Positions 1 to 64,000 of a stretch of DNA of 64,000 nt are shown here, one piece after another. The notes beneath the pieces were generated by a model. It made no database searches and was not told where the DNA came from. It was given only the letters and a program-made list of their open reading frames with translations. The DNA comes from Pseudomonas sp. ADAK13. GTDB taxonomy: Bacteria; Pseudomonadota; Gammaproteobacteria; Pseudomonadales; Pseudomonadaceae. The first letter of the stretch is position 1. Each line of letters begins with the position of its first letter. Location of the stretch: assembly GCF_012935715.1 (NCBI RefSeq), contig NZ_CP052860.1:4216001-4280000 (forward strand), given 5' to 3'. The position numbers were made by a program, and so were the translations under genes.

Positions 1-620
1 ATCAGACGGGTTTCCATCTACCCGAGGTGAATCCTTACCTGCTACGCCACTGGCCCGATCTGGGCGTGGCGAGCGGGGCGCAGGTGCTGGTGCCGTTGTG
101 CGGCAAGAGCCTGGACCTGGTGTGGCTGGCGAGCATCGGGCATCGGGTGGTGGGGGTTGAGCTGTCGGAAAAGGCCGTTGAAGAGTTCTTCCGCGAGCAG
201 GAGCTGACGCCGCAGGTTAGCCAGCGCGGCGCTTTCAAGGTCTTCCAGGCGGGCTCCATCGAACTGTGGTGCGGGGATTTCTTCGCGCTGGATGCCGGGG
301 CCGTGGTTGATTGCACAGCGCTTTACGATCGTGCGGCGTTGATTGCCTTGCCACCGTTGATGCGGGCGCGGTATGCCGCGCATTTGAGCGGGATCATGGT
401 CGGAGGCAGTCGCGGCCTGTTGATCACCCTCGACTATGAACAGACGCAAAAGGCCGGCCCGCCATTTGCGGTGAGCCACGAGGAAGTGAAGTTGCTGCTC
501 GGCGCGCAGTGGAGCCTGGAGGTAATGGAGGAGCAGGACATTCTGGACGACAGCTGGAAGTTTGTTCAGGAGGGGGTCACACGCCTGGACGAGCGGGTTT
601 ATCGGTTGGCCAAGGGCTGA
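1..620 (+). CDS. tpm: Thiopurine S-methyltransferase, 5'-truncated by the window edge
   Basis: SAM-dependent methyltransferase of the bacterial TPMT family, which methylates thiopurines and contributes to tellurite and selenite tolerance. The open frame runs in from the window edge: in the frame starting at base 3 the residues before the first possible GTG (base 27) read QTGFHLPE, then VNPYL, which is the conserved N-terminal TPMT segment. The true start therefore lies outside the window and the GTG at 27 is an internal Val. The glycine-rich SAM site [16 protein letters not shown] and the downstream [13 protein letters not shown] are clear. The C-terminus is complete, ending in RLAKG. It converges on htpX, with a bidirectional hairpin between them. 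Confidence 0.9.
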
Positions 621-631
621 ATCGCGCCCAC

Positions 632-664
632 AAAAAAGGGGCGATTGAATCGCCCCTTCTTCTT
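632..664. terminator. Bidirectional rho-independent terminator between tpm and htpX
   Basis: A perfect 10-bp stem (636-645 with 649-658) closes a 3-base loop. A run of six A lies on the left side (U tract for the minus strand) and CTTCTTCTT on the right. It sits exactly between two converging genes. Confidence 0.8.
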
Positions 665-671
665 GTCGCTG

Positions 672-1559
672 TCAGCCGCGACGACGCAGTGCGTCAATCC
701 GCTCTTCCAGCGGTGGGTGGCTCATGAACAGGCGAGCCATGCCCTGCTTGATGCCACCGTTGATGCCAAAGGCCGTCAGGGTGTTCGGCATGTGCACCGG
801 CAAGCCCTGTTCGGAGCGCAGGTGTTGCAGGGCGCTGATCATGGCGCCGGTACCGGCCAGGCGTGCACCGGCTTCGTCTGCGCGGAACTCCCGTTTGCGT
901 GAGAACCACATCACGATCGAGCTGGCGAGGAAGCCCAGCACCAGTTCGGCGAAGATGGTCGCCACGTAGTAGGCCATGCCTTGGCCCTGTTCGTTCTTGA
1001 AGATCACCTTGTCGACAAAGTTGCCGATGATCCGCGCGAAGAACATCACGAAGGTGTTCACCACGCCCTGCACCAGTGCCAGGGTGACCATGTCACCGTT
1101 GGCGACGTGGCCGATCTCGTGGGCCAGCACCGCCTTGATCTCGTCGGGCGAGAACCGCTCCAGCAAGCCCTGGCTGACGGCTACCAACGCGTCGTTCTTG
1201 TTCCAGCCGGTGGCAAAGGCGTTGGCTTCATAGGCCGGGAAGATCCCGACTTCGGGCATCTTGATCCCGGCTTCGCGGGACAGTTGCTCGACGGTTTGCA
1301 GCAGCCATTGCTCATGCCGGGTACGTGGCTGGGTGATGATCTGGGTGCTGGTGCTCATCTTCGCCATCCACTTGGAGATGAACAGCGAGAAAATCGAACC
1401 GGCGAAACCAAAGACCGCACAGAAGATCAGCAGCTGATTGAGGTTCAGATCAACCCCGTTGGCCGCCATGATCCCATTGAAGCCGAAAAGGCTCAGCGTG
1501 ATGCTGGCAATCAGCACGACCGCCAGGTTAGTGGCCAAGAACAGCAGAATGCGCATCAT
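672..1559 (-). CDS. htpX: Membrane zinc metalloprotease HtpX
   Basis: Inner-membrane M48B protease that degrades damaged membrane proteins and acts alongside FtsH. At 295 residues it has the usual family length. Two N-terminal membrane segments ([19 protein letters not shown] and the stretch around residues 35-60) precede the zinc motif HEIGH (His147-His151). A second pair of membrane segments follows ([15 protein letters not shown] and [18 protein letters not shown]), then the glutamate-bearing EFRADEAGA. The start MMRIL is the conserved one. In the P. aeruginosa block I recall, htpX sits between tpm and the aminotransferase/msrB genes, as here. Its regulation is not visible; 314 bases of upstream DNA could hold a promoter. 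Confidence 0.95.
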
Positions 1560-1873
1560 GGTTGTAGAATTCTCCTCATGCTTAATATGTCGCGTACTGC
1601 GGGGTATATAAGGTGCGGCATGGGGCTATTCAACCGAGGGACTATTTCAAACTGTGTCCTACAGCTTGAATGTAGAGCCTTGAAGGGAATTTCCGAAGCT
1701 ATGGGTGGCCCGGGCGTTCCGCTCCATTGCCTTGCGGCCCTGTAATTATAGGGTGATGCCGGAACAAGGGGCGAACCGGTAAGTGTAAAAGGTGCAGGGG
1801 CCTGCACAGGGCAGAGAAGTGTTGCCAGATAATCGCCGTACGACCGCGAGTGGGCCGTACGGCGCAATGTTCG
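1560..1873. other. 314-base intergenic region between htpX and alaA
   Basis: No convincing gene. On the minus strand it holds the end of the alaA transcript and the htpX promoter region. Two hairpins are visible: CGCCGTACG/CGTACGGCG (1834-1842 with 1856-1864), and GTGCAGG/CCTGCAC (1792-1798 with 1801-1807), the latter followed on the minus strand by CTTTT. The second is a plausible weak terminator for alaA. A reading frame across the region has no family resemblance and I regard it as chance. Confidence 0.5.
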
Positions 1874-3085
1874 TTACTGGCGATAGGACTTCAGGAAATG
1901 GCCGATACGACCGATGGCCATCTCCAGGTCATCCACCCGCGGCAAGGTGACCACCCGGAAGTGATCCGGCCACGGCCAGTTGAACGCCGTGCCCTGGACC
2001 ACCAGCAGCTTTTCCGACAGCAACAGGTCGAGCACGAACTTCTCGTCGTTGAGGATCGGGCACACTTTCGGGTCGATCCGCGGGAAGGCGTACAGCGCGC
2101 CCATGGGTTTGACGCAGCTGACACCCGGAATCGCGTTCAGCAGTTCCCAGGTACGGTTGCGTTGCTCCAGCAGGCGGCCTTGTGGCAGCACCAGGTCGTT
2201 GATGCTCTGGTAGCCGCCCAGTGCGGTCTGGATGGCGTGCTGGCTCGGCACGTTGGCACACAGGCGCATGTTGGCCAGCATGTCGATGCCTTCGATGTAG
2301 CTTTGGGCATTGTGCTTGGGACCGGAGATCGCGATCCAGCCGGAACGGAAGCCCGCCACCCGGTAGGATTTCGACAGGCCGTTGAAGGTCAGGCACAACA
2401 GGTCCGGGGCCAGGGAAGCGGTGCAGATGTGCACGGCGTCGTCGTACAGGATCTTGTCGTAGATCTCGTCGGAGAACACCACCAGGTTGTGCTGGCGGGC
2501 CAGTTCGAGCATGCCCAGCAATACTTCCTTGGAATACACCGCGCCGGTGGGGTTGTTCGGGTTGATGATCACCAGGGCTTTGGTGTTCGGGGTGATCTTG
2601 GCCTTGATGTCGGCCAGGTCCGGGAACCAGTCGGCGCCCTCGTCACACAGGTAATGCACCGGATGGCCGCCGGCCAGCGTCACGGCAGCGGTCCACAGCG
2701 GGTAGTCGGGCGCCGGCACCAGCACTTCGTCGCCATTGTTGAGCAGGGCCTGCATGGACATGACGATCAGTTCGGAAACGCCGTTGCCCAGGTAGATGTC
2801 TTCAATGCCGACACCTTCAACCTGCTTTTGCTGGTAGTACTGCATGACCGCCTTGCGCGCGCTGAACAGGCCTTTGGAGTCGCTGTAGCCCTGGGCGGTC
2901 GGCAGGTTGCGGATCACGTCCTGGAGGATTTCGTCCGGCGCTTCGAAACCAAAGGGTGCCGGGTTGCCAATGTTCAGCTTGAGGATGCGATGGCCTTCCT
3001 CTTCCAGGCGTTTGGCGTGCTTGAGCACTGGGCCGCGAATGTCGTAGCAGACGTTGGCGAGCTTGTTCGATTTGCTGACCTGCAT
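1874..3085 (-). CDS. alaA: Alanine (glutamate-pyruvate) aminotransferase, AlaA-type
   Basis: PLP-dependent class I aminotransferase that makes alanine from pyruvate and glutamate. The chosen ATG at 3085 gives 403 residues beginning MQVSKSNKLANVCYDIRGPV, the standard AlaA N-terminus; the frame stays open for 107 more codons upstream, but that part shows no family sequence. Fold-type I landmarks are visible: LNIGNPAPFGFEAP near the start, INPNNPTGAVYS, FSDEIYDKILYD (the Asp that contacts the PLP pyridine), NGLSKSYRVAGFRSGW with the Schiff-base Lys, and the substrate-binding Arg in DHFRVVTLP near the C-terminus. It is divergent from msrB. Confidence 0.92.
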   Translation of the reverse strand: MQVSKSNKLANVCYDIRGPVLKHAKRLEEEGHRILKLNIGNPAPFGFEAPDEILQDVIRNLPTAQGYSDSKGLFSARKAVMQYYQQKQVEGVGIEDIYLGNGVSELIVMSMQALLNNGDEVLVPAPDYPLWTAAVTLAGGHPVHYLCDEGADWFPDLADIKAKITPNTKALVIINPNNPTGAVYSKEVLLGMLELARQHNLVVFSDEIYDKILYDDAVHICTASLAPDLLCLTFNGLSKSYRVAGFRSGWIAISGPKHNAQSYIEGIDMLANMRLCANVPSQHAIQTALGGYQSINDLVLPQGRLLEQRNRTWELLNAIPGVSCVKPMGALYAFPRIDPKVCPILNDEKFVLDLLLSEKLLVVQGTAFNWPWPDHFRVVTLPRVDDLEMAIGRIGHFLKSYRQ

Positions 3086-3287
3086 GGCGATGTGATCCTG
3101 AAAATGAACGATCCAGACGGTGTGAAGACTACCGTGCTGAGAATCCTGCGTTGGCCTGACCCATAAATACGTTTGAATGCCGGTAACGCGGGTGCCAGAC
3201 TGGCGCTTTGAAGAGGCGCAATCATACGTGCCGCCTGATCCATGGAAAAGACACAGATCAGGCTTTTTCAGTTGCCGAGGTGTACCG

Positions 3288-3680
3288 ATGGAAAAGTTGC
3301 AGAAAACCGTTGATGAATGGAAAGCCATGCTCGACCCGGAGCAGTACAACGTGTGCCGTCTCAAAGGCACCGAGCGACCGTTCAGCGGCAAGTACAACGG
3401 CACCAAGACCGACGGCGTTTACCACTGCATCTGCTGCAATGAGCCGCTGTTCGATTCCAGGGCCAAGTTTGATTCCGGCTGCGGCTGGCCCAGCTTCTAC
3501 GAGCCGATTGCCGAGCAGGCGATGGTCGAGATTCGGGACATCAGCCACGGCATGATCCGTACCGAAGTCACCTGTGCCAAGTGCGATGCGCACCTGGGCC
3601 ACGTGTTCCCGGATGGCCCGCCGCCGACCGGCTTGCGGTATTGCATCAACTCGGTGTGCCTGGACCTCGTGCCACGCTAG
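3288..3680 (+). CDS. msrB: Peptide-methionine (R)-S-oxide reductase MsrB
   Basis: Reduces protein-bound methionine-R-sulfoxide in the cytoplasm. The 130-residue protein starts at ATG 3288 ([11 protein letters not shown]), preceded by CCGAGG; an earlier in-frame start at 3177 would add 37 unrelated residues. The zinc-binding cysteine pairs are present ([10 protein letters not shown] with Cys47 and Cys50, and [12 protein letters not shown]), as is the catalytic [11 protein letters not shown]. It lies just upstream of the peroxidase-OspR pair, but a hairpin and an operator separate them, so it probably forms its own unit within the same oxidative-stress neighbourhood. Confidence 0.95.
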
Positions 3681-3691
3681 ACCCTGCGCCG

Positions 3692-3715
3692 GCTGCGGAC
3701 CTTTGCGTCCGCAGC
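3692..3715 (+). terminator. Hairpin after msrB
   Basis: GCTGCGGAC (3692-3700) pairs perfectly with GTCCGCAGC (3707-3715) across a 6-base loop, 12 bases after the msrB stop. There is no U run, so termination is likely but may be incomplete. Confidence 0.45.
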
Positions 3716-3746
3716 GGCCGTTATATCCAGGTATAAGTCCGGGAAA

Positions 3747-3766
3747 TTCAATTGCACACAATTGAA
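3747..3766. promoter_or_regulatory. Palindromic operator of the OspR/OhrR type upstream of gpx-ospR
   Basis: TTCAATTG-CACA-CAATTGAA is a perfect 8+8 palindrome with a 4-base spacer, immediately before a -10-like TACTAT (3772-3777) and 46 bases before the peroxidase ATG. OhrR-family regulators bind AATTG/CAATT palindromes of this kind. The placement over the promoter of an operon that ends in an OhrR-family gene points to autoregulation. That this protein binds here is inference. Confidence 0.7.
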
Positions 3767-3812
3767 TTGCCTACTATCTTTTGGTTCTTCCTGTTTATTT
3801 CGAGGCACTGCC

Positions 3813-4298
3813 ATGAGCGACAACCTGCTGAGCATTCCTTGCACCACCATCAAGGGTGAGCAAAAGACCTTGGCCGACTTCGCCGGCAAGGCGATTCTGG
3901 TGGTCAACACCGCCAGCAAATGCGGCTTCACCCCGCAATACAAGGGCCTTGAAGAACTCTGGCAGCACTACAAGGACCAGGGCCTGGTGGTGTTGGGTTT
4001 CCCCTGCAACCAGTTCGGCAAGCAGGAGCCGGGCAACGAAGGCGCCATTTCGGAATTTTGCGAGCTGAACTTTGGTGTCAGCTTCCCGCTGTTCAAGAAG
4101 ATCGACGTCAACGGCAGCGAGGCGCATCCGTTGTTCGTCCAGCTTAAAAAGCAGGCCCCGGGTTTGCTGGGCTCCAAGGGCATCAAGTGGAACTTCACCA
4201 AGTTCCTGATCGGCCGCGACGGCCAGGTGGTCAAGCGCTTTGCGCCTACCACCAAGCCCCAGGATCTGACCCAAGAGATTGAAGCCCTGCTCAAATGA
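3813..4298 (+). CDS. Glutathione peroxidase family protein (probably thioredoxin-dependent)
   Basis: Cys-type peroxidase of 161 residues that reduces hydrogen peroxide and organic hydroperoxides. The peroxidatic Cys37 is in NTASKCGFTPQY. The conserved CNQFGKQEPG and the WNFTKFLI segment (Trp-Asn of the catalytic tetrad) follow, with Cys83 in SEFCELNFG as likely resolving residue, the arrangement of thioredoxin-dependent enzymes. ATG 3813 (MSDNLLSIPC) fits the family N-terminus and follows GAGGCACTGCC; a start 51 bases upstream would fall inside the operator. Its stop overlaps the start of the next gene (ATGA), so peroxidase and thiol regulator are translationally coupled. Confidence 0.93.
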   Translation: MSDNLLSIPCTTIKGEQKTLADFAGKAILVVNTASKCGFTPQYKGLEELWQHYKDQGLVVLGFPCNQFGKQEPGNEGAISEFCELNFGVSFPLFKKIDVNGSEAHPLFVQLKKQAPGLLGSKGIKWNFTKFLIGRDGQVVKRFAPTTKPQDLTQEIEALLK

Positions 4299-4747
4299 CC
4301 GACCTGTCCCTGGCCCTCGATGACCAACTGTGCTTCAAGCTGTACGCCGCCTCCCGCGCAGTCACCCGGGCCTACAAGCCGATGCTCGACCGGTTGGGCC
4401 TGACCTACCCGCAATACCTGGTGATGCTGGTGTTGTGGGAATGGCAGGCGGCAGCCCTGCCACAACCTACGGTCAAGGCGTTGGGCGAGCGCTTGTTGCT
4501 GGACTCCGGCACGCTGACGCCGCTGCTCAAGCGCCTGGAGCAGCTTGCGCTGGTGCGGCGTCAGCGCAGTACGCTGGATGAGCGCGAAGTGCACCTGAGC
4601 CTGACGGATGAAGGCCGGCACCTGCGTGATCAGGTGCAACCGCTGAAGGCACAGCTGTTGTGCGACAGCGGAGTTGATCTGAACCAGGCTGATGCCTTGC
4701 GTGACGGCCTGGATGAGTTACTGCGCCAGGTCAGAGACTTGTCGTAG
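4295..4747 (+). CDS. ospR: MarR-family thiol-based peroxide regulator, OspR/OhrR type
   Basis: Winged-helix repressor of 150 residues that senses organic hydroperoxide or other oxidants through cysteine. The reactive Cys13 is in [14 protein letters not shown], the hallmark OhrR N-terminus, and a second Cys123 (AQLLCDSG) sits where two-Cys OhrR proteins and P. aeruginosa OspR have theirs. The recognition-helix region reads [17 protein letters not shown] and the wing [14 protein letters not shown]. It is fused by ATGA to the peroxidase gene, with a palindrome upstream of the pair. The order gpx-ospR with convergent sagS matches the P. aeruginosa block I recall. Its last 17 bases overlap the sagS end on the other strand. 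Confidence 0.88.
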
Positions 4748-7055
4748 TCGGCACCCACAGGTCGAGCAAGGTCTTGAGTTCTTCCCGGCGAAACGGCTTG
4801 GCCAGGTAGTCATTCATGCCTGCCGCCCGGCAGCGCTCGCGTTCCTCGGACATGGCGTTGGCGGTCAGGGCGACAATCGGCAGGTCCGGCCAGCGCCCGC
4901 TGCGGCGAATCTGCCGGCTGGCTTCATAGCCATCCATCACCGGCATGTTGCAGTCCATCAGCACCATGTCGAAGCTGTGTTCTTCCAGCAGCTTGAGGGC
5001 TTCGCCACCGTGGGCGGCGACGGTCACCTCGCAGCCAAGCTTGCCAAGCATGCCCTTGGCCACCAGTTGATTGACCGGGTTGTCTTCCACCAGCAGGATG
5101 CGCGCCCGGTGAGCGAGGGGGCCGGTTTCCAGCTGGATCAGGTCAAGGACCAGGTCCGGATCGATGCGCAAGTTGCGTTGCAGTATCTGGTACAGCGCCG
5201 TGCGGCTGAGAGGTCGGGCCTGTTGCTGCAAAGGCGCCAGGGCTGCGACTTCTTCACTCGGCATGAAGTTGCCGTAGGCGGTCACCAACAGGATCGGCGC
5301 GGTGATCGCCGGGCGCAGGCGAAACAGGCATTCGGGGCAGTCGGTGATCAGCAGGTCGGGATTCTGCCCGCTCAAGTCATCGTCGATGGAATAGAAGCGC
5401 GGCGCCAGCCCCCAACTCGGCAGCAGGCTGTCGAGCAGTTCAGCCAGGCCGCTGCTGGTGCTGGTGATCGCGATCACTTCCCCTGCCAAAGGTGCCAGGC
5501 GCGCAGCCGGTAAATGCGTCGGCAATGGCAGGTCGGCGCAGAACTGGCTGCCAAAGCCTGCCTCGGAACTGATGCTCAGGCGGCCCTTCATGGCCTCGCA
5601 CAAATTGTGGGTCAGTGCCAGGCCCAGGCCGGTGCCGCCGAATTGACGCGTGATGCCCGCACCGGCTTGGGTGAACGGCTGGAAGATTTTGACCTGGGCG
5701 TCCTGGGCGATCCCGATGCCGGTGTCGCAGACCTCGATCCGGACACGGCCGGCCTGGGCGCTGAGGCGCACGTCCACTCGGCCAAAGCGCGTGAATTTCA
5801 GGGCGTTGGACAGCAGGTTGCTGACAATCTGCCGTACCCGCGTCGGGTCGCCCAGCACCTGTGCGGGAAACTGCGGGTCGATCAGGCACGTCAACTCCAC
5901 ACTGGGCGCGGCGTTTTGCGAGAGCAGGTTGGCGGTGTCTTCCACCAGTGAGCCGAGATCGAAGGGGATGCTTTCCAGCTCCAACTGGCCGGCGTCGAAC
6001 TTGGACAGGTCGAGGATATCGTTGAGCAATTCCACCAGCACTTTGCCCGAGTCATGGGCGATCGACAGCTGCTGGCGTTGCTCGGCATTCAGCGGGCTGT
6101 CGAGGGAGAGAGCGATCATCCCCAGCAGGCCGTTGAGTGGCGTACGGATTTCATGGCTCATGTTGGCGAGGAACGCCGCCCGTGCCTGAGCCATGCCAAG
6201 GGCTGTCATCTTCGCGGCTTCCAGCTCGTCGTTCGACAACGTCAATCGGTGGTTGATGGCCTTGAGTTCGGTAGTGCGCGCGGAAACGATGTCTTCCAGT
6301 TGCCCGAGGTATTCCGTCAGGCGGTTCTCGGCATGCCGACGTTGCTGGATTTCGGTCTCCATGTTTTCGAACTGTTGGTTGGCGACGTTGACCAACACCC
6401 CGATTTCGTCGTGTTCGTGCCCCGGCGGGCAGTCCAGGCGTTCGTGCTTGCGGGAGCTCAGCTCGCGGATAATGCGCACCAGCGGCTTGGTCAGCATGAC
6501 GTAGAACAGTGCCAACAGAATCCCGGTGAGGATCAGGCTGCGGGCGAATCCGTTGAGCAGGGTGATCTCGGCGCGGCGCAGGAAGCGGCTGCCGAACGCG
6601 TAGGTGTCGACGTCGAGCCGCAGCACACCGAGGGCGTCATTCGGCATGTGGGTGAGGTACAACCGGTCTTCGAATTCACGGTTGGCGCCAAACAGGAAGT
6701 CGCTGATGGGGCGGTAGGTGCTTTCCTTGCGCGGGCGATGCACATCGGCCAGTACCAACCCGTTGTTGTCGATCAGTTGTGCACGGGTGATGGCAGGGGA
6801 GTGCAACAGGCCCAGGGTCAGTTCCTGAGCGAGTTCGGCGTCGATGTTATAGGCGATGCGCGAAGCCGGGTTATGGCTGATTTCAATCAGCGCACGTATT
6901 TCACGGTTGATGGAAGCGTCTTCGCTGGCATAATCAATCCCAATCTGTATCAGGCTGAGCAAGGTTCCCAAGACGAATCCGACCAGCACTGTCAGTCTGG
7001 CTTGTTTATAAGACAAGCGGTGGGCGAACTTGATATCCATCGGGTGCTGTACCAC
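4731..7055 (-). CDS. sagS: Hybrid sensor histidine kinase, SagS-like
   Basis: Membrane hybrid kinase; in P. aeruginosa SagS tunes surface attachment and the biofilm switch through the HptB/Gac network. Layout for the 774-residue form: membrane segment near residues 18-36, periplasmic sensor to about 180, second membrane segment near 185-205 (LILTGILLALFYVML), HAMP-like linker and coiled coil, HisKA with MSHEIRTPLNG (phospho-His301), HATPase with DTGIGI and GGTGLGLAL, an apparently degenerate central receiver, and a C-terminal receiver with VLMDCNMPVMDG (Asp701). I chose GTG 7055 because AAAGGA lies 8-10 bases before it; ATG 7040 is possible but too far from that site. The name rests on domain order and neighbourhood. 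Confidence 0.8.
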   Translation of the reverse strand: MVQHPMDIKFAHRLSYKQARLTVLVGFVLGTLLSLIQIGIDYASEDASINREIRALIEISHNPASRIAYNIDAELAQELTLGLLHSPAITRAQLIDNNGLVLADVHRPRKESTYRPISDFLFGANREFEDRLYLTHMPNDALGVLRLDVDTYAFGSRFLRRAEITLLNGFARSLILTGILLALFYVMLTKPLVRIIRELSSRKHERLDCPPGHEHDEIGVLVNVANQQFENMETEIQQRRHAENRLTEYLGQLEDIVSARTTELKAINHRLTLSNDELEAAKMTALGMAQARAAFLANMSHEIRTPLNGLLGMIALSLDSPLNAEQRQQLSIAHDSGKVLVELLNDILDLSKFDAGQLELESIPFDLGSLVEDTANLLSQNAAPSVELTCLIDPQFPAQVLGDPTRVRQIVSNLLSNALKFTRFGRVDVRLSAQAGRVRIEVCDTGIGIAQDAQVKIFQPFTQAGAGITRQFGGTGLGLALTHNLCEAMKGRLSISSEAGFGSQFCADLPLPTHLPAARLAPLAGEVIAITSTSSGLAELLDSLLPSWGLAPRFYSIDDDLSGQNPDLLITDCPECLFRLRPAITAPILLVTAYGNFMPSEEVAALAPLQQQARPLSRTALYQILQRNLRIDPDLVLDLIQLETGPLAHRARILLVEDNPVNQLVAKGMLGKLGCEVTVAAHGGEALKLLEEHSFDMVLMDCNMPVMDGYEASRQIRRSGRWPDLPIVALTANAMSEERERCRAAGMNDYLAKPFRREELKTLLDLWVPTTTSL

Positions 7056-7207
7056 TTTACGTTTCCTTTCGCCCGGCAAGCATAGCTGAACATCCACAGG
7101 CTCAAACTTGCCCGGCATGAATCGATTTTATTCGGTGCAGCCCTGCACGGTCTGCCTCAGGGTTGCCAATACGCCATCTTTTACAAGAACTTGCCAGAGG
7201 AATAGTC

Positions 7208-8098
7208 GTGGATTCTCGATTGAATGCCTTTCTTGAGCGTGCCGATGCGGTGCTTGCTCGCCTGGAACCCCTTTTGCCTGCCCCGCGCGAAGCCGTTGAC
7301 TGGAACCATTGCCTGGCTGCCCGTTGGCAGCGCGAAGGCCGCAGCGGCTTTTTGTTGCCGCTGGAAGTCAGCCTGGACATGCGCCTGTCCGACTTGATCG
7401 GTGTGGATAAACAGCGCGAACAATTGGCCCGCAACACCCAGCAGTTTCTCGAGGGTTTGCCGGCTAACCATGCGTTGCTCTGGGGCTCGCGCGGCACCGG
7501 TAAATCGTCCATGGTGCGGGCCTTGCTGGCCCAGCATGCCAAGGCCGGATTGCGCCTGATCGAGATCGAACGCGATCATCTGGCGGATCTGCCGCGGGTG
7601 GTTGAGCAACTGATCAAATTGCCACAGCGGTTTGTGCTGTTCTGCGACGACCTGTCCTTCGAGGCCGGTGAGAGTGATTACCGCGTGCTCAAGAGCGTAC
7701 TCGACGGCTCCCTGGAGCAGGCACCGGAAAACGTCTTGTTATACGCCACCTCCAACCGTCGTCACCTGGTGCCCGAAAACCAGAGTGATAATGAAAACTG
7801 GAAGAACATAGACGGTGAACTGCACCCCAACGAAGCGGTGGAGGACAAGATCGCCCTGTCTGACCGTTTCGGCCTGTGGCTGTCGTTTTACCCGTTCAAC
7901 CAGGAGCACTTCCTGGATGTGGTCGAGCACTGGATCGGTGAGTTGGCGAGCAAGGCCGGTTTGCAGTGGCAGCGTGATGAAGCGCTGGACATCCTCGCGG
8001 TGCGCTGGGCAACCGGGCGTGGCAATCGCAACGGTCGTTGTGCCTATCAGTTCGCCCGCTATTGGGTGGGCCTCAAATTACTGGAGCGTCAACCATGA
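7208..8098 (+). CDS. DUF815-family AAA+ ATPase
   Basis: Cytoplasmic P-loop ATPase of 296 residues, of a conserved family without a settled function. The Walker A motif reads LLWGSRGTGKSSMV and Walker B RFVLFCDDLSFE. A sensor-type YATSNRRHLVPE and a C-terminal helical region rich in aromatic residues follow. GTG 7208 is chosen because AGAGGAA stands 5-10 bases upstream. The stop overlaps the next gene (ATGA), tying it to a free-methionine-sulfoxide reductase. Confidence 0.85.
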   Translation: MDSRLNAFLERADAVLARLEPLLPAPREAVDWNHCLAARWQREGRSGFLLPLEVSLDMRLSDLIGVDKQREQLARNTQQFLEGLPANHALLWGSRGTGKSSMVRALLAQHAKAGLRLIEIERDHLADLPRVVEQLIKLPQRFVLFCDDLSFEAGESDYRVLKSVLDGSLEQAPENVLLYATSNRRHLVPENQSDNENWKNIDGELHPNEAVEDKIALSDRFGLWLSFYPFNQEHFLDVVEHWIGELASKAGLQWQRDEALDILAVRWATGRGNRNGRCAYQFARYWVGLKLLERQP

Positions 8099-8577
8099 TC
8101 GATTTGCAACAGGCCGGCACCGGCCTTGATGGTTACGCCATGCTCCACGCGCAGCTGGAATCCTTGCTGGCGGATGAGCGGGATTTCATTGCCAATGCGG
8201 CACAGTTTTCCGCGTTCCTGTTCAATCAGCTGGACGATTTGAACTGGGCGGGCTTCTACCTCAACCGCAATGAAGAGTTGGTGCTTGGGCCGTTCCAGGG
8301 GCAGATTGCCTGTGTGCGCATTCCGTTTGGCCGCGGTGTGTGCGGCGCGGCTGCGGCCTCGCGGCAAACCCAGCGGGTGGAAGACGTGCACGCGTTCCCT
8401 GGGCATATTGCTTGTGACAGCGCCTCGAACAGCGAACTGGTGGTTCCGCTGGTCAAGGAAGGGCGCCTGATTGGCGTACTGGATCTGGACAGTCCATCGC
8501 TGTCGCGGTTTACCCCGCAGGATCAGGCCGGCATCGAGCAGTTGGCGGCGATTTTCCTGCGGTTGACCGATTGCTGA
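8095..8577 (+). CDS. msrC: Free methionine-(R)-sulfoxide reductase (GAF-domain fRMsr)
   Basis: Single GAF domain of 160 residues that reduces free, not protein-bound, methionine-R-sulfoxide. The three cysteines used in the fRMsr mechanism are present in order: GQIACVRIPFGRGVCGAAA (two) and GHIACDSASNSE (third), followed by LVVPLVKEGRLIGVLDLDS. The start overlaps the ATPase stop, so the pair is an operon. With MsrB at 3.3 kb the window holds two different R-specific methionine-sulfoxide reductases. A REP palindrome follows its stop. Confidence 0.9.
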   Translation: MIDLQQAGTGLDGYAMLHAQLESLLADERDFIANAAQFSAFLFNQLDDLNWAGFYLNRNEELVLGPFQGQIACVRIPFGRGVCGAAAASRQTQRVEDVHAFPGHIACDSASNSELVVPLVKEGRLIGVLDLDSPSLSRFTPQDQAGIEQLAAIFLRLTDC

Positions 8578-8590
8578 TGGGCTGACCCTC

Positions 8591-8620
8591 CTGTAGGAGC
8601 GAGCAAGCTCGTTCCTACAG
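8591..8620. repeat. REP palindrome carrying the stop codon of the downstream minus-strand kinase
   Basis: CTGTAGGAGCGAGCAAGCTC followed by GTTCCTACAG is a near-perfect palindrome of the Pseudomonas REP type. The TAG at 8617-8615 on the minus strand, inside the repeat, is the stop codon of the large hybrid kinase. It also stands between two converging genes. Confidence 0.85.
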
Positions 8621-11600
8621 ACGGCCCAGCACGTCCAGTTGCATCTGTAACATCCTCTCCAGCTCAAGCATGGATTTCTCTATTGCCTTGATGCCTGCCT
8701 CGATCACGTGTGGATTGTCGCGTTCGCCACATGCCAGTTCCAACGCTTCGCATTGCCCGGACAGGGTATTGGCCTGGATGATCCGGGCGGCGCCCTTGAT
8801 TTTGTGGGCCTGGTCGATCATGTCGTTGGCAGAGGCTTGCCGGGCCAGCAGGGCCATCAGGTCGACCCGATCATGCCGGCTGCTGTTGAGCAATTCTTCA
8901 AGCAACCGGCGGCTCAACTCTGGGTCGCCGCCTGTCATCGCGTCCAGGCTTTGAAGGGCAAACGCGTTGCGGGTGGGGAGCGGGTCGACTTGCGCCAGAT
9001 GCTGCTCCAGCGCAGTGAGGCTGATGGGTTTGAACAGGCAATCATTCATGCCCGCGTCGAAGCAGCGTTGTTTCTCCTCCGGTTGGGCATTGGCAGTGAA
9101 ACCGAGTATCACACACGGTGCTTTTTGCTCGCGCTGCTCATACTCGCGAATGGAACGACTCAACTCGTAGCCATTCATGATCGGCATATTGCAGTCGGCG
9201 ATGACCAGGTCGAAATGTTCCTGGCGCCACGCCTGGAACCCGGCAGCCCCATGATGCGCGGCGGTGAACTGATGGCCGAGAAAGCCCAGTTGCTGGCACA
9301 TGAGCAAGCGGTTGGCCGGGTGGTCGTCCACCACCAGTACATTGAGAACCGGCGCCGGCGTGGTCGCGGCAGGCTCCAGTTTGTCGACGGCCTTGACCGG
9401 CTGCAGGCTGGTCATCGTCAGGCTGACGTGTACCTGGGTGCCCACCATGGGTACGCTGCTCAGGCTCAATTGGCCGCCCATCATCGCGCACAGGCTGCGA
9501 CAAATCACCAGGCCCAGGCCCGCGCCGCTCCGGGCCAGGTGCCCGGAGTTGTCGGCTTGGGCAAAAGGCTCGAACAGGCGTAGCTGGTCTTCACGGTTGA
9601 TCCCGATGCCGGTGTCCTCCACCACCAGTTTCATCTCGATCTGTTGGGGTTGCCCGGTCTCCTTCAGGTGCACCTTGATCTTTACCTGCCCGCGCTCAGT
9701 GAACTTGATCGCGTTGCTCACCAGGTTCGACAGCACCTGCTTGAACCGCAAGGGGTCGATCAGTACGTCGGTGCCGTCGACATCGGGGGTGAACTCCAGC
9801 GCCAGGCTCAGGGTTTTCTGGCGCGCCAGGCCATCGAACACGCGGACCACTGACTCGATCACCTCCCGCAGGTTGACCCTTTCCGGGGCCAGGCTCAGCC
9901 GACCGGATTCGATGCGTGCGATGTCCAGAATGTCGCCGATCAGCTCCAGCAGGTCCTTGGCCGAGTTGTAGGCCACCTCGATGGCGGGGCGATCCAGATG
10001 CCCCTGGTCGGCACGCTTGAGTGTCAGCTCGAGCATGCCAATCACCGCATTCATGGGGGTGCGGATTTCGTGGCTCATGGTCGCCAGGAACGTGCTCTTG
10101 GCGCGGTTGGCCTCGTCAGCGCGTTCCTTGGCAGCGCGAAGTTCATCGAACAGTTGGCGCCTTTCACTGATATCGATCCAGCCGCCGATGATGCCCTGCA
10201 CCTCGCCCATGGAGTCGCGGTACGGAAGGATCCAGTGATAGATCGTGAGTTTTTTTCCGTGAACATGCAGGGTGCGATCAAGGATCAGTGGTTTGCCTTC
10301 GGCCACGACCTGTTGATAGTCGGCATGGTATTGAGCCGCTTCCGTCTCAAGGGCCATGCCCATCTGGGTGATGCTCTTGCCAATGACGTCTGCGCGCTTG
10401 ACGTCGAACGTTTGCAGGTAGCTGTCGTTGCAGGTCTGCAGGAAACCGTTGTGGTCACGTACGTAGATCGGATGCGGCGTTTCATTGACCAGCGCCCGCA
10501 TGAATTCGAACTGGTCACTCAGGGCGCGCTCGGCCAGCTTCCGATGTTTGATCTGGCGCTGCAGATAGCCGTTCCACGTCAGGGAAATCAACAACAGCAG
10601 CCCGGTGCCGATGATGATCTGGGCGATCAGGCGATGATAGTTGCGCCAGTAACCATCGGATGCGGCGTTGTAGCCACGCCAGCGGCTATTGATGGCCGTC
10701 AACTCATCCGGCGCAATACTGAGCAGCGCCTTGTCGAGGATCGAACTCAGCTCGATGGCGTGACGGGACGTTGCCAGGGCAAACGTGGCTGGCAGCGTGC
10801 CGATGCTGGAACTGATCTGCAATTTATCCTGGAACACCGGTGACGAGAGGAAGTAGTTGGCGATCACCAAGGGGGTCACGGCACCTTCTACCTGTCCCTG
10901 CACCAATAATTCGGATGCCTTGAAGGTATCACCGGCTTCCACCAGGGTGATCCGGGCAAATTCCTGGCGCAGGAACTTTTCCAGCGGATTGCCCTGGGTG
11001 ATCGCCAGGCGCGTGCCGGCCATCTGTTGAAGGCTGGCGGGCGCCCCCGTCTCTTTGCGTGTCAGCAGAACGTAGGAGTTTTCCAGATAGGGTCGGCTGA
11101 AGGTCAGCAGGGACTCGCGCCCGGTACTCGGCGTGATGGCGCCGATGATGTCGGCAGCGCCGGAGTGGACCAGATTGATCATGCTGGAGACGTCGCGCAC
11201 GTGTTGAATCTCGAAGCGCAGGCCGGTTCGCAGCCGGATCAGCTCAAGCAGGTCGGCGGTGACGCCCCGGAAGTTGCCATCGGTATCAAAGAATGTGAGT
11301 GGGGCGAAGGTTTCGTTGACGACGACCTTCACCACCGGGTTTTCCTTGAGCCAGCGTTCTTCGCGCAGGGTCAGTTGCAGCTTGCGGTCGGTCAGCAGGA
11401 TGTCGCTGCCGGCGCTCCAGCGTTTGGCGATGCTGTCGCGTTCATAGGTCGATACGCCGTCGAGCACCGAGTCGACGATGCTCAGGAGAATAGGCTGGTC
11501 CTTGCGCAAGGCGAAGCTGAAACCGTGCGCCTCGTGCTTGCCGAAGTTGGCCATGCGGATATTTCTCAGGTAGCCCTTGTTGATCATGTAGTGAGTGGAA

Positions 11601-12259
11601 ATGGTGTCGCCCAGGAAGACGTCAGCCTGGTCGAACGCCACCGCGTTCAAGGCATTTTGATAGGACGGGTAGGCGTGGATGGTTGCTTTTGGATACAGCG
11701 CCTGGACCTCGTCCATGGGCAGGTAGTGATAGACAAGACTCAGGCGCAGGCCTGCCAGGCCGTCGCTCAGGTTGCGGTTTTCGCCTTCGCGGGTGACCAG
11801 TACCGGCTGGTCCACCGCGTAGGGCAATGACAGGACGATGTCCGGATTTGCCGCTTCAAAACCGTTGGACGATCCGAGAAAGTCGATCTCGCCGTTTTCC
11901 AGCGCCTGGATCGCGGCCTCTCGGGTGGAGTAGCGCAACACCGTCAGCGGTATTGCCAGCGTTTTGGCCACCAGGCCGGCGTAATCGGCAGTCAGCCCTT
12001 CATAGTCACGCCCGCTGGAGGTGATGTCGAAGGGCGGGTAGTCGGGCCCGGAGGTGCCCAGTATCAATTCCCGCTTGTTTTGCAGCCACTGGCGTTGTGT
12101 CTTGTTCAAGGGGGTGTCGAGTTGAACGGCACCCGCACGCCCCAGCAGTGCATATTGCTCGGGAACCGGTTGTTCGGCAGGCACGGAAGTGCTGAGGCAT
12201 ACCCCGATACTCAAAATGATTAGATAGTCCTTTATACGCCTGGGCATCCGATTTCTCAC
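8615..12259 (-). CDS. BvgS/EvgS-type hybrid sensor kinase with two periplasmic binding-protein domains
   Basis: Unorthodox phosphorelay kinase of 1,214 residues. Order: signal/anchor (about 8-28), two tandem SBP_bac_3 domains in the periplasm (about 50-275 and 300-520), membrane segment near 546-568 (IIIGTGLLLLISLTW), PAS domain (about 590-705), HisKA with MSHEIRTPMNA (His730), HATPase with DTGIGI, receiver with IADCNMPIMNG (Asp1022), and C-terminal HPt with QAHKIKGAARII (His1152). All phosphorelay residues are intact. GTG 12259 overlaps the response regulator stop by GTGA, so the genes are coupled; ATG 12247 is an alternative. The ligand is unknown; the Venus-flytrap domains suggest an amino acid or other small polar molecule. 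Confidence 0.88.
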   Translation of the reverse strand: MRNRMPRRIKDYLIILSIGVCLSTSVPAEQPVPEQYALLGRAGAVQLDTPLNKTQRQWLQNKRELILGTSGPDYPPFDITSSGRDYEGLTADYAGLVAKTLAIPLTVLRYSTREAAIQALENGEIDFLGSSNGFEAANPDIVLSLPYAVDQPVLVTREGENRNLSDGLAGLRLSLVYHYLPMDEVQALYPKATIHAYPSYQNALNAVAFDQADVFLGDTISTHYMINKGYLRNIRMANFGKHEAHGFSFALRKDQPILLSIVDSVLDGVSTYERDSIAKRWSAGSDILLTDRKLQLTLREERWLKENPVVKVVVNETFAPLTFFDTDGNFRGVTADLLELIRLRTGLRFEIQHVRDVSSMINLVHSGAADIIGAITPSTGRESLLTFSRPYLENSYVLLTRKETGAPASLQQMAGTRLAITQGNPLEKFLRQEFARITLVEAGDTFKASELLVQGQVEGAVTPLVIANYFLSSPVFQDKLQISSSIGTLPATFALATSRHAIELSSILDKALLSIAPDELTAINSRWRGYNAASDGYWRNYHRLIAQIIIGTGLLLLISLTWNGYLQRQIKHRKLAERALSDQFEFMRALVNETPHPIYVRDHNGFLQTCNDSYLQTFDVKRADVIGKSITQMGMALETEAAQYHADYQQVVAEGKPLILDRTLHVHGKKLTIYHWILPYRDSMGEVQGIIGGWIDISERRQLFDELRAAKERADEANRAKSTFLATMSHEIRTPMNAVIGMLELTLKRADQGHLDRPAIEVAYNSAKDLLELIGDILDIARIESGRLSLAPERVNLREVIESVVRVFDGLARQKTLSLALEFTPDVDGTDVLIDPLRFKQVLSNLVSNAIKFTERGQVKIKVHLKETGQPQQIEMKLVVEDTGIGINREDQLRLFEPFAQADNSGHLARSGAGLGLVICRSLCAMMGGQLSLSSVPMVGTQVHVSLTMTSLQPVKAVDKLEPAATTPAPVLNVLVVDDHPANRLLMCQQLGFLGHQFTAAHHGAAGFQAWRQEHFDLVIADCNMPIMNGYELSRSIREYEQREQKAPCVILGFTANAQPEEKQRCFDAGMNDCLFKPISLTALEQHLAQVDPLPTRNAFALQSLDAMTGGDPELSRRLLEELLNSSRHDRVDLMALLARQASANDMIDQAHKIKGAARIIQANTLSGQCEALELACGERDNPHVIEAGIKAIEKSMLELERMLQMQLDVLGRL

Positions 12260-12882
12260 ACTAGCGCGTTACGTTTTGCCATCTCGATAAGTTCTACCAA
12301 GGATTTGGCTTTTAGTTTTTGCATGAGCCTTTTTTTGTACGTACTGACGGTTTTGTTACTAAGGAACATGCCTTTGGCTATTTCCTTGTTTGTCCGGCCC
12401 TGGGCAAAAAGTTGTAATACCATGAGTTCGCGATCATTGACCACTTTGAAAAGTTCAAGCTCTTCGTTGCAATCTGTTTCATTGTTGTTGCCATTAAGGG
12501 CCTGGCTCGGGAAGTAGTTGTAACCTGACAAGACTGCCCTGATGGCACTGAGCAGTTCACTCAGGTCGCCTTCCTTGCAGACATAACCATCGGCGCCGGA
12601 GCGCATGCACCGAGTGGCAAAGAGCTTGGGGGTCTGGGCCGTCAGGATCAACGTCTTGGTCGAGGTACTCATTGCGTTGAACCGGCACAGTACTTCCAGG
12701 CCGTCGAGTTTCGGAATCCCGATATCAAGGATGATGAGGTCCGGCTGGCACTCCTTGACCTTTTGTATCGCATCACATCCGTTATCGGCTTCTCCAACAA
12801 CTTTATAGCCCTCGTGTTCTAACAACATTCGAATGGCAAGCCGGATAACAGGGTGGTCGTCGATAATAAAAACTGAGTTCAT
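12256..12882 (-). CDS. Response regulator, BvgA/EvgA (NarL-LuxR) type
   Basis: DNA-binding response regulator of 208 residues, presumed target of the coupled BvgS-like kinase. N-terminal receiver: VFIIDDHPVIR (acidic pair), LIILDIGIPKLDG (phospho-Asp), TAQTP and CKEGD (conserved Thr and Lys). The C-terminal LuxR helix-turn-helix reads GRTNKEIAKGMFLSNKTVST. ATG 12882 gives the standard MNSVFIIDDHP start with GGGA upstream. The gene precedes the kinase in the operon, as in evgAS. Its targets cannot be read from the window. Confidence 0.88.
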   Translation of the reverse strand: MNSVFIIDDHPVIRLAIRMLLEHEGYKVVGEADNGCDAIQKVKECQPDLIILDIGIPKLDGLEVLCRFNAMSTSTKTLILTAQTPKLFATRCMRSGADGYVCKEGDLSELLSAIRAVLSGYNYFPSQALNGNNNETDCNEELELFKVVNDRELMVLQLFAQGRTNKEIAKGMFLSNKTVSTYKKRLMQKLKAKSLVELIEMAKRNALV

Positions 12883-13131
12883 AATCAAATCCCATACAAG
12901 CGCAAATAAAGTCGGCACATTAGCTCACATGGCAATGAAGGAGGATGAACTTGATGTGGAACAAACGTAAAACAAGAATGTTCCTACATTAAAAAAAGCA
13001 AAGGATTACGCTTCGTGAGGTATTTGTTGTTGGGGTGCAAGAGTTTTGCGTGGCTGAAATTTAAAAGTAAGTGGCAGTGGGTGGACGGTTTTATAAATAG
13101 GGTTTTTCGTATGGCTCAGGCGTTTAACTTC

Positions 13132-13551
13132 CTACTTTTTTGTTGAGCGCGGAAGGGGCAATTGGCGTATGAGTTCGCTCAACTCAATGGCGCTCAACGG
13201 CTTCGGCAAGTAGCCAAGTAACGGAAAGTTACGCTGGTATGCCTGAGCCTTCAGGTTTTCCAGTTCATTCACGGGCAGGCCGCTGAGCAAGATCGCGGAC
13301 CTTATAAAGCCTCTGCGGTGGGCGATTTCAATCAACTCCAGCCCGGGCAGGTCTGGCAAGCATTGATCACACAGCAGAATATCGAATGGCAGTGCGGTTT
13401 GTGTCATCTGTCGAATGGCCTGTTCGGCATTTTCAGCGAGGGCCAGGTCGTGGTAACCATAGTTTCGTAACAAACATTGGGTCGCCAGCAATTGAAAAGG
13501 ATGATCCTCCACCAACAGGATACGAAGTTGTTCGTGCATGGTTTTTTCCAT
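13132..13551 (-). CDS. Stand-alone receiver-domain protein
   Basis: A 139-residue protein consisting only of a receiver domain, without an output domain. RILLVEDHPFQ gives the acidic pocket, ILLCDQCLPDLPG the phospho-Asp, and GYLPKPLS the conserved Lys. It may act as a phosphate sink or shuttle, or bind another protein. It lies about 250 bases upstream of the EvgA-like gene in the same orientation, and the two receivers share the VEDHP/DDHP start, so a role in the same relay is plausible but unproven. ATG 13539 is an alternative start four codons in. Confidence 0.8.
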   Translation of the reverse strand: MEKTMHEQLRILLVEDHPFQLLATQCLLRNYGYHDLALAENAEQAIRQMTQTALPFDILLCDQCLPDLPGLELIEIAHRRGFIRSAILLSGLPVNELENLKAQAYQRNFPLLGYLPKPLSAIELSELIRQLPLPRSTKK

Positions 13552-13737
13552 GAAAGGGGCAAGTGCCCTGAAGACGCTCCGCCAGGGCGTGTAGTAAGAA
13601 GTTAATGGGCCCGTCAGCTATCGGGCGTAGGAACAGTTCGAAAGACTGCGATCAGGGCGCGCGATTATTCATTGCGGCGGGGAAGAACTTCGATCAGGCC
13701 GCTCTGTTCCGTGCGTAGGGCGATTCTTTGAAAGGTG

Positions 13738-13758
13738 GCCCTGGCCATAAGCCAGGGC
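13738..13758 (-). terminator. Hairpin after the dGTPase gene
   Basis: GCCCTGGC (13738-13745) pairs perfectly with GCCAGGGC (13751-13758), six bases beyond the minus-strand stop. Only a short CCTTTC follows, so it is a probable but not ideal terminator. Confidence 0.5.
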
Positions 13759-13764
13759 TCTGCT

Positions 13765-15096
13765 TCATTGCGGGCTGGAGCGTCCGGTCATTTCGCGGGC
13801 CATCTCACTGGCGTAGCTGTCGGTCATACCGGCGATGAAGTCGATCATGCGCAGGAACGAGGCGTGTAATGACCACGACGGGTCGGGGGCACTGTTGCCC
13901 AGCAGGTCGAGGATGCGCCGGTTCTTGAACGACGGAGTACGCCCGCCATGTTGTTCCAGGGCCGCACCGCAGAAGGCGTTCAAGAGGATTTCCAGGGTGG
14001 TGTAGGCGCCGATTTCATGCAGGGTCTTGCGCTTGTCCTGGAAGATTTTCTTGCGGGCCATGTCCTTGGCATCCAGCACGCAGCGCTTGGCCGGGCCGTG
14101 CATGTGTTCCACCAGGTCTCCCGGCAGGGTACCGGCCAGCAAGGCGTCCTGTTGCTCGACGAACGCCCGGGCCGCGGCATTGGTCAGGTGCTCGATGGCC
14201 TTGCCCCGCAGAATCGCCAGCTTGCGTCGCCGGGAGTCCAGCGGGCCGAGCTGCCGATAGGTTTGCGGTAAGTCGTCGCCCACCAGGTCCAGCAGCAATG
14301 ACTCGACCTCGGCGTATTCCAGCAGCTCCATTTCCAGGCCGTCTTCAAGGTCGATCAGCGCGTAACAGATATCGTCGGCAGCCTCCATCAGGTACACCAG
14401 CGGGTGGCGGGCCCAGCGTTGCTCTTCCAGTTGCGGCAAGCCGAGTTTCTGGGCGATCTGTTCGAGAATCGGCAACTCGCTCTGGTAGCAGCCGAACTTG
14501 TGCTTCTTGTAGCCCAGGGAGTCGGCGTGCCGGGCAGTCCAGGGGTATTTCAGGTAGGTGCCCAAGGTGGCGTAGGTGAGCCGGGTGCCGCCATCGAACT
14601 GGTGGTATTCCAGTTGGGTGAGCACCCGGAAACCCTGGGCATTGCCTTCGAAATTGAGGAAGTCATTGCGCTCGGCGCTGCTCATGTCATCCAGCCAGCC
14701 ACGTCCGGAAGCCTGTTGGAACCAATGCCGGATCGCGTCTTCACCAGAGTGGCCGAAGGGTGGATTGCCGATGTCGTGGGCCAGGCAGGCCGACTGCACC
14801 ACCATGCCCAGGTCACTCGGGTCGCACCAGTCGGGCAGGGCGCTGCGGATCGTCTCACCCACACGCATGCCCAGGGACCGGCCCACGCAACTGACTTCCA
14901 GGGAGTGGGTCAGCCGAGTGTGGATGTGATCGTTGCTGGTCACCGGGTGCACTTGGGTCTTGCGGCCCAGGCGGCGAAACGCGCCGGAAAAGATGATGCG
15001 GTCGTGGTCTTTGTGAAAGGGGCTGCGGCCCAGTTCTTCCGGGCTGTGCAGGGGTTTTCCAAGACGTTCGCGGGTTAGCAGGGTGGGCCAATCCAA
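13765..15096 (-). CDS. dgt: Deoxyguanosinetriphosphate triphosphohydrolase-like protein (HD domain)
   Basis: Metal-dependent HD-superfamily enzyme of 443 residues that hydrolyses dGTP or other dNTPs to the nucleoside and triphosphate, keeping dNTP pools in balance. Motifs: [31 protein letters not shown] (first His), [16 protein letters not shown] (HD pair) and [17 protein letters not shown]. The start is TTG at 15096: GGAGAG is 9 bases upstream and the family N-terminus [13 protein letters not shown] follows directly. It belongs to the type-2 dGTPase-like subfamily. It is followed by a hairpin; no operon partner is evident. Confidence 0.9.
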
Positions 15097-15168
15097 GGCG
15101 GGTACTCTCCGTGCGGTGAATGACGTCGCCCAGCTTCCCGGTTCAGCCAGGCCTGCGCAAGCGAAAAA

Positions 15169-16332
15169 CTACAGGCCGACGGCGTCGATATCGATTAACA
15201 GCAGGCGCTGACCATTATCAAAGAATTGTCCGGCCGTCAGGCAGTATTGGTTGGTGGTGGCGTCGCGATAGGTTGATGACAGGCTCAAGCGCCGCTCCTC
15301 CCAGCCCTCGGCGAGCAGATGATAGAAGTACGGGCGCCATGACCAGTTATGTCCCAGGTAGCGGCTGTCGGCTTGCCAGGCACCCTGGTGCCATTCGAAA
15401 TTGGGCGTCAGTTGCGTGCCATGCCGATCACACTGGTAAAAACGCAGCAGCCAGGGAAACGCCGGCAATTGCGGCAGCTGGCTCAGGGGCGCCTGTGCCT
15501 GCGCCCAGGTTTGCAGGATCTGCATCAGTTCTGCCAGTTGGTGGCGCAGGTGCATGATCCGGCCGCGCTCGGCCAGCTTCTGCTGGACATACCCGGTGCG
15601 CAGATGGGCGAAACGCGGCACGAACGCGTCGGTGGCGAACCAGTCCAGTTGGGCCTGGGCAAACAGGTAGCCCTGGACATAACGTGAACCACATTCCAGG
15701 GCGAAATTCAGCTGTGCCTCGGTTTCCACGCCTTCGGCAATGATCCAGCAGCCGGTTTTTTCCGCCATCTGCGCCAGTGCGCGTACCACCTCACCACTTG
15801 GGCCGCCCCGGGCAGCGGCCTGGAACAGGCGCATGTCCAGCTTGAGGATGTCTGGCTGCAAGGCCAGCACCCGGTCCAGCTGGGAATAGCCGGCGCCGAA
15901 GTCATCAATGGCAATCCGCGCCCCGGCCTCGCGGTAGCGCTCCACCACTTCGGCCAGGCGCAGGATATCGCCGCCCAGTTCCGTGATCTCGAACACGATG
16001 CGGCGCGGGTCGACGTTGTGTACCTGCAGTTGTTTGAGGCTCGGCAGGGCCTGACCCGGGCGCAGGCGGGTGATCCAGCGTGGCGAAATATTCAGGCTGA
16101 GGAACCAGTCTTCCGGCGCTTCATGCAGGCGGCTCAGGGCGTTGTCACGAATCTGCCGGTCCAGTCGGCGCAAGGCTACGGAGGGCGTGCGCGGGTCGGC
16201 AAACAGCGGACCCACCGAGCGCAGTTGGCCGTTCGCCTGGCGCAGGCGGCCCAGGGCTTCTACGCCGGCGATGCGGCCGGTGGCGGTATCGATGAATGGC
16301 TGGAAGCAGGCGAGCGGTTGCCCGTCGATCAC
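15169..16332 (-). CDS. EAL-domain cyclic-di-GMP phosphodiesterase with C-terminal sensor-like domain
   Basis: 387 residues. The N-terminal EAL domain (about 1-250) keeps the residues expected for an active enzyme: EALGR, LSLNIS, FEITEL, AIDDFGAGYSQ, LKLD, AEGVET and QGYLFA. It should hydrolyse c-di-GMP to pGpG and so favour motility. The C-terminal 130 residues (about 260-387) are rich in aromatic residues (NWSWRPYFYHLLAEGW, LSSTYRDATTNQYCLT), resembling the PAS/Cache-like tail of YkuI-type EAL proteins, with no membrane segment, so a cytoplasmic sensor is likely. GTG 16332 follows AAGGAGG at ideal spacing. The ligand is unknown. Confidence 0.85.
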   Translation of the reverse strand: MIDGQPLACFQPFIDTATGRIAGVEALGRLRQANGQLRSVGPLFADPRTPSVALRRLDRQIRDNALSRLHEAPEDWFLSLNISPRWITRLRPGQALPSLKQLQVHNVDPRRIVFEITELGGDILRLAEVVERYREAGARIAIDDFGAGYSQLDRVLALQPDILKLDMRLFQAAARGGPSGEVVRALAQMAEKTGCWIIAEGVETEAQLNFALECGSRYVQGYLFAQAQLDWFATDAFVPRFAHLRTGYVQQKLAERGRIMHLRHQLAELMQILQTWAQAQAPLSQLPQLPAFPWLLRFYQCDRHGTQLTPNFEWHQGAWQADSRYLGHNWSWRPYFYHLLAEGWEERRLSLSSTYRDATTNQYCLTAGQFFDNGQRLLLIDIDAVGL

Positions 16333-16358
16333 GGGGCCTCCTTAAAAGACCGGAAATG

Positions 16359-16394
16359 AAAAAGGCCCGGCCCTCGATGGAGAGGGCCGGGCCT
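16359..16394 (-). terminator. Strong terminator of the yqj-like operon
   Basis: AGGCCCGGCCCTC (16363-16375) pairs perfectly over 13 bp with GAGGGCCGGGCCT (16382-16394), and the minus strand continues into TTTTTC. It ends the three-gene unit and separates it from the EAL gene. Confidence 0.85.
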
Positions 16395-16425
16395 GATCTG
16401 TTTGCAAGAATGCAGCCAGCGCGGC

Positions 16426-16767
16426 TCAACTTTTGCGCGAAGCACCTTGCATGGCCAGTTTGATCAGCGGGATCAGACCGGCACCCAGCCGCACCAGGCG
16501 GGTCATGGTGCCGATTCCGCCGCCCTTGGCGCCTTTGCCGGTGAGAAAGCCCAGCAGTGTCACCACGCCCACGCCCCACAGCGGCGCGTGCTTGATGCCA
16601 AAGCCGTCCTGCCAGCTCTGGCCCATGTTGCGGACCTTTTGCAGCGGCAGCATCAGTTGCTGGGACTCGTGACGAATTTCCTGGCGGTGCATTTCCATGC
16701 GCAGGCGGATCAACGCCTTGCGCATCTCCCGCCGGGAAGTGTTTTGCGGCAATTCAGTCAGGCTCAT
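16426..16767 (-). CDS. YqjK-like conserved protein
   Basis: 113 residues, third gene of a small operon. The N-terminal half is charged and helical (RREMRKALIRLRMEMHRQEI), and the C-terminal half has hydrophobic, glycine-rich segments (LWGVGVVTLLGFLTG and LVRLGAGLIPLIKLAM), so it probably associates with the inner membrane. Its ATG overlaps the stop of the upstream gene by ATGA. The position after a DUF883 and a holin-like protein corresponds to yqjK in enterobacterial yqjD-yqjE-yqjK clusters; the sequence itself does not let me name it firmly. Function unknown. Confidence 0.65.
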   Translation of the reverse strand: MSLTELPQNTSRREMRKALIRLRMEMHRQEIRHESQQLMLPLQKVRNMGQSWQDGFGIKHAPLWGVGVVTLLGFLTGKGAKGGGIGTMTRLVRLGAGLIPLIKLAMQGASRKS

Positions 16768-17150
16768 GGCAGCAGGCGCTCCCGGTCGTTGGCCAGTTCT
16801 TCGAGGGTGGCGTGGAACGGCGTGGACTCATCGAACACCGCCGCCTTCAAGCGCAACCCGCAGAAAGCGGCGGCCAAGATGTAGAACACACACAGGCTGA
16901 TGATCCCGGTCAGGCGGTAGGTGTCCCACACCAGAATCATCACCAGCGCCGACAGGCCCACCAGCAACAGCAAGGCAAACACCAGCGCCAGGCCGGCAAA
17001 CAGCAGCAGGCTGACGGTGCGGGCTTTCTGCTCCTGCAGCTCGATGCCAAACAGCTCGACGTGGCTGTGCAGCAAACCCAGGACAGCCGCGCCCAGGCGC
17101 CGTGAAGTAGAACTTGGGCCCGTGGACGAGCCGGATTCGCCGATAGACAT
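16764..17150 (-). CDS. yqjE: Phage-holin-family inner-membrane protein, YqjE-like
   Basis: 128 residues with two strong membrane helices (SLLLFAGLALVFALLLLVG with LSALVMILVW, and IISLCVFYILAAAFCGLRL) between a short N-terminal arm and a charged tail. This is the layout of the YqjE/holin_3_6 family. It starts three bases after the stop of the DUF883 gene and ends overlapping the yqjK-like gene. In Escherichia coli the equivalent membrane proteins are induced in stationary phase and by salt; whether that holds here is not visible. Confidence 0.8.
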   Translation of the reverse strand: MSIGESGSSTGPSSTSRRLGAAVLGLLHSHVELFGIELQEQKARTVSLLLFAGLALVFALLLLVGLSALVMILVWDTYRLTGIISLCVFYILAAAFCGLRLKAAVFDESTPFHATLEELANDRERLLP

Positions 17151-17153
17151 AAA

Positions 17154-17468
17154 TTAGCGCCTTGTAGCCAGCAGGCCGATCAAAAAGCCCACACCGGCCG
17201 CGATGCCGACGGACTGCCAAGGGTTGGCCTGGACATAGTCTTCCGTGGCCGTGACAGCCGCCTGGCCGCGTTCGCGCAGGGAGTCTTCGGTCAGTTGCAG
17301 GGTTTCCCGGGCCTTGAGCAGGCTTTCGTGAATCTTGCTGCGCAGTTCATCCGCCTGGTCGCCCGCGAGGATCGCGGTGTCGTCCAACAGCTTCTCGGTA
17401 TCGCTGACCAGGGTTTGAAAATCCGCCATCAATATTTCTTGAGCAGTCTTTGCCGTATTTCTGGCCAT
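17154..17468 (-). CDS. yqjD: DUF883 protein of the ElaB/YqjD family
   Basis: 104 residues. A long amphipathic helical region (about 10-75, including SDTEKLLDDTAILAGDQADE) is followed by the family's C-terminal tail anchor AAGVGFLIGLLATRR, a glycine-rich membrane helix ending in arginines. ElaB and YqjD in E. coli bind ribosomes through the N-terminal part while anchored in the inner membrane in stationary phase. It is the first gene of the operon with the holin-like and YqjK-like genes. Confidence 0.85.
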   Translation of the reverse strand: MARNTAKTAQEILMADFQTLVSDTEKLLDDTAILAGDQADELRSKIHESLLKARETLQLTEDSLRERGQAAVTATEDYVQANPWQSVGIAAGVGFLIGLLATRR

Positions 17469-17816
17469 GGTTATCTCCGTGAGTGGCTGGTCTGTTTACT
17501 TTTGGTTTCGAGTCACCGGCGTCGGTGAAGGTTCACTGCAATTGTCTGGTACAGCTTTTGCTTTGCCTTGGTGCGCGGGCCAGGGGCCTTGCGCTGAATC
17601 CGGGCGGTTGGGGCTAAAACCCTGAAAAACCTTACCCTAAATAACTAAAACTCGCGGAAAAACCCTGTCGGATTCTGCCTTTCTCACTGAACGCTGCGCT
17701 AAAGCGGTTCACGGCCTCAATAGAGGGTCGGGCCGCCGGTGCCAATTTAGTGCGCGTCATGAAGGTCATGAACTGCTTTGGTGCTTTTTCCTGCATGTGC
17801 AGGCCTGCCATTCTCC
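17469..17816. other. 348-base divergent intergenic region between the yqj-like operon and amt
   Basis: No gene seen. It must hold the yqjD promoter (minus) and the amt promoter (plus). Near amt the palindrome CCTGCA-TG-TGCAGG (17790-17803) lies 14 bases before the start codon. I found no well-spaced sigma-54 GG/GC pair. Confidence 0.5.
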
Positions 17817-19025
17817 ATGGAAAATTTGCAAAGCGCGGTGGACACCCTCGTCCACAGTTCCAACACGCTGTTTATTCTGATTGGTGCGGTCATGGTCCTG
17901 GCCATGCACGCCGGCTTTGCGTTCCTGGAAGTCGGCACCGTGCGCCAGAAGAACCAGGTCAATGCCCTGTCGAAAATCCTCAGTGACTTCGCCATCTCCA
18001 CATTGGCCTATTTCTTTATAGGCTATTGGATCTCCTATGGCGTGACGTTCATGCAACCGGCGGCGGTGATCAGCGCTGACCACGGCTATGGCCTGGTGAA
18101 ATTCTTCTTCCTGCTGACCTTCGCTGCGGCGATCCCGGCGATCATTTCCGGGGGGATTGCCGAGCGTGCACGTTTTGTTCCGCAACTGTGTGCCACCGCG
18201 TTGATCGTGGCCTTCATCTACCCGTTTTTCGAAGGCATGGTGTGGAACGGCAACTACGGGCTGCAAGCCTGGTTGCTGGCCACCTTCGGCGCCAGCTTCC
18301 ATGACTTTGCCGGCAGCGTCGTGGTGCACGCCATGGGCGGCTGGCTGGCGCTGGCGGCGGTGTTGCTGCTGGGGCCACGGCAAGGGCGTTATCGGGAGGG
18401 GCGGCTGGTGGCGTTTGCGCCGTCGAGCATCCCGTTCCTCGCGTTGGGCTCGTGGATTCTGATCGTCGGCTGGTTTGGCTTTAACGTCATGAGCGCGCAA
18501 ACCCTCTCTGGCGTCAGCGGGCTGGTGGCGGTCAATTCGTTGATGGCGATGGTCGGCGGCACGGTCGCGGCGTTGGTGATCGGGCGCAACGACCCTGGCT
18601 TCTTGCACAACGGCCCGTTGGCCGGCTTGGTGGCGATCTGTGCCGGTTCCGACCTGATGCACCCGGTAGGCGCGCTGGTGACGGGCGTGGTGGCGGGGGG
18701 CTTGTTTGTCTGGTGCTTCATCGCGGCCCAGGATCGCTGGAAGATCGATGATGTGCTGGGTGTGTGGCCGCTGCATGGCCTGTGCGGCGTGTGGGGCGGG
18801 ATCGCCTGCGGGATCTTCGGCCAGACCGCCCTCGGTGGGCTGGGCGGCGTGAGTCTGTTCAGCCAGTTGATCGGCACCGCGCTGGGCGTGCTGGTGGCGC
18901 TGGTCGGCGGCTTCCTGGTGTACGGTGTGATCAAGCGCGTTTACGGCCTGCGCCTGAGTCAGGAAGAGGAGTATTACGGCGCCGATTTGTCGATCCACAA
19001 GATTGGCGCCGTCAGTCAGGACTGA
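17817..19025 (+). CDS. amt: Ammonium transporter, Amt/Rh family
   Basis: Inner-membrane ammonium channel/transporter of 402 residues with about eleven membrane helices. The pore twin histidines lie in GSVVVHAMGGWLAL and VWPLHGLCGVWGGI, and FEVGTVR-type (here FLEVGTVRQKNQVN) and FIYPFFEGMVWN segments match the family. I chose ATG 17817 (MENLQSAVDTLVHSSN); in-frame TTG 17778 and GTG 17781 exist upstream, and none of the three has a good ribosome-binding site. No glnK lies beside it, so this is probably a second, stand-alone Amt rather than the main AmtB. A palindrome sits in its leader. Confidence 0.9.
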   Translation: MENLQSAVDTLVHSSNTLFILIGAVMVLAMHAGFAFLEVGTVRQKNQVNALSKILSDFAISTLAYFFIGYWISYGVTFMQPAAVISADHGYGLVKFFFLLTFAAAIPAIISGGIAERARFVPQLCATALIVAFIYPFFEGMVWNGNYGLQAWLLATFGASFHDFAGSVVVHAMGGWLALAAVLLLGPRQGRYREGRLVAFAPSSIPFLALGSWILIVGWFGFNVMSAQTLSGVSGLVAVNSLMAMVGGTVAALVIGRNDPGFLHNGPLAGLVAICAGSDLMHPVGALVTGVVAGGLFVWCFIAAQDRWKIDDVLGVWPLHGLCGVWGGIACGIFGQTALGGLGGVSLFSQLIGTALGVLVALVGGFLVYGVIKRVYGLRLSQEEEYYGADLSIHKIGAVSQD

Positions 19026-19113
19026 GGGGCGGTTTGCGTTTAGGGGGTTGCGCCTTGCCGCTGCTAATATGGGCAAACAACAACCAGGCGACACCCTTTC
19101 AAACGGAACTTGA

Positions 19114-20133
19114 ATGCCAACCTCTCAACGTTTGCCCCTTGCCCACAGGCCAATAATAATCCTGGGGACCGGGCATGCACTGCCTGAGCACATCCTCACC
19201 AGTGCGCAACTGGATGTTCAACTCGGCCTGGTAGCCGGCAGCGTCGCTCGCGTCAGCGGCGTCACCCATCGGCACGTGGCCAGCCGTCGCGAAAACGCCG
19301 CGAGCCTCGGTGCCATCGCCGCACACCGGGCATTGCTGGCCGCGGGGCTGGCGCTGGAGCAGATCGACCTGGTGGTCTGTGCCAGTGGCACCATGGACCA
19401 GGGCATGCCGTGTAACGCCGCGTTGTTGCACCGCGAATTGGGGTTGGGGTCTTCCGGCATTCCCGCCATGGACATCAATGCAAGTTGCCTGGGGTTTATC
19501 GCCGCGCTGGATACGCTGTCCTGGCCGCTGCTGGCCGGGCGCTACCAGCGCATCTTGCTGGTGTGTTCGGACATCGCTTCCTGCGGGCTGGACTGGCAGC
19601 AGGTGGAAGTCTGCGCAATCTTCGGCGACGGTGCTGCGGCGGTGGTGCTGGCGGTCAGCGACGTCGGGTCGAAAATCCTGGCCTCAAACCTCAAGACGTA
19701 TTCCGAAGGCGCAGATTTGTGCCAGATCCCCGCCGGCGGTTCGCGTCATCACCCGCGGCGCATCGACGGCCCGTTCGAACCACTGACCAGTTTTTCGATG
19801 CAGGGCAAAAGCGTGTTTCGGCTGGCGGCCAAACACCTGCCCATGCTGGTGGATGAACTGCTGGATCAGGCCGGTTTGACCAAGTCGCAGATTGATTGGG
19901 TCATCCCGCACCAGGCCAGCCAGCAGGCGATGCAGCATGCGGCCCGGCGGTTGGGATTTGCCCCTGAACAGGTCATCGACATCTTCGCTTCGCACGGCAA
20001 TCAGGTGGCGGCGTCACTGCCCACCGCGCTGGATATCGCCGTCCGTGACCAGCGTATCCAGCGCGGCCAGCGCCTGATGTTGATAGGTACCGGCGCGGGC
20101 TTATCCCTTGGCGGCATGGTCCTGGAGTACTGA
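19114..20133 (+). CDS. 3-oxoacyl-ACP synthase III-like enzyme, first gene of a seven-gene biosynthetic operon
   Basis: Thiolase-fold KAS III (FabH-like) enzyme of 339 residues. The catalytic triad is intact: Cys125 in DINASCLGF, His266 in VIPHQASQQAM and Asn296 in ASHGNQVAASLPT. FGDGAAAVVL and GTGAGLSLGGM are standard. It should take an acyl group from CoA or ACP onto Cys125 and condense it with a second acyl unit; which units is unknown. It is unlikely to be housekeeping FabH, because the operon contains none of the fatty-acid synthesis genes (fabD, fabG, acpP). ATG 19114 is 88 bases after amt. Its TGA shares its A with the next ATG. Confidence 0.88.
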   Translation: MPTSQRLPLAHRPIIILGTGHALPEHILTSAQLDVQLGLVAGSVARVSGVTHRHVASRRENAASLGAIAAHRALLAAGLALEQIDLVVCASGTMDQGMPCNAALLHRELGLGSSGIPAMDINASCLGFIAALDTLSWPLLAGRYQRILLVCSDIASCGLDWQQVEVCAIFGDGAAAVVLAVSDVGSKILASNLKTYSEGADLCQIPAGGSRHHPRRIDGPFEPLTSFSMQGKSVFRLAAKHLPMLVDELLDQAGLTKSQIDWVIPHQASQQAMQHAARRLGFAPEQVIDIFASHGNQVAASLPTALDIAVRDQRIQRGQRLMLIGTGAGLSLGGMVLEY

Positions 20134-21140
20134 TGAAAGTTCTCGTCACCGGTGGCACCGGATTCATTGGTCGGCACATTGTCTGGCGCCTCGTCGGCCA
20201 GGGGTGTGAGGTGCAGTTTACCGGCCGCAATGCCCGTGCTGCGGCCGAGGTCATTCGCCAGAGCCCCGGCGTGGCATCCTGGGTGCCGCTGGAACACGGC
20301 ACCTCAGGGGCTTGCCGCACGTTGCTCGATGCCTCGCATGCGTGTGCGGCGGTGGTTCATTGCGCGGCGCTGTCCTCGCCATGGGGCACGGTGCCAGCAT
20401 TTGCCCGAGCCAATCTCGATTCCACTGCCGAGGTGCTGAATGCCTGCCGCGTCAACCAGGTGAAGCGGCTGGTGCACTTGTCCACACCCAGTCTGTATTT
20501 TGCGTTCCGTGATCGTCTCGATATTCGTGAAGACGAACCACTGCCACCCCCGGTCAACGAATACGCGCGCAGCAAGGCATTGGCGGAAGTGCGGGTGAAT
20601 GAGGCGGGGCTTGCCGAAGCAGTGATCCTGCGCCCGCGTGCGGTGTTTGGCCCGTGGGACGCCACCTTGATGCCACGTTTGGTGCGGGTGATGCAGCGCG
20701 GGCCGATTCCGCTGATGCGAGGGGGGCAGGCGCAACTGGACCTTACCTGCGTCGACAACCTGGTACACGCGGTGCTGTTGAGCCTGACCCAACCGCTGCC
20801 TCGGGCGGTGTGCACCTATAACGTCAGCAATGGCACGCCGTTGACGGTCGCTGACTTACTGCAACGCGTCGCCGAGCAGTTTCAACTGAATCTGCGCACC
20901 CGGCGCGTGCCATGGCGACTCATGGACGCGCTGGCTCGGGTGCTGGAAGTCGGCGCACACCTGAGAGGCAGCGGCGAGCCGTTGCTGACACGCTATGGCG
21001 CCGGTGTGCTGGCGTTCAGCCAAACCCTGGACCTGAGTGCCATTCGAAACGAGCTGGGCTACCGCCCGGTCGTGACGCAGGACGAAGGCATCCGCCAGCA
21101 CGCACAGTGGTGGCTTGCCCAACAAGGAGTGGGAGCATGA
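20133..21140 (+). CDS. NAD(P)-dependent epimerase/dehydratase, extended SDR (3-beta-HSD-like)
   Basis: 335 residues. The Rossmann motif KVLVTGGTGFIGRHIVWRL is at the extreme N-terminus, and the catalytic region shows STPSLYF and Y-x3-K in NEYARSKALAE. RPRAVFGPWDATLMPRL and YNVSNGTPLTV resemble 3-beta-hydroxysteroid dehydrogenase/OleD-type reductases. A reasonable guess is reduction of the beta-keto product of the preceding synthase, but epimerisation or dehydration cannot be excluded. Start and stop both overlap their neighbours, so it is co-translated. Confidence 0.85.
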   Translation: MKVLVTGGTGFIGRHIVWRLVGQGCEVQFTGRNARAAAEVIRQSPGVASWVPLEHGTSGACRTLLDASHACAAVVHCAALSSPWGTVPAFARANLDSTAEVLNACRVNQVKRLVHLSTPSLYFAFRDRLDIREDEPLPPPVNEYARSKALAEVRVNEAGLAEAVILRPRAVFGPWDATLMPRLVRVMQRGPIPLMRGGQAQLDLTCVDNLVHAVLLSLTQPLPRAVCTYNVSNGTPLTVADLLQRVAEQFQLNLRTRRVPWRLMDALARVLEVGAHLRGSGEPLLTRYGAGVLAFSQTLDLSAIRNELGYRPVVTQDEGIRQHAQWWLAQQGVGA

Positions 21141-21991
21141 GCCGTACTGTCAGCCTGAGTGTGTTGCGCGCCGGCTGGTGCCAGCACCTGGAATGCCTGG
21201 CCGATCGGGGAGGGCGCTGGGTGCCGACGCGTTTTCCGGCCTTGTGCGGTTTGATCCGCCATCCCGACGCGGGCTGGATACTCTACGACACCGGTTACGC
21301 CGAGCACTTTTTTAACGCCACCCAGGCACTGCCCGAGCGCCTGTATCGCAGCGCGGTGCCGGTCGAGCTGCCGGTGAAAGAACAGCTGCTCACGCAATTG
21401 CGCGCATTCGGTATCGGTCCCGATGACATACGCACGGTGATCATTTCGCACTTCCACAGCGATCACATCGCCGGGCTCAGGGACTTCCCCCAGGCCAAGT
21501 TCATCGCATTGGAGGCCGACCGCAAACACATCGACAGCCTGCGGGGCCATCGCTGGCGAGCGACCCTGGGCGGTCATCTGCCGGCGTTGTTGCCCGACGA
21601 TTTCGCCGCGCGCATGACCCTCGCCGACACCTGCAAAAAAGCCGCGCTGCCGGACTGGATGACACCGTTTCATCAAGGTCTGGATCTGCTCGGCGATGGC
21701 AGCCTGCTGGGCGTTCCGCTGCCGGGGCATAGCGAAGGGCAGTTGGGTTTGTTCATGCCCGATGCCCAGGGGCGACCGGTGTTTCTGGTGGCCGACGCGT
21801 GCTGGTCGGTCCCCGCCTGCCGTGCCGGGCGGTTGCCGGCGCCACCGGCCTTGTGGTTTGCCAGCCACGATGCCAAACAGTATCGCCAGACCTACAGCGG
21901 CTTGGGCGAGTTGATTCGCCGCGAACCGGCCGTGGCCGTGCTGCCTTCCCATTGCACCCATGCCTGGGAGGCGTTCGGCGATGAGCGATGA
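21137..21991 (+). CDS. MBL-fold metallo-hydrolase
   Basis: 284 residues. The dinuclear metal motif HFHSDH (His105, His107, Asp109, His110) is intact, with further ligands likely in GHSEGQLG, LVADAC and PSHCTHAW. GWILYDTGYAEHFF and RTVIISHFHSDH are typical of lactonase-type members, and in this operon it could act as a thioesterase or lactonase releasing or trimming the product. Its ATG overlaps the preceding stop (ATGA), and its last 11 bases overlap the next gene. Confidence 0.82.
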   Translation: MSRTVSLSVLRAGWCQHLECLADRGGRWVPTRFPALCGLIRHPDAGWILYDTGYAEHFFNATQALPERLYRSAVPVELPVKEQLLTQLRAFGIGPDDIRTVIISHFHSDHIAGLRDFPQAKFIALEADRKHIDSLRGHRWRATLGGHLPALLPDDFAARMTLADTCKKAALPDWMTPFHQGLDLLGDGSLLGVPLPGHSEGQLGLFMPDAQGRPVFLVADACWSVPACRAGRLPAPPALWFASHDAKQYRQTYSGLGELIRREPAVAVLPSHCTHAWEAFGDER

Positions 21992-23339
21992 GCGCTTGAT
22001 CGGCACATTGCGCAGCGCAGCCAGTTTCCTGCACAGCCGCTACCGGCTGCAGTTTGCCCGCCGGGAACAACTGGAAGCCTGGCAGGCACGCCAGTTGAAG
22101 TATTTCCTGCAACGGGTATTGCCTCAGTCGCACCGTTTCAAGGGGCAGGTGGTGACGGACCTGAGTGCTTTGCCGCTGATGGAAAAAGCCACGCTGATGG
22201 GCGATTTCGCCGGGTTCAACACCCGTGGCTTGAGCCTGGCGCAGGTGCTGCCGGTGGCACGCCGGGCTGAAGAGTCCCGGGATTTCAGCCCGACGCTGGG
22301 TGACCTCACCGTCGGCTTGTCGAGCGGGACCTCGGGTAATCAAGGTGTATTCCTCGTCAGCAGCCTTGAGCGTCAACGTTGGGCCGGCATCCTGCTGGCG
22401 CGCACGCTGCCGCGTCATCTGCTGCCACGCCTGCTTTTTCCATGGCGCGCGCCGTTGCGCATCGCATTCTTTCTACGGGCCAATAGCCGGCTCTACACAA
22501 CGCTGGCCAGTCGACGCATCGACTTTGCCTTCCACGACCTGACCCTTGGGCTCGACGCCAGCCTGTCGCGTCTCAACACTCAGCAACCCGACGTACTGGT
22601 GGCGCCGGCCACGGTATTGCGCGGGTTGGCCGAAGCCGCGCTGGCCGGGCGCCTGTCCATCCGCCCGAGCCATATCCTGTCGGTGGCGGAAGTCCTCGAA
22701 ACGGCGGATGCAGAAGCGGCGCAGGCGGCGTTCGGCGTGGCTCCCCGGCAGATTTACCAGGCCAGCGAAGGCTTCCTTGGCTACACCTGCGAACAGGGTA
22801 CTTTGCACCTGAACGAAAGCCACCTGCACATTGAGGCGGATTGGCTGGACGCCGCGCGCACACGTTTTCAGCCGATCATCACCGACTTCTCCCGACGCAC
22901 CCAGTTGATCGTGCGTTACCGTCTCAACGATGTGTTGCGGGTGACCCAGGCGCCTTGCGCGTGCGGGCGTGTCGAACGCGCGATTGCCGCGGTCGAGGGG
23001 CGTATGGATGACATTCTTTGGCTGCCCGACGTGAGCGGTGTTCAATTGCGCGCGCTCTATCCGGATGTGCTGCGGCGCGCCTTGCTGATGCACGGTGAGT
23101 GCTTGCGGGAATATGAAATCCACCAGCAAGGCCTGCACTGGCAGATCAACGTGCAAGCTGGCGGTGATCACGCCGACCTGTGCCAGGCCTTGATCCAAAG
23201 CATTCACGCATTCTGCCAGCAGCAGGGGCTGCAACCTCCGGCGTTCAGTTTCGGCCAGTGGCAGCCGCCGCCGGCGTTTGCCAAGCGCCGCCGTCTGAAA
23301 CTGCTGCAACTGCCCGAGGGTTTGCCATGCATGTACTGA
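21981..23339 (+). CDS. Adenylate-forming enzyme related to coenzyme F390 synthetase / PaaK
   Basis: 452 residues of the ANL superfamily, in the F390-synthetase-related branch. The A3 phosphate-binding loop is LSSGTSGNQGVFLV (about 113-126). IYQASEGFLGYTCE matches the A5 region, and DFSRRTQLIVRYRLNDVLRV gives the A7/A8 hinge with CACGRVERAIAAVEGRMDD. It should activate a carboxylic acid as an acyl-adenylate; the absence of a neighbouring carrier protein suggests transfer to a free acceptor or CoA. The start at 21981 overlaps the MBL gene by 11 bases. Confidence 0.82.
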   Translation: MSDERLIGTLRSAASFLHSRYRLQFARREQLEAWQARQLKYFLQRVLPQSHRFKGQVVTDLSALPLMEKATLMGDFAGFNTRGLSLAQVLPVARRAEESRDFSPTLGDLTVGLSSGTSGNQGVFLVSSLERQRWAGILLARTLPRHLLPRLLFPWRAPLRIAFFLRANSRLYTTLASRRIDFAFHDLTLGLDASLSRLNTQQPDVLVAPATVLRGLAEAALAGRLSIRPSHILSVAEVLETADAEAAQAAFGVAPRQIYQASEGFLGYTCEQGTLHLNESHLHIEADWLDAARTRFQPIITDFSRRTQLIVRYRLNDVLRVTQAPCACGRVERAIAAVEGRMDDILWLPDVSGVQLRALYPDVLRRALLMHGECLREYEIHQQGLHWQINVQAGGDHADLCQALIQSIHAFCQQQGLQPPAFSFGQWQPPPAFAKRRRLKLLQLPEGLPCMY

Positions 23340-24475
23340 TTCTTGGCGCACGCGCCCCAGCGTGCCTGGAGTGGGCGCGGGCCTTTGACGAGGCGGGCTG
23401 GACGGTCAGCGTGGGTGATTCCGTGAGCCAGCCGCTGAGCCGTTTCAGCTGTTCGGTGCAACACTTTGTGCGCTTGCCGGAACCTCGACAGGCTCCCGCC
23501 GCCTGGATCGAGGCGCTAGCGCGGGTGATCCAGGCGCAGCACATCGATTTGCTACTGCCCACCTGCGAGGAAGTGTTTTACCTGGCTCACGGTCTCGCAC
23601 GCCTGGCGCCGCTGTGCCGGATATTGACCAGCGATTTTGCCTTGCTGCATCGCTTGCATCACAAGGGGCGCTTTGCCGCCATGACCGAGGGGTGGGCGTT
23701 GGCGGCGCCTGAAACCCGGCTGTTGACCGATCGCCCGGCGGTGCAGGCATTGATGGATGAAGCAGGCCAGTGGGTGTTCAAGCCGGCTTATTCGCGTTTT
23801 GCCTCCCAGACGTTGATTCGTCCGTATGCCGGGCAACTGGTCAAGGTACAGCCCAGTGAAGCGGCGCCGTGGGTGGCGCAGCGGTTTATCGAGGGCCGGG
23901 AATACTGCAGCTTCAGCGTGTTGATCGACGGTGAGTTGCGCGCCCACAGCTGCTACCACCCGCGCTACCGGGTGGGGCGTGGGTCGGGGATTTATTTCGA
24001 GCCTTGTATGCCAGTGCCAGTGCGCCAGTTTCTAGAACAATTCGGTCGCGAAACGGGCTACACCGGGCAGGTCGGCTTCGACTTTATCGAAGAGTCGGGC
24101 GGACATTTTCATGTCCTGGAATGCAACCCGCGAGCCACCAGTGGGGTGCACCTGTTTGACAATCAGCGCAAGCAACTGGTGGCCAGCCTGACTGGCAGCG
24201 GCGTGCTTGAACCCACCTGCGAACCCCGGATGATTGCGCTGGCGATGCTTCTGCTGGCAGCGCCGCAGCGGGTATTGAACGCGGGCTTCTGGCGTGACTA
24301 TAGCGATGCCCGGGATGTGATTACCCGCCAGGGTGACTTCTGGCCCCTGCCTGCCCAACTCCTGAGCCTGGCGGAAATCATCGCCCGCGCGGCTTCCCGG
24401 CGCTGCGGGCTGCTGGCCGCGTCCACCGCAGACATCGAGTGGAACGGCCAGCCGTTGAGCGAGTACCTGCCATGA
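23327..24475 (+). CDS. ATP-grasp domain protein
   Basis: 382 residues. An N-terminal pre-ATP-grasp Rossmann-like domain (HVLILGARAPACLEWARAF) is followed by ATP-grasp motifs: WVFKPAYSRFASQTLIRP, WVAQRFIEGREYCSFSV and the metal-binding HFHVLECNPRATSG. Such enzymes join a carboxylate, via acyl-phosphate, to an amine or thiol. It may supply an amide bond to the product. It overlaps the preceding gene by 13 bases and the next by 4. The C-terminal ~90 residues are helical without a recognised motif. Confidence 0.82.
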   Translation: MHVLILGARAPACLEWARAFDEAGWTVSVGDSVSQPLSRFSCSVQHFVRLPEPRQAPAAWIEALARVIQAQHIDLLLPTCEEVFYLAHGLARLAPLCRILTSDFALLHRLHHKGRFAAMTEGWALAAPETRLLTDRPAVQALMDEAGQWVFKPAYSRFASQTLIRPYAGQLVKVQPSEAAPWVAQRFIEGREYCSFSVLIDGELRAHSCYHPRYRVGRGSGIYFEPCMPVPVRQFLEQFGRETGYTGQVGFDFIEESGGHFHVLECNPRATSGVHLFDNQRKQLVASLTGSGVLEPTCEPRMIALAMLLLAAPQRVLNAGFWRDYSDARDVITRQGDFWPLPAQLLSLAEIIARAASRRCGLLAASTADIEWNGQPLSEYLP

Positions 24476-25611
24476 GGTTACTGTTCGAAGAGCAACTGCT
24501 CAATGAGCCCCCACCCGCCGACGATAGCCTTGCCCGGCGCTATGTGCGCACCTGCGCCGGCGGCGCGCTGATCGGCAACGTCAGCACCCGCATGGCGCTG
24601 CTCGACACCGGGACGCAGCAGTTCCCTGTCAGTATCACCGAGGGCCTTGAGCCGGATGGCAATTGCTACGTGGTGTCGCCTCAAACCGCCTTCAGCGGTT
24701 ACGCCCTCGAAGAGATCAAACGCCTTGGACGCCCCCGGCTGACCTGGCCGCTGAAGGTCCTGACCCAGGGCGTGCAGCACATGTTGCGCTGGGCCAGGAT
24801 CGACAAGCTGGTGCAGGTCAACAACTGGCTTCTGTCCACCAACCTTTACCCCGGCGATTGGGACATCAACGAGTTGCCGGCGATCACCGCCTTGCTGCAG
24901 CGAACGTTTCCCGATCACGGGTTTGGTTTTCGCTCGCTGAATGACTTCAGCAATCGGCCATTGCGCCAGCGTCTGGAAAACCTCGGCTACCTGAGTATTC
25001 CCACTCGGCAGGTCTATCTGTTCGATGGCCGGGAGGGGGCACAGGCCGCGTTTCTCAACCACCACAACACCCGGCTTGACGCCACGTTGCTGCGCCGCAG
25101 CCCCTATGAAGTGGTGCCGGGCGCAGCGCTGGACGACGCCGACTTCCAACGCATCGAGCATCTTTACAACCTGCTTTACCTGGACAAGTACTGCACGCTG
25201 AACCCGCACTACAGCGCCCAGTGGATGCAGCGTGGTCAGCGCGAAGGCTGGCTGGAGATGCGCGCGTTACGCAACAGTGAGGGGCGCATTGACGGTGCCC
25301 TGGGCTGGTTTGCCAATGCGGCACTGATCAGCACGCCGATCGTGGGTTACGACACGGGCTTGCCACAGCGGGCCGGGTTGTACCGCCAGCTCACGCGGTT
25401 GTGCCTGCAAGAGGCGGTTGAGCGCGGTGTGGTGCTGAATTTCAGTTCGGGTGCTGCCGGGTTCAAACGCTTGCGCGGGGGCCAGCCGCAAATCGAATAC
25501 AGCCTGATCCATGTCGCCCATTTATCCTGGGGCCGCAGGTGGGTTTGGCGCGTCCTGAGCCAACTGTTGCATGGCATCGGTGTGCCCCTGATGCGCAGGT
25601 TCAAACTATGA
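24472..25611 (+). CDS. GNAT-like acyltransferase-fold protein of the operon
   Basis: 379 residues, not matched to a named family with certainty. The central and C-terminal region (about 190-345) resembles a GNAT/FemAB-like acyltransferase: HLYNLLYLDKYCTLNPHYSA, then GWLEMRALRNSEGRIDGALG and RGVVLNFSSGAAGFKRLRGG. The C-terminus is basic and hydrophobic (WRVLSQLLHGIGVPLMRRF), so it may touch the membrane. A role in moving an acyl group to an amine is inference from fold and context. It is coupled to both neighbours by ATGA overlaps. Confidence 0.6.
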   Translation: MRLLFEEQLLNEPPPADDSLARRYVRTCAGGALIGNVSTRMALLDTGTQQFPVSITEGLEPDGNCYVVSPQTAFSGYALEEIKRLGRPRLTWPLKVLTQGVQHMLRWARIDKLVQVNNWLLSTNLYPGDWDINELPAITALLQRTFPDHGFGFRSLNDFSNRPLRQRLENLGYLSIPTRQVYLFDGREGAQAAFLNHHNTRLDATLLRRSPYEVVPGAALDDADFQRIEHLYNLLYLDKYCTLNPHYSAQWMQRGQREGWLEMRALRNSEGRIDGALGWFANAALISTPIVGYDTGLPQRAGLYRQLTRLCLQEAVERGVVLNFSSGAAGFKRLRGGQPQIEYSLIHVAHLSWGRRWVWRVLSQLLHGIGVPLMRRFKL

Positions 25612-26609
25612 GTCAGGTAAACGCCTGGTGGCCGGTAGCCCTGAGCCACCAACTGCGCAATGCTCCGTTGGCATGCCAGCTTTTGGGTCTGCCGCTGGTG
25701 CTGTTTCGGGATGAGGGCGGGCGCGCCGCCGTCCTGCCTGATCGCTGCCCTCATCGCTTTGCGCCATTGAGCGCAGGCAAGGTGCGCGATGGGCAGATCG
25801 AATGCCCCTATCACGGTTGGCGATTTGCCGCCGACGGGCGCTGTACGCGGGTGCCGGGCACCGAGCAGGCAGCGTGCAACAAGCCGTTGCTGGATAGTGT
25901 GCAGAGTTGCGAGGCCCACGGGCTGGTCTGGGTCAGTCCAGGGCCCGAGCGTCCGCAAGCACCGCCGGTTGCGCCTGCCCCGCAGCAGCAGAACCTCGAC
26001 ACGTTCTGGATAACCGACCAGGTGCAGTGCTCACTCCAGGACGCTGCGGAAAATTTCCTCGACGGGTTTCACACGCATTTCGTGCATGCCGGGTGGATAC
26101 GACACGACAGGCAGCGGCAAAAACTCAGGGTTCGGGTGCGCGCCCTCGCAGACGGCGTGGAGGCGGTCTATAGCGAAGAGGGCAAGCAGTCAGGGTTGAT
26201 CTCACACTGGTTCGAGGGCGAGCGTGGCGTCAGCATGGGACGCTTTCGTTTGCCGGGGCTGGCCGAGATCGAATACCGCGATGCACGCGGCGGCGTTAAC
26301 TTGCTGGTCAGTGCGTGGATGACGCCGAGTGGCGATGGCCAATTGCGCTTGTTTGCCCGGGTGGCCACGACACGCGGAGTATTGCCGGCGCTGCTCAAGC
26401 GTTGGGTGTTGCGCCGGTTGTTCGGGGTGATCCTGCGCCAGGACCGTCAGATCCTCGAGCGTGTCAGCGCTAATCAGCGGCGCTTTCACCGCATCCCGGC
26501 GACGCCCCTGGATGGGCCGCAAGACCTGCTGGGGCCTGGCATACGACAGTTGCTGGAGAACGGTCAGCCACTGGTCTTTGCCGAGAGAGAGCTGGAAATC
26601 TGGCTGTAG
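25608..26609 (+). CDS. Rieske non-heme iron oxygenase, last gene of the operon
   Basis: 333 residues. The Rieske [2Fe-2S] ligands are Cys47-x-His49 and Cys66-x2-His69 (DRCPHRF, ECPYHGW). The mononuclear iron site fits E-x3-D-x2-H-x4-H exactly: Glu148, Asp152, His155, His160 in AAENFLDGFHTHFVHAG. It should hydroxylate, desaturate or otherwise oxidise the pathway intermediate, using an electron-transfer partner not encoded nearby. It is coupled by ATGA to the preceding gene and closes the operon; the next gene starts 80 bases later. Confidence 0.88.
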   Translation: MSQVNAWWPVALSHQLRNAPLACQLLGLPLVLFRDEGGRAAVLPDRCPHRFAPLSAGKVRDGQIECPYHGWRFAADGRCTRVPGTEQAACNKPLLDSVQSCEAHGLVWVSPGPERPQAPPVAPAPQQQNLDTFWITDQVQCSLQDAAENFLDGFHTHFVHAGWIRHDRQRQKLRVRVRALADGVEAVYSEEGKQSGLISHWFEGERGVSMGRFRLPGLAEIEYRDARGGVNLLVSAWMTPSGDGQLRLFARVATTRGVLPALLKRWVLRRLFGVILRQDRQILERVSANQRRFHRIPATPLDGPQDLLGPGIRQLLENGQPLVFAERELEIWL

Positions 26610-26688
26610 GGGCGTCAGGAAGGGGCCGTGTTTTGCGGTACCCGGACACTGTTAGAATAGGCACCTGATTCTTCCCGGACCCTTTGCC

Positions 26689-26925
26689 ATGCTTCCTGAA
26701 TGTCAGTTGTTCGGCACCCTGGGCTGCCACCTGTGTGAGTTTGCCGAAGCCGAAATCATGCCGTTGGTCGAACACGGCCTGTTGGTGGAGTTGGTGGATA
26801 TCGCCGATTCCGAAGCCTTGTTCGAGGCCTACGGCCTGCGGATTCCGGTGCTGCGCCGGGTGGACACGGGCGCCGAGCTGGAGTGGCCGTTCGACGAAGC
26901 GCAGGTGGTGAACTTTCTTGGCTAG
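26689..26925 (+). CDS. Glutaredoxin-family protein (DUF836-like)
   Basis: 78 residues with a thioredoxin-fold redox site CHLC in LFGTLGCHLCEFAEAE and the cis-proline segment LRIPVLRR. This is the short glutaredoxin-like family common in Pseudomonas. It is probably a cytoplasmic thiol-disulfide protein; the partner is unknown. TAGAAT at 26653-26658 is a good -10 element, so it appears to have its own promoter. Confidence 0.85.
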   Translation: MLPECQLFGTLGCHLCEFAEAEIMPLVEHGLLVELVDIADSEALFEAYGLRIPVLRRVDTGAELEWPFDEAQVVNFLG

Positions 26926-26960
26926 CACTCGGCGATGGCGAGTTCCCGATTATTCGGTTA

Positions 26961-26976
26961 CTGTATGTTTGTACAG
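26961..26976. promoter_or_regulatory. LexA (SOS) box
   Basis: CTGTATGTTTGTACAG has perfect CTGT and ACAG half-sites with the standard 8-base spacer. It lies 24 bases before the GTG start of the next gene, where a repressor would block transcription. Confidence 0.85.
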
Positions 26977-26999
26977 CGATTGAATGAGAGGGAACGCCC

Positions 27000-27335
27000 G
27001 TGGTGAATGTTGAACAACTGAAAAGCAGCGTCAATCGCATGTCCGCCGACGTCGTGCGCGACGCGGTGAACGAGCTGCGCCTCGATGGCCTGGTCACGGA
27101 AGGCAAGACGCCGTTTAACAAAGTGCATTTCAATACCTGCTTTGCCGAGATCGAGGCGCTGTTCCAGCGTGCCGGTTATCACAAGCAGCTGGATGTGGTG
27201 GGCTATCAGGGCTTGCTGTACGCGCTTTACGATCCAGGCCGCTGGGAAGCGGTGGATGTGCTGCGCTGGCTCAAGGAATTCACCGAGGCGGCCAGTGCAT
27301 CGCCGGTGTTGCGCGCGGAATTGGTCAAGGCCTGA
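27000..27335 (+). CDS. Small SOS-controlled protein of unknown function
   Basis: 111 residues if translation begins at GTG 27000; GTG 27003 is equally placed after GAGAGGGA. The protein is acidic, soluble and helical: an N-terminal NRMSADVVRDAVNELRLDG, a central FNKVHFNTCFAEIEALFQRA, and a tail ending LRAELVKA. No catalytic motif is visible. A LexA box directly upstream places it in the DNA-damage response. I recall an equivalent small LexA-controlled gene near a pseudouridine synthase in P. aeruginosa, but cannot confirm it here. Possible roles include inhibiting division or modulating repair; nothing in the sequence decides. Confidence 0.75.
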   Translation: MVNVEQLKSSVNRMSADVVRDAVNELRLDGLVTEGKTPFNKVHFNTCFAEIEALFQRAGYHKQLDVVGYQGLLYALYDPGRWEAVDVLRWLKEFTEAASASPVLRAELVKA

Positions 27336-27406
27336 ATCTGTGCTGGGCCTGATCCAGCGGCATGCGGGATAATGCCCGCCTGTATGTCCACGTCTTGAGC
27401 CTGCCC

Positions 27407-28291
27407 ATGTCCGTTTTTTCCGCTGCCCAGCACCAAGCCAGCACCTTGTACCTGCCGCCAGGCGCCTGGGCGACCGTGCTGGATTGCCTGTGTGAGCACT
27501 TCCCGGCCATCAGCCGTGAACAATGGCTGGACCGCGTCGCCCGGGGCCGGGTGCTGGACATCAATGGCGCCCCCATCCACCAGGACCTCGCCTACCGCGA
27601 AGGCCTGTGCATCTACTATTTCCGTGAAGTGCCGAACGAGAAAGTGATCCCGGTACAGGAGACCATCCTGTACGCCGATGAACATTTGGTGGTGGCCGAC
27701 AAGCCGCATTTTCTGCCGGTAACGCCCGCCGGTGAGTACGTCGAACAAACCCTGTTGCGGCGCTTGATTCGCCGCTTGGACAACCCGGCCTTGGTGCCGC
27801 TGCATCGCATCGACCGGCATACGGCGGGGCTGGTGTTGTTTTCGGCCAATCCCCGGACGCGTTCGGCGTATCAACAGCTGTTTCCCACGCGCAAGATCGA
27901 CAAGTTCTATGAAGCCATTGCCCCGGCCTTGCCCGGGCTGACGTTTCCGTTGGTGCATAAAAGCCGGCTGGTGGATGGCGAGCCGTTCTTTCGCATGCAG
28001 GAAGGCGAGGGGGCGAGCAACACCGAGACCGCAGTCGAGGTGCGGGAAAAGCAGGGTGACTTGTGGCGCTATGGCCTGTTTCCGGTGACCGGCAAGAAAC
28101 ACCAGTTGCGGGTGCACATGACGGCGTTGGGCGCGAGTATCTGCAATGACCCGTTCTACCCTGACGTCATCAAGGATGCCGAGGATGACTACGCCAATCC
28201 GCTCAAGCTGCTGGCCCAGGGCGTGCGTTTTATCGACCCGGTGACCGGCCAGGAGCGCAGTTTCCGCAGCGAGATCAGCCTGGACTGGTAA
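27407..28291 (+). CDS. RluA-family pseudouridine synthase
   Basis: 294 residues from ATG 27407 (MSVFSAAQHQASTLYL). The catalytic motif is LHRIDRHTAGLVLFS, with the nucleophilic Asp in HRID. An S4-like N-terminal part (REQWLDRVARGRVLDING) and VTGKKHQLRVHMTALGASI agree with the family. It belongs to the branch often annotated only as pseudouridylate synthase, and its target uridine is unknown. A second RluA-type enzyme is at 32.6 kb. GATAAT at 27368-27373 may be its -10. A terminator follows. Confidence 0.85.
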   Translation: MSVFSAAQHQASTLYLPPGAWATVLDCLCEHFPAISREQWLDRVARGRVLDINGAPIHQDLAYREGLCIYYFREVPNEKVIPVQETILYADEHLVVADKPHFLPVTPAGEYVEQTLLRRLIRRLDNPALVPLHRIDRHTAGLVLFSANPRTRSAYQQLFPTRKIDKFYEAIAPALPGLTFPLVHKSRLVDGEPFFRMQEGEGASNTETAVEVREKQGDLWRYGLFPVTGKKHQLRVHMTALGASICNDPFYPDVIKDAEDDYANPLKLLAQGVRFIDPVTGQERSFRSEISLDW

Positions 28292-28299
28292 ACCCCAGG

Positions 28300-28334
28300 T
28301 ACGAAAAAGCCCGCATCAAGCGGGCTTTTTCGTA
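28300..28334. terminator. Bidirectional rho-independent terminator
   Basis: TACGAAAAAGCCCGC (28300-28314) pairs over 15 bp with GCGGGCTTTTTCGTA (28320-28334) around ATCAA, giving U runs on both strands. It serves the pseudouridine synthase and the convergent lipoprotein gene. Confidence 0.9.
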
Positions 28335-28348
28335 TCCGGCGTTAAGAC

Positions 28349-28570
28349 TTACAGGTCTTTAACGGTGCGAACCTGATCCTTGTTGATCTGGGTGCGCTTG
28401 CCATCCAGCTGTTCGAATTCGTAGAAGCCGGTGGACTTGTCGAATTTAGGAGTGTCGACGGCCTGGATTTCGCGACCGTCATTCAGGGTGATCACTGTTG
28501 GCGAGGCGCAACCGGCAAGGGTAGCGAGGCCCAGTGCAAGCATGAGAGCGGCGATGGTCCGTTGAGTCAT
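28349..28570 (-). CDS. Small YgdR/YgdI-type lipoprotein (DUF903)
   Basis: 73 residues. The signal peptide ends in the lipobox LAGC (MLALGLATLAGCASPT), so Cys is lipidated after cleavage. The mature part is the DUF903 SH3-like domain: VITLNDGREIQAVD, then GFYEFEQLDGKRTQINKDQV. ATG 28570 is preceded by GGAGAC. An in-frame upstream ATG lacks a signal sequence and is rejected. Function unknown. Confidence 0.88.
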   Translation of the reverse strand: MTQRTIAALMLALGLATLAGCASPTVITLNDGREIQAVDTPKFDKSTGFYEFEQLDGKRTQINKDQVRTVKDL

Positions 28571-28650
28571 GAGTTTGTCTCCGAGAGAATGCTTTGTTGA
28601 GTACTGACCTTGTGACGTGTGCAACGCCGGCAAAGTTCCTTGTTCGACGT

Positions 28651-29253
28651 TCATTCTGACACGCTGGGCGGGCGGTGCAACAACTCAGGTGTGTTGAAGT
28701 TGGCCAGACGAGGGTCATCCGCAGGGCAATCCAGGGCCTTGGCCCCCAGCGCCTGCATGATCTGGCGTGGGCTGCGCTCGCCGGCTGCCCAGGCACGCTC
28801 GAAAGTTTCATGTAGCAGAGTGGGTATCACACACAGCAACGGCTCCCAGAAGTCGCCATGGCGCACCATCACCGGCAGCAACGGGTTTTGCCGGGCCGTG
28901 CTGAGCAGGTCGGCGAGCAGTTGCTCATCGATTTGCGGCACGTCGCACGGCAACACCAGCAGATGCCCATGCCGTGCCGCCGCCAGCCCTGCGCGGATAC
29001 CGGCAAGGGGGCCGGGGAAGTCCGGGCTGTCATCGCCGACCAATTGGTCGGCGTACGCCGCGTACTGCGCCTGGTTGCGATTGCAGGAGATGATCAGGTC
29101 GTCGGTCAACGGCCGCACCAGGCGCTGCAGGTGCGCAATCAGCGGCTGCCCGTGCCAGTCGAGCAAGCCCTTGTCGAGGCCGCCCATGCGCTGGCCGCGG
29201 CCGCCGGCCAGCAACAGCACGGAGCAGGGCAGTGGGAAAGAATGGCTTGGCAT
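28651..29253 (-). CDS. mobA: Molybdenum cofactor guanylyltransferase MobA
   Basis: 200 residues. Adds GMP to molybdopterin to form the MGD cofactor of DMSO-reductase-family enzymes. The nucleotide-binding loop is [19 protein letters not shown], the GTP/metal site [10 protein letters not shown], and the substrate segment NFNTPELL lies near the C-terminus. ATG 29253 gives [18 protein letters not shown]; the frame remains open far upstream across moaB, but that is antisense to real genes. It is divergent from moaB with 75 bases between. Confidence 0.93.
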
Positions 29254-29328
29254 GACGGCTCCTGCGGGCAGTGAAATGGGGGGCTGTGATATAACATCGG
29301 GCTGTTCCTTCGACAACCGGACCGAGCC

Positions 29329-29868
29329 ATGAAAGCCAAGGCTGATGCGCCCTTTGTACCCCTGAATATCGCTGTATTGACGGTCAGCGACACCCGCACC
29401 CTGGAAACCGACACCTCGGGCCAGGTCTTCGTCGACCGCCTGACCGCCGCCGGCCACCTGCTGGCCGAGCGGGTGCTGCTTAAAGATGATCTGTACAAAA
29501 TCCGTGCGCAAGTGGCGCACTGGATTGCCGAAGATGTGGTGCAGGTGGTGTTGATCACCGGCGGCACCGGCTTCACCGGCCGCGACAGCACCCCGGAAGC
29601 GGTGAGCTGCTTGCTGGACAAGCAGGTAGATGGTTTTGGTGAGCTGTTCCGGCAAATTTCCGTGGCCGATATCGGCACCTCCACCGTGCAGTCCCGTGCC
29701 CTGGCCGGCCTGGCCAATGGCACCCTGGTGTGCTGCCTGCCGGGCTCCACCAACGCGGTGCGTACCGGCTGGGACGGGATACTCGCCGAGCAACTGGATA
29801 ACCGTCACCGCCCGTGCAATTTTGTCCCGCATTTGAAACAGGCCGAGCCCTGTGAATCCCGTGGGTAA
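29329..29868 (+). CDS. moaB: Molybdenum cofactor biosynthesis protein MoaB
   Basis: 179 residues of the MogA/MoaB family, which adenylates molybdopterin before metal insertion. [32 protein letters not shown] and [17 protein letters not shown] are the family signatures. It overlaps moeA by 17 bases, giving a moaB-moeA operon, with mobA on the opposite strand. Together they cover the late steps of molybdenum cofactor assembly. Confidence 0.93.
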
Positions 29869-31078
29869 GCCGGGCAAGACCGGCACGTTGATGCCGGTGG
29901 AAGACGCCCTCGAACAACTGCTGGCGATGGCTGAGGCAGCGCCGATTCGCGAGCAGGAAACCTTGCCGCTGGCCGAATGTGACGGCCGGGTGCTGGCGCA
30001 GGCGCTGGTTTCTACCCTGGACTTGCCGCCGTGGCCCAACAGCGCCATGGACGGGTACGCCCTGCGCCTGGCGGACTGGACCGGCGAGCCACTGGCAGTC
30101 AGCCAGCGCATTTTCGCCGGCACGGCACCGCAGCCCTTGGCCGCCGGCACCTGTGCACGGATCTTCACCGGCGCCCCGGTGCCGGAAGGGGCGGACTGCG
30201 TTGAGATGCAGGAAAACGCCGTGGTCCACCCTGATCAGCGCGTGAGCTTTACCGAGTCGCTGCAGGTGGATCAAAACATCCGTCCCCAAGGCCAGGAAAC
30301 CACCGTGGGCGAATTGGTGCTGCCCGCGGGTACACGCCTGGGCCCGATCGAACTGGGGCTGGCCGCATCCCTGGGCCGTGATCGCCTGGAGGTGATCCGT
30401 CGCGCCCGTGTGGCCGTGCTGTCCACCGGCGACGAGTTGATCGAGCCGGGCCTGCCGTTGGGCCCCGGGCAGATCTACAACAGCAATCGCCGGGTGTTGT
30501 GCAGCTGGCTGGAGCGCCTGGGCTGCGAAGTGGTGGACGCCGGGATCCTGCCGGATGACCTGGAACAAACCCGCGAGCGCCTGGGGGCGTTGGGCTCGGT
30601 TGACCTGATCCTGTCCACCGGCGGTGTGTCGGTGGGCGAGGCGGATTTCCTCGGGATTGCGCTGCGCGAAGAAGGTGAACTGGCGCTGTGGAAGCTGGCG
30701 ATCAAGCCGGGCAAGCCGCTGACGTTCGGGCATTTTCGTGGCGTGCCGGTGATCGGTTTGCCGGGCAACCCGGCGTCGACGCTGGTGACCTTCGCCTTGC
30801 TGGCGCGGCCTTACCTGTTGCGCCGCCAGGGCGTGCAGGATGTGCAGCCGTTGCGCATTGAAGTGCCGGTGGGGTTTGTGTGGGCCAAGCCGGGGAACCG
30901 TCGCGAGTACTTGCGCGGTCGGCTGGAGCAGGGCAAGGCGATCATCTACCGCAACCAGAGCTCGGGTGTGCTGCGCAGTGCGGCCTGGGCCGAGGGGTTG
31001 GTGGAAGTGCGGGAAGGGACGACGCTGGAGATCGGTGATCGGGTCAACTTCATTCCGTTGAGTGAAGTCTTGAGTTAG
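29852..31078 (+). CDS. moeA: Molybdopterin molybdenumtransferase MoeA
   Basis: 408 residues. Inserts molybdate into adenylated molybdopterin. [61 protein letters not shown] and [15 protein letters not shown] are all classic MoeA segments. GTG 29852 ([20 protein letters not shown]) overlaps the moaB end; ATG 29891 is a possible shorter start. A REP-like hairpin follows, facing the convergent aminopeptidase gene. Confidence 0.93.
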
Positions 31079-31090
31079 GTATTGCAGTGC

Positions 31091-31123
31091 CCTGTGGTGA
31101 AGGGGCTTGCCCCTCACCACAGG
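31091..31123. repeat. REP-like palindrome between moeA and the M18 aminopeptidase gene
   Basis: CCTGTGGTGAAGGGGC and GCCCCTCACCACAGG pair around TT with one bulged base. This is the GTGG(C/T)GAGGG type of Pseudomonas repeat. It lies between convergent genes and may protect 3' ends or act as a weak terminator. Confidence 0.75.
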
Positions 31124-31140
31124 TACAGCATTAGCCTCGG

Positions 31141-32430
31141 TTACGGCAAATCACGACTCGCGTAAAACGCACTCAACACCTTCACCAGGTGCGCCAGGTC
31201 ATGGCTGCCGCACAGCTCGCGAATCGAGTGCATGGCAAACGTCGGCAAACCGATGTCCACGGTGCGCACGCCAAGGTGGCTTGCCGTGATCGGGCCGATG
31301 GTCGAGCCGCACCCCATGTCGCTGCGTACCACAAAGCTCTGCACCGGCACTTCTTCAGCCATGCACAGATGGCGGAAGAACCCGGCCGTTTCGCTGTTGG
31401 TGGCGTAGCGCTGGTTGCTGTTGACCTTGATCACCGGGCCGGCATTGAGTTTCGGGCCGTGGTTGGCGTCGTGCTTCTCGGCGTAGTTGGGGTGCACGCC
31501 GTGGGCGTTGTCCGCAGACACCAGCAGCGACTTCTGGATGGTGCGTACGAATTCATCACCTTCCGGCAGCAGGCGACGCAGGGTCTGCTCCAGCATCGGG
31601 CCGTCGGCACCGCAGGCGGAGCACGAGCCGACTTCTTCGTGGTCGTTGCACACCAGTACGCAGGTTTCGTCGGTTTCGGCGGTGAGCAAGGCTTGCAGGC
31701 CGGCGTAGCACGACAGCAGGTTGTCGAGGCGGGCACCGGCGATAAAGTCGCCATTGAGGCCAATCACCGCGGCGCTCTGGGTGTCGTAGAAGCTCAGTTC
31801 ATAGTCGAGCACCACATCGGCGTTCAGGCCGTGTTCACGGGCCAACTGCTCGGTGAGCACTGCGCGGAAGTCCACACGCTCGTCACCGGCAAACTGCGCG
31901 AGGATCGGCGGCAGTTCGGTCTGGGCATTGATCGCCCAACCCTGGTTGGCTTCACGGTTCAGGTGAATGGCCAGGTTGGGGATGATCGCGATGGGCAGCT
32001 TGAAGTCGATCAACTGGCTTTCGACCTTGCCGTCACGGCGGAAAGTCACGCGGCCAGCCAGGGACAGGTCGCGGTCGAACCACGGTGCCAGCAGCGCGCC
32101 GCCGTACACTTCCACACCCAGTTGCCAGAAGCCCTGGCGTTGCAGTTCAGGTTGTGGCTTGACCCGCAGGCACGGGCTGTCGGTGTGGGCGCCGACCAGG
32201 CGGATGCCGCCTTGCAGGGGCGAGTGGCGGCCGAGCTTGAAGGCGATGATCGAGGAGTCGTTGCGGGTCACGTAATAGCGCCCGTTGGCCTCGGTGGTCC
32301 AGGTCTCGCGCTCGTCAAGACGCTGGAAACCGGCCGCTTCCAGGCGCTGTGCAAGGGCGGCGGTGGCATGAAACGGGGTAGGGGAGGCCTTGAGGAAGTC
32401 GATCAGGCCTTGGTTCAACTCTTCGCGCAT
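31141..32430 (-). CDS. apeB: M18-family aminopeptidase
   Basis: 429 residues, zinc aminopeptidase of the aspartyl-aminopeptidase family, cytoplasmic. Metal and catalytic segments visible: [16 protein letters not shown] (first His), [19 protein letters not shown] (Asp and Glu pair), [17 protein letters not shown] and the C-terminal [12 protein letters not shown] with [12 protein letters not shown]. It releases N-terminal residues from peptides, in this family with a preference for acidic residues. ATG 32430 ([20 protein letters not shown]) is the family start. Flanked on both sides by REP elements. Confidence 0.92.
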
Positions 32431-32518
32431 AAGTAGCTCCAGACAGCAATGGCGCGAGTTTACCGTATTGGCTCAGAATTTGGAGGGAAGCTGCTTTCTT
32501 GATACGGGCACAAAACCC

Positions 32519-32608
32519 ATGTGGGAGCTGGCTTGCCTGCGATAGCGGTCTGCCAGTCACCAATATGGGGCTGACACACCGTTATCGCAGGCAAGCCAGC
32601 TCCCACAT
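32519..32608. repeat. REP doublet (inverted pair)
   Basis: Two copies of the GTGGGAGCTGGCTTGCCTGC type face each other across about 35 bases: 32519-32546 and 32581-32608. Together they can fold into one long hairpin. The same pair type recurs at 63588-63676. Confidence 0.9.
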
Positions 32609-32625
32609 TTGATCGGGGTTGCAGC

Positions 32626-33261
32626 TTAAAACGGCGCCGGGCACTCGAAGCGCAGACGCTCGCCGCTCTGGGGATGGGTGAAGCTCAACATGCTGGCGTG
32701 CAGGCACAGGCGTGGCCAGGCGGCCAGTGCCTGTTCATGGGCGTACAAACCGTCACCCAGCAACGGATGCCCGATGGACAGCATGTGCACCCGCAGTTGA
32801 TGCGAACGGCCGGTGATCGGCGTCAGTTCAACCCGGCACCAGTCGCCACAACGTTCCAGCACTTTCCAAAACGTCAGAGCGTTCTTGCCGAACTCATAAT
32901 CCACCACGTGCCGTGGCTTGGTCGGCGGGTCGTAGCGCAATGGCAGGTCGATGCTGCCGCTGTTCAGTTCCGGTTGGCCCCAGCACAGCGCGGTGTAGGC
33001 CTTTTCGGTTTCCCGGTCGTGGAACTGACGGGACAGTTCACGGTGGGTGTCTGCGTCGCGAGCCAGCAGGATGATGCCCGACGTTTCCCAGTCCAGCCGG
33101 TGGACGATGCGGGCTTCGGGGTAGCCGTTTTCCTGCAGGCGGGTGATCAGGCAGTCCTTGTTGTCGTCGGCGCGACCGGGCACCGAGAGCAGCAGGGTTG
33201 GCTTGTTCACCACCAGGACAGCAGCGTCCTGATGAAGGATATGGACATTGGACAACGGCAT
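32626..33261 (-). CDS. rluA: Dual-specificity pseudouridine synthase RluA-type
   Basis: 211 residues, the short form without an S4 domain, like E. coli RluA, which modifies 23S rRNA U746 and tRNA U32. The catalytic segment is RIVHRLDWETSGIILLARD, followed by KAYTALCWG, PITGRSHQLRVHMLSIGHP and LCLHASMLSF. It lies downstream of minE on the same strand, separated by a large hairpin. Confidence 0.85.
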   Translation of the reverse strand: MPLSNVHILHQDAAVLVVNKPTLLLSVPGRADDNKDCLITRLQENGYPEARIVHRLDWETSGIILLARDADTHRELSRQFHDRETEKAYTALCWGQPELNSGSIDLPLRYDPPTKPRHVVDYEFGKNALTFWKVLERCGDWCRVELTPITGRSHQLRVHMLSIGHPLLGDGLYAHEQALAAWPRLCLHASMLSFTHPQSGERLRFECPAPF

Positions 33262-33286
33262 TAAAACAGCCTCGTAACAAACGCCA

Positions 33287-33340
33287 ACGGCGGCTCGCTC
33301 ACCCGGCCCCTTGTGGGGAGCCAGGTAACCGAGCCGCCGT
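33287..33340. repeat. Large stem-loop between minE and rluA
   Basis: ACGGCGGCTCG (33287-33297) pairs perfectly over 11 bp with CGAGCCGCCGT (33330-33340); a smaller CCCC/GGGG hairpin sits inside. It could terminate the min transcript, attenuate rluA or stabilise mRNA. No U run follows on the minus strand. Confidence 0.6.
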
Positions 33341-33357
33341 GGCGACCGCCTTTTCGA

Positions 33358-33612
33358 TCAACGATCAGGCAGGGTGATATTGAGTTCCAGAATCGAGCAG
33401 CTGCCGTCATTTTCCAGGGCGACATGCACGTCATCGTTGCCGATATTGACGTACTTGCGGATCACCTCAACCAGTTCCTTCTGCAAGGCTGGCAGGTAAT
33501 CCGGGGTGCTGCGTTGGCCGCGTTCGTGCGCCACGATGATCTGTAGACGCTCTTTCGCTACCGACGCGGTACTTGGCTTTTTGTTGGCGCGAAAGAAGTC
33601 GAGAAATTTCAT
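33358..33612 (-). CDS. minE: Cell division topological specificity factor MinE
   Basis: 84 residues. Stimulates the MinD ATPase and drives pole-to-pole oscillation so that MinC blocks division only away from midcell. The N-terminal [14 protein letters not shown] is the membrane-binding helix, and [11 protein letters not shown] is the MinD-contact segment. It starts three bases after the minD stop and belongs to the minCDE operon. Confidence 0.96.
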
Positions 33613-33615
33613 TGT

Positions 33616-34428
33616 TTAGTTGCCTCCAAAGATACGCTCGAAGAATCCCTTCTTCGCTACATCGAGGAAGCGATGTTCCACGGTTTTGCCCAGCAAGCGA
33701 TCAACCGCATCGCTGTACGCCTGGCCGGCGTCGCTCTGGTCGTCGAGAATCACCGGCACGCCCTGGTTGGAAGCCTTCAGCACAGCCTGGGATTCCGGGA
33801 TCACGCCCAGCAGGGTCACGGCCAGGATGTCCTTGACGTCTTCAACGCCGAGCATCTCGCCCTTGCTGACGCGCTCAGGGTTGTAACGGGTCAGCAGCAG
33901 GTGTTCCTTGATCGGCTCTTCGCCTTTCTCGGCGCGCTGGGACTTGCTGGCCAGCAGGCCGAGCATGCGGTCCGAGTCACGTACCGACGACACTTCAGGG
34001 TTGGTCACGACGATGGCTTCGTCGGCGAAGTACATCGCCAGGTGAGCACCGGTCTCGATACCCGCCGGGGAATCGCATACCACGTATTCGAAGGTTTCTT
34101 TCAGTTCGGCGAGGACCTTGCCCACGCCTTCCTTGGTCAGCGCTTCTTTGTCGCGGGTCTGGCTGGCGGCCAGTACGTACAGGTTCTCAAGGCGCTTGTC
34201 CTTGATCAGGGCCTGTTGCAGGTTGGCTTCGCCGTTCACGACGTTGACGAAGTCGTACACCACGCGGCGTTCGCAGCCCATGATCAGGTCGAGGTTACGC
34301 AAACCGACGTCGAAGTCGACGATGACTGTCTTGTGGCCGCGCAGAGCGAGGCCGGTACCGATAGCGGCGCTGGTGGTGGTCTTACCCACACCACCCTTGC
34401 CGGATGTAACCACGAGAATCTTGGCCAA
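33616..34428 (-). CDS. minD: Septum-site ATPase MinD
   Basis: 270 residues. The deviant Walker A KILVVTSGKGGVGKTTTSAA opens the protein, followed by VIVDFDVGLRNLDLIMGCE and YVVCDSPAGIE. The C-terminal RFLDVAKKGFFERIFG is the amphipathic membrane-targeting helix. It recruits MinC to the membrane. A gap of 199 bases separates it from minC, longer than usual within an operon. Confidence 0.97.
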   Translation of the reverse strand: MAKILVVTSGKGGVGKTTTSAAIGTGLALRGHKTVIVDFDVGLRNLDLIMGCERRVVYDFVNVVNGEANLQQALIKDKRLENLYVLAASQTRDKEALTKEGVGKVLAELKETFEYVVCDSPAGIETGAHLAMYFADEAIVVTNPEVSSVRDSDRMLGLLASKSQRAEKGEEPIKEHLLLTRYNPERVSKGEMLGVEDVKDILAVTLLGVIPESQAVLKASNQGVPVILDDQSDAGQAYSDAVDRLLGKTVEHRFLDVAKKGFFERIFGGN

Positions 34429-34505
34429 GGTGTTTCACCCCTAAGGAAAAAGGACTTTTTAGCCCCTGAAAAACATCTCTTGAAACTCGCTGCAGGCGGG
34501 CAGCT

Positions 34506-34566
34506 CTTGTAGGAGAAAGCACGGTTTGCCTGGGCAAACCCCGCCTTAAAATTATTCCTACACAAG
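34506..34566. repeat. Nested inverted repeats in the minC-minD gap
   Basis: An outer imperfect pair, CTTGTAGGA with TCCTACACAAG, encloses a perfect GTTTGCC/GGCAAAC hairpin (34524-34539). The outer ends resemble REP termini. It may modulate read-through from minC into minD or contain a minD promoter. Nothing else is visible between 34429 and 34627. Confidence 0.5.
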
Positions 34567-34627
34567 TTTTGCCGTTTTCGCTGTGCTATCAGAGTCTAGA
34601 GATGCTTGGAAAATGCGGCAGTATCCG

Positions 34628-35365
34628 TTAAAGACGAACGATGTTCAACACATCGCCCGACAGGCTGACTTGTACCCCGGCCCCCCACAGCGGATCGCGG
34701 CGCAAATCTTCCGAAACCTTGTACTGGCCTGCGATGGACACTAGCTCAGCGGTTAACTGCTGGCAAAAAATACGGGCCTTTGTGTCACCTTTTATGCCGG
34801 CCAGTGCACGACCACGCATGGGGCCGTATACATGGATGTTTCCGTCGGCGAGAAGTTCCGCCCCCGGACTGACCGGGGCGATGACGACAAGGTCGCCCCC
34901 CTGGGCGTAAATCTGCTGCCCGCCCCGTACGGGAGAGGTGATGATCTTTGTAGGCTTGATCGTCGGCTCCGGCGGTTTCTCGGGTTTTTTCTTCTCTTCG
35001 CCGACCAACGGATCGAGCGGACGCTCCCGTGCACCGGACGGCGGCAGTACTGGCAGTTCAATGGCGATTGCCGCGGCAATGTCTTCGATACGGCTGGCAC
35101 GAATCGCCAGGGTGCGCAGGCCATGTTGACGGCACACACGCATCAGACCGGGCAGGTCGACAGCGCCCTGGCCGGCCGGGAGTTTGTCCAGGGCCAGCAC
35201 CAGCGGCGCATTGTTGAAGAAGTTCGGCGCGAGGGCGACCTTGGCGGCGAGCTGGCGGTCCAGGGCATCAAGGTCATTGCGGGCCAGTTCCAGCACGGTA
35301 ATGGCGAGCATGCTGCCTTTCAGCTGGAACACGGGATCTTGGTCTAGCGGTTCGGTTTGGCTCAT
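34628..35365 (-). CDS. minC: Septum-site inhibitor MinC
   Basis: 245 residues. Inhibits FtsZ polymerisation. An N-terminal domain ([20 protein letters not shown]) is joined by a proline- and lysine-rich linker (about 115-135) to the beta-helical C-terminal domain: [38 protein letters not shown] and [20 protein letters not shown] 35365 ([10 protein letters not shown]) is preferred over an in-frame TTG three codons upstream. It heads minCDE and is divergent from the LpxL gene. Confidence 0.96.
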
Positions 35366-35483
35366 GGTCGGCAAAGCGGCTTGTCACGAAAAGTGTCGAG
35401 ACTTATAACGAGAACATCCGCTAGCCGCAAGCCGGGTCGAACCGTTGTAGAATGCGCGGCCGTTGTCTTTGCCGGAATCATTA

Positions 35484-36419
35484 ATGGATCGCCCGCGTTT
35501 TCGAGCTGAATTTTTTCACCCGCGTTTTTGGCTGTTATGGCTGGGACTCGGTTTGCTGTGGCTGATTGTGCAGTTGCCATACCGGGTTTTACTGGGGATT
35601 GGCCGTGCCCTGGGTGCGGGAATGTACCGGGTAGCCGGTGAACGTCGACGCATTGCGGCGCGAAACCTGGAACTGTGCTTCCCGGAAAAATCCGCCAAAG
35701 AGCGTAAACATTTGCTCAAGGAAAACTTTGCCTCCACCGGCATCGCCTTCTTCGAGATGGCCATGAGCTGGTGGTGGTCCAAGCCGCGCCTGGCGCGCCT
35801 GGCCCATGTCGAAGGGCTGGAGCACCTCAAGCAGGCGCAACTGGAAGGCAAGGGCGTGATCCTCATGGCCCTGCATTTCACCACCCTGGAAATCGGCGCC
35901 GCGTTGCTGGGGCAGAAACACACCATCGACGGCATGTACCGCGAGCACGGCAACCCGCTGTTCGATTTCGTCCAGCGCCGTGGCCGCGAGCGGCACAACC
36001 TCGACTCCCTGGCCGTAGAGCGCGAAGACGTGCGCGGCATGCTCAAGCTGCTGCGCGCTGGCCGCGCCATCTGGTACGCACCGGACCAGGATTACGGCGC
36101 CAAGCAAAGTATCTTCGTGCCGTTGTTCGGCATTCAGGCCGCCACCGTGACCGCCACCAGCAAATTTGCACGCCTGGGCAAGGCGCTGGTGGTGCCGTTC
36201 ACCCAGGAACGCCTGGCCGACGGCAGTGGTTATCGCCTGGTGATCCATCCGCCGCTCACCGACTTCCCCGGTGAAACTGACGAGATCGATTGCCTGCGCA
36301 TCAACCAGTGGGTTGAGGCGTCCGTGCGCGAATGCCCCGAGCAATACCTGTGGGCCCACCGCCGCTTCAAGAGCCGGCCACCGGGTGAGCCTAAGCTGTA
36401 TGAGAAACGCCGTCGTTGA
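35484..36419 (+). CDS. lpxL: Lipid A lauroyl/late acyltransferase, LpxL/HtrB family
   Basis: 311 residues, inner-membrane enzyme that adds a secondary acyl chain to Kdo2-lipid IVA. An N-terminal membrane anchor (FWLLWLGLGLLWLIVQLPY) precedes the catalytic H-x4-E motif in LMALHFTTLEIGAALLG. YREHGNPLFDFVQRRGRERH and WYAPDQDYGAKQSIFVPLFG are family blocks. TAGAAT at 35449-35454 gives a promoter about 30 bases upstream. Confidence 0.93.
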   Translation: MDRPRFRAEFFHPRFWLLWLGLGLLWLIVQLPYRVLLGIGRALGAGMYRVAGERRRIAARNLELCFPEKSAKERKHLLKENFASTGIAFFEMAMSWWWSKPRLARLAHVEGLEHLKQAQLEGKGVILMALHFTTLEIGAALLGQKHTIDGMYREHGNPLFDFVQRRGRERHNLDSLAVEREDVRGMLKLLRAGRAIWYAPDQDYGAKQSIFVPLFGIQAATVTATSKFARLGKALVVPFTQERLADGSGYRLVIHPPLTDFPGETDEIDCLRINQWVEASVRECPEQYLWAHRRFKSRPPGEPKLYEKRRR

Positions 36420-36451
36420 TCTGAAGTCCCCAAGCAACATGGAGTGATGCA

Positions 36452-37597
36452 ATGCGCCCAGCTGAACCGGTCACAGGTTTGATTCTTTCCGGAGGCGGGG
36501 CGCGGGCCGCCTATCAGGTGGGGGTATTGGCGGCGATTGCCGAACTGTTGCCGCCGGGGGCGGCCAATCCGTTTCCGGTGATTGTCGGCACCTCGGCCGG
36601 GGCGATCAATGCGGTCAGCCTGGCCAGCGGCGCGATGGATTTTACCGCCGCCATCCAGCGCCTGACTGCCTTCTGGCAAGGCTTTCGCAGCCACCTGGTG
36701 CTGCGCAGCGACTGGCCCGGGGTGATCAGCCAGGCGAGCCGGTTTCTTATCCACAGCCTGCTGGGGCTGGGAGCGCAGGTGCCGGTAGCGCTGCTCAACA
36801 GTTCGCCGCTGCGGGACTTGTTGCGGGACAAACTGCACCTGGAAGGCATCAACGAGTCGATCCGCCAGAAGCACTTGCATGCGGTGGCCGTCACTGCGTT
36901 TGGCTATGAGTCAGGGCAAGCGGTCACCTTCTATCAGGGTGGCGGCACCATCGATGCGTGGCTGCGGCATCGGCGCATCGGCATTCCCACCCAATTGACC
37001 GTTGAACACCTGTTGGCCAGCTCGGCGATTCCGCTGCTGTTTGCGCCGGTGAAACTCGATCAGGAATATTTTGGCGACGGTGCCGTGCGGCAATCGGCGC
37101 CGATCAGCCCTGCGCTGCACCTGGGGGCGAGCCGTGTGCTGGTGGTGGGCGTCAGTGGCAACCCGCGCGGCAACGACCCGTCGAACCCGGCACGCACGTT
37201 CACGGGCCAGGAGCCGACCCTGGCGCAGATCGGCGGGCACATGCTCAACAGCACGTTCATCGACAGCCTGGAAAGCGACATCGAATTGCTGGAGCGCCTG
37301 AACCAGTTCAGTCATGTGTTGCCTGCCAATGCGGCGATACAAGGGTTGGCGCCGGTGGAAGTGTTGGTGATCGCGCCAAGCCAGCCGATCGATGAAATTG
37401 CGGCACGTCATCGCCAGGAATTGCCGGCGGCATTGCGCCTGTTTCTGCGCGGGCCGGGAGCGACCAAAACCAGTGGCGCGGGCGTGCTCAGCTACTTGCT
37501 GTTCGAGGCGGGGTATTGCAGCGAGTTGATCGAATTGGGACGGCGGGATGCGCTGGCCAAGCGCGAAGAGCTGAAGCGGTTTCTGGGCCTTGGCTGA
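36452..37597 (+). CDS. Patatin-like phospholipase
   Basis: 381 residues with a complete patatin dyad: oxyanion loop SGGGARAAYQVGVLAAI, nucleophile Ser48 in GTSAG, and Asp209 in FGDGAVRQS. Likely a lipid acyl hydrolase. There is no signal peptide or autotransporter domain, so it is probably cytoplasmic or membrane-peripheral. It follows lpxL by 32 bases and may be co-transcribed. A REP pair follows its stop. Confidence 0.88.
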   Translation: MRPAEPVTGLILSGGGARAAYQVGVLAAIAELLPPGAANPFPVIVGTSAGAINAVSLASGAMDFTAAIQRLTAFWQGFRSHLVLRSDWPGVISQASRFLIHSLLGLGAQVPVALLNSSPLRDLLRDKLHLEGINESIRQKHLHAVAVTAFGYESGQAVTFYQGGGTIDAWLRHRRIGIPTQLTVEHLLASSAIPLLFAPVKLDQEYFGDGAVRQSAPISPALHLGASRVLVVGVSGNPRGNDPSNPARTFTGQEPTLAQIGGHMLNSTFIDSLESDIELLERLNQFSHVLPANAAIQGLAPVEVLVIAPSQPIDEIAARHRQELPAALRLFLRGPGATKTSGAGVLSYLLFEAGYCSELIELGRRDALAKREELKRFLGLG

Positions 37598-37600
37598 TTA

Positions 37601-37672
37601 CCTGTAGGAGTCCGGCTTGCCGGCGATAGCGCCCCTGAGAACGCCATCGCCAGCAAGCCGGGCTCCTACAGG
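37601..37672. repeat. REP doublet
   Basis: CCTGTAGGAGTCCGGCTTGC and its inverted partner ending GGCTCCTACAGG enclose a short spacer. This is the second REP type of the window, also at 42281, 55527 and 59541. Confidence 0.9.
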
Positions 37673-37678
37673 GGAACA

Positions 37679-38464
37679 TCAGAAGTGGTACTTCACCAAC
37701 AGGCTCGCCGTGTCCTGATTGGTCTCGAACGCGCCGCTGTCCTGGATCCCGTATTTGTTCTTCCAGTAGTCGTACTCGATACCGACATACAACTGCTTCT
37801 CGCCCCAATGCAGCGCCTTGCCCAGGTCATATTTGATCTGCGGGTTGAAGTGCAGGTTGGCGTGGTAAGTCCCACGGGCGTTCTTGTCGTTGTCCACTAC
37901 CCAGTCCATAAAGCCGTCGATCAGCACATTGGAGTTGCCCACCGGGATTGTGTACGACCACACCGGTGTGATCTGCCACACGCCATCACCCGGGCGATTG
38001 CCTTCGGTCTGGCGTTGATAGAAGTTCAACTGGAAGTAATCGAAACCAGGGATTGCCAAGTCGAAGCCCGGGCCCAGCAAGTACGATTCGTTATCGCCTT
38101 CACCGAACTCGTAAGTGAACGCCAGCAACACGTCCTTGATCGGACCGAACGACAAGTCCTTGTCGAAAATCTTGCCGAACGACAAGCGCGGGCTGAACTC
38201 ACCGTAGTAAGTACTTGGGCCTACGTTGCCGTCTTCCTTGCCGTTGTAAAAGATGCGGTCGAGAAAGAAGAAGTTGTCACCGTACTTCCACGCGTCGGCG
38301 TGTTCGAAGGTCACGGTTTGCTGGATCTGCGGGTTAACAGTGAAGTTCTTGCCCCACAGATAAGTCAGGCTGTTGTTCTGCCACTGCAGCAGATCACCGG
38401 CCATGGCCTGGCCCCCGGCCAGCAGGGATCCTGCCAGCATCAGGCTGTTCACAGTACGTTTCAT
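37679..38464 (-). CDS. Outer-membrane nucleoside-porin-like protein (Tsx/OmpK family)
   Basis: 261 residues. The signal peptide (MKRTVNSLMLAGSLLAGGQA, cleaved near AMA-GD) is followed by an aromatic-rich beta-barrel ending in the outer-membrane signature LLVKYHF with terminal Phe. SLTYLWGKNF, YGEFSPRLSFGKIF and WVVDNDKNARGTYHANL fit the Tsx-like family. It lies downstream of the urate permease in the same direction, so a role in bringing purines or nucleosides across the outer membrane is a fair inference. ATG 38464 follows GGGAG. Confidence 0.82.
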   Translation of the reverse strand: MKRTVNSLMLAGSLLAGGQAMAGDLLQWQNNSLTYLWGKNFTVNPQIQQTVTFEHADAWKYGDNFFFLDRIFYNGKEDGNVGPSTYYGEFSPRLSFGKIFDKDLSFGPIKDVLLAFTYEFGEGDNESYLLGPGFDLAIPGFDYFQLNFYQRQTEGNRPGDGVWQITPVWSYTIPVGNSNVLIDGFMDWVVDNDKNARGTYHANLHFNPQIKYDLGKALHWGEKQLYVGIEYDYWKNKYGIQDSGAFETNQDTASLLVKYHF

Positions 38465-38899
38465 TCGGTTGCTCCCGAGGTAAAGGTTTCTGGTTTTTTT
38501 TCTAAGCGGACGCTCTGGTGTGGCGTCTTTTGGCTTACCGCAAAAATCGTCTGTTCGGTCAGCTTTAATGCTTTTAGCAAGAGCTGCGCCAAGGTGTTTA
38601 AAAAGCCAAAAAATCCCCGTCGGCTGCGATTGACGCAGTCGAATTCGGAGAGTTTTTGCACACATTGGCTGCGGACCTGGGGCCGGGATAAGTTGGCCTT
38701 GCAGTCAGCTTTTACATTCGCTGTTTTTTTTTGAGTCGATTTGAGCGGGCGCCGAGAATACTGACTCCCAGGCCTGTGCTCAAGTGCGCTGTTACAGAGC
38801 GCGCGGGGCGAGAATGGGGCACGGCGTCTGGCCGGCCCCGGGTGAATGGCGTGCATGGTGTATTCCCTGATCGTTATTGTTTTTGTTGGGACGCAGGAA
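38465..38899. other. 435-base intergenic region upstream of the Tsx-like gene
   Basis: No supported gene; reading frames crossing it lack family features. It should contain the porin promoter on the minus strand. I see T-rich runs at 38493-38502 and 38724-38732, no clear terminator for the permease gene, and no TTGTATACAA element. Confidence 0.5.
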
Positions 38900-40252
38900 T
38901 CAATGTTGGTGTGCGTGTTCGCTGGTAACAGCGCGCTCGGCGCCACCCAGAATGTTGAATAACAGGTTCAGCGACAGCGCACTGATCGTGGCCATGGCGA
39001 TACCGCTGTGAGTGATCGGGCTCATCCACAGCGGCAGTTGCGCGAAGAATTCGGGACGCACCACCGGGATCAAACCCATGCCAATACTCACCGCCACCAA
39101 CAACTGGTTACGGCGGTCGGCGATGTCGGCTTCCTGGAGGATCTTGATCCCGGTGGCCGCCACCATGCCGAACATGGCAATCGCCGCGCCGCCCAGTACA
39201 GCGGGAGGAATCGAGGCCACGAGGAACGCGGCCTTGGGCAGCAGGCTCAGCACAATCAGAAACGCCCCGGCCATGATCGTCACCGACCGGCAGCGCACGC
39301 CGGTCATCTGCACCAGGCCGATGTTCTGCGCGAACGAGGAGTGGGTAAAGGTGTTGAAGAACCCGGCAAAAAACGACGCGCCGGCGTCACACAACAAACC
39401 GCGACGCAGCATCTTTGGCGTGACGTCCTGGCCGGTGATCTTGCCCAGGGCAAGGAACATCCCGGTGGACTCGACGAAGATAATCACCACCACCAGGCAC
39501 ATCGACAGAATCGGCGCCAACTCGAACTTGGGCATGCCGAAATGCAGCGGCGTCACCACTTGCACCCACGGCGCCTGCGCGAGGCCGCTGAGGTCGACCA
39601 TGCCGATCATCCCGCACAACCCGTAGCCGAGGGCCATGCCGATCAGCACCGAGATGTTCACCCAGAAACCGCGCATGAAACGGTTGATCAGCAGAATGGT
39701 GGCCAGCACCAGTGCGGCGATCGCCAGGTAAATCGGTGAGCCAAACGTGGAGGCCGCAGCACCGCCGCCGGCCCAATTGACCGCGACGGGAAACAGCGAA
39801 AGACCGATGGCGGTGATCACGGTGCCGGTCACCAGCGGCGGAAAGAAGCGCACGACCTTGGACATGAACGGCGCGATCAGCATGCCGAAAAAACCGGCGG
39901 CGATGGTCGCGCCGAAGATCCCTTGCAGGCCGATGCCGGGCATGCCCGCCATGGCGACCATACTGCCGACTGCGGCGAAACTGGCGCCCATCATCACCGG
40001 CATGCGGATGCCGACGGGGCCGATGCCGAACGACTGGACCATGGTTGCGATGCCGGCCACCAGCAGGTCGGCGTTGATCAGGAAGGCGATTTCTTCACGG
40101 CTGAGGCCCGCGGCCTGGCCGATGATCAAAGGCACGGCGACGGCACCACCGTACATCAGCAAGACGTGTTGCAGGCCTACCAGAATCAGTTGCAAGAGGG
40201 GAAGCCGCACCATGGGGGGCGCGGCAGGAATCTGCGTTTCCAACTGGGACAT
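38900..40252 (-). CDS. uacT: Urate/xanthine permease, NCS2 (nucleobase-ascorbate transporter) family
   Basis: 450 residues, about 14 membrane helices, proton-coupled purine uptake. Signature segments: LQHVLLMYGGAVAVPLIIG near the N-terminus, FVESTGMFLALGKITGQDV (the NCS2 Glu), and NTFTHSSFAQNIGLVQMTGV with the QNIG motif of the purine branch (NAT signature). Position inside a urate pathway favours urate and/or xanthine over uracil, but specificity cannot be read with certainty. A REP separates it from puuD upstream. Confidence 0.88.
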   Translation of the reverse strand: MSQLETQIPAAPPMVRLPLLQLILVGLQHVLLMYGGAVAVPLIIGQAAGLSREEIAFLINADLLVAGIATMVQSFGIGPVGIRMPVMMGASFAAVGSMVAMAGMPGIGLQGIFGATIAAGFFGMLIAPFMSKVVRFFPPLVTGTVITAIGLSLFPVAVNWAGGGAAASTFGSPIYLAIAALVLATILLINRFMRGFWVNISVLIGMALGYGLCGMIGMVDLSGLAQAPWVQVVTPLHFGMPKFELAPILSMCLVVVIIFVESTGMFLALGKITGQDVTPKMLRRGLLCDAGASFFAGFFNTFTHSSFAQNIGLVQMTGVRCRSVTIMAGAFLIVLSLLPKAAFLVASIPPAVLGGAAIAMFGMVAATGIKILQEADIADRRNQLLVAVSIGMGLIPVVRPEFFAQLPLWMSPITHSGIAMATISALSLNLLFNILGGAERAVTSEHAHQH

Positions 40253-40340
40253 GCAACACCTCGAATCTTTTTATTGTTGTGTTGTTCGGCATTCAATTGC
40301 CGGGTGGAACTCATTCTTCAAAACACGTCGCAGCTCTAGT

Positions 40341-40366
40341 GTGGGAGCGAGCAAGCCCGCTCCCAC
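40341..40366. repeat. Single REP palindrome
   Basis: GTGGGAGCGAGCAAGCCCGC then TCCCAC, a compact palindrome between puuD and the permease gene. Confidence 0.8.
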
Positions 40367-40387
40367 ATTTGGATCTGCATCAGGCTG

Positions 40388-41689
40388 TTAGTTGGTACGC
40401 GCCCCCTGAGTGATCCATGTGCCAATCAAGTCCCGTTCCTGCTGGGTCATCTGGGTGATATTGCCCAGCGGCATGATCTGGCTGGCCACGGCCTGCGCCT
40501 GGATGCGCGGGGCCATTTGCTGGATCTGTTGGGGTGTATCAAACATCACCCCGGCGGGCGCGGTGCTGAACAGCGGGCTGGTGGGCTTGGCCGAATGGCA
40601 CACCGCACAGCGCTCCTGAATCACCCCGTGGACCTTGTCAAAATCAATCGACGCCTGGGCCGGTGCCGCTTCGGCGGGAGCCGGTGCAGGTGCTGCTGGC
40701 GCAGCCGGTTTAAGCCCGCCACCCAACGCCGTTTCCGGCAGTGGCTGGTACTCGATCGCCGCGGGAGCCTTGGCCACTTCCGGTGCAGTCGCCACCGGTT
40801 TTGGGCCGGTCACGTAGGCCAGGCAAATCATTGCCAGCGCGCCCACCGGCAGGGTCCAGGCATATTTCTGGCTGTTATGACGGGTGTTGAAGTAGTGCCG
40901 TACCAACACGGCCGCCACTGCGATACCCGCCAGGATCAGCCAGTTGTATTGGCTGCCGTAGGTGCTCGGGAAGTGGTTGCTGATCATGATGAACAGCACC
41001 GGCAAGGTGAAGTAGTTGTTGTGGCGCGAGCGCAGCAGGCCCTTGGCCGGCAGTGCCGGGTCGGGCGTGCGGTTTTCCGCGATGGCCGCCACCAGTGCAC
41101 GCTGGGCGGGCATGATGATGCGGAACACGTTACCCACCATGATGGTGCCGATCACGGCGCCCACATGCAGGTACGCACCACGGCCACTGAACACTTTGCT
41201 GAAGCCGTAAGCGGCGGCAATCAACAGCACGAACAGGATCAGGCCGAGCAGGGCAGGGCGCTTGCCCAGTGCCGAGTCGCAGAGAAAGGAGTAGATGAAC
41301 CAGCCGGCCAGCAGCGAGCCGAGGCCCAGCAACACACCTTCCGGACCGCTGAGGCTGCTGCCCGGGGCCAGCAGGTACAAGGTCGGGTTGGCGTAGAACA
41401 CCACGCACAGGAGCGCGATGCCGGACATCCAGGTGAAGTAGGCTTCCCATTTGAACCAGTGCAGGTTGTCCGGCATGGTCGGCGGGGCCAGTTTGTATTT
41501 TTCCAGGTGGTAGATACCGCCACCGTGGATCGCCCACAAGTCACCGGCGAGGCCGTCCTTGGGGTTGACGCGATTGAGGTTGTTTTCCAGCCAGACGAAG
41601 TAGAACGAAGCGCCGATCCAGGCGACGCCAGTGATCATGTGAACCCAGCGCACGCTCAGGTTCAGCCATTCCATCAAATGTGCTTCCAC
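40388..41689 (-). CDS. puuD: Membrane-bound urate oxidase PuuD with cytochrome c domain
   Basis: 433 residues. An N-terminal membrane part with about eight helices (RWVHMITGVAWIGASFYFVW opens it) is joined by an Ala/Pro-rich linker (about 310-350) to a cytochrome c domain with the heme site CAVCH and likely axial Met in IMPLGN. PuuD oxidises urate to 5-hydroxyisourate and passes electrons to the respiratory chain rather than to oxygen. GTG 41689 has AGAGG 7-11 bases before it; ATG 41674 is an alternative. It supplies the first step of the pathway encoded around it. Confidence 0.9.
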   Translation of the reverse strand: MEAHLMEWLNLSVRWVHMITGVAWIGASFYFVWLENNLNRVNPKDGLAGDLWAIHGGGIYHLEKYKLAPPTMPDNLHWFKWEAYFTWMSGIALLCVVFYANPTLYLLAPGSSLSGPEGVLLGLGSLLAGWFIYSFLCDSALGKRPALLGLILFVLLIAAAYGFSKVFSGRGAYLHVGAVIGTIMVGNVFRIIMPAQRALVAAIAENRTPDPALPAKGLLRSRHNNYFTLPVLFIMISNHFPSTYGSQYNWLILAGIAVAAVLVRHYFNTRHNSQKYAWTLPVGALAMICLAYVTGPKPVATAPEVAKAPAAIEYQPLPETALGGGLKPAAPAAPAPAPAEAAPAQASIDFDKVHGVIQERCAVCHSAKPTSPLFSTAPAGVMFDTPQQIQQMAPRIQAQAVASQIMPLGNITQMTQQERDLIGTWITQGARTN

Positions 41690-41739
41690 AGTCTTTACCT
41701 CTCGCCTGTCACTCTGTCGTCGAGTGATCAGACCTTCTC

Positions 41740-42243
41740 TTATTGGTGGGGGGCGAGGATCAACCGCTCATCCTCTTTGAAAAAATGCTCATCGCAGTTA
41801 TTGCCTGTGCCACTGCGATCAACCACCAGGAAGTCATCCCGCTTTTCGATCGTCAGCACCGGGTGGTGCCAGACGCCGCGATGGTAATTAATGCCCTGCC
41901 TGCCGTTGGTAACGAAGGCGCGGACCAAGCCCGATACAGGTTCATCGCCAACGGGCGCGACCACGATCAGAAAGGGGTTGCCGAGCAGCGGAATGAAAGC
42001 CTGGCTGCCCAGCGGGTGTCGTTCCAGCATGCACACGGTCAGCGGCATGTCCTGCGCGTCGGCGCGGAAGATGCTGATGATCGCGTTGTCTTCTGGCGTG
42101 GCGGTTTGCACCGTCGCCAGTTTATGAAAGCGCATGGTCGACCCGTTGTTGATCATGAAGTGATCGCTGCCATCGGTTTCGATAACATCTCCGAAAGGGG
42201 CGAAGGCTTCTTTGGTCAGGGGTTCGATCATCAGTGTGCGCAT
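41740..42243 (-). CDS. allA: Ureidoglycolate lyase
   Basis: 167 residues, cupin fold. Splits (S)-ureidoglycolate into glyoxylate and urea, the last step here. TLMIEPLTKEAFAPFGDVIE, LERHPLGSQAFIPL, YHRGVWHHPVLTI and the acidic tail are family landmarks. It lies between allantoicase and puuD, with a REP pair upstream. Confidence 0.93.
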   Translation of the reverse strand: MRTLMIEPLTKEAFAPFGDVIETDGSDHFMINNGSTMRFHKLATVQTATPEDNAIISIFRADAQDMPLTVCMLERHPLGSQAFIPLLGNPFLIVVAPVGDEPVSGLVRAFVTNGRQGINYHRGVWHHPVLTIEKRDDFLVVDRSGTGNNCDEHFFKEDERLILAPHQ

Positions 42244-42280
42244 GGCTGTCTTCTTAATCTTTTGAATGATGTGATTTCTG

Positions 42281-42348
42281 TGTAGGAGTCCGGCTTGCCG
42301 GCGATGGTGTCCGTGAGACCGCCATCGCCGGCAAGCCGGGCTCCTACA
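42281..42348. repeat. REP doublet
   Basis: TGTAGGAGTCCGGCTTGCCG and the inverted copy ending GGGCTCCTACA, between alc and allA within the ureide gene set. Confidence 0.9.
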
Positions 42349-42364
42349 GATGTCGGTTCACCGC

Positions 42365-43360
42365 TTATTTGGCGACCTTACCGAGAACCCGCAGGCGGCT
42401 CACACCACCATCCGGGAACACGTTCAGACGAATGTGGGTGATCGGCCCCAGCGCCTTGATCTGCTCGGCAAACGTGTGTTCAGCGTGCATTTCCAGTTTC
42501 TGCGCCGGCAGCAGTTCGCGCCAGAACAGCGATTGGGTTTCGATCTGGCTGTCGGTGCCGCCCTTCACGAAGGCGCCCTGGATCGAGCAGGTGTCCGGGT
42601 AGTTGCCCTTGAAGTGCAGGGTGTCGACCACGATCTTCTCAATCTCGCCCGGGTGGCCCAGTGCGACGATCACCCAGTCATTGCCCGGCGTACGACGACG
42701 TGCAGTTTCCCAGCCATCGCCCATGTTGATGCCACGGCCCGGGTTGAGGATGTTGCTCATGCGACCGAAGTGTTCATCGGAGCAGGCCAGTGCACGGCCA
42801 CCGTTCAGGGCCGCAGCCAGGTCAACCTGTTCGTTGTCGCCCACGGCCGACCAGTCGCGGAACGGAATGCCGTACACGCGCAGGCGGGCCACGCCACCGT
42901 CCGGGTAGATGTTGAAACGCAGGTGGCTGAAGGCCTGGTCGTTGTTGATCTCGTGGAAGTGATGGCTGTTGCCTTGCAGCTCCACGGCCGACAGCACTTC
43001 AACCCACTGGGTGTTGTCATCCGGCTCGCCGGACGCCAGGAAGCAGGCTTCCAGCGACGCCGATGGCGGGAAGTTGCCGGTGAAGAATGAAGTGTCGATG
43101 TCCACGCCTTTGATCGAGCCCGGTACGCCCAGGCGGATTACCGCGCTGTCGTAGCCTTCGAAGCGCTTGCGGCGCGACTCCCAGCCGTCCATCCACTTGC
43201 CGTTGTCATCGAAAACGCCCTCCTTCCACACGGCCGGGGTCGGCTGGAACAGGCGGTTGGCGTCGGCGAACCAGTCATCGGTCACAGAGATGATCTTGGT
43301 GCCCAGGCGGGCGTCGGCCAGGTTGACGAACTTCTCGAAAGGTACGGCGTAAGCTTTCAT
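42365..43360 (-). CDS. alc: Allantoicase
   Basis: 331 residues. Hydrolyses allantoate to ureidoglycolate and urea. Two repeats of the allantoicase fold are visible: [20 protein letters not shown] with [19 protein letters not shown], and [20 protein letters not shown] with [17 protein letters not shown]. Each repeat ends in a DGGV(A/S)RLRVxG segment. It follows uraD by 82 bases in the same direction. Confidence 0.95.
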
Positions 43361-43442
43361 TCTTCTTGTCTGCCTTAAAGTAAGTGGCTTGGGATGCTCG
43401 CCAGGCCCTGGGCGTTCATGAAATCGCTCGGGCCAGGTCTGC

Positions 43443-43958
43443 TTAAAGAGTCAGTAATCGGAACAACGCGATCTTGTTGATCTCGGCCAGTGCGCATTTG
43501 AACTCGGCTTCCACCGAGTTGTGAATGCGCGTTTCAAACGCGGCCAGGATCTGATGCCGGTTGCTGCCTTTTACCGCCATGATGAAGGGAAACTTGAACT
43601 TCGCCTTGTAGGCATCGTTCAGCTCGGTGAAGCGCGAAAACTCGTCGCTCGAGCATTGGTGAATACCCGCGCCAGACTGTTCTTCAGTGCTGGCCGCGGT
43701 AAGCTGGCCCTGGACGGCAGCTTTGCCCGCCAGGTCCGGGTGAGCGTTGATCAGGGCCAGTTGACTGGTGTGATCGGCGCTCAACAGGATGTCGCTCATG
43801 CGCTGGTGCAGGGTTTCGATCTCGTCGATTGAAGAATCCTGGCCCAGGTCGAAGGCCTTTTCGGCCACCCATGGCGAATGTTCGTAGATGTCGGCGAAAG
43901 CTGTGACGAATGCGTCGCGGCTCAGGGTCGACGGTTTCAAGGTCTGGAACGCAGTCAT
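43443..43958 (-). CDS. uraD: OHCU decarboxylase
   Basis: 171 residues, alpha-helical. Converts 2-oxo-4-hydroxy-4-carboxy-5-ureidoimidazoline to (S)-allantoin. The catalytic [13 protein letters not shown] carries the conserved His, and [20 protein letters not shown] with [14 protein letters not shown] the rest of the active site. Its ATG overlaps the puuE stop (ATGA), so it is translated with puuE. Confidence 0.94.
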
Positions 43959-44881
43959 TTGGCGGCTCCCTGGAAAGGGTGTACGTCATGCCAGTGACGG
44001 GCGATGTCGACGCGGCGGGTGAACCACACCTGGTCATGCCCCTTGGCGTATTCGATAAAGCGCTTGAGGGCGGCCAGGCGCGCCGGGCGGCCGATCAGGC
44101 GGCAGTGCAAGCCGATAGAGAGCATTTTCGGTGCGTCCGCGCCTTCGGCGTACAGTACGTCGAACGCGTCCTTCAGGTATTCGAAAAAGTCGTCGCCCTT
44201 GTTGAAACCCTGGACCTGGGTGAAGCGCATGTCGTTGGTGTCCAGGGTATAGGGGATCACCAGGTGCGGCATGCCGGTCGGGTTGTTGGGTTCCCAGTAG
44301 GGCAGGTCGTCGTCGTAGGTGTCGCAGTCGTAGAGGAAGCCACCTTCCTCCATCACCAGCCGCCGGGTGTTGGGGCCGGTGCGCCCGGTGTACCAGCCCA
44401 GCGGGCGTTCGCCGGTGAGTTCGGTGAGGATACGGATCGCTTCGAGCATGTGCTCGCGTTCCTGGGCCTCGTCCATGTATTGGTAGTCGATCCAGCGGTA
44501 GCCGTGGCTGCAGATCTCGTGGCCGGCGGCGACCATCGCGCGGATCACGTCCGGATGGCGCTGGGCGGCCATGGCTACGGCGAAGATGGTCAGCGGGATG
44601 TCGAATTCCTTGAACAGCTTGAGGATGCGCCACACGCCGGCACGGCTGCCGTATTCGTACAGCGACTCCATGCTCATGTTGCGCTCGCCTTGCAGCGGCT
44701 GCGCCGACACCATTTCCGAGAGGAAGGCTTCGGACTCTTTGTCGCCATGCAGGATGTTGCGCTCGCCGCCTTCTTCGTAGTTGAGTACGAACGACAGGGC
44801 GATACGGGCCTTGCCGGGCCAGTGTGGGTGAGGAGGGTTACTGCCGTAACCGATCAGGTCGCGTGGGTAGTCAGCGCTCAC
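43955..44881 (-). CDS. puuE: Allantoinase PuuE (polysaccharide-deacetylase family)
   Basis: 308 residues from GTG 44881, preceded by AGAAGGAAG; the frame is open further upstream but without family sequence. PuuE is the cofactor-light allantoinase unrelated to the amidohydrolase AllB. IALSFVLNYEEGGERNILHG, AAGHEICSHGYRWIDYQ, GWYTGRTGPNTRRLV and HCRLIGRPARL are characteristic. It opens allantoin to allantoate and heads the minus-strand operon puuE-uraD, probably continuing to alc and beyond. Confidence 0.94.
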   Translation of the reverse strand: MSADYPRDLIGYGSNPPHPHWPGKARIALSFVLNYEEGGERNILHGDKESEAFLSEMVSAQPLQGERNMSMESLYEYGSRAGVWRILKLFKEFDIPLTIFAVAMAAQRHPDVIRAMVAAGHEICSHGYRWIDYQYMDEAQEREHMLEAIRILTELTGERPLGWYTGRTGPNTRRLVMEEGGFLYDCDTYDDDLPYWEPNNPTGMPHLVIPYTLDTNDMRFTQVQGFNKGDDFFEYLKDAFDVLYAEGADAPKMLSIGLHCRLIGRPARLAALKRFIEYAKGHDQVWFTRRVDIARHWHDVHPFQGAAK

Positions 44882-44965
44882 TGCAGTCTTCCTTCTTGTT
44901 CGTGGTAGCGGTGTGTGTGGCGGCCGGGCAGCGGAAAGACTGGGTGGCGTCACGACGATGACTGA

Positions 44966-44975
44966 TTGTATACAA
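44966..44975. promoter_or_regulatory. TTGTATACAA palindrome upstream of puuE
   Basis: Perfect 10-base palindrome, 85 bases upstream of the puuE start. The same core occurs near uraH and the permease gene at 53 kb. GntR-type or related purine regulators bind sites of this general form; the protein is not encoded in the window. Confidence 0.6.
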
Positions 44976-45160
44976 CTTGGTGCGCACTTTGTAAGCCTGT
45001 ATTTCTGCATTTTTTCCGCAGGGTCTTCGCAGAGTAGCATTGCAAGAAACCTGCCTGACTGGTCAGCTAATGGATAAAAGGTCGTTTAAAAGCAAGGACT
45101 GCTCATCAATCGGCTCATGCACCCACGATGACGGGGTGGTGCATAAGTTTGTGATTTTTA

Positions 45161-45170
45161 TTGTGTACAA
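45161..45170. promoter_or_regulatory. TTGTGTACAA element upstream of uraH
   Basis: One mismatch from the perfect palindrome TTGTATACAA, embedded in AT-rich DNA 100 bases before the uraH start. Confidence 0.5.
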
Positions 45171-45270
45171 TTTTTTTGAAAAGTGTCTTAATCAGTCATC
45201 GCCGGCTTTTTCAGTGCCCTGAAAAGGTGCGGTCTTTCACTTTACTGACTTCGGGAGGCGCGCAGACGCT

Positions 45271-45624
45271 ATGGGACGTTTGACCACACACGTATTGGAC
45301 GCCGCGCATGGCTGCCCCGGCAGCGCGATCAAGGTTGAGTTGTACCGTGTCGAGGGCACACAGCTTGAACTGGTGGCCAGCACCTTGACCAACAACGACG
45401 GCCGTTGCGATGCACCTCTGCTGCAAGGCGATAACTACCGCAGCGGTGTCTATCAGTTGCAATTCAGCGCCGGTGATTACTACCGCGCTCGCGGTGTGCA
45501 ACTGCCCGAGCCTGCGTTTCTCGACGTGGTGGTGCTGCGCTTCGGTATCAGTGCCGAGCAGGATCATTACCACGTGCCGTTGCTGATTTCGCCTTACAGC
45601 TACTCCACCTATCGCGGTAGCTGA
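45271..45624 (+). CDS. uraH: 5-Hydroxyisourate hydrolase
   Basis: 117 residues, transthyretin-like. Hydrolyses 5-hydroxyisourate from PuuD to OHCU for UraD. The catalytic N-terminal GRLTTHVLDAAHGCPG, the central DHYHVPLL histidines and the C-terminal tetrapeptide YRGS are all diagnostic. No signal peptide. It is divergent from puuE and ends at a clear terminator. Confidence 0.95.
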   Translation: MGRLTTHVLDAAHGCPGSAIKVELYRVEGTQLELVASTLTNNDGRCDAPLLQGDNYRSGVYQLQFSAGDYYRARGVQLPEPAFLDVVVLRFGISAEQDHYHVPLLISPYSYSTYRGS

Positions 45625-45669
45625 GTCGTCACCGCGCTTCACACCCCCAAAGCTCTTCGTTGGTTTTTC

Positions 45670-45696
45670 GCCCGCTCACACTGCGGGCTTTTTTTT
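45670..45696 (+). terminator. Terminator after uraH
   Basis: GCCCGC (45670-45675) pairs with GCGGGC (45683-45688) around TCACACT, directly followed by eight T. Confidence 0.9.
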
Positions 45697-45780
45697 GCCC
45701 GGCGTTCGGCCTAACTATGTAAGGCCCCTTGGAGCAACGCGCTGCTTACCCTCGGTTTTTCATCTGGAACCGATGGCGAC

Positions 45781-48700
45781 ATGACTACCGACCCCGATTC
45801 TCCCCAACCTGACCCCGATGACTCCCTGGACGAGCTGGCGCGCCTTCGTCTCCATCTAACCCGGCGCGTTGAATCAAGCCCCAGGCCCAGCCGGTTCATC
45901 AACCAACTGCAGGGTGCCCAGGCGCGCTGCCGCGAGGCCGAGAGACGGTTGCGCCGGTTGCTGGAGCAGGCGCCGAGTCTCCATCGCCTGGTGCGCAAGG
46001 CGCTGCGTGAAGCGTTCGACCTCGACCCCGACCGCCTGTTGTTCAGCGAGCCGGTGACGCCGGGCGGGCCGCTGGCAGTGGATAGCCTCACCGACCGGGC
46101 TCTGGGTCTGCTGGATAACCCGCAGTTCCCGATCAACATCAATCGTTACACCACACTGAGTATGCAAGGTGACGCCGTGGCTACATTGCCGTTCAGCGCC
46201 AGTGAAGCGTTGCACAAGGTCAATGCCCTGGATTTGCCCGGGCAAGTTCAGGCGGCGGTGTCCGGTTATTGGCAAGGGTTGGCATTTGGCAGCGCGCTAT
46301 CCCGGGAAGAGCGCTGGGTGCAAGTGCACCTCGAGGCCTTCGCTGAAAGCGCGTATCTCGCCCACACGCTGTACGACTTGTCGGATCATGGGTTTGCCAT
46401 GGCGCTGGGCATTCTCGATGCGCCCACCCCACAGGTCCGTACCCGGGCTGGCGGTGCGTGGGAGCGCTTGCAGGTCAGCCCGGTGCTGTGGCCGTCGGAT
46501 GCAGGAAGCGGGGTGCCCTTGGCCGGCGCGCTGCATATCTACCGCTCGGGAGACGCCCTGGACAAACGCCAGGTGGTTTACCTGCCAGGGCTTGGCCAAG
46601 GGTTTCATGAGTTCGCCAGCCTGGCACAGATGCAGGTCAAGTTGCCCGCCCTGATCAACGGCGTACACCGGGACGTGTTCTGGCAACAGTTGCCCCTGCG
46701 GCGCCGGCACGGGTTGGCGAAGGATTTCGGCGTATACCGTGGGCCGACGCTGGCGGGGGATGCACTCAGGCATAGCGCGTTGGCGCAGGTGTACCTCCAG
46801 CGGGACAACGAACGGGACTGCCTGCTGGCGCGGCATGCGTCCCGGGTGAGTGCGGACAGGGCAAGCGTCGCGTGGAGCGCCTCCCAGCGATTGCGCCGGG
46901 TGGAACAGGCCCGGCGCCGGTCGCCTGCCGACGAAGGGTTGCGTGAGGCCGTTGAGCAACTGCTGGAGTGGGACCGCCAGCGCCGGGCGCCGGAAGTCAG
47001 CTGTGCAGCACTGGCGCCGGGCCTGGCCAGGGGAACCGCCGAGGCGTTGGTGCGGCGTCACGAGCAAGGGCTGTTGGCGCTGCTGAACCCGGCGGACCTG
47101 AGCCAGGACTACCGGCCTTACAGCGACGTTGAGACCTTGCACACGCAATGGCTTGAACGCGTAGAGAAGCTGCACGGGATGCTGGACGGCCACGAACATC
47201 GCCTGGGCGACAGGGCGTTCTGGCTGGAAAAAGTGCCCGGTTCGACCGCCAGTCGCGGCGTACAACGGCTGAATGTTCAGCGTTCAGCGTTGATTAAAGA
47301 CGCGCACCTTTATTATCGCCTGGGGTTGCTGGATGAGGTCGAGCGTACGTTGCTGACCGAGGTGTACACCGTGCCAAGGGCCAGCGACCGGGCGGCCAGC
47401 ACCACCCGCGTTCTGCAACTGTCCGTCGGGCGCGGGCGGCAGACGCTCTTCCGATTGGTCGGGGTGCTGGTGGTCACCACGCGGGAAGCCGTCAGCCACG
47501 CTGATCGCTTGCAGCCTGTGGTGCTCCAGGTGCCGGGAAAGTACGGCGGCTTTCAGGTGTTCGGCTCGCTGGATGAGTTATCCGCCAGCCTCGATGCCAG
47601 CCTCAAGAGCCCGGACGGTTCGGTGCTCTGGCACTGCATCCCGCAGGATCAACGCCAGGAAGCCCGCGAGGTGATCCACGCGATGGCTGCTGGCGAGCCG
47701 ACACTCGTCTACTACGAGGTGATGGAAGGCAACGTGCTCTCCGATCCGTTCAAGGAGCAGATCGAGCACTCCGCGCGGACCGACCGTTGGGTGGGCCAGG
47801 GCGGGCGGCCGTTCAGCGAGGTGACTGACGTGGCGCTGACACGCACGTTGCTCGCCCGCGAGCTGGCTGACAGCCTGCATCTGCCCCTCGGCACCGCGCG
47901 TACCCGGGCGCTGGCCACTATCAGCGTGTTGCGCATGGCGGTGGCCCAGGCCAAAACGTTGCCGGCCTGGCTGACAAGTGCTTCGCGCCCGTTGCGCAAG
48001 CGCTATCAGCGGTTGCACACGCATTACCTGGCCAGCGCCGGTGCTCTTGAGCAGGAACTGGGGCAAGTGCTGCCGAGCCTTGAGGCATTCGCCCGCAAGA
48101 CCTTGGTCGAGGCATTAAAGCGCGAGGGGATAACTGCACCGCTGGATATCGACACGCCGTTCCTGGACATGCCCGACGATGTCAGCACTCATTGGGAATC
48201 TCATCCCCAGCGTCCGGCCGGGGATTCCGGGGTCCGGACGGTGGTCAGCCAGGAGCGGCATACCTACAGCCTGTTGCAATTGGCCTTGCACAACCTGGAC
48301 GCCGACGCGCCCTGGACGCGCGAGCGACTGCGCCACAGCCGCTACCTCGAACCTCTGTGGGCGCAGCATCTGCCAGCCGAGGGCCTGACCCGTCTGATCG
48401 CCGGCCTGGACCTGGCGGGCCAGTATGAGCGATTGATTGCCCATGCGTTCTATCCGGATGCCAGCGGGGCGCCCGCCAGGTTGTCCACCGCGCTGCTGGA
48501 GCGGCCGTGGTTGCAGCGTGCGCGGCGGGATCATTTCAGCGCCCGGCAGCAAGGGCTGAGCGAGGGGGCGTTGAGTGGGTTCGCCACAGCCCTGGCCGCC
48601 AGGACGCCCGGGGATTTGAAGAAAAATGGTCATCACCTGCAAGTGTGTTGCGTGCATCTGGCGGCACTCACCCTTGAACAGCCACGGCATATCGCCGGGG

Positions 48701-50994
48701 TGTTGGTGATCGATGACCGGGCGCTGGGCAAGACGCTGCTCTACTGGCCGGCGGTGAAGGGCTATCCGCCGTTGACCGAGCACGACAGTGTGGCGGCGGC
48801 CCGGCAAGCATTAATCACCGCGGCGCTGAGCCCTGGAAACCTTGAAGTGCTGGCTCAATCCATTGCTCCCGGCTGGGAGGCGCAAGCCCTGGAAAGCTAC
48901 CCGGTGGCGGTTCGGCCAACCCGTGGCACGCCTGATCGCACCTATCATGCCCTGTCGAGGTGGGGCGCCATCTGGCCTTTTTCCTTTGCCTCCCTGTGGG
49001 GTGTGGTGCAAGCCGTCCGGGGTTGGTTTGGGGTGCGGCGTGCCCAGCCGGCGGCGGCAGTGGCGGAGATTGAAAAAGAGATCCACGAACAGATCGAACA
49101 GGCCCCGCAGCAGTGGCTGGGCATTACCCCGACCACCGGCTGCGACCTGCTGCGCATGCTCACGCACGCCCAGGTATTGGCGATGCAGCGCGACGTACAG
49201 GCGGTCGCCAACTCCGCCAGGGACCTTGTCAGTTATCGGCAACTGCGCCTGGGCGAGCAATCGGCGGCGCGGGTGCGCGGGCTGTTGTCGTTCATCCCCG
49301 GGGTGAGTGTCGGGGTGAATCTCTACGAGGTGCTGCTGGCCGCCCGGCGTTTTCACCACAGCGGAGACGCCCGGGACGGGGTTGCTACCGGCTTTGCCAC
49401 GTTGATCCTGATCGCTGACGTCGCGCTGACGGCATTCCCGCTGGCCAAGGGAACTCCCAAATCCGGTTTGCCGGTCAGGCGAGTGTCGATGTTATCGGCC
49501 CTGAACGTGATCCGCCGCCCGCGACGGCCCCATGGCGTCAACTCCGGATTACCGCCGGTAGCCCGAGCCTTCAAGGGGCTTGAGGGCTACCGCAAGGACC
49601 TGACGCTGGAGGGCTCGGTGGCTTTGCACGGGCCGATCAACCAAGGCAGCCATGTGAAGGGCGGCCAACAGTTTGTCGTCGAGGACAGCCATGCCTATCC
49701 GGTTTATCGGCGGCGGAACGAGCCGGCGTTGCGCTTGAAAAGCGCCAGTGACAGCGGCCAGAACGAACTGTTGCTGTCCATTGAAGAGCCTGGCGAGTGG
49801 TTGCTGGGCGCCGATGCGCCACCCACGCCTCGGGCAGGTCCAAGCTCCGGCATACGGCGTCCATGGGAAGCACCAAGGGGCGGCACAGAGTGGGTGGCAC
49901 CCTCGGCTTCGCATTTCGAACGGATGGAGCGGCAACCCTTGTTGGCCTCCACCCACTGGCATCCCTGGGGCCGCCTGCTCAACGAGCAGGCGGTGGTGGA
50001 GATTTCGGCGTCACGCCGCTTGTATCGGGTTCAGGGTGTGCCAGGTGTTGACGCGGTAAAACTGGGTAACCATTACTACGAACTGTTGCCCAATGGTTCG
50101 ACCGTACCGGACGGCGTCATTTTTTTAAGAGCCCCCGAGTTGCCCTACGCACCTGCCCGGGATGAGCTGGCCCGCTGGTTGATACCCGGCGTGGTAAGCG
50201 AGCAACCCATACCGGCCACCTGGGGCGCGGGTCCGGCGTGGGTCCCTCGTGAACCGTTGTTCAACCATCCCTTGTCAATGTCGGTGGGCATGGCATTCCC
50301 CGGTCTGACCCCGGCCAGTCAGCGCTTTGTGGCGGAACGCCTGATGGAGCTGGCGGATTCCGGTCGTTCGATGACCGCAACCCGAATCCTCAATATCCGC
50401 GCGACGCTGGACGACTGGCTGCCACCAGCGCCCGCATTAACCGGGCAAACGGACGATTTGTTACGCATGCTCAGGCCTGTTTCAAGAAGGCGCCAGGTCA
50501 GTATCAATATTGGGCAAGCAGGGCAAGCGCCGGGCCTGGAGCGCGTGGATTTCCAGTTGCCGACCGCCCTTGATCCGAGGTTGCTGGCCCACACGGCGAG
50601 GGCACTGGACCGCGCCCGGCCCCTGGCGGCGCAAGCCGCTGTGCGGTCAGTGCTGGAGCGGCAGGGGTTTGTGCTGCAGACGCTGCGCAAGGGCAGCCCG
50701 GCCAGCCTGGTCAACTTTGTCTGCACCCATCCGAAGTCGACCAACCTGTATTACGTGCTGACGCGCTGGACCGAAACTCCGAGCGTTGCCCTGGGGTCGG
50801 GAGGCCTGGTGCAACTGTCTGACGCCTGGTTGCGCAGCAACGCCCGGTCGACGGTCCTGGGGCGGGCGCAAGCGCACCAGTCGGTTCTCCAGGCGCTGAA
50901 AGAGGGGCGTCTGGTCAGAGTCGTCGCGGGCATACATCACAACGCCCGCTCCAACAGCGTCACGGTGTACTTCGTCAGAGTGACGGACCTTTAG
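45781..50994 (+). CDS. Giant DUF6543-type protein, putative membrane-targeting toxin/effector
   Basis: 1,737 residues. It resembles the very large Pseudomonas proteins annotated as dermonecrotic-toxin-like or DUF6543, though I cannot confirm this without a search. The N-terminal 1,000 residues are helical and charged (FDLDPDRLLF, INRYTTLSMQGD, ALGILDAPTPQV), and several blocks look like diverged repeats (VYLPGLGQGFHEFASLAQMQ echoes VLQVPGKYGGFQVFGSLDEL). Two hydrophobic patches lie near 1058-1075 (IWPFSFASLWGVVQAVRG) and 1175-1220 (LSFIPGVSVGVNLYEVLLAA; TLILIADVALTAFPLAKG). The C-terminal ~500 residues look like a separate region. No N-terminal signal peptide. It stands alone with its own terminator-bounded start, and no secretion or immunity gene is evident. 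Confidence 0.6.
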   Translation: MTTDPDSPQPDPDDSLDELARLRLHLTRRVESSPRPSRFINQLQGAQARCREAERRLRRLLEQAPSLHRLVRKALREAFDLDPDRLLFSEPVTPGGPLAVDSLTDRALGLLDNPQFPININRYTTLSMQGDAVATLPFSASEALHKVNALDLPGQVQAAVSGYWQGLAFGSALSREERWVQVHLEAFAESAYLAHTLYDLSDHGFAMALGILDAPTPQVRTRAGGAWERLQVSPVLWPSDAGSGVPLAGALHIYRSGDALDKRQVVYLPGLGQGFHEFASLAQMQVKLPALINGVHRDVFWQQLPLRRRHGLAKDFGVYRGPTLAGDALRHSALAQVYLQRDNERDCLLARHASRVSADRASVAWSASQRLRRVEQARRRSPADEGLREAVEQLLEWDRQRRAPEVSCAALAPGLARGTAEALVRRHEQGLLALLNPADLSQDYRPYSDVETLHTQWLERVEKLHGMLDGHEHRLGDRAFWLEKVPGSTASRGVQRLNVQRSALIKDAHLYYRLGLLDEVERTLLTEVYTVPRASDRAASTTRVLQLSVGRGRQTLFRLVGVLVVTTREAVSHADRLQPVVLQVPGKYGGFQVFGSLDELSASLDASLKSPDGSVLWHCIPQDQRQEAREVIHAMAAGEPTLVYYEVMEGNVLSDPFKEQIEHSARTDRWVGQGGRPFSEVTDVALTRTLLARELADSLHLPLGTARTRALATISVLRMAVAQAKTLPAWLTSASRPLRKRYQRLHTHYLASAGALEQELGQVLPSLEAFARKTLVEALKREGITAPLDIDTPFLDMPDDVSTHWESHPQRPAGDSGVRTVVSQERHTYSLLQLALHNLDADAPWTRERLRHSRYLEPLWAQHLPAEGLTRLIAGLDLAGQYERLIAHAFYPDASGAPARLSTALLERPWLQRARRDHFSARQQGLSEGALSGFATALAARTPGDLKKNGHHLQVCCVHLAALTLEQPRHIAGVLVIDDRALGKTLLYWPAVKGYPPLTEHDSVAAARQALITAALSPGNLEVLAQSIAPGWEAQALESYPVAVRPTRGTPDRTYHALSRWGAIWPFSFASLWGVVQAVRGWFGVRRAQPAAAVAEIEKEIHEQIEQAPQQWLGITPTTGCDLLRMLTHAQVLAMQRDVQAVANSARDLVSYRQLRLGEQSAARVRGLLSFIPGVSVGVNLYEVLLAARRFHHSGDARDGVATGFATLILIADVALTAFPLAKGTPKSGLPVRRVSMLSALNVIRRPRRPHGVNSGLPPVARAFKGLEGYRKDLTLEGSVALHGPINQGSHVKGGQQFVVEDSHAYPVYRRRNEPALRLKSASDSGQNELLLSIEEPGEWLLGADAPPTPRAGPSSGIRRPWEAPRGGTEWVAPSASHFERMERQPLLASTHWHPWGRLLNEQAVVEISASRRLYRVQGVPGVDAVKLGNHYYELLPNGSTVPDGVIFLRAPELPYAPARDELARWLIPGVVSEQPIPATWGAGPAWVPREPLFNHPLSMSVGMAFPGLTPASQRFVAERLMELADSGRSMTATRILNIRATLDDWLPPAPALTGQTDDLLRMLRPVSRRRQVSINIGQAGQAPGLERVDFQLPTALDPRLLAHTARALDRARPLAAQAAVRSVLERQGFVLQTLRKGSPASLVNFVCTHPKSTNLYYVLTRWTETPSVALGSGGLVQLSDAWLRSNARSTVLGRAQAHQSVLQALKEGRLVRVVAGIHHNARSNSVTVYFVRVTDL

Positions 50995-51617
50995 CGGCTC
51001 AACAATGACGCCGCTCCGGCCCCGGAAAACAGCCCGGCGCTGATCCGGTTGAACCAGCTCTGGCCCTTGCCGCTGCGCAGGTAGCGCGCGGCACCATGGG
51101 CGCCGAGGCCGTAGGCCAGCTTGCACAGCAGGTCGAGCACGGTCCAAGTGGCGATCATGATCAGCAGCTGTGGGAGAAAGGCCTGCTGGGCGCTGAGAAA
51201 TTGCGGCAGGAAGGCGGCGAAAAACAGAATGTCCTTCGGGTTGCTCGCGCCCAGCACAAAGGCCCGGCCAAACAGCGCGCGAAAACGCGGGGTGGCGGCC
51301 ACTGGCGGCACGTCGGCGCCGTGGGACGGTTGCCGGGATTGCTGCCAGCTCTGCCAGGCGAGGTAAAACAGGTACACCGCACCGACGATCTTCAGGGCGC
51401 TGAACAGCTGTTCCGAGGCCAGCAACAACGCACCCAGGCCCAGCGCCGAGGCGCTCAACAGGCAGATCGAGGCAATCACCCCGCCGAGAAACGCCGGGTA
51501 CGAACGGCGCAGGCCGTAGTTCAGGCTGTTGCTGATCATCAGCAAGGACAGGGGGCCGGGGATCAGGATCACCACCAGCGCAGCGCCGCTGAACAGCAGC
51601 CAGGTTTCCAGACTCAT
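50991..51617 (-). CDS. LysE/RhtB-family amino-acid exporter
   Basis: 208 residues, about six membrane helices. SGAALVVILIPGPLSLLMIS carries the conserved PGP of the family, followed by AFLGGVIASICLL and GASNPKDILFFAAFLPQF. It probably exports an amino acid or related small molecule; the substrate is unknown. ATG 51617 (MSLETWLLF) is preferred to the longer form. Its stop overlaps the toxin-like gene's stop by 4 bases, tail to tail. Confidence 0.88.
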   Translation of the reverse strand: MSLETWLLFSGAALVVILIPGPLSLLMISNSLNYGLRRSYPAFLGGVIASICLLSASALGLGALLLASEQLFSALKIVGAVYLFYLAWQSWQQSRQPSHGADVPPVAATPRFRALFGRAFVLGASNPKDILFFAAFLPQFLSAQQAFLPQLLIMIATWTVLDLLCKLAYGLGAHGAARYLRSGKGQSWFNRISAGLFSGAGAASLLSR

Positions 51618-51680
51618 TGCATTCCTCCATTCGTACAAAAGCCCCACCCGACGGGGTGAGGCGGGGTGAAGCGGGTTGGC

Positions 51681-53027
51681 CTACAGGAACGCGAACTTGG
51701 CGATGAAGATCGCGCAAAGCACCCACAGGCTGATGGAAATTTCCTTGTGTTTACCGGTGCCTGCCTTCAGCGCCACGTAGGTGATAAAACCCAGGGCGAT
51801 GCCGTCGGCGACCGAGAAGGTCAGGGGCATCATGATCGCGGTGACGATCGCCGGAATGCTGTCGGTGGCGTCATCCCAGTTGATATGGGCCATGCCACTC
51901 ATCATCAGCATCGCTACATAGATCAACGCACCGGCGGTGGCATAAGCGGGAATCATGCCAGCCAGCGGTGCGAAAAACATCGCGGCGATAAACAGCACGC
52001 CCACGGTGACGGCGGTCAACCCGGTACGGCCACCGGCGGCCACCCCGGCGGCGCTTTCCACGTAGCTGGTGACCGGCGGCACACCAACCATGGCGCCGAA
52101 CACGCTGGAAGCACTGTCGGCTTTCAGGGCGCGGGAGAGGTTTTCGATCTTGCCGTCGGCATTCACCAGGCCTGCACGCTGGGCCACGCCCATCAAGGTG
52201 CCGGCGGTGTCGAACATGTGCACAAACAGGAAGGCGAACACCACGCTGATCATGCTGACATTAAACACGCCCATCACGTCCATCGCCATCCAGGTCGGCG
52301 CCAGGCTTGGCGGGGTGGCCAGGATGCCGTGGTATTCCACCAGGCCCAGGCCCCAACCGGCGAGGGTCACGGCGATGATGCTGATCAGGATCGCGCCGAA
52401 TACCCGGTGGTAGCTGAGGATCGCGATCAACAGAAAGCAGACGGCCGCCAGCAGCGGGGCAGGCTCATGCAGGGAACCGAGCTTGATCAGTGTGGCCGGG
52501 CTTTGCACGATGATGCCGGCGGTTTTCAGGCCGATCACCCCGAGAAACAGCCCCACACCCGCGCCCATGGCGTGGCGCAGGCTCACCGGAATGCTGTTGA
52601 GCAGCCACTCGCGGATGCGTGAGAGCGTCAGGATCATGAACAACACACCGGAGATAAACACCGCACCCAGTGCGGTCTCCCAGTTGTAGCCCATGGTGCC
52701 GACCACGGTGTAGGTGAAAAACGCGTTCAGGCCCATGCCTGGCGCCAGTCCTACGGGCCAGTTGGCGTACAGGCCCATCAGCAGGCAGCCCAGCGCCGCA
52801 GCGATGCAGGTGGCGACAAATGCCGCGCCATGATCGATGCCGGCGTCGGCCATGATGTTGGGGTTGACGAAGATGATGTAGGCCATGGTGATAAAGGTCG
52901 TTAGGCCGGCGATCAGCTCGGTCTTCACTGTGGTGCCATGCAAGCGGAGTTTGAACAGGCGTTCCAGCCAACCGTTGTGGGGTGGCGAAAGGTCGAGCGT
53001 AGGGGCTTCGGATTTGCGGCTTTCCAC
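51681..53027 (-). CDS. AzgA-type purine permease (adenine/guanine/hypoxanthine)
   Basis: 448 residues, about 13 membrane helices, NCS2 superfamily AzgA/GhxP branch. Diagnostic segments: ELIAGLTTFITMAYIIFVNP, LAPGMGLNAFFTYTVVG, FVHMFDTAGTLMGVAQRAG, and GVPPVTSYVESAAGVAAGGR. GTG 53027 is chosen, with AGGAG 6-11 bases before it. A TTTGTATACAAA palindrome lies about 130 bases upstream, sharing its core with sites in the ureide control region, so it likely belongs to the same purine regulon. Confidence 0.92.
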   Translation of the reverse strand: MESRKSEAPTLDLSPPHNGWLERLFKLRLHGTTVKTELIAGLTTFITMAYIIFVNPNIMADAGIDHGAAFVATCIAAALGCLLMGLYANWPVGLAPGMGLNAFFTYTVVGTMGYNWETALGAVFISGVLFMILTLSRIREWLLNSIPVSLRHAMGAGVGLFLGVIGLKTAGIIVQSPATLIKLGSLHEPAPLLAAVCFLLIAILSYHRVFGAILISIIAVTLAGWGLGLVEYHGILATPPSLAPTWMAMDVMGVFNVSMISVVFAFLFVHMFDTAGTLMGVAQRAGLVNADGKIENLSRALKADSASSVFGAMVGVPPVTSYVESAAGVAAGGRTGLTAVTVGVLFIAAMFFAPLAGMIPAYATAGALIYVAMLMMSGMAHINWDDATDSIPAIVTAIMMPLTFSVADGIALGFITYVALKAGTGKHKEISISLWVLCAIFIAKFAFL

Positions 53028-53114
53028 AGCAAGTACTCCTCAAGAGTTTTATTGTTATTTCCAGCGCCGGACACATGAGTGGGCAGCAGCGCTTTGAGGT
53101 ACCAGCGGGTTTTG

Positions 53115-53128
53115 TTGACCAATAGGTC
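53115..53128. promoter_or_regulatory. TGACC-AATA-GGTCA palindrome upstream of the AzgA-type gene
   Basis: Perfect 5+5 inverted repeat with 4-base spacer between the permease start and the TTGTATACAA element. A related TGAC-TG-GTCA lies in the puuE-uraH region. Role unknown. Confidence 0.4.
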
Positions 53129-53155
53129 AGGAACTCGCACGAAGCGAATTATGCT

Positions 53156-53167
53156 TTTGTATACAAA
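53156..53167. promoter_or_regulatory. TTTGTATACAAA palindrome upstream of the AzgA-type gene
   Basis: Perfect 12-base palindrome with the same core as 44966-44975. It lies between the permease start (53027, minus) and the stop of the MarR gene (53218), consistent with control of the permease. Confidence 0.6.
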
Positions 53168-53217
53168 TAAAGCAAATAATGTTTTCTATTTTGTGTGCGA
53201 AAAGGATGAAAGGCAAT

Positions 53218-53652
53218 TCAGGATTGGCCACCGAGTGCCTTGTTTACTGCCAGCCAGCCCTCTACTGCCGTCTCGCCAGCCTCGGCAAACGCCCGTTGCA
53301 GCAGCTTCACTTGCTCGCGACGCAACGACTGTTCGAAACGCTGACCTTCTTCGGTCAACTCCAGCAGGCGCTTACGTTTGTCGGTCTCTGAAGCCACGCT
53401 ATTCACCAGGTGCATTTCCTGCAATTGGCGCAACGGCATGTTCAACGCCTGTTTGCTCACGCCGAGCAATTCCAGCAATTCCTTGACGCTCAAGGCCGGG
53501 TAGCGCGCGATAAAAAACACGATGCGTTGATGCACTCGGCTCAAGCCGCGGCGCTCAAGCATTTCGTCGGCCTTGGCGGTGAACGCTTGATAGCCGAAGA
53601 AAAAGGCTTCCATGGCGGTTTGCTGGCTGGTCTGGTTTTTAAGGTCAAGCAT
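53218..53652 (-). CDS. MarR-family transcriptional regulator
   Basis: 144 residues from ATG 53652 (MLDLKNQTSQQTAMEAFFF); a TTG six codons upstream is a weaker alternative. Winged-helix signature: HQRIVFFIARYPALSVKELL, recognition helix VSKQALNMPLRQLQEMHLV, and wing SETDKRKRLLELTEEGQ. It is divergent from the PLP aminotransferase-GST pair, and two identical-pattern inverted repeats lie in the shared control region, one across its own start codon. That is the usual arrangement for autoregulation and control of the neighbour. Ligand unknown. Confidence 0.88.
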   Translation of the reverse strand: MLDLKNQTSQQTAMEAFFFGYQAFTAKADEMLERRGLSRVHQRIVFFIARYPALSVKELLELLGVSKQALNMPLRQLQEMHLVNSVASETDKRKRLLELTEEGQRFEQSLRREQVKLLQRAFAEAGETAVEGWLAVNKALGGQS

Positions 53653-53658
53653 ATTGAC
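53644..53658. promoter_or_regulatory. Inverted repeat 1, probable MarR operator
   Basis: GTCAA-GCATA-TTGAC. It overlaps the MarR start codon (53652-53650) and shares 17 of 19 positions, including flanks, with the second site. Confidence 0.65.
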
Positions 53659-53685
53659 GTATCTGCCCAAGTCGTCGTAATTTCG

Positions 53686-53700
53686 GTCAAGCAGTTTGAC
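53686..53700. promoter_or_regulatory. Inverted repeat 2, probable MarR operator
   Basis: GTCAA-GCAGT-TTGAC, followed by GTAT as in site 1. The two sites are 42 bases apart centre to centre, four helical turns, on the same face of the DNA. This one lies 34 bases before the aminotransferase start. Confidence 0.65.
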
Positions 53701-53733
53701 GTATTTTCCTCAGGTTTTGCTACCGGTGACCCT

Positions 53734-54900
53734 ATGGCCTTCTCAGAACGTGTTTCGCGTCTTAAAAGCTCCCTGATCCGTGAAATCCTCGCGGCGGCGC
53801 AAAAGCCACAGGTGATGTCCTTCGCCGGTGGCCTGCCCGCGGAAGTGATGCTGCCCAAGCTGGAATGGGAAGGCATGCCGCTGAATATTGGCCAGTACGG
53901 CATGAGCGAAGGCGAGCCGCAGCTGCGTGAACTGCTGGCCGCCGAGGCGCGGGGGCTGGGCATTGCGTGCCAGGCCAGCCAGGTCATGGTGGTCAGCGGT
54001 TCCCAGCAAACCCTGGATCTGGCGGCCAAGCTGTATATCGACAGGGGCACCAGGATCCTGCTGGAAGGCCCGACCTATCTCGCGGCGTTGCAGATATTCC
54101 AGCTGTTCGGCGCCGAGTGCCTGACGGTGCAGCTTGAAGCGGATGGTCCGGACCTGAAGGCGCTGCGCAACAGCCTTGAGCAGCATCGTCCATCCTTCGT
54201 CTACCTGATCCCGACGTTCCAGAACCCGTCAGCCGTGCGCTACAGCGAGGCCAAGCGCGAAGCCGTGGCTGCACTGCTGGACGAGTTCGGCGTGACCCTG
54301 ATCGAAGACGAACCCTACCGCGAGCTGACCTTCGACGGTGGCAGCGCGCAACCCATCGTCAGCCGCCTGAAAAAGGCCAGCTGGATCTACACCGGTACCG
54401 TGTCCAAGACCCTGTTGCCGGGCCTGCGGGTCGGTTACCTGATCGCCAGCCCCGACCTGTTCCCGCACCTGCTCAAGCTCAAGCAGTCGGCCGACCTGCA
54501 CACCAACCGGGTTGGCCAGTGGCAAGCAATGCAATGGATCGGCACCGAGAAATACCAGCACCACCTGGTGGAACTGCGCAGCTTCTACCGAGGCCGCCGC
54601 GATGCGTTCCAGGCTGCCCTGGAGCGACATTTCAGCGACCTGGCCGACTGGCAAATACCCCAGGGCGGATTATTCTTCTGGCTGACCTTGAAACAACCGC
54701 TCGACACCCGCACCTTGTTGGCACCTGCGCTCGACCAGGACATCGCGTTCATGCCCGGTGAACCGTTCTTTTCCGAGCCGGATAACCATCACGGTCACTT
54801 GCGGCTCAATTTCAGCCATATCGACCCGGCGCGCTTGGACGAAGGTCTCAAGCGTCTCGCTGCGGTGGTCCGTCAAGCACAGCACGCGCAAGCGGCATAA
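53734..54900 (+). CDS. PLP-dependent aminotransferase (class I/II, LysN/MocR-domain-like)
   Basis: 388 residues from ATG 53734 (MAFSERVSRLKSSLIREIL); the frame is open upstream through the MarR gene's antisense strand, which is not coding. VMSFAGGLPAEVMLP, GQYGMSEGEPQLRELLA, YLIPTFQNPSAVRYS, LIEDEPYRELTFDG and the Lys in YTGTVSKTLLPGLRVGYL define a fold-I aminotransferase of the 2-aminoadipate/valine-pyruvate-like branch. It lacks the GntR domain of MocR regulators. The donor and acceptor are unknown. It is followed after 11 bases by a GST. Confidence 0.88.
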   Translation: MAFSERVSRLKSSLIREILAAAQKPQVMSFAGGLPAEVMLPKLEWEGMPLNIGQYGMSEGEPQLRELLAAEARGLGIACQASQVMVVSGSQQTLDLAAKLYIDRGTRILLEGPTYLAALQIFQLFGAECLTVQLEADGPDLKALRNSLEQHRPSFVYLIPTFQNPSAVRYSEAKREAVAALLDEFGVTLIEDEPYRELTFDGGSAQPIVSRLKKASWIYTGTVSKTLLPGLRVGYLIASPDLFPHLLKLKQSADLHTNRVGQWQAMQWIGTEKYQHHLVELRSFYRGRRDAFQAALERHFSDLADWQIPQGGLFFWLTLKQPLDTRTLLAPALDQDIAFMPGEPFFSEPDNHHGHLRLNFSHIDPARLDEGLKRLAAVVRQAQHAQAA

Positions 54901-54911
54901 GGGGAGCCTCC

Positions 54912-55514
54912 ATGTACAAGGTCTACGGCGATTACAAATCGGGCAACTGCTACAAGGTCAAACTCATGCTCAGCCTGCTGGGCATCGACTATGAGTGGAT
55001 CGATATCGACATTCTGAAAGGCGACACCCAGACCGCCGAGTTCCTGGCCAAGAACCCCAACGGCAAGATCCCGGTGCTGGAGCTTGAAGACGGTACCTGC
55101 CTGTGGGAATCCAACGCGATCCTCAACTTCCTGGCCGACGGCAGCGAGTTCCTGCCGACCGAACCGCGTCTGCGCACCCAAGTGCTGCAGTGGCAGTTTT
55201 TCGAGCAGTACAGCCATGAGCCGTACATCGCGGTGGCGCGGTTTATCCAGTTTTACCTGGGGCTGCCGGAAGATCGGCTGGAGGAATACAAGAAGCTGCA
55301 CAAGGGCGGTTACAAGGCCCTGAAGGTGATGGAGCGCCAGTTGCAGCTGACGCCGTACCTGGTGGGCGACCAGTTCTCGATTGCCGATGTGGCGTTGTAT
55401 GCCTACACCCATGTGGCGGATGAAGGTGGTTTTGACCTGGGCGCTTATCCGGGCGTGCAGGCGTGGCTGAAACGCGTGGCCAGCCATCCAAAACACGTGG
55501 CAATGCTGGGCTGA
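54912..55514 (+). CDS. Glutathione S-transferase family protein
   Basis: 200 residues. N-terminal thioredoxin-like domain: KVYGDYKSGNCYKVKLMLSL, cis-Pro in GKIPVLELEDG, and the glutathione-binding Glu-Ser in LWESNAILNFLA. C-terminal helical domain with FSIADVALYAYTHVADEGGF. It sits in the aminotransferase operon under the MarR regulator, which suggests detoxification or processing of an electrophile. GGGGAG precedes the ATG. Confidence 0.9.
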   Translation: MYKVYGDYKSGNCYKVKLMLSLLGIDYEWIDIDILKGDTQTAEFLAKNPNGKIPVLELEDGTCLWESNAILNFLADGSEFLPTEPRLRTQVLQWQFFEQYSHEPYIAVARFIQFYLGLPEDRLEEYKKLHKGGYKALKVMERQLQLTPYLVGDQFSIADVALYAYTHVADEGGFDLGAYPGVQAWLKRVASHPKHVAMLG

Positions 55515-55526
55515 TCACCGAAACCC

Positions 55527-55594
55527 TGTAGGAGCCCGGCTTGTCGGCGATAGCGCCCTCAACGACGCCATCGCCGGCAAGCCGGGCTCCTACA
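55527..55594. repeat. REP doublet carrying the LysR stop codon
   Basis: TGTAGGAGCCCGGCTTGTCG with the inverted copy ending GGGCTCCTACA. Read on the minus strand, the TAG inside the second arm (55592-55590) is the stop codon of the LysR gene. Confidence 0.9.
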
Positions 55595-56477
55595 AGGGGC
55601 GCAATTCTTCATTGAGCAACTCAAAACAGCGCTGCGCCGCCGGGCTCAACGGCTGCCCACTGCGACTGATCAACCCGATCTCCCGGTTCACGCCCGGATG
55701 ATCAATCGTAATCCGCTTCAACCCCTCCAGGCTGTCCGCCGCCGACTCCGGCAGGATACTGATCCCCAATCCCTGCCGTACCAGCGCCAATACCGTCGAC
55801 ATGTAATTGGCCTCCATCCCCGCTTGCATCGTCACCTGTCGCTCATCGAACAACGCGTCTACCTGTTCGCGCACGCTGCTGTCGCGCCCGGTGAGGATGA
55901 TCGGCTGATTGGCCAGTTGGGTCAGGGTCAACCGGCCATGGCGCGCCAGGGCGTGATCCAGCGGCACAAACGCACACAGCCGGTCATTCAGCACCGGTAC
56001 AAACGCCAATCCGTGACTCAGCCGCGCTCGTACACCAATGCCGAAATCCACCTCACCCGAACGCACTTGCGCATGAATCCGATGGGCCACCAGGTCGTGC
56101 AGCCGCACCTCGATCCCGGCGAAACGCTCGCGAAACAGACGCAGGGCGGGAGGCAAGGCGCCGGCGCACACGGAGGGCAGTGCGGCGATGGTCACCACGC
56201 CCCGGCGCAAGGCCGCCAAGTCGCGGGAGCCGGTGACGATGTTGTCCAGGTCCAGCAACAACTTCTCCATCGGCCCACGGGCATCCAGGCCGGCAGCGGT
56301 GATGCTGACGTGGCGCGGGCTGCGGTCGAGCAGGGCAACACCGAGCCATTCTTCCAGTTGCTGCACCTGAACGGTCAGTGCCGAGGGCGACAAGTGCAGC
56401 TCATTCGCCGCCCTGGTAAAGCTTCCCGTGCGGGCAACGGCGAGAAACGCCTGGATATGCTGGATCGAATTTTTCAT
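55590..56477 (-). CDS. LysR-family transcriptional regulator
   Basis: 295 residues. The N-terminal helix-turn-helix is IQHIQAFLAVARTGSFTRAA with SALTVQVQQLEEWLGVAL; an effector-binding domain follows from about residue 90. It is divergent from a CitMHS transporter and AtuA-family genes, the usual arrangement of a LysR activator with its target operon. The effector is probably the transported substrate or its breakdown product, unknown here. Confidence 0.9.
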   Translation of the reverse strand: MKNSIQHIQAFLAVARTGSFTRAANELHLSPSALTVQVQQLEEWLGVALLDRSPRHVSITAAGLDARGPMEKLLLDLDNIVTGSRDLAALRRGVVTIAALPSVCAGALPPALRLFRERFAGIEVRLHDLVAHRIHAQVRSGEVDFGIGVRARLSHGLAFVPVLNDRLCAFVPLDHALARHGRLTLTQLANQPIILTGRDSSVREQVDALFDERQVTMQAGMEANYMSTVLALVRQGLGISILPESAADSLEGLKRITIDHPGVNREIGLISRSGQPLSPAAQRCFELLNEELRPL

Positions 56478-56505
56478 TTTTATTTTGCTCGAGCGTTTTG
56501 TTTTT

Positions 56506-56529
56506 ACGAATATGAAGTGACGAATATTC
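56506..56529. promoter_or_regulatory. Direct repeat and GAATATTC palindrome in the LysR-CitMHS control region
   Basis: ACGAATAT occurs at 56506-56513 and 56520-56527, 14 bases apart, the second within the palindrome GAATATTC (56522-56529). Plausible LysR site, 30 bases before the LysR start and 80 before the transporter. Confidence 0.4.
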
Positions 56530-56608
56530 CAATTTACAAAGCCTAACGCGATTCCAATACTCCAGGGAAAACAATAACCGGCCGAAAACGCCGTTCTGGA
56601 GCTACCCC

Positions 56609-57901
56609 ATGCTCGCTACCCTGGGTGTCATCACCATCCTGTGCCTGCTCACTGCCGTCATGAGCAAGCGCCTCTCGCCACTGGTGGCCCTGATCGCCTT
56701 GCCGATCATCGCCGCGCTGCTCGGCGGGTTCGGCCTGCAAACCAGCGCCTTCATCATCACCGGCATCAAGAACGTCGCCCCCGTAGTGGGCATGTTCGTG
56801 TTCGCGATCCTGTTTTTCGGGATCATGAGCGATGCTGGCATGCTTGACCCCATCATTGATCGCATCCTGCGCACGGTAGGGACGCGTCCTACACGAATTG
56901 TCGTCGGTACGGCGACGCTGGCGCTGCTGGTGCACCTGGACGGCTCCGGCGCGGTGACCTTTTTGGTGACGATACCGGCGATGCTGCCGCTGTATACGCG
57001 GCTGGGCATTGATAAGCGCATCCTGGCCTGTGTGGCGGCGATGGCGGCCGGGGTCAACTTCCTGCCGTGGACCGGCCCGGTGCTGCGCTCCTCGGCGGCG
57101 TTGCATGTGCCGGTGGCGGACCTGTTCCAGCCGCTGATCCCGGTGCAGATCGTCGGCCTGGTCTTTGTGTTCGCCTGCGCCTGGTGGCTGGGCCGCCGTG
57201 AAGAAAAACGCCTGGGCCTGGGCGCCGGCTCCAGTGTGGACGCGGTGCCGCAACGGGTGCTCAGCGACGATGACATCGCCCTGCGTCGCCCGCGGTTGTT
57301 CTGGGTCAACCTGATCCTGACGGTGCTGGTGATGGTGGTAATGATCGCCGGTTGGGTCGATCCGGTGGTGATGTTCATGCTCGGCACCGTGGTTGCGCTG
57401 TGCATCAACTACCCGAATGTCGACGCCCAGCGTGCGCGGATCGACGCCCATGCCAAAACCGCCCTGACCATGGCCAGCATCCTGCTTGCCGCCGGGGTGT
57501 TCACCGGCATCATGCAAGGCACCGGCATGCTCAAGGCCATCGCCGAAGTGGCGGTGGCGCAGATTCCGGCGGGCCACGGCAAGCTGATCCCGGCGGTGGT
57601 GGGCTTTCTGTCGATGCCGTTGAGCATGTTGTTTGATCCCGATTCCTACTACTTCGGCGTGATGCCGGTGATTGCCGAAGTCGGCAAGGCGCTGGGTGTC
57701 GACCCGTTGCAAGTGGCCCAGGCCTCGCTGCTGGGCGTGCACACCACCGGCTTCCCGGTCAGCCCGCTGACGCCCGCGACTTTCCTGCTGGTGGGCCTGT
57801 GCAAGATCGAATTGGCCGATCACCAGCGCTTCACCATCCCCTTTCTGTTTGCCGCGTCAGTGTTGATGACCCTGACGGCTTTGCTCCTGGGAGTGATTTG
57901 A
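56609..57901 (+). CDS. CitMHS-family carboxylate transporter
   Basis: 430 residues, about 12 membrane helices. LHVLG-free but with family features: LVHLDGSGAVTFLVTIPAML, GVNFLPWTGPVLRSSAALHV, LLAAGVFTGIMQGTGML, and FDPDSYYFGVMPVI. CitMHS proteins import metal-citrate or related tri- and dicarboxylates with protons. It is the first gene of an operon with two AtuA-family genes, so the imported compound is probably their substrate or precursor. Confidence 0.88.
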   Translation: MLATLGVITILCLLTAVMSKRLSPLVALIALPIIAALLGGFGLQTSAFIITGIKNVAPVVGMFVFAILFFGIMSDAGMLDPIIDRILRTVGTRPTRIVVGTATLALLVHLDGSGAVTFLVTIPAMLPLYTRLGIDKRILACVAAMAAGVNFLPWTGPVLRSSAALHVPVADLFQPLIPVQIVGLVFVFACAWWLGRREEKRLGLGAGSSVDAVPQRVLSDDDIALRRPRLFWVNLILTVLVMVVMIAGWVDPVVMFMLGTVVALCINYPNVDAQRARIDAHAKTALTMASILLAAGVFTGIMQGTGMLKAIAEVAVAQIPAGHGKLIPAVVGFLSMPLSMLFDPDSYYFGVMPVIAEVGKALGVDPLQVAQASLLGVHTTGFPVSPLTPATFLLVGLCKIELADHQRFTIPFLFAASVLMTLTALLLGVI

Positions 57902-57902
57902 A

Positions 57903-59234
57903 ATGAAAACCTTGCGCATCGGTTCCGGCGCCGGCTACTCCGGTGACCGTGTCGAACCTGCGGTGGAATTGGCCGAACGGGGCGACCTGGATTACCTGGT
58001 CTTCGAATGCCTGGCTGAACGCACCATCGCCCTGGCGCAACAGGCACGCATCAGCGACCCACAAGGCGGTTACGACCCGTTGTTGAGTGAGCGCATGCGC
58101 CGTGTGCTGCCCTTTGTCGGCCAGCCCGACGGCCGCCGGCGCCTGCGGGTGATCACCAATATGGGCGCGGGCAATCCGGTGGCGGCGGCGGTTGAAGTGC
58201 GGCGGATTGCCAGCGAATTGGGGCTTAACCTCAAGGTGCTGGCGGTGGTGGGGGATGACGTGCTTGAGGTGTTGCGCCGCGAGCCGGAGCAGTTGCTCGA
58301 CAACGGCCAGACCCTGGGCTCATTGGGTGACCGGCTGATTTCCGCGAATGCCTACCTGGGGGCCGAGGGCATTATCGAGGCCTTGCGCGCCGATGCCGAC
58401 GTGGTGATCACCGGCCGGGTAGCAGACCCGTCGTTGTTCCTGGCGCCTCAGATGTTTGAATTTGGTTGGGCTGCTGATGATTGGCAGCGCCTGGGGCGCG
58501 GCACGCTGGTGGGGCATTTGCTGGAATGTGCAGGGCAGGTCAGCGGCGGCTACTTTGCCGATCCGGGCTTCAAGGATGTGGACGACCTCGCGCGGCTGGG
58601 CTTTCCGTTGGCCGAGATTGACGCAGACGGTGAAGCCTTGATCACCAAGGTCGCCGGGTCCGGCGGGCGGGTCAGCCGTGCCACCTGCACCGAACAACTG
58701 ATCTACGAAGTGCACGACCCGGCGGCGTACCTGACGCCGGACGTGTGCGCGGACTTCTCCAGCGTGTCGTTTACAGAGGAGGCCGTGGACCGGGTGCGGG
58801 CACACGGCGCAAACGGGCGGCCACGGCCTGAACAGTTGAAAGTCAGCGTGGGGTATCTGGACGGCTGGATCGGCGAGGGGCAGATTTCCTACGGCGGCCC
58901 GGGGGCGGTTGCCCGTGCGCAACTGGCGCGTGATGTGGTCCTCAAGCGCCTGGAATTGACTGGCGTACGCATGCAGGACGTGCGCGCCGAATTGATCGGC
59001 ATCGACTCCCTGCACGGCCCGCGCAGCACTGTTGAACCGTGGGAAGTGCGCTTGCGCATCGCCGCCCGTTGCGAAGAACGCAGCGAGGCGGTGCGCGTCG
59101 GCAATGAAGTGGAAACCCTCTACACCAACGGCCCGTCCGGTGGCGGTGGTGCCAGCAAGGGCCTGCGCCAGGTGGTGGCAGTGGCGTCATTGCTGTTGCC
59201 CCGTCACGCGGTCAATCCGAGGATCGAATCATGA
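57903..59234 (+). CDS. Acyclic terpene utilization AtuA-family protein (DUF1446)
   Basis: 443 residues. IGSGAGYSGDRVEPAVELAE, LDYLVFECLAERTIALAQQ, VITNMGAGNPVAAA, DVVITGRVADPSLFLAP, and GWAADDWQRLGRGTLVGHLL are AtuA/DUF1446 landmarks. The family was first seen in citronellol/geraniol degradation, but most members, like this one, lie outside an atu cluster. The reaction is unknown; an acyl-CoA or carboxylate step is often assumed. It begins 2 bases after the transporter stop. Confidence 0.85.
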   Translation: MKTLRIGSGAGYSGDRVEPAVELAERGDLDYLVFECLAERTIALAQQARISDPQGGYDPLLSERMRRVLPFVGQPDGRRRLRVITNMGAGNPVAAAVEVRRIASELGLNLKVLAVVGDDVLEVLRREPEQLLDNGQTLGSLGDRLISANAYLGAEGIIEALRADADVVITGRVADPSLFLAPQMFEFGWAADDWQRLGRGTLVGHLLECAGQVSGGYFADPGFKDVDDLARLGFPLAEIDADGEALITKVAGSGGRVSRATCTEQLIYEVHDPAAYLTPDVCADFSSVSFTEEAVDRVRAHGANGRPRPEQLKVSVGYLDGWIGEGQISYGGPGAVARAQLARDVVLKRLELTGVRMQDVRAELIGIDSLHGPRSTVEPWEVRLRIAARCEERSEAVRVGNEVETLYTNGPSGGGGASKGLRQVVAVASLLLPRHAVNPRIES

Positions 59235-59545
59235 AGCTGCACACCCTGGCCCACTCCCGTACGGGAGACAAGGGCGACACCTCGAACATCTCGATCATTG
59301 CGTATCGGGCCGAGGACTATCCGCTGCTCTGCGAACACCTGACGGCTGAGGCGGTGGCGGCGTTTTTTGCGCCGTTGCTGGAGGCGGGGGCGGCACCGGT
59401 GCGGCGGTACGAGTTGCCCAACGTGCAGGCACTGAACTTCGTGTTGCCGGGGATCCTGCGGGGCGGGGTGACGCGGTCGCTGGCGCTGGACGCCCATGGC
59501 AAGTGCCTGGGTTCCGCGCTACTGGACCTGCACATCAACCTGTAG
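59231..59545 (+). CDS. Small AtuA-associated protein (AtuA-like ferredoxin-fold domain)
   Basis: 104 residues, the domain that in longer AtuA-type proteins is fused to the C-terminus. KLHTLAHSRTGDKGDTSNIS carries the conserved GDKGD, and NVQALNFVLPGILRGGVTRS the other signature. It overlaps the AtuA-family gene by ATGA, so a stoichiometric complex is likely. Its TAG stop is the TAG inside the following REP element. Confidence 0.85.
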   Translation: MKLHTLAHSRTGDKGDTSNISIIAYRAEDYPLLCEHLTAEAVAAFFAPLLEAGAAPVRRYELPNVQALNFVLPGILRGGVTRSLALDAHGKCLGSALLDLHINL

Positions 59546-59624
59546 GAGCCGGCTTGCCGGCGATAGCGGCTTGAAGAGGGGCGGAGAACCCGCCGGCCTC
59601 ATCGCTGGCAAGCCAGCTCCTACA
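59541..59624. repeat. REP doublet carrying the stop codon of the AtuA-associated gene
   Basis: TGTAGGAGCCGGCTTGCCGG with inverted partner ending CCAGCTCCTACA. The TAG at 59543-59545 ends the upstream gene. Confidence 0.9.
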
Positions 59625-59640
59625 AAGGGCAGGGCGGGTT

Positions 59641-60012
59641 TCAGACCGCCGCAAACCGCTTGTCGAGGTAATCGATGATCACCTTGGAGTCGTACATCCA
59701 GGTGGTCTGGCCGTTCTCTTCAATGCGCAGGCACGGCACCTTGATCTTGCCGCCTTGCTCCAGCAGGGTCTGGCGGTCCTGCTCGTTGTTCTTCGCGTCC
59801 TTCAACGCCACCGGCACGTTCAGGCGGCGCAGGGTGCGGCGGGTCTTCACGCAGAACGGGCAGGCGTGGAACTGATACAGCGTCAGGTCCTTGGCCGACT
59901 GGTCGACCAGGGCTTGAGCGCTCGCCGGGCGTTGTTGCTTGCGCGGGCGGGTGATGAAGTCGCCGAAAATGATGATCTGGCCGAGGCCGACTCGAAGCGC
60001 TTTAACGAACAC
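59641..60012 (-). CDS. Membrane-proximal glutaredoxin/GST-N-domain protein
   Basis: 123 residues. A hydrophobic, basic N-terminus (VKALRVGLGQIIIFGDFITR) precedes a glutaredoxin fold with the CPFC site in LYQFHACPFCVKTRRTL and cis-Pro in IKVPCLRIEENG, ending YDSKVIIDYLDKRF. Likely a thiol reductase; its partner is unknown. GTG 60012 has AGAGG 9 bases upstream. Confidence 0.85.
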   Translation of the reverse strand: MFVKALRVGLGQIIIFGDFITRPRKQQRPASAQALVDQSAKDLTLYQFHACPFCVKTRRTLRRLNVPVALKDAKNNEQDRQTLLEQGGKIKVPCLRIEENGQTTWMYDSKVIIDYLDKRFAAV

Positions 60013-60075
60013 GGTTATAAACCTCTTGCCCTAGACTTAAGGGGTCGCAGCTTACCTGATTTTTCACAGGCGAAA

Positions 60076-60102
60076 AAAAACCGGCGATGAACGCCGGTTT
60101 TT
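60076..60102 (-). terminator. Terminator after folE
   Basis: AAAAACCGGCG pairs over 11 bp with CGCCGGTTTTT around ATGAA, and the minus strand continues into a run of eight T. Confidence 0.9.
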
Positions 60103-60116
60103 CCAGGTGCTGCGTG

Positions 60117-60662
60117 TTACTTGATCAGGCTGAGAAACTCGCTGCGGGTAGCCGCGTTTTCGCGGAACTCACCCAGCATCACCGAGGTGATCATCGACGA
60201 ATTCTGCTTCTCCACACCGCGCATCATCATGCACATGTGCTTGGCCTCGATCACCACCGCAACGCCCAGGGCGCCGGTCACCTGCTGGACCGCATCGGCG
60301 ATCTGGCGGCTGAGGTTTTCCTGGATCTGCAGGCGACGGGCATACATATCGACGATACGCGCGACCTTCGACAGGCCCAGCACTTTGCCGCTCGGGATAT
60401 ATGCGACGTGAGCCTTGCCGATAAACGGCAGCAGGTGGTGTTCGCACAGCGAGTACAACTCGATGTCCTTGACCAGCACCATTTCGCTGTTGTCAGAGCT
60501 GAACAAGGCACCGTTGGTGACTTCTTCGAGGGTCTGTTCATAGCCGCGGCAAAGGTACTGCATGGCCTTGGCGGCACGTTTTGGCGTGTCGAGCAGGCCC
60601 TCGCGGGAAACGTCCTCGCCGAGCTGGCCGAGGATCGCGGTGTAATTCTGTTCCAGGGACAT
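60117..60662 (-). CDS. folE: GTP cyclohydrolase I
   Basis: 181 residues, FolE1 type. Converts GTP to dihydroneopterin triphosphate, the first step of folate and pterin synthesis. The zinc ligands are in [11 protein letters not shown] (Cys, His) and HMCMMMRGV (Cys). [18 protein letters not shown] and [16 protein letters not shown] are typical. ATG 60662 ([15 protein letters not shown]) is the family start; the longer frame adds 17 unrelated residues. Confidence 0.95.
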
Positions 60663-60741
60663 GAAACTACCTAGTGGGATTTTCGCAAAGGGCAAGGGTA
60701 CGGCGGCCGACACATCGCTGCAAGCCTGACGATGGCACTTG

Positions 60742-61299
60742 TTACTCGTCGCGGCCTTCCATCATGGTGCGCTTGAGCATTACATACACCGCGCCGGCGC
60801 CGCCGTGGCGCGGTTGGCACGAGGTGAAGCCGAGCACCTGGGAATGCTGGCGCAGCCAGGTATTGACGTGGCTTTTGATCATCGGCCGCTTGCCGTCCAG
60901 GCGCACAGCCTTGCCGTGGGTGACGCGCACGCAGCGGATTTCGAATTTGGTGGCTTCGGCGAGGAACGCCCAGAGGGTTTCGCGGGCTTTTTCGACGGTC
61001 ATGCCGTGCAGGTCCAGGCTGCCCTCGAACGGGATCTGGCCGACCTTGAGCTTGCGCATCTGGCTTTCCTGCACGCCGTCGCGGGCCCACATCAATTCGT
61101 CTTCGGGGCCTACATCGATAACGAATTGATCCGACAGGCCGTCCACGGTGGTGGCGTCGATACGCACGGTCGCCGCCTGGCGCAGCTTGGCGATCTGGGC
61201 GCGGTCGGTCTTGGGTTTGCCGGTCTCGGCGCGATCGTGCTTGATCGGCTTGACGCCGCGCAGCTCGTTCTTGAATAGGGAAAAGTCGTCGTCTTGCAT
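60742..61299 (-). CDS. Smr-domain protein (SmrB/YfcN-like)
   Basis: 185 residues. The C-terminal Smr domain (about 92-180) has [31 protein letters not shown], and [11 protein letters not shown]. Smr domains act as nucleases; E. coli SmrB cleaves mRNA at collided ribosomes. It lies just upstream of folE on the same strand, separated by 79 bases, and may be co-transcribed. Confidence 0.9.
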
Positions 61300-61374
61300 G
61301 TCAGCCTCCGCGAAGGGCGGGCAGTTTACCTAATCGCGGCGGCTTGATGCGCAACAAACGCTATCTGGATGCCA

Positions 61375-61695
61375 TCAGTCGTGCTTTTTCATCAGGTGCG
61401 ACGCGATGTTCAATGACAGGGGCTGGCGCATGCGCCGACGCAAACGGCGCCACAGCCATACGCCGAACCACAGTACCAGCAGGCCGATCACCAACAGTAT
61501 TGCAGAACCGCCAGGGCTGGCATTCAGCTCGCCCAGTGCCGGTGAGTGTCCCAACAAACCAGCGGCGCCGGCGATTGCCAGCAGCACGCCCACTATCGCA
61601 AACAGCGCGGCAAAGCCGGCGCCGATGCGCAGACGCCAGTTGCTCGGGCCCTTGGGGCGCAAGCGACGAGCGTCAAAACCATCGGATATCTTCAT
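61375..61695 (-). CDS. Small two-helix membrane protein of unknown function
   Basis: 106 residues with two membrane helices (IGAGFAALFAIVGVLLAIAG and GSAILLVIGLLVLWFGVWLW) between basic ends (LRPKGPSNWR and RRLRRRMRQ). No catalytic motif. It lies between the Smr and isochorismatase-like genes on the same strand. I do not recognise the family. Confidence 0.7.
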   Translation of the reverse strand: MKISDGFDARRLRPKGPSNWRLRIGAGFAALFAIVGVLLAIAGAAGLLGHSPALGELNASPGGSAILLVIGLLVLWFGVWLWRRLRRRMRQPLSLNIASHLMKKHD

Positions 61696-61790
61696 TCCGA
61701 CCTTTCCTCCAGGGTATCGGCCCTTCGACCGGAAGATACACAGGTTGTTCCGGGTACAGAGGCAATTGCTGCAAATGACAGGCTTTTGCG

Positions 61791-61816
61791 GATGAGCGGG
61801 CGGTTACCCGCTCATC
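61791..61816 (-). terminator. Hairpin after the isochorismatase-like gene
   Basis: GATGAGCGGG pairs perfectly over 10 bp with CCCGCTCATC around CGGTTA, ten bases beyond the minus-strand stop. No U run; termination is likely but not certain. Confidence 0.5.
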
Positions 61817-61825
61817 GAAGGTCGA

Positions 61826-62416
61826 TCAGATCAGATCTTTGGTCAAGGCGAGGGTGGCGAAGTTGTCAGCCATGATGGCCATTTCGGTCTGCTGCACGTG
61901 GTCGGCGCTGAGGATGCCGCCTTTGTAAGGCAAGTCGCGGGTGGCGCAGGCGTCTTCCACCAGGGTGCAACGAAAGCCCAGGTTCTTCGCCGCGCGCACG
62001 GTGGTGCTGACGCTGGAATGGCTCATGAAGCCGCAGACAATCAGGTCCAGGGAGCCGAGGTCCTGCAGGTGCTTCTCAAGGCCGGTGCCGTGAAAGGCAC
62101 TGGGCAGCAGCTTGCCGATGATGGTTTCGTCGGCCTGGGGTTCGAGGCCGGGAATGAATTCACCGCGCTCGCCCTGGGGATCAAACAGCCCGCCGACCGT
62201 GCCCAGGTGGCGCACATGCACGATCGGGCGCCCGGCGTTGCGCGCGGCAGCGGCCAGTTGCTTGATGTTATCGACAGCAGAATCCATGCCCGAAAGGGCG
62301 AGGGGGCCACTGAGGTATTCCTTCTGGGCGTCGATGATCACGAGGGTCGCATGGTTCAGGTTCGCCGCTGCGTAACCACGACCGCTGAGTTGAAACATCG
62401 TCTTTGGAACGGACAT
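61826..62416 (-). CDS. Isochorismatase-like hydrolase family protein with Ser at the usual nucleophile position
   Basis: 196 residues from ATG 62416 (MSVPKTMFQLSGRGYAAANL). The conserved Asp is in LVIIDAQKEYLSGPL and the Lys in IIGKLLPSAFHGTGLEKHL. At the position of the nucleophilic Cys (family pattern GxxTHxCV) it has CGFMSHSSVSTTVRAA, that is Ser. It is therefore not a standard cysteine amidase; substrate and reaction are open. A longer in-frame form up to 62545 lacks family sequence. Confidence 0.83.
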   Translation of the reverse strand: MSVPKTMFQLSGRGYAAANLNHATLVIIDAQKEYLSGPLALSGMDSAVDNIKQLAAAARNAGRPIVHVRHLGTVGGLFDPQGERGEFIPGLEPQADETIIGKLLPSAFHGTGLEKHLQDLGSLDLIVCGFMSHSSVSTTVRAAKNLGFRCTLVEDACATRDLPYKGGILSADHVQQTEMAIMADNFATLALTKDLI

Positions 62417-62655
62417 TCTGGGGCTCCTGTGAGTGGGGCTTTTGTGACATTGTCCTCTGGCTGAGCGCTTCTGTGAATCGCTACCATCGTAAGGTACGCC
62501 GTTGTTGGCGTGTAGCGATGTCAATAGGGCACTACGTTTAAGCAAAAAGCACGATTAAGATGAAATCCGACGTGCGGCAAAGGGTTTTTCGTACATCGTC
62601 GGTACAGCTTAAGACTGTTAGAATCGCCGGTCGTTTTTTCCAGGAGCTTGCCCCC

Positions 62656-63564
62656 GTGATCACTTCCCGCCTGCGCACCTTGCGCGACCACATCCGATGG
62701 GCCGTCAGCCGTTTCCATGGGGAAGACCTGTTTTTCGGCCATGGCACCGACAACGCCTGGGATGAAGCCCGGCAACTGGTGCTCGGCGCCTTGCACCTGC
62801 CGTGGGAAATTGCCGACAGCTACCTGGATTGCAACCTGGAAGAAGAGGAAATCTCCCACGTGCAGCGGTTGCTGCACCGCCGTATCCATGAGCGTGTCCC
62901 TACCGCCTACCTGTTGAAGGAAGCCTGGTTCTGCGGCATGTCGTTTATCGTCGATGAGCGCGTATTGATTCCACGTTCACCCATTGGCGAGCTGATCGAA
63001 AACCGCTTCGAACCGTGGCTGGGCACGCCGCCGGCACGCATTCTGGACCTGTGCACCGGGTCCGGCTGCATTGGTATTGCGTGCGCCTACGAATTCCAGG
63101 ACGCCGAAGTGGTATTGGGCGACCTGTCCTTTGAAGCGCTGGAAGTGGCCAACCAGAACATCGAGCGCCACGGGGTCGATGAGCGTGTGTATACCGTTCA
63201 GGGCGATGGCTTTGACGGTTTGCCGGGGCAGCGGTTTGACCTGATCGTGTCCAACCCGCCGTATGTCGACGCCGAAGACTTTGCTGACATGCCGGATGAA
63301 TACCAGCACGAGCCGGAACTGGGCCTGGCGTGCGGCGATGATGGTTTGAACCTGGTTCGGCGGATGCTGGCCGAGGCGGCGGATCACTTGACCGAGAAGG
63401 GCTTGTTGATTGTCGAGGTGGGCAACAGCCAGGTTCACGTCGAGGCGCTGTACCCGGAAGTGGACTTTGCCTGGCTGGAGTTCCAGCGCGGTGGGCATGG
63501 CGTGTTCATGTTGACGGCTGAGCAGTGCCGGGCGCATCAGGCGGTGTTTGCCGCCAGGGTCTGA
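62656..63564 (+). CDS. prmB: 50S ribosomal protein L3 N5-glutamine methyltransferase
   Basis: 302 residues. SAM-dependent enzyme that methylates a glutamine in ribosomal protein L3. SAM site [18 protein letters not shown] and the catalytic NPPY in [14 protein letters not shown]. The N-terminal helical domain with [17 protein letters not shown] is PrmB-type rather than PrmC. GTG 62656 has CAGGAG 9-14 bases upstream. TAGAAT at 62619-62624 is a likely -10. Confidence 0.93.
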
Positions 63565-63587
63565 TCTAACGGCAGGAATACGGTCAG

Positions 63588-63676
63588 TGTGGGAGCTGGC
63601 TTGCCTGCGATAGCGGAGTGTCATTGCCGGGGATGCTGGCTGATACACCGCTATCGCAGGCAAGCCAGCTCCCACA
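63588..63676. repeat. REP doublet
   Basis: Same GTGGGAGCTGGCTTGCCTGC inverted pair as at 32519-32608, here downstream of prmB and between convergent genes. Confidence 0.9.
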
Positions 63677-63701
63677 TTTGTATCCGGTTTCTGCAGAAGG
63701 A

Positions 63702-63998
63702 TTACCGATGCGTTGCAATCCAGATCAACAACCCCGCCTGAAACACGGTAAACGCCACCAGGCAGGTAATCGTGAAGCGCAGCCCGCTGTCTTCGCGCTT
63801 GAACTTGGTGACCTTTTCCTCTTCCTTGCGCAGCTTCACTTCCTGCTCGGCCAGGTTCTGCTCGGCCTGTTGCAGCATCTGCGCCGCTTCCAGAATTTCC
63901 ACGAACTGCAGCTTTTCAGTGTTCCAGCTGTCCAGCACATCGCTGACCTTGCCCGGCTGCACGTTGCCCTTCAAATGCTGGACATCGGCATAGGCCAC
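63702..63998 (-). CDS. Coiled-coil protein with C-terminal membrane anchor, start uncertain at window edge
   Basis: At least 98 residues, read from GTG 63998 near the window end; the true start may lie beyond it. A long charged coiled coil (about 25-70, LQQAEQNLAEQEVKLRKEEE) is followed by one membrane helix (FTITCLVAFTVFQAGLLIWI) at the C-terminus, giving a tail-anchored layout. No known domain is recognised; function unknown. Confidence 0.65.
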   Translation of the reverse strand: MAYADVQHLKGNVQPGKVSDVLDSWNTEKLQFVEILEAAQMLQQAEQNLAEQEVKLRKEEEKVTKFKREDSGLRFTITCLVAFTVFQAGLLIWIATHR

Positions 63999-64000
63999 AT

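Follow-up and report, generated by a model that had tools for sequence, protein, structure and literature searches.

Several described systems share enzymes with the locus analyzed here. OleABCD combines a condensing enzyme, the SDR OleD, an adenylating enzyme (OleC, from another ANL branch than the PaaK-type ligases) and a hydrolase of the alpha/beta type in one cluster. The PQS pathway (PqsA-E), as generally understood, joins acid activation and KAS III condensation with PqsE, an MBL thioesterase. The ketosynthases MxnB and CorB are reported to act on PKS carrier-bound chains with alpha-pyrone closure. Here, we analyze a window of 64,000 nucleotides from Pseudomonas sp. ADAK13, in which seven genes (A to G) may form one horizontally moving biosynthetic operon with an acyl-assembly core (A-D) and an amide-forming and oxidizing tail (E-F-G), a reading in which our confidence is about even. 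The operon belongs to a pathway family that is widespread and apparently undescribed, has other versions in some E. coli strains, and probably serves to make and decorate a small fatty, amide-like molecule.

Gene layout, insertion site and recurrence

Seven intact open reading frames, all on the + strand and free of internal stops, occupy positions 19114-26609 of the window. Their junctions, from A/B through F/G, overlap by 1, 4, 11, 13, 4, and 4 bases (the start of D was chosen by alignment with orthologues), and these coordinates agree with the preliminary description, which had claimed seven enzymes overlapping by 1 to 13 bases at every junction.

19026..26684, no strand: whole insert, flanked by genes for an ammonium transporter and a glutaredoxin-like protein; limits accurate to within a few tens of bases
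19114..20133, + strand: gene A, KAS III-like ketosynthase, MxnB/CorB-like, 339 aa (Pfam ACP_syn_III)
20133..21140, + strand: gene B, OleD-like extended SDR, presumed 3-keto reductase, 335 aa (Epimerase/3Beta_HSD)
21137..21991, + strand: gene C, metallo-beta-lactamase (MBL)-fold hydrolase, AHL-lactonase-like, 284 aa (Lactamase_B)
21981..23339, + strand: gene D, PaaK/F390-synthetase-like adenylating enzyme, 452 aa (TIGR02304)
23327..24475, + strand: gene E, ATP-grasp ligase, 382 aa (PRK06849)
24472..25611, + strand: gene F, two-domain GNAT/Fem-fold transferase, 379 aa (predicted fold)
25608..26609, + strand: gene G, Rieske non-haem iron oxygenase, 333 aa (Rieske + VanA_C)
26689-26925: glutaredoxin-like gene, right flank (its copy in L046 matches Pfam PF05768; the window has the same ORF)

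The limits of the insert were obtained from eight relatives, fetched out of 12 with an ammonium-transporter match. In all eight, homology to the window ends at 19023-19031 and returns at 26652-26689. One of the genomes (L105) represents the empty site, with 75 bases between the two break points, and the insert therefore holds these seven genes. In L046, a near relative, the operon is present between the same flanks as in the window. The operon is patchy across genomes and moves between them; in the plasmid collection, a megablast search returned no copies of the operon of the window.

None of the 27 PF00550 matches in the genome falls inside the window, a rough search for the motif among small ORFs at 16-30 kb revealed no carrier protein near the operon, and the insert contains no aminoacyl-tRNA synthetase gene, transporter, or regulator. 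The earlier claim that the operon lacks a carrier protein, exporter, and regulator thus holds for this operon, but as regards the regulator does not extend to all relatives, in some of which regulator genes adjoin A. These are XRE-type genes in L013 and L023, TetR genes in L053, L054, L059, and L082, and an ArsR gene in L052. Promoter and terminator matches at the operon were no commoner than in shuffles, and positions 17500-28500 gave no Rfam match to a structured RNA or riboswitch at the gathering threshold. A defense system was also considered and rejected for the operon, with none of the seven proteins matching any PADLOC model (E 0.001).

Of the 25 named loci, 22 carry all seven genes in the order of the window, the exceptions being one cut by a contig end (L002), one without G (L007), and one with a short E and without F and G (L024). 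Six of six further loci keep the seven-gene order, although some loci are redundant: L049 comes from the same genome as L013 and repeats its DNA, and L009 shares 99% identity with L010. Since the set recurs in order in other genomes at 54-94% protein identity, chance is excluded as an explanation. Of 398 Pseudomonas genomes, 20 carry F, and a D of at least 59% identity is present in exactly these 20. The genes co-occur and do not scatter, and among the matches listed, titles and abstract starts in the open-licence PMC literature contained no description of the gene set and no matching cluster; neither of the two refuting outcomes named in the preliminary description thus came about. Possible family members appear in the tables of two papers, one with a P. 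syringae pv. actinidiae mutant in a "Coenzyme F390 synthetase" (PMC9823363) and one with a COG1541 gene from P. aeruginosa (PMC5467263).

Core enzymes A to D and related pathways

Gene A carries the Cys-His-Asn triad of the KAS III/FabH superfamily, with Cys125, His266, and Asn296 invariant in 24 of 24 aligned sequences, window included. Its best solved relatives are 4v2p (MxnB) and 4yuc (CorB), and A scores 210 bits with MxnB and at most 97.5 bits with PQS enzymes. In our tree A branches with MxnB and CorB, separately from FabH, with support of 95/90, a placement that carries a long-branch warning and includes just three FabH sequences; a published tree places MxnB and CorB within FabH. A shares with MxnB/CorB the QxxP and N-x-S-C-L-S/G-F motifs, the latter with small deviations, as well as a hydrophobic residue at the position of the OleA glutamate. 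This position (OleA E117) is Met98 in A, Leu, Ile, or Met in all 24 aligned relatives, and Glu in two OleA sequences, of which one was checked against solved OleA chains. A thus lacks the Glu before the conserved Pro that marks the OleA/PpyS head-to-head ketosynthases; the catalytic Glu (OleA E117, PpyS E105) is needed by both enzymes according to PMC4578411. By its solved relatives and motifs, A resembles MxnB/CorB. Unlike MxnB and CorB, with their PKS carrier-bound chains, A lies in an operon without PKS or carrier and is followed by an SDR.

The translation of B contains a Rossmann TGGTGFIG motif and YxxxK. OleD (NF042422) is its best NCBIfam model, at 179.8 bits against a cut-off of 580, and the genome has a stronger OleD match elsewhere (242 bits). 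For C, the best NCBIfam model is the AttM lactonase, with 65.1 bits and thus well short of the equivalog cut-off of 390. Its metal site is complete and (His104, His106, Asp108, His109, His197, Asp219, and His271, with residue 2 of C counted as 1) invariant in 20 of 20 aligned sequences. MBL relatives of C include AHL lactonases. D exceeds the cut-off of TIGR02304 (385.6 against 251.9 bits), and its SxGTSG loop, E263, D317, and K435, which we take to be ANL motifs, are invariant in 18 sequences.

By class, the four core enzymes correspond to OleA, OleD, OleC, and a hydrolase, a parallel drawn in part from the general roles of the Ole enzymes. A beta-lactone route would have A perform the head-to-head condensation of two fatty acyl-CoAs, B yield a 2-alkyl-3-hydroxy acid, D close the beta-lactone like OleC, and C open it or protect against it, and would suit both the OleD model of B and the lactonase-like character of C. 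We consider this route decidedly improbable, given the Met/Leu/Ile of A where OleA and PpyS need Glu, the score of B (180 bits against 580, with the 242-bit match elsewhere in the genome), and the PaaK-type D. Membership in OleABCD itself was rejected on the missing Glu of A and the score of B below the OleD cut-off; the window operon also differs in its ligase type and in having an MBL instead of an alpha/beta hydrolase.

The solved relatives of D are mostly phenylacetate-CoA ligases (PaaK group), which, together with the MBL hydrolase C and the presence of PQS enzymes among the solved relatives of A, though far below MxnB, would be consistent with a PQS-style aromatic-starter pathway. In such a pathway D would activate an aromatic or short acid first, A would extend it, B would reduce it, C would serve as the thioesterase in the manner of PqsE, and the decoration would fall to E, F, and G. 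This alternative seems unlikely to us: A scores far higher with MxnB than with PQS enzymes, and the desaturase, fatty-acid hydroxylase, and PAP2 tails found in relatives suit aliphatic chains better. Moreover, PqsA-E uses another ligase family, and the window operon adds reductase, ATP-grasp, and Rieske enzymes.

Tail genes E to G and a proposed order of steps

E matches PRK06849 with 416.2 bits (cut-off, 406), and its ECNPRxxSG motif and K152 are invariant in 29 sequences; a sequence search of the PDB gave no match. For F, no Pfam or NCBIfam model matched at E 0.001, and some relatives of F carry PF13480 (GNAT domain). The predicted structure of F displays the two-domain GNAT/Fem fold of the Fem ligases, and comparison of this model shows likeness to the aminoacyl-tRNA-dependent ligases Fem, MprF, and Sba18. 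F, initially assigned as a GNAT-like protein, is better read as a Fem/aminoacyl-tRNA-ligase-like transferase. F differs from the Fem, MprF, VlmA, and Sba18 ligases in being at most 15% identical to them and in lying on an insert without an aminoacyl-tRNA synthetase gene. One locus with a profile match to F (L040) shows no core gene in the 17 kb of sequence obtained. G scores above the cut-offs of PF00355 and PF19112, as expected of a Rieske non-haem iron oxygenase, and its closest solved relatives are DdmC and SxtT. The Rieske C-x-H/C-x2-H and E-x3-D-x2-H-x4-H motifs are present in its translation; together with the invariant triad of A and metal site of C, they corroborate the earlier observation of intact key residues.

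We infer the order of steps, the substrates, and the product from these enzyme classes. A would draw two acyl thioesters from the ACP or CoA of the cell and couple them to a beta-keto chain; as for MxnB/CorB, the nucleophile would be an activated one of malonyl- or beta-ketoacyl-type. B would then reduce the keto group, C would hydrolyze a thioester or lactone to the free acid, and D would re-activate this acid as acyl-AMP. E and/or F would attach an amino acid or amine, in the case of F possibly from aminoacyl-tRNA, and G would hydroxylate the product. The product may be an acyl amide or oxidized lipid, a class that becomes more likely because other lineages carry lipid-modifying tails.

A four-gene core with exchangeable tails

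The operon had been described as biosynthetic and free of PKS and NRPS, which is supported yet incomplete, since the conserved unit is a four-gene core of KAS III, SDR, MBL hydrolase, and PaaK-like ligase (A-D) with exchangeable tails. We looked at 28 further loci (L038, L039, L041-L045, L052-L060, and L072-L083), a chosen set that covers 14 of the 26 plasmid records with a match, all nine non-window genomes of one set, and five of the seven Pseudomonas genomes with D at 43-47%; in 26 of them the core genes lie together. The count leaves out L061, a repeat of the E. coli version seen in L058, and L040, which is without D; the misfits are L055, where the core genes are spread over 10 kb, and L057, with D and E only. 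E-F-G is one of at least six tail arrangements, others comprising lipid-modifying PAP2, FA_hydroxylase, and FA_desaturase genes.

A core with a PAP2/hydroxylase/desaturase tail is found in 672 of 5426 complete E. coli genomes, including Nissle 1917. In ECABU_RS07620-07650, the homologous A-D core has the same order as in the window (A 42% and D 41% identical), whereas the tail consists of PAP2, fatty-acid hydroxylase, and acyl-CoA desaturase instead of E-F-G. Among the matches listed, we found no description of this E. coli operon in the open-licence literature.

In the subset of loci used for trees and alignments, tail types T1, T2, T3, T4, and T6 form clades in both the KAS III and ligase trees, and T2 cores of Pseudomonas fall beside those of E. 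coli T2 and apart from Pseudomonas T1. Tail type mostly follows the phylogeny of A and D. The active-site residues of A-D are invariant across the tail types aligned, the D alignment being without a T4 row.

A catabolic or detoxifying operon, in which hydrolase, reductase, and oxygenase would break down a lactone, amide, or aromatic of exogenous origin, with the KAS III as a thiolase-like step, could account for the patchy, mobile distribution, for the demethylases (DdmC) among the Rieske relatives of G, and for the AHL lactonases among those of C. We regard it as highly improbable, as a ketosynthase, a Fem-like transferase, and two ligases that spend ATP are enzymes of an anabolic kind, the E. 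coli tail is lipid-modifying, and the insert carries neither transporter nor regulator.

The biosynthetic reading, if right, describes a compact logic shared by Pseudomonas, Burkholderia, rhizobia, Bacillota, and E. coli, where an ST131 strain and Nissle 1917 are among the carriers. It is conceivable, though we lean slightly against it, that the conserved four-enzyme acyl core and its lineage-specific finishing enzymes define a new natural-product class, lipopeptide-like in Pseudomonas and a lipid in E. coli. The core itself ranges from Bacillota and Fusobacteriota to about one-eighth of complete E. coli genomes; in this view the Pseudomonas branch would lead to an aminoacyl-tRNA-derived, Rieske-oxidized lipopeptide-like molecule made without PKS or NRPS and the E. 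coli branch to a desaturated, hydroxylated lipid. If the biosynthetic reading is right, the exchangeable tails represent a natural experiment, in which the core should yield a common intermediate and the tails predictable differences, and the product is directly searchable by comparative metabolomics in core-carrying strains that can be handled safely.

Among individual loci, L075 carries A-D with no recognized tail and L083 carries A-D plus an F-like gene only. A sulfotransferase adjoins three loci, and close relatives of gene F hint at the pathway in Providencia.

The seven-gene unit and its limits in the window

Seven genes occupy positions 19114-26609 of the window on the + strand, free of internal stops and overlapping at all junctions, by 1, 4, 11, 13, 4 and 4 bases, which bears out the preliminary description of a compact biosynthetic operon without PKS or NRPS.

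Genes of the operon, in order, with assignments from Pfam/NCBIfam search
A, +, KAS III-like ketosynthase
B, +, OleD-like extended SDR
C, +, MBL-fold hydrolase
D, +, TIGR02304 adenylating enzyme, PaaK/F390-related
E, +, PRK06849 ATP-grasp enzyme
F, +, own sequence without a match among Pfam or NCBIfam models
G, +, Rieske oxygenase

The reported absence of a nearby carrier protein also stands, none of the 27 PF00550 matches of the genome lying inside the window. The ammonium-transporter stretch was matched in 12 relatives, and the DNA beyond the transporter was compared in 8. In all eight, homology to the window ends at 19023-19031 and restarts at 26652-26689, where a glutaredoxin-like gene (26689-26925) starts. 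One relative (L105) has 75 bases between the break points, an empty site, and the other seven carry approximately 1.8 to 2.2 kb of window-unlike DNA there, so that the interval 19026-26684 looks like an insertion (cargo) hot spot. In a near relative, L046, the operon is flanked by the same genes as in the window. The insert comprises the seven genes and no further called genes, which constitutes independent evidence for one unit.

Spread of the seven-gene set

With D as the query we recovered 25 loci, and the seven-gene order, whose co-occurrence elsewhere the preliminary description had proposed to check, is complete in 22 of them. The exceptions are L002, which ends at a contig end, L007, which lacks G, and L024, which has a truncated E and neither F nor G. 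Six more loci, picked from 20 F-carrying Pseudomonas genomes, all have the seven genes in order, one of them (L049) being the same DNA as L013. Across 398 Pseudomonas genomes, F is present in 20, and the identical 20 have D at at least 59% identity; in seven others F is lacking and D is 43-47% identical, and a further seven show weak matches only. Grouped by at least two flanking families in common, the 25 loci and the window form 13 neighbourhoods (two resting on short or contig-end loci), which fits repeated horizontal transfer of the whole block. At the protein level, F is 74-80% identical to Providencia and Acerihabitans proteins.

Several loci show individual features. The operon of the insect symbiont Candidatus Dactylopiibacterium carminicum (L024 7218-12099) is decayed, with A-D kept, E shortened, and F and G lost. 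In Pseudomonas sp. JUb42 (L007 6933-8168), where G is missing, one continuous frame downstream of a lipase gene begins with a PAAR domain, of the type VI secretion tip family, and runs on into KAS III, reflecting either insertion into a PAAR gene or a genuine fusion. A Cro/C1-type HTH gene of one family adjoins A in a Pseudomonas (L013 6118-6852) and a Hydrogenophilales genome (L023 6386-7120) and is a candidate dedicated regulator of the operon in both; the window has no such gene.

A shared core with differing tails

The core A-D is clustered in 26 of 28 further loci having a D homologue, with the following arrangements of the genes beyond it.

Arrangement types of the core and its tail
T1: E-F-G, as in the window; a Paraburkholderia plasmid with a broken G frame also belongs here
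T2: PAP2, fatty-acid hydroxylase and one or two desaturases (Pfam basis for the E. coli set); five Pseudomonas, Burkholderia stagnalis, E. coli and three genomes from a single other family in the same class
T3: a divergent E combined with F-G; Rhizobium, Shinella, plus two genomes from a single family
T4: E-G; three genomes
T5: A-E-B-C-D, F optional; Paenibacillus, Pontibacillus
T6: divergent TetR plus sulfotransferase; Ketogulonicigenium, two Paracoccus

Fusobacterium has the order B-C-D-A, and L075 has A-D with no recognised tail. The two loci without a clustered core are the Pseudomonas megaplasmids pBASL58 and pMPPla107 (L055, L057), in which, in contrast to the compact operons, a divergent D accompanied by E lies dispersed between hypothetical genes; in L055 A, B and C are dispersed there as well. 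On the Paraburkholderia plasmid (L052 12600-13700) A-F are annotated and the broken Rieske frame is not, possibly a sequencing error.

In KAS III and ligase trees built from subsets of the loci, five types (T1-T4 and T6) come out as clades in both; T5 is a clade with modest support (82/73) in the ligase tree and is broken by Fusobacterium in the KAS III tree. Pseudomonas T2 cores fall together with their E. coli counterparts, apart from Pseudomonas T1. Each of the 34 matching Pseudomonas genomes has a single D, so T1 and T2 were not seen together there. Since tail types correspond to core clades and these two were not seen together, core specificity seems, from the sequence comparison, to be fitted to the tail. 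A VgrG gene (type VI secretion) lies upstream of one Pseudomonas T2 operon (L042 1067-3832), and ORFs matching it in length and start occur in L043 and L044; the operon family may use type VI islands as landing sites.

In E. coli the operon is flanked by narI on one side and the tyrT tRNA genes on the other. Of 5426 complete E. coli genomes, 672 carry it, and in 671 of these the match extends over 80% or more of the query; Nissle 1917 and an ST131 strain are among the matches listed. In E. coli ABU 83972 it is a seven-gene core-plus-desaturase operon (L061 4001-10882). Two occurrences sit on plasmid records; that of L058 also contains the chromosomal neighbours narG to hns and may thus be an assembly error or a piece excised from the chromosome. 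Among the matches listed from open-licence PMC papers, neither the seven-gene set nor the core nor the E. coli version was found described; a known cluster with these genes and a solved product was the case named beforehand as refuting the preliminary description. The enzyme families are all known; their combination and modular spread seem undescribed.

Enzyme residues and proposed pathway

The catalytic residues of A (Cys125, His266, Asn296), previously read as intact, are invariant in 24 aligned sequences. Among solved structures A matches 4v2p best, at 210 bits (MxnB according to PMC5724707), followed by CorB (204) and a FabH (202). The A family has QxxP in common with MxnB/CorB, as well as N-x-[ST]-C-x-[SG]-F with small deviations. 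The position of the catalytic Glu of OleA/PpyS is taken by Met, Leu or Ile in the A family and by Val in MxnB/CorB. It has been suggested that MxnB/CorB can dispense with this base, since the proton is to be removed from a carbon flanked by two carbonyls (PMC4578411), and a two-chain mechanism is set out in PMC5724707. Given the hydrophobic residue and this precedent, A should need an activated nucleophile, which we infer to be malonyl or beta-ketoacyl. In our tree A groups with MxnB/CorB (support 95/90); because of the program's long-branch warning, and because MxnB/CorB fall inside FabH in a published tree (PMC4578411), we treat this sequence-based grouping as a lead.

B has the SDR motifs TGGTGFIG and YxxxK, with OleD as its best model, although its 180 bits fall short of the 580-bit cut-off. 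The genome encodes another OleD-like SDR (G000 C1:583856-584827; L094 6830-7828), which scores above B with the OleD model, at 242 bits. The seven residues that serve as metal ligands in binuclear lactonase-type MBLs are all invariant across 20 aligned C sequences. In D, the SxGTSG loop, Glu263, Asp317 and Lys435 are invariant in 18 sequences, and its solved relatives are for the most part phenylacetate-CoA ligases. E is an ATP-grasp enzyme with an ECNPR motif, for which sequence search found no solved relative.

In the pathway we propose, to which we give roughly even chances as a whole, A would assemble the acyl unit, B reduce it, C release it and D re-activate it (the C/D order being proposed), after which E and/or F would form an amide and G would hydroxylate. 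Counting against it, G is absent or broken in two loci that otherwise keep the set. The lipid-modifying enzymes of the T2 tail and the sulfotransferase beside T6 favour an aliphatic, hydroxylated core product.
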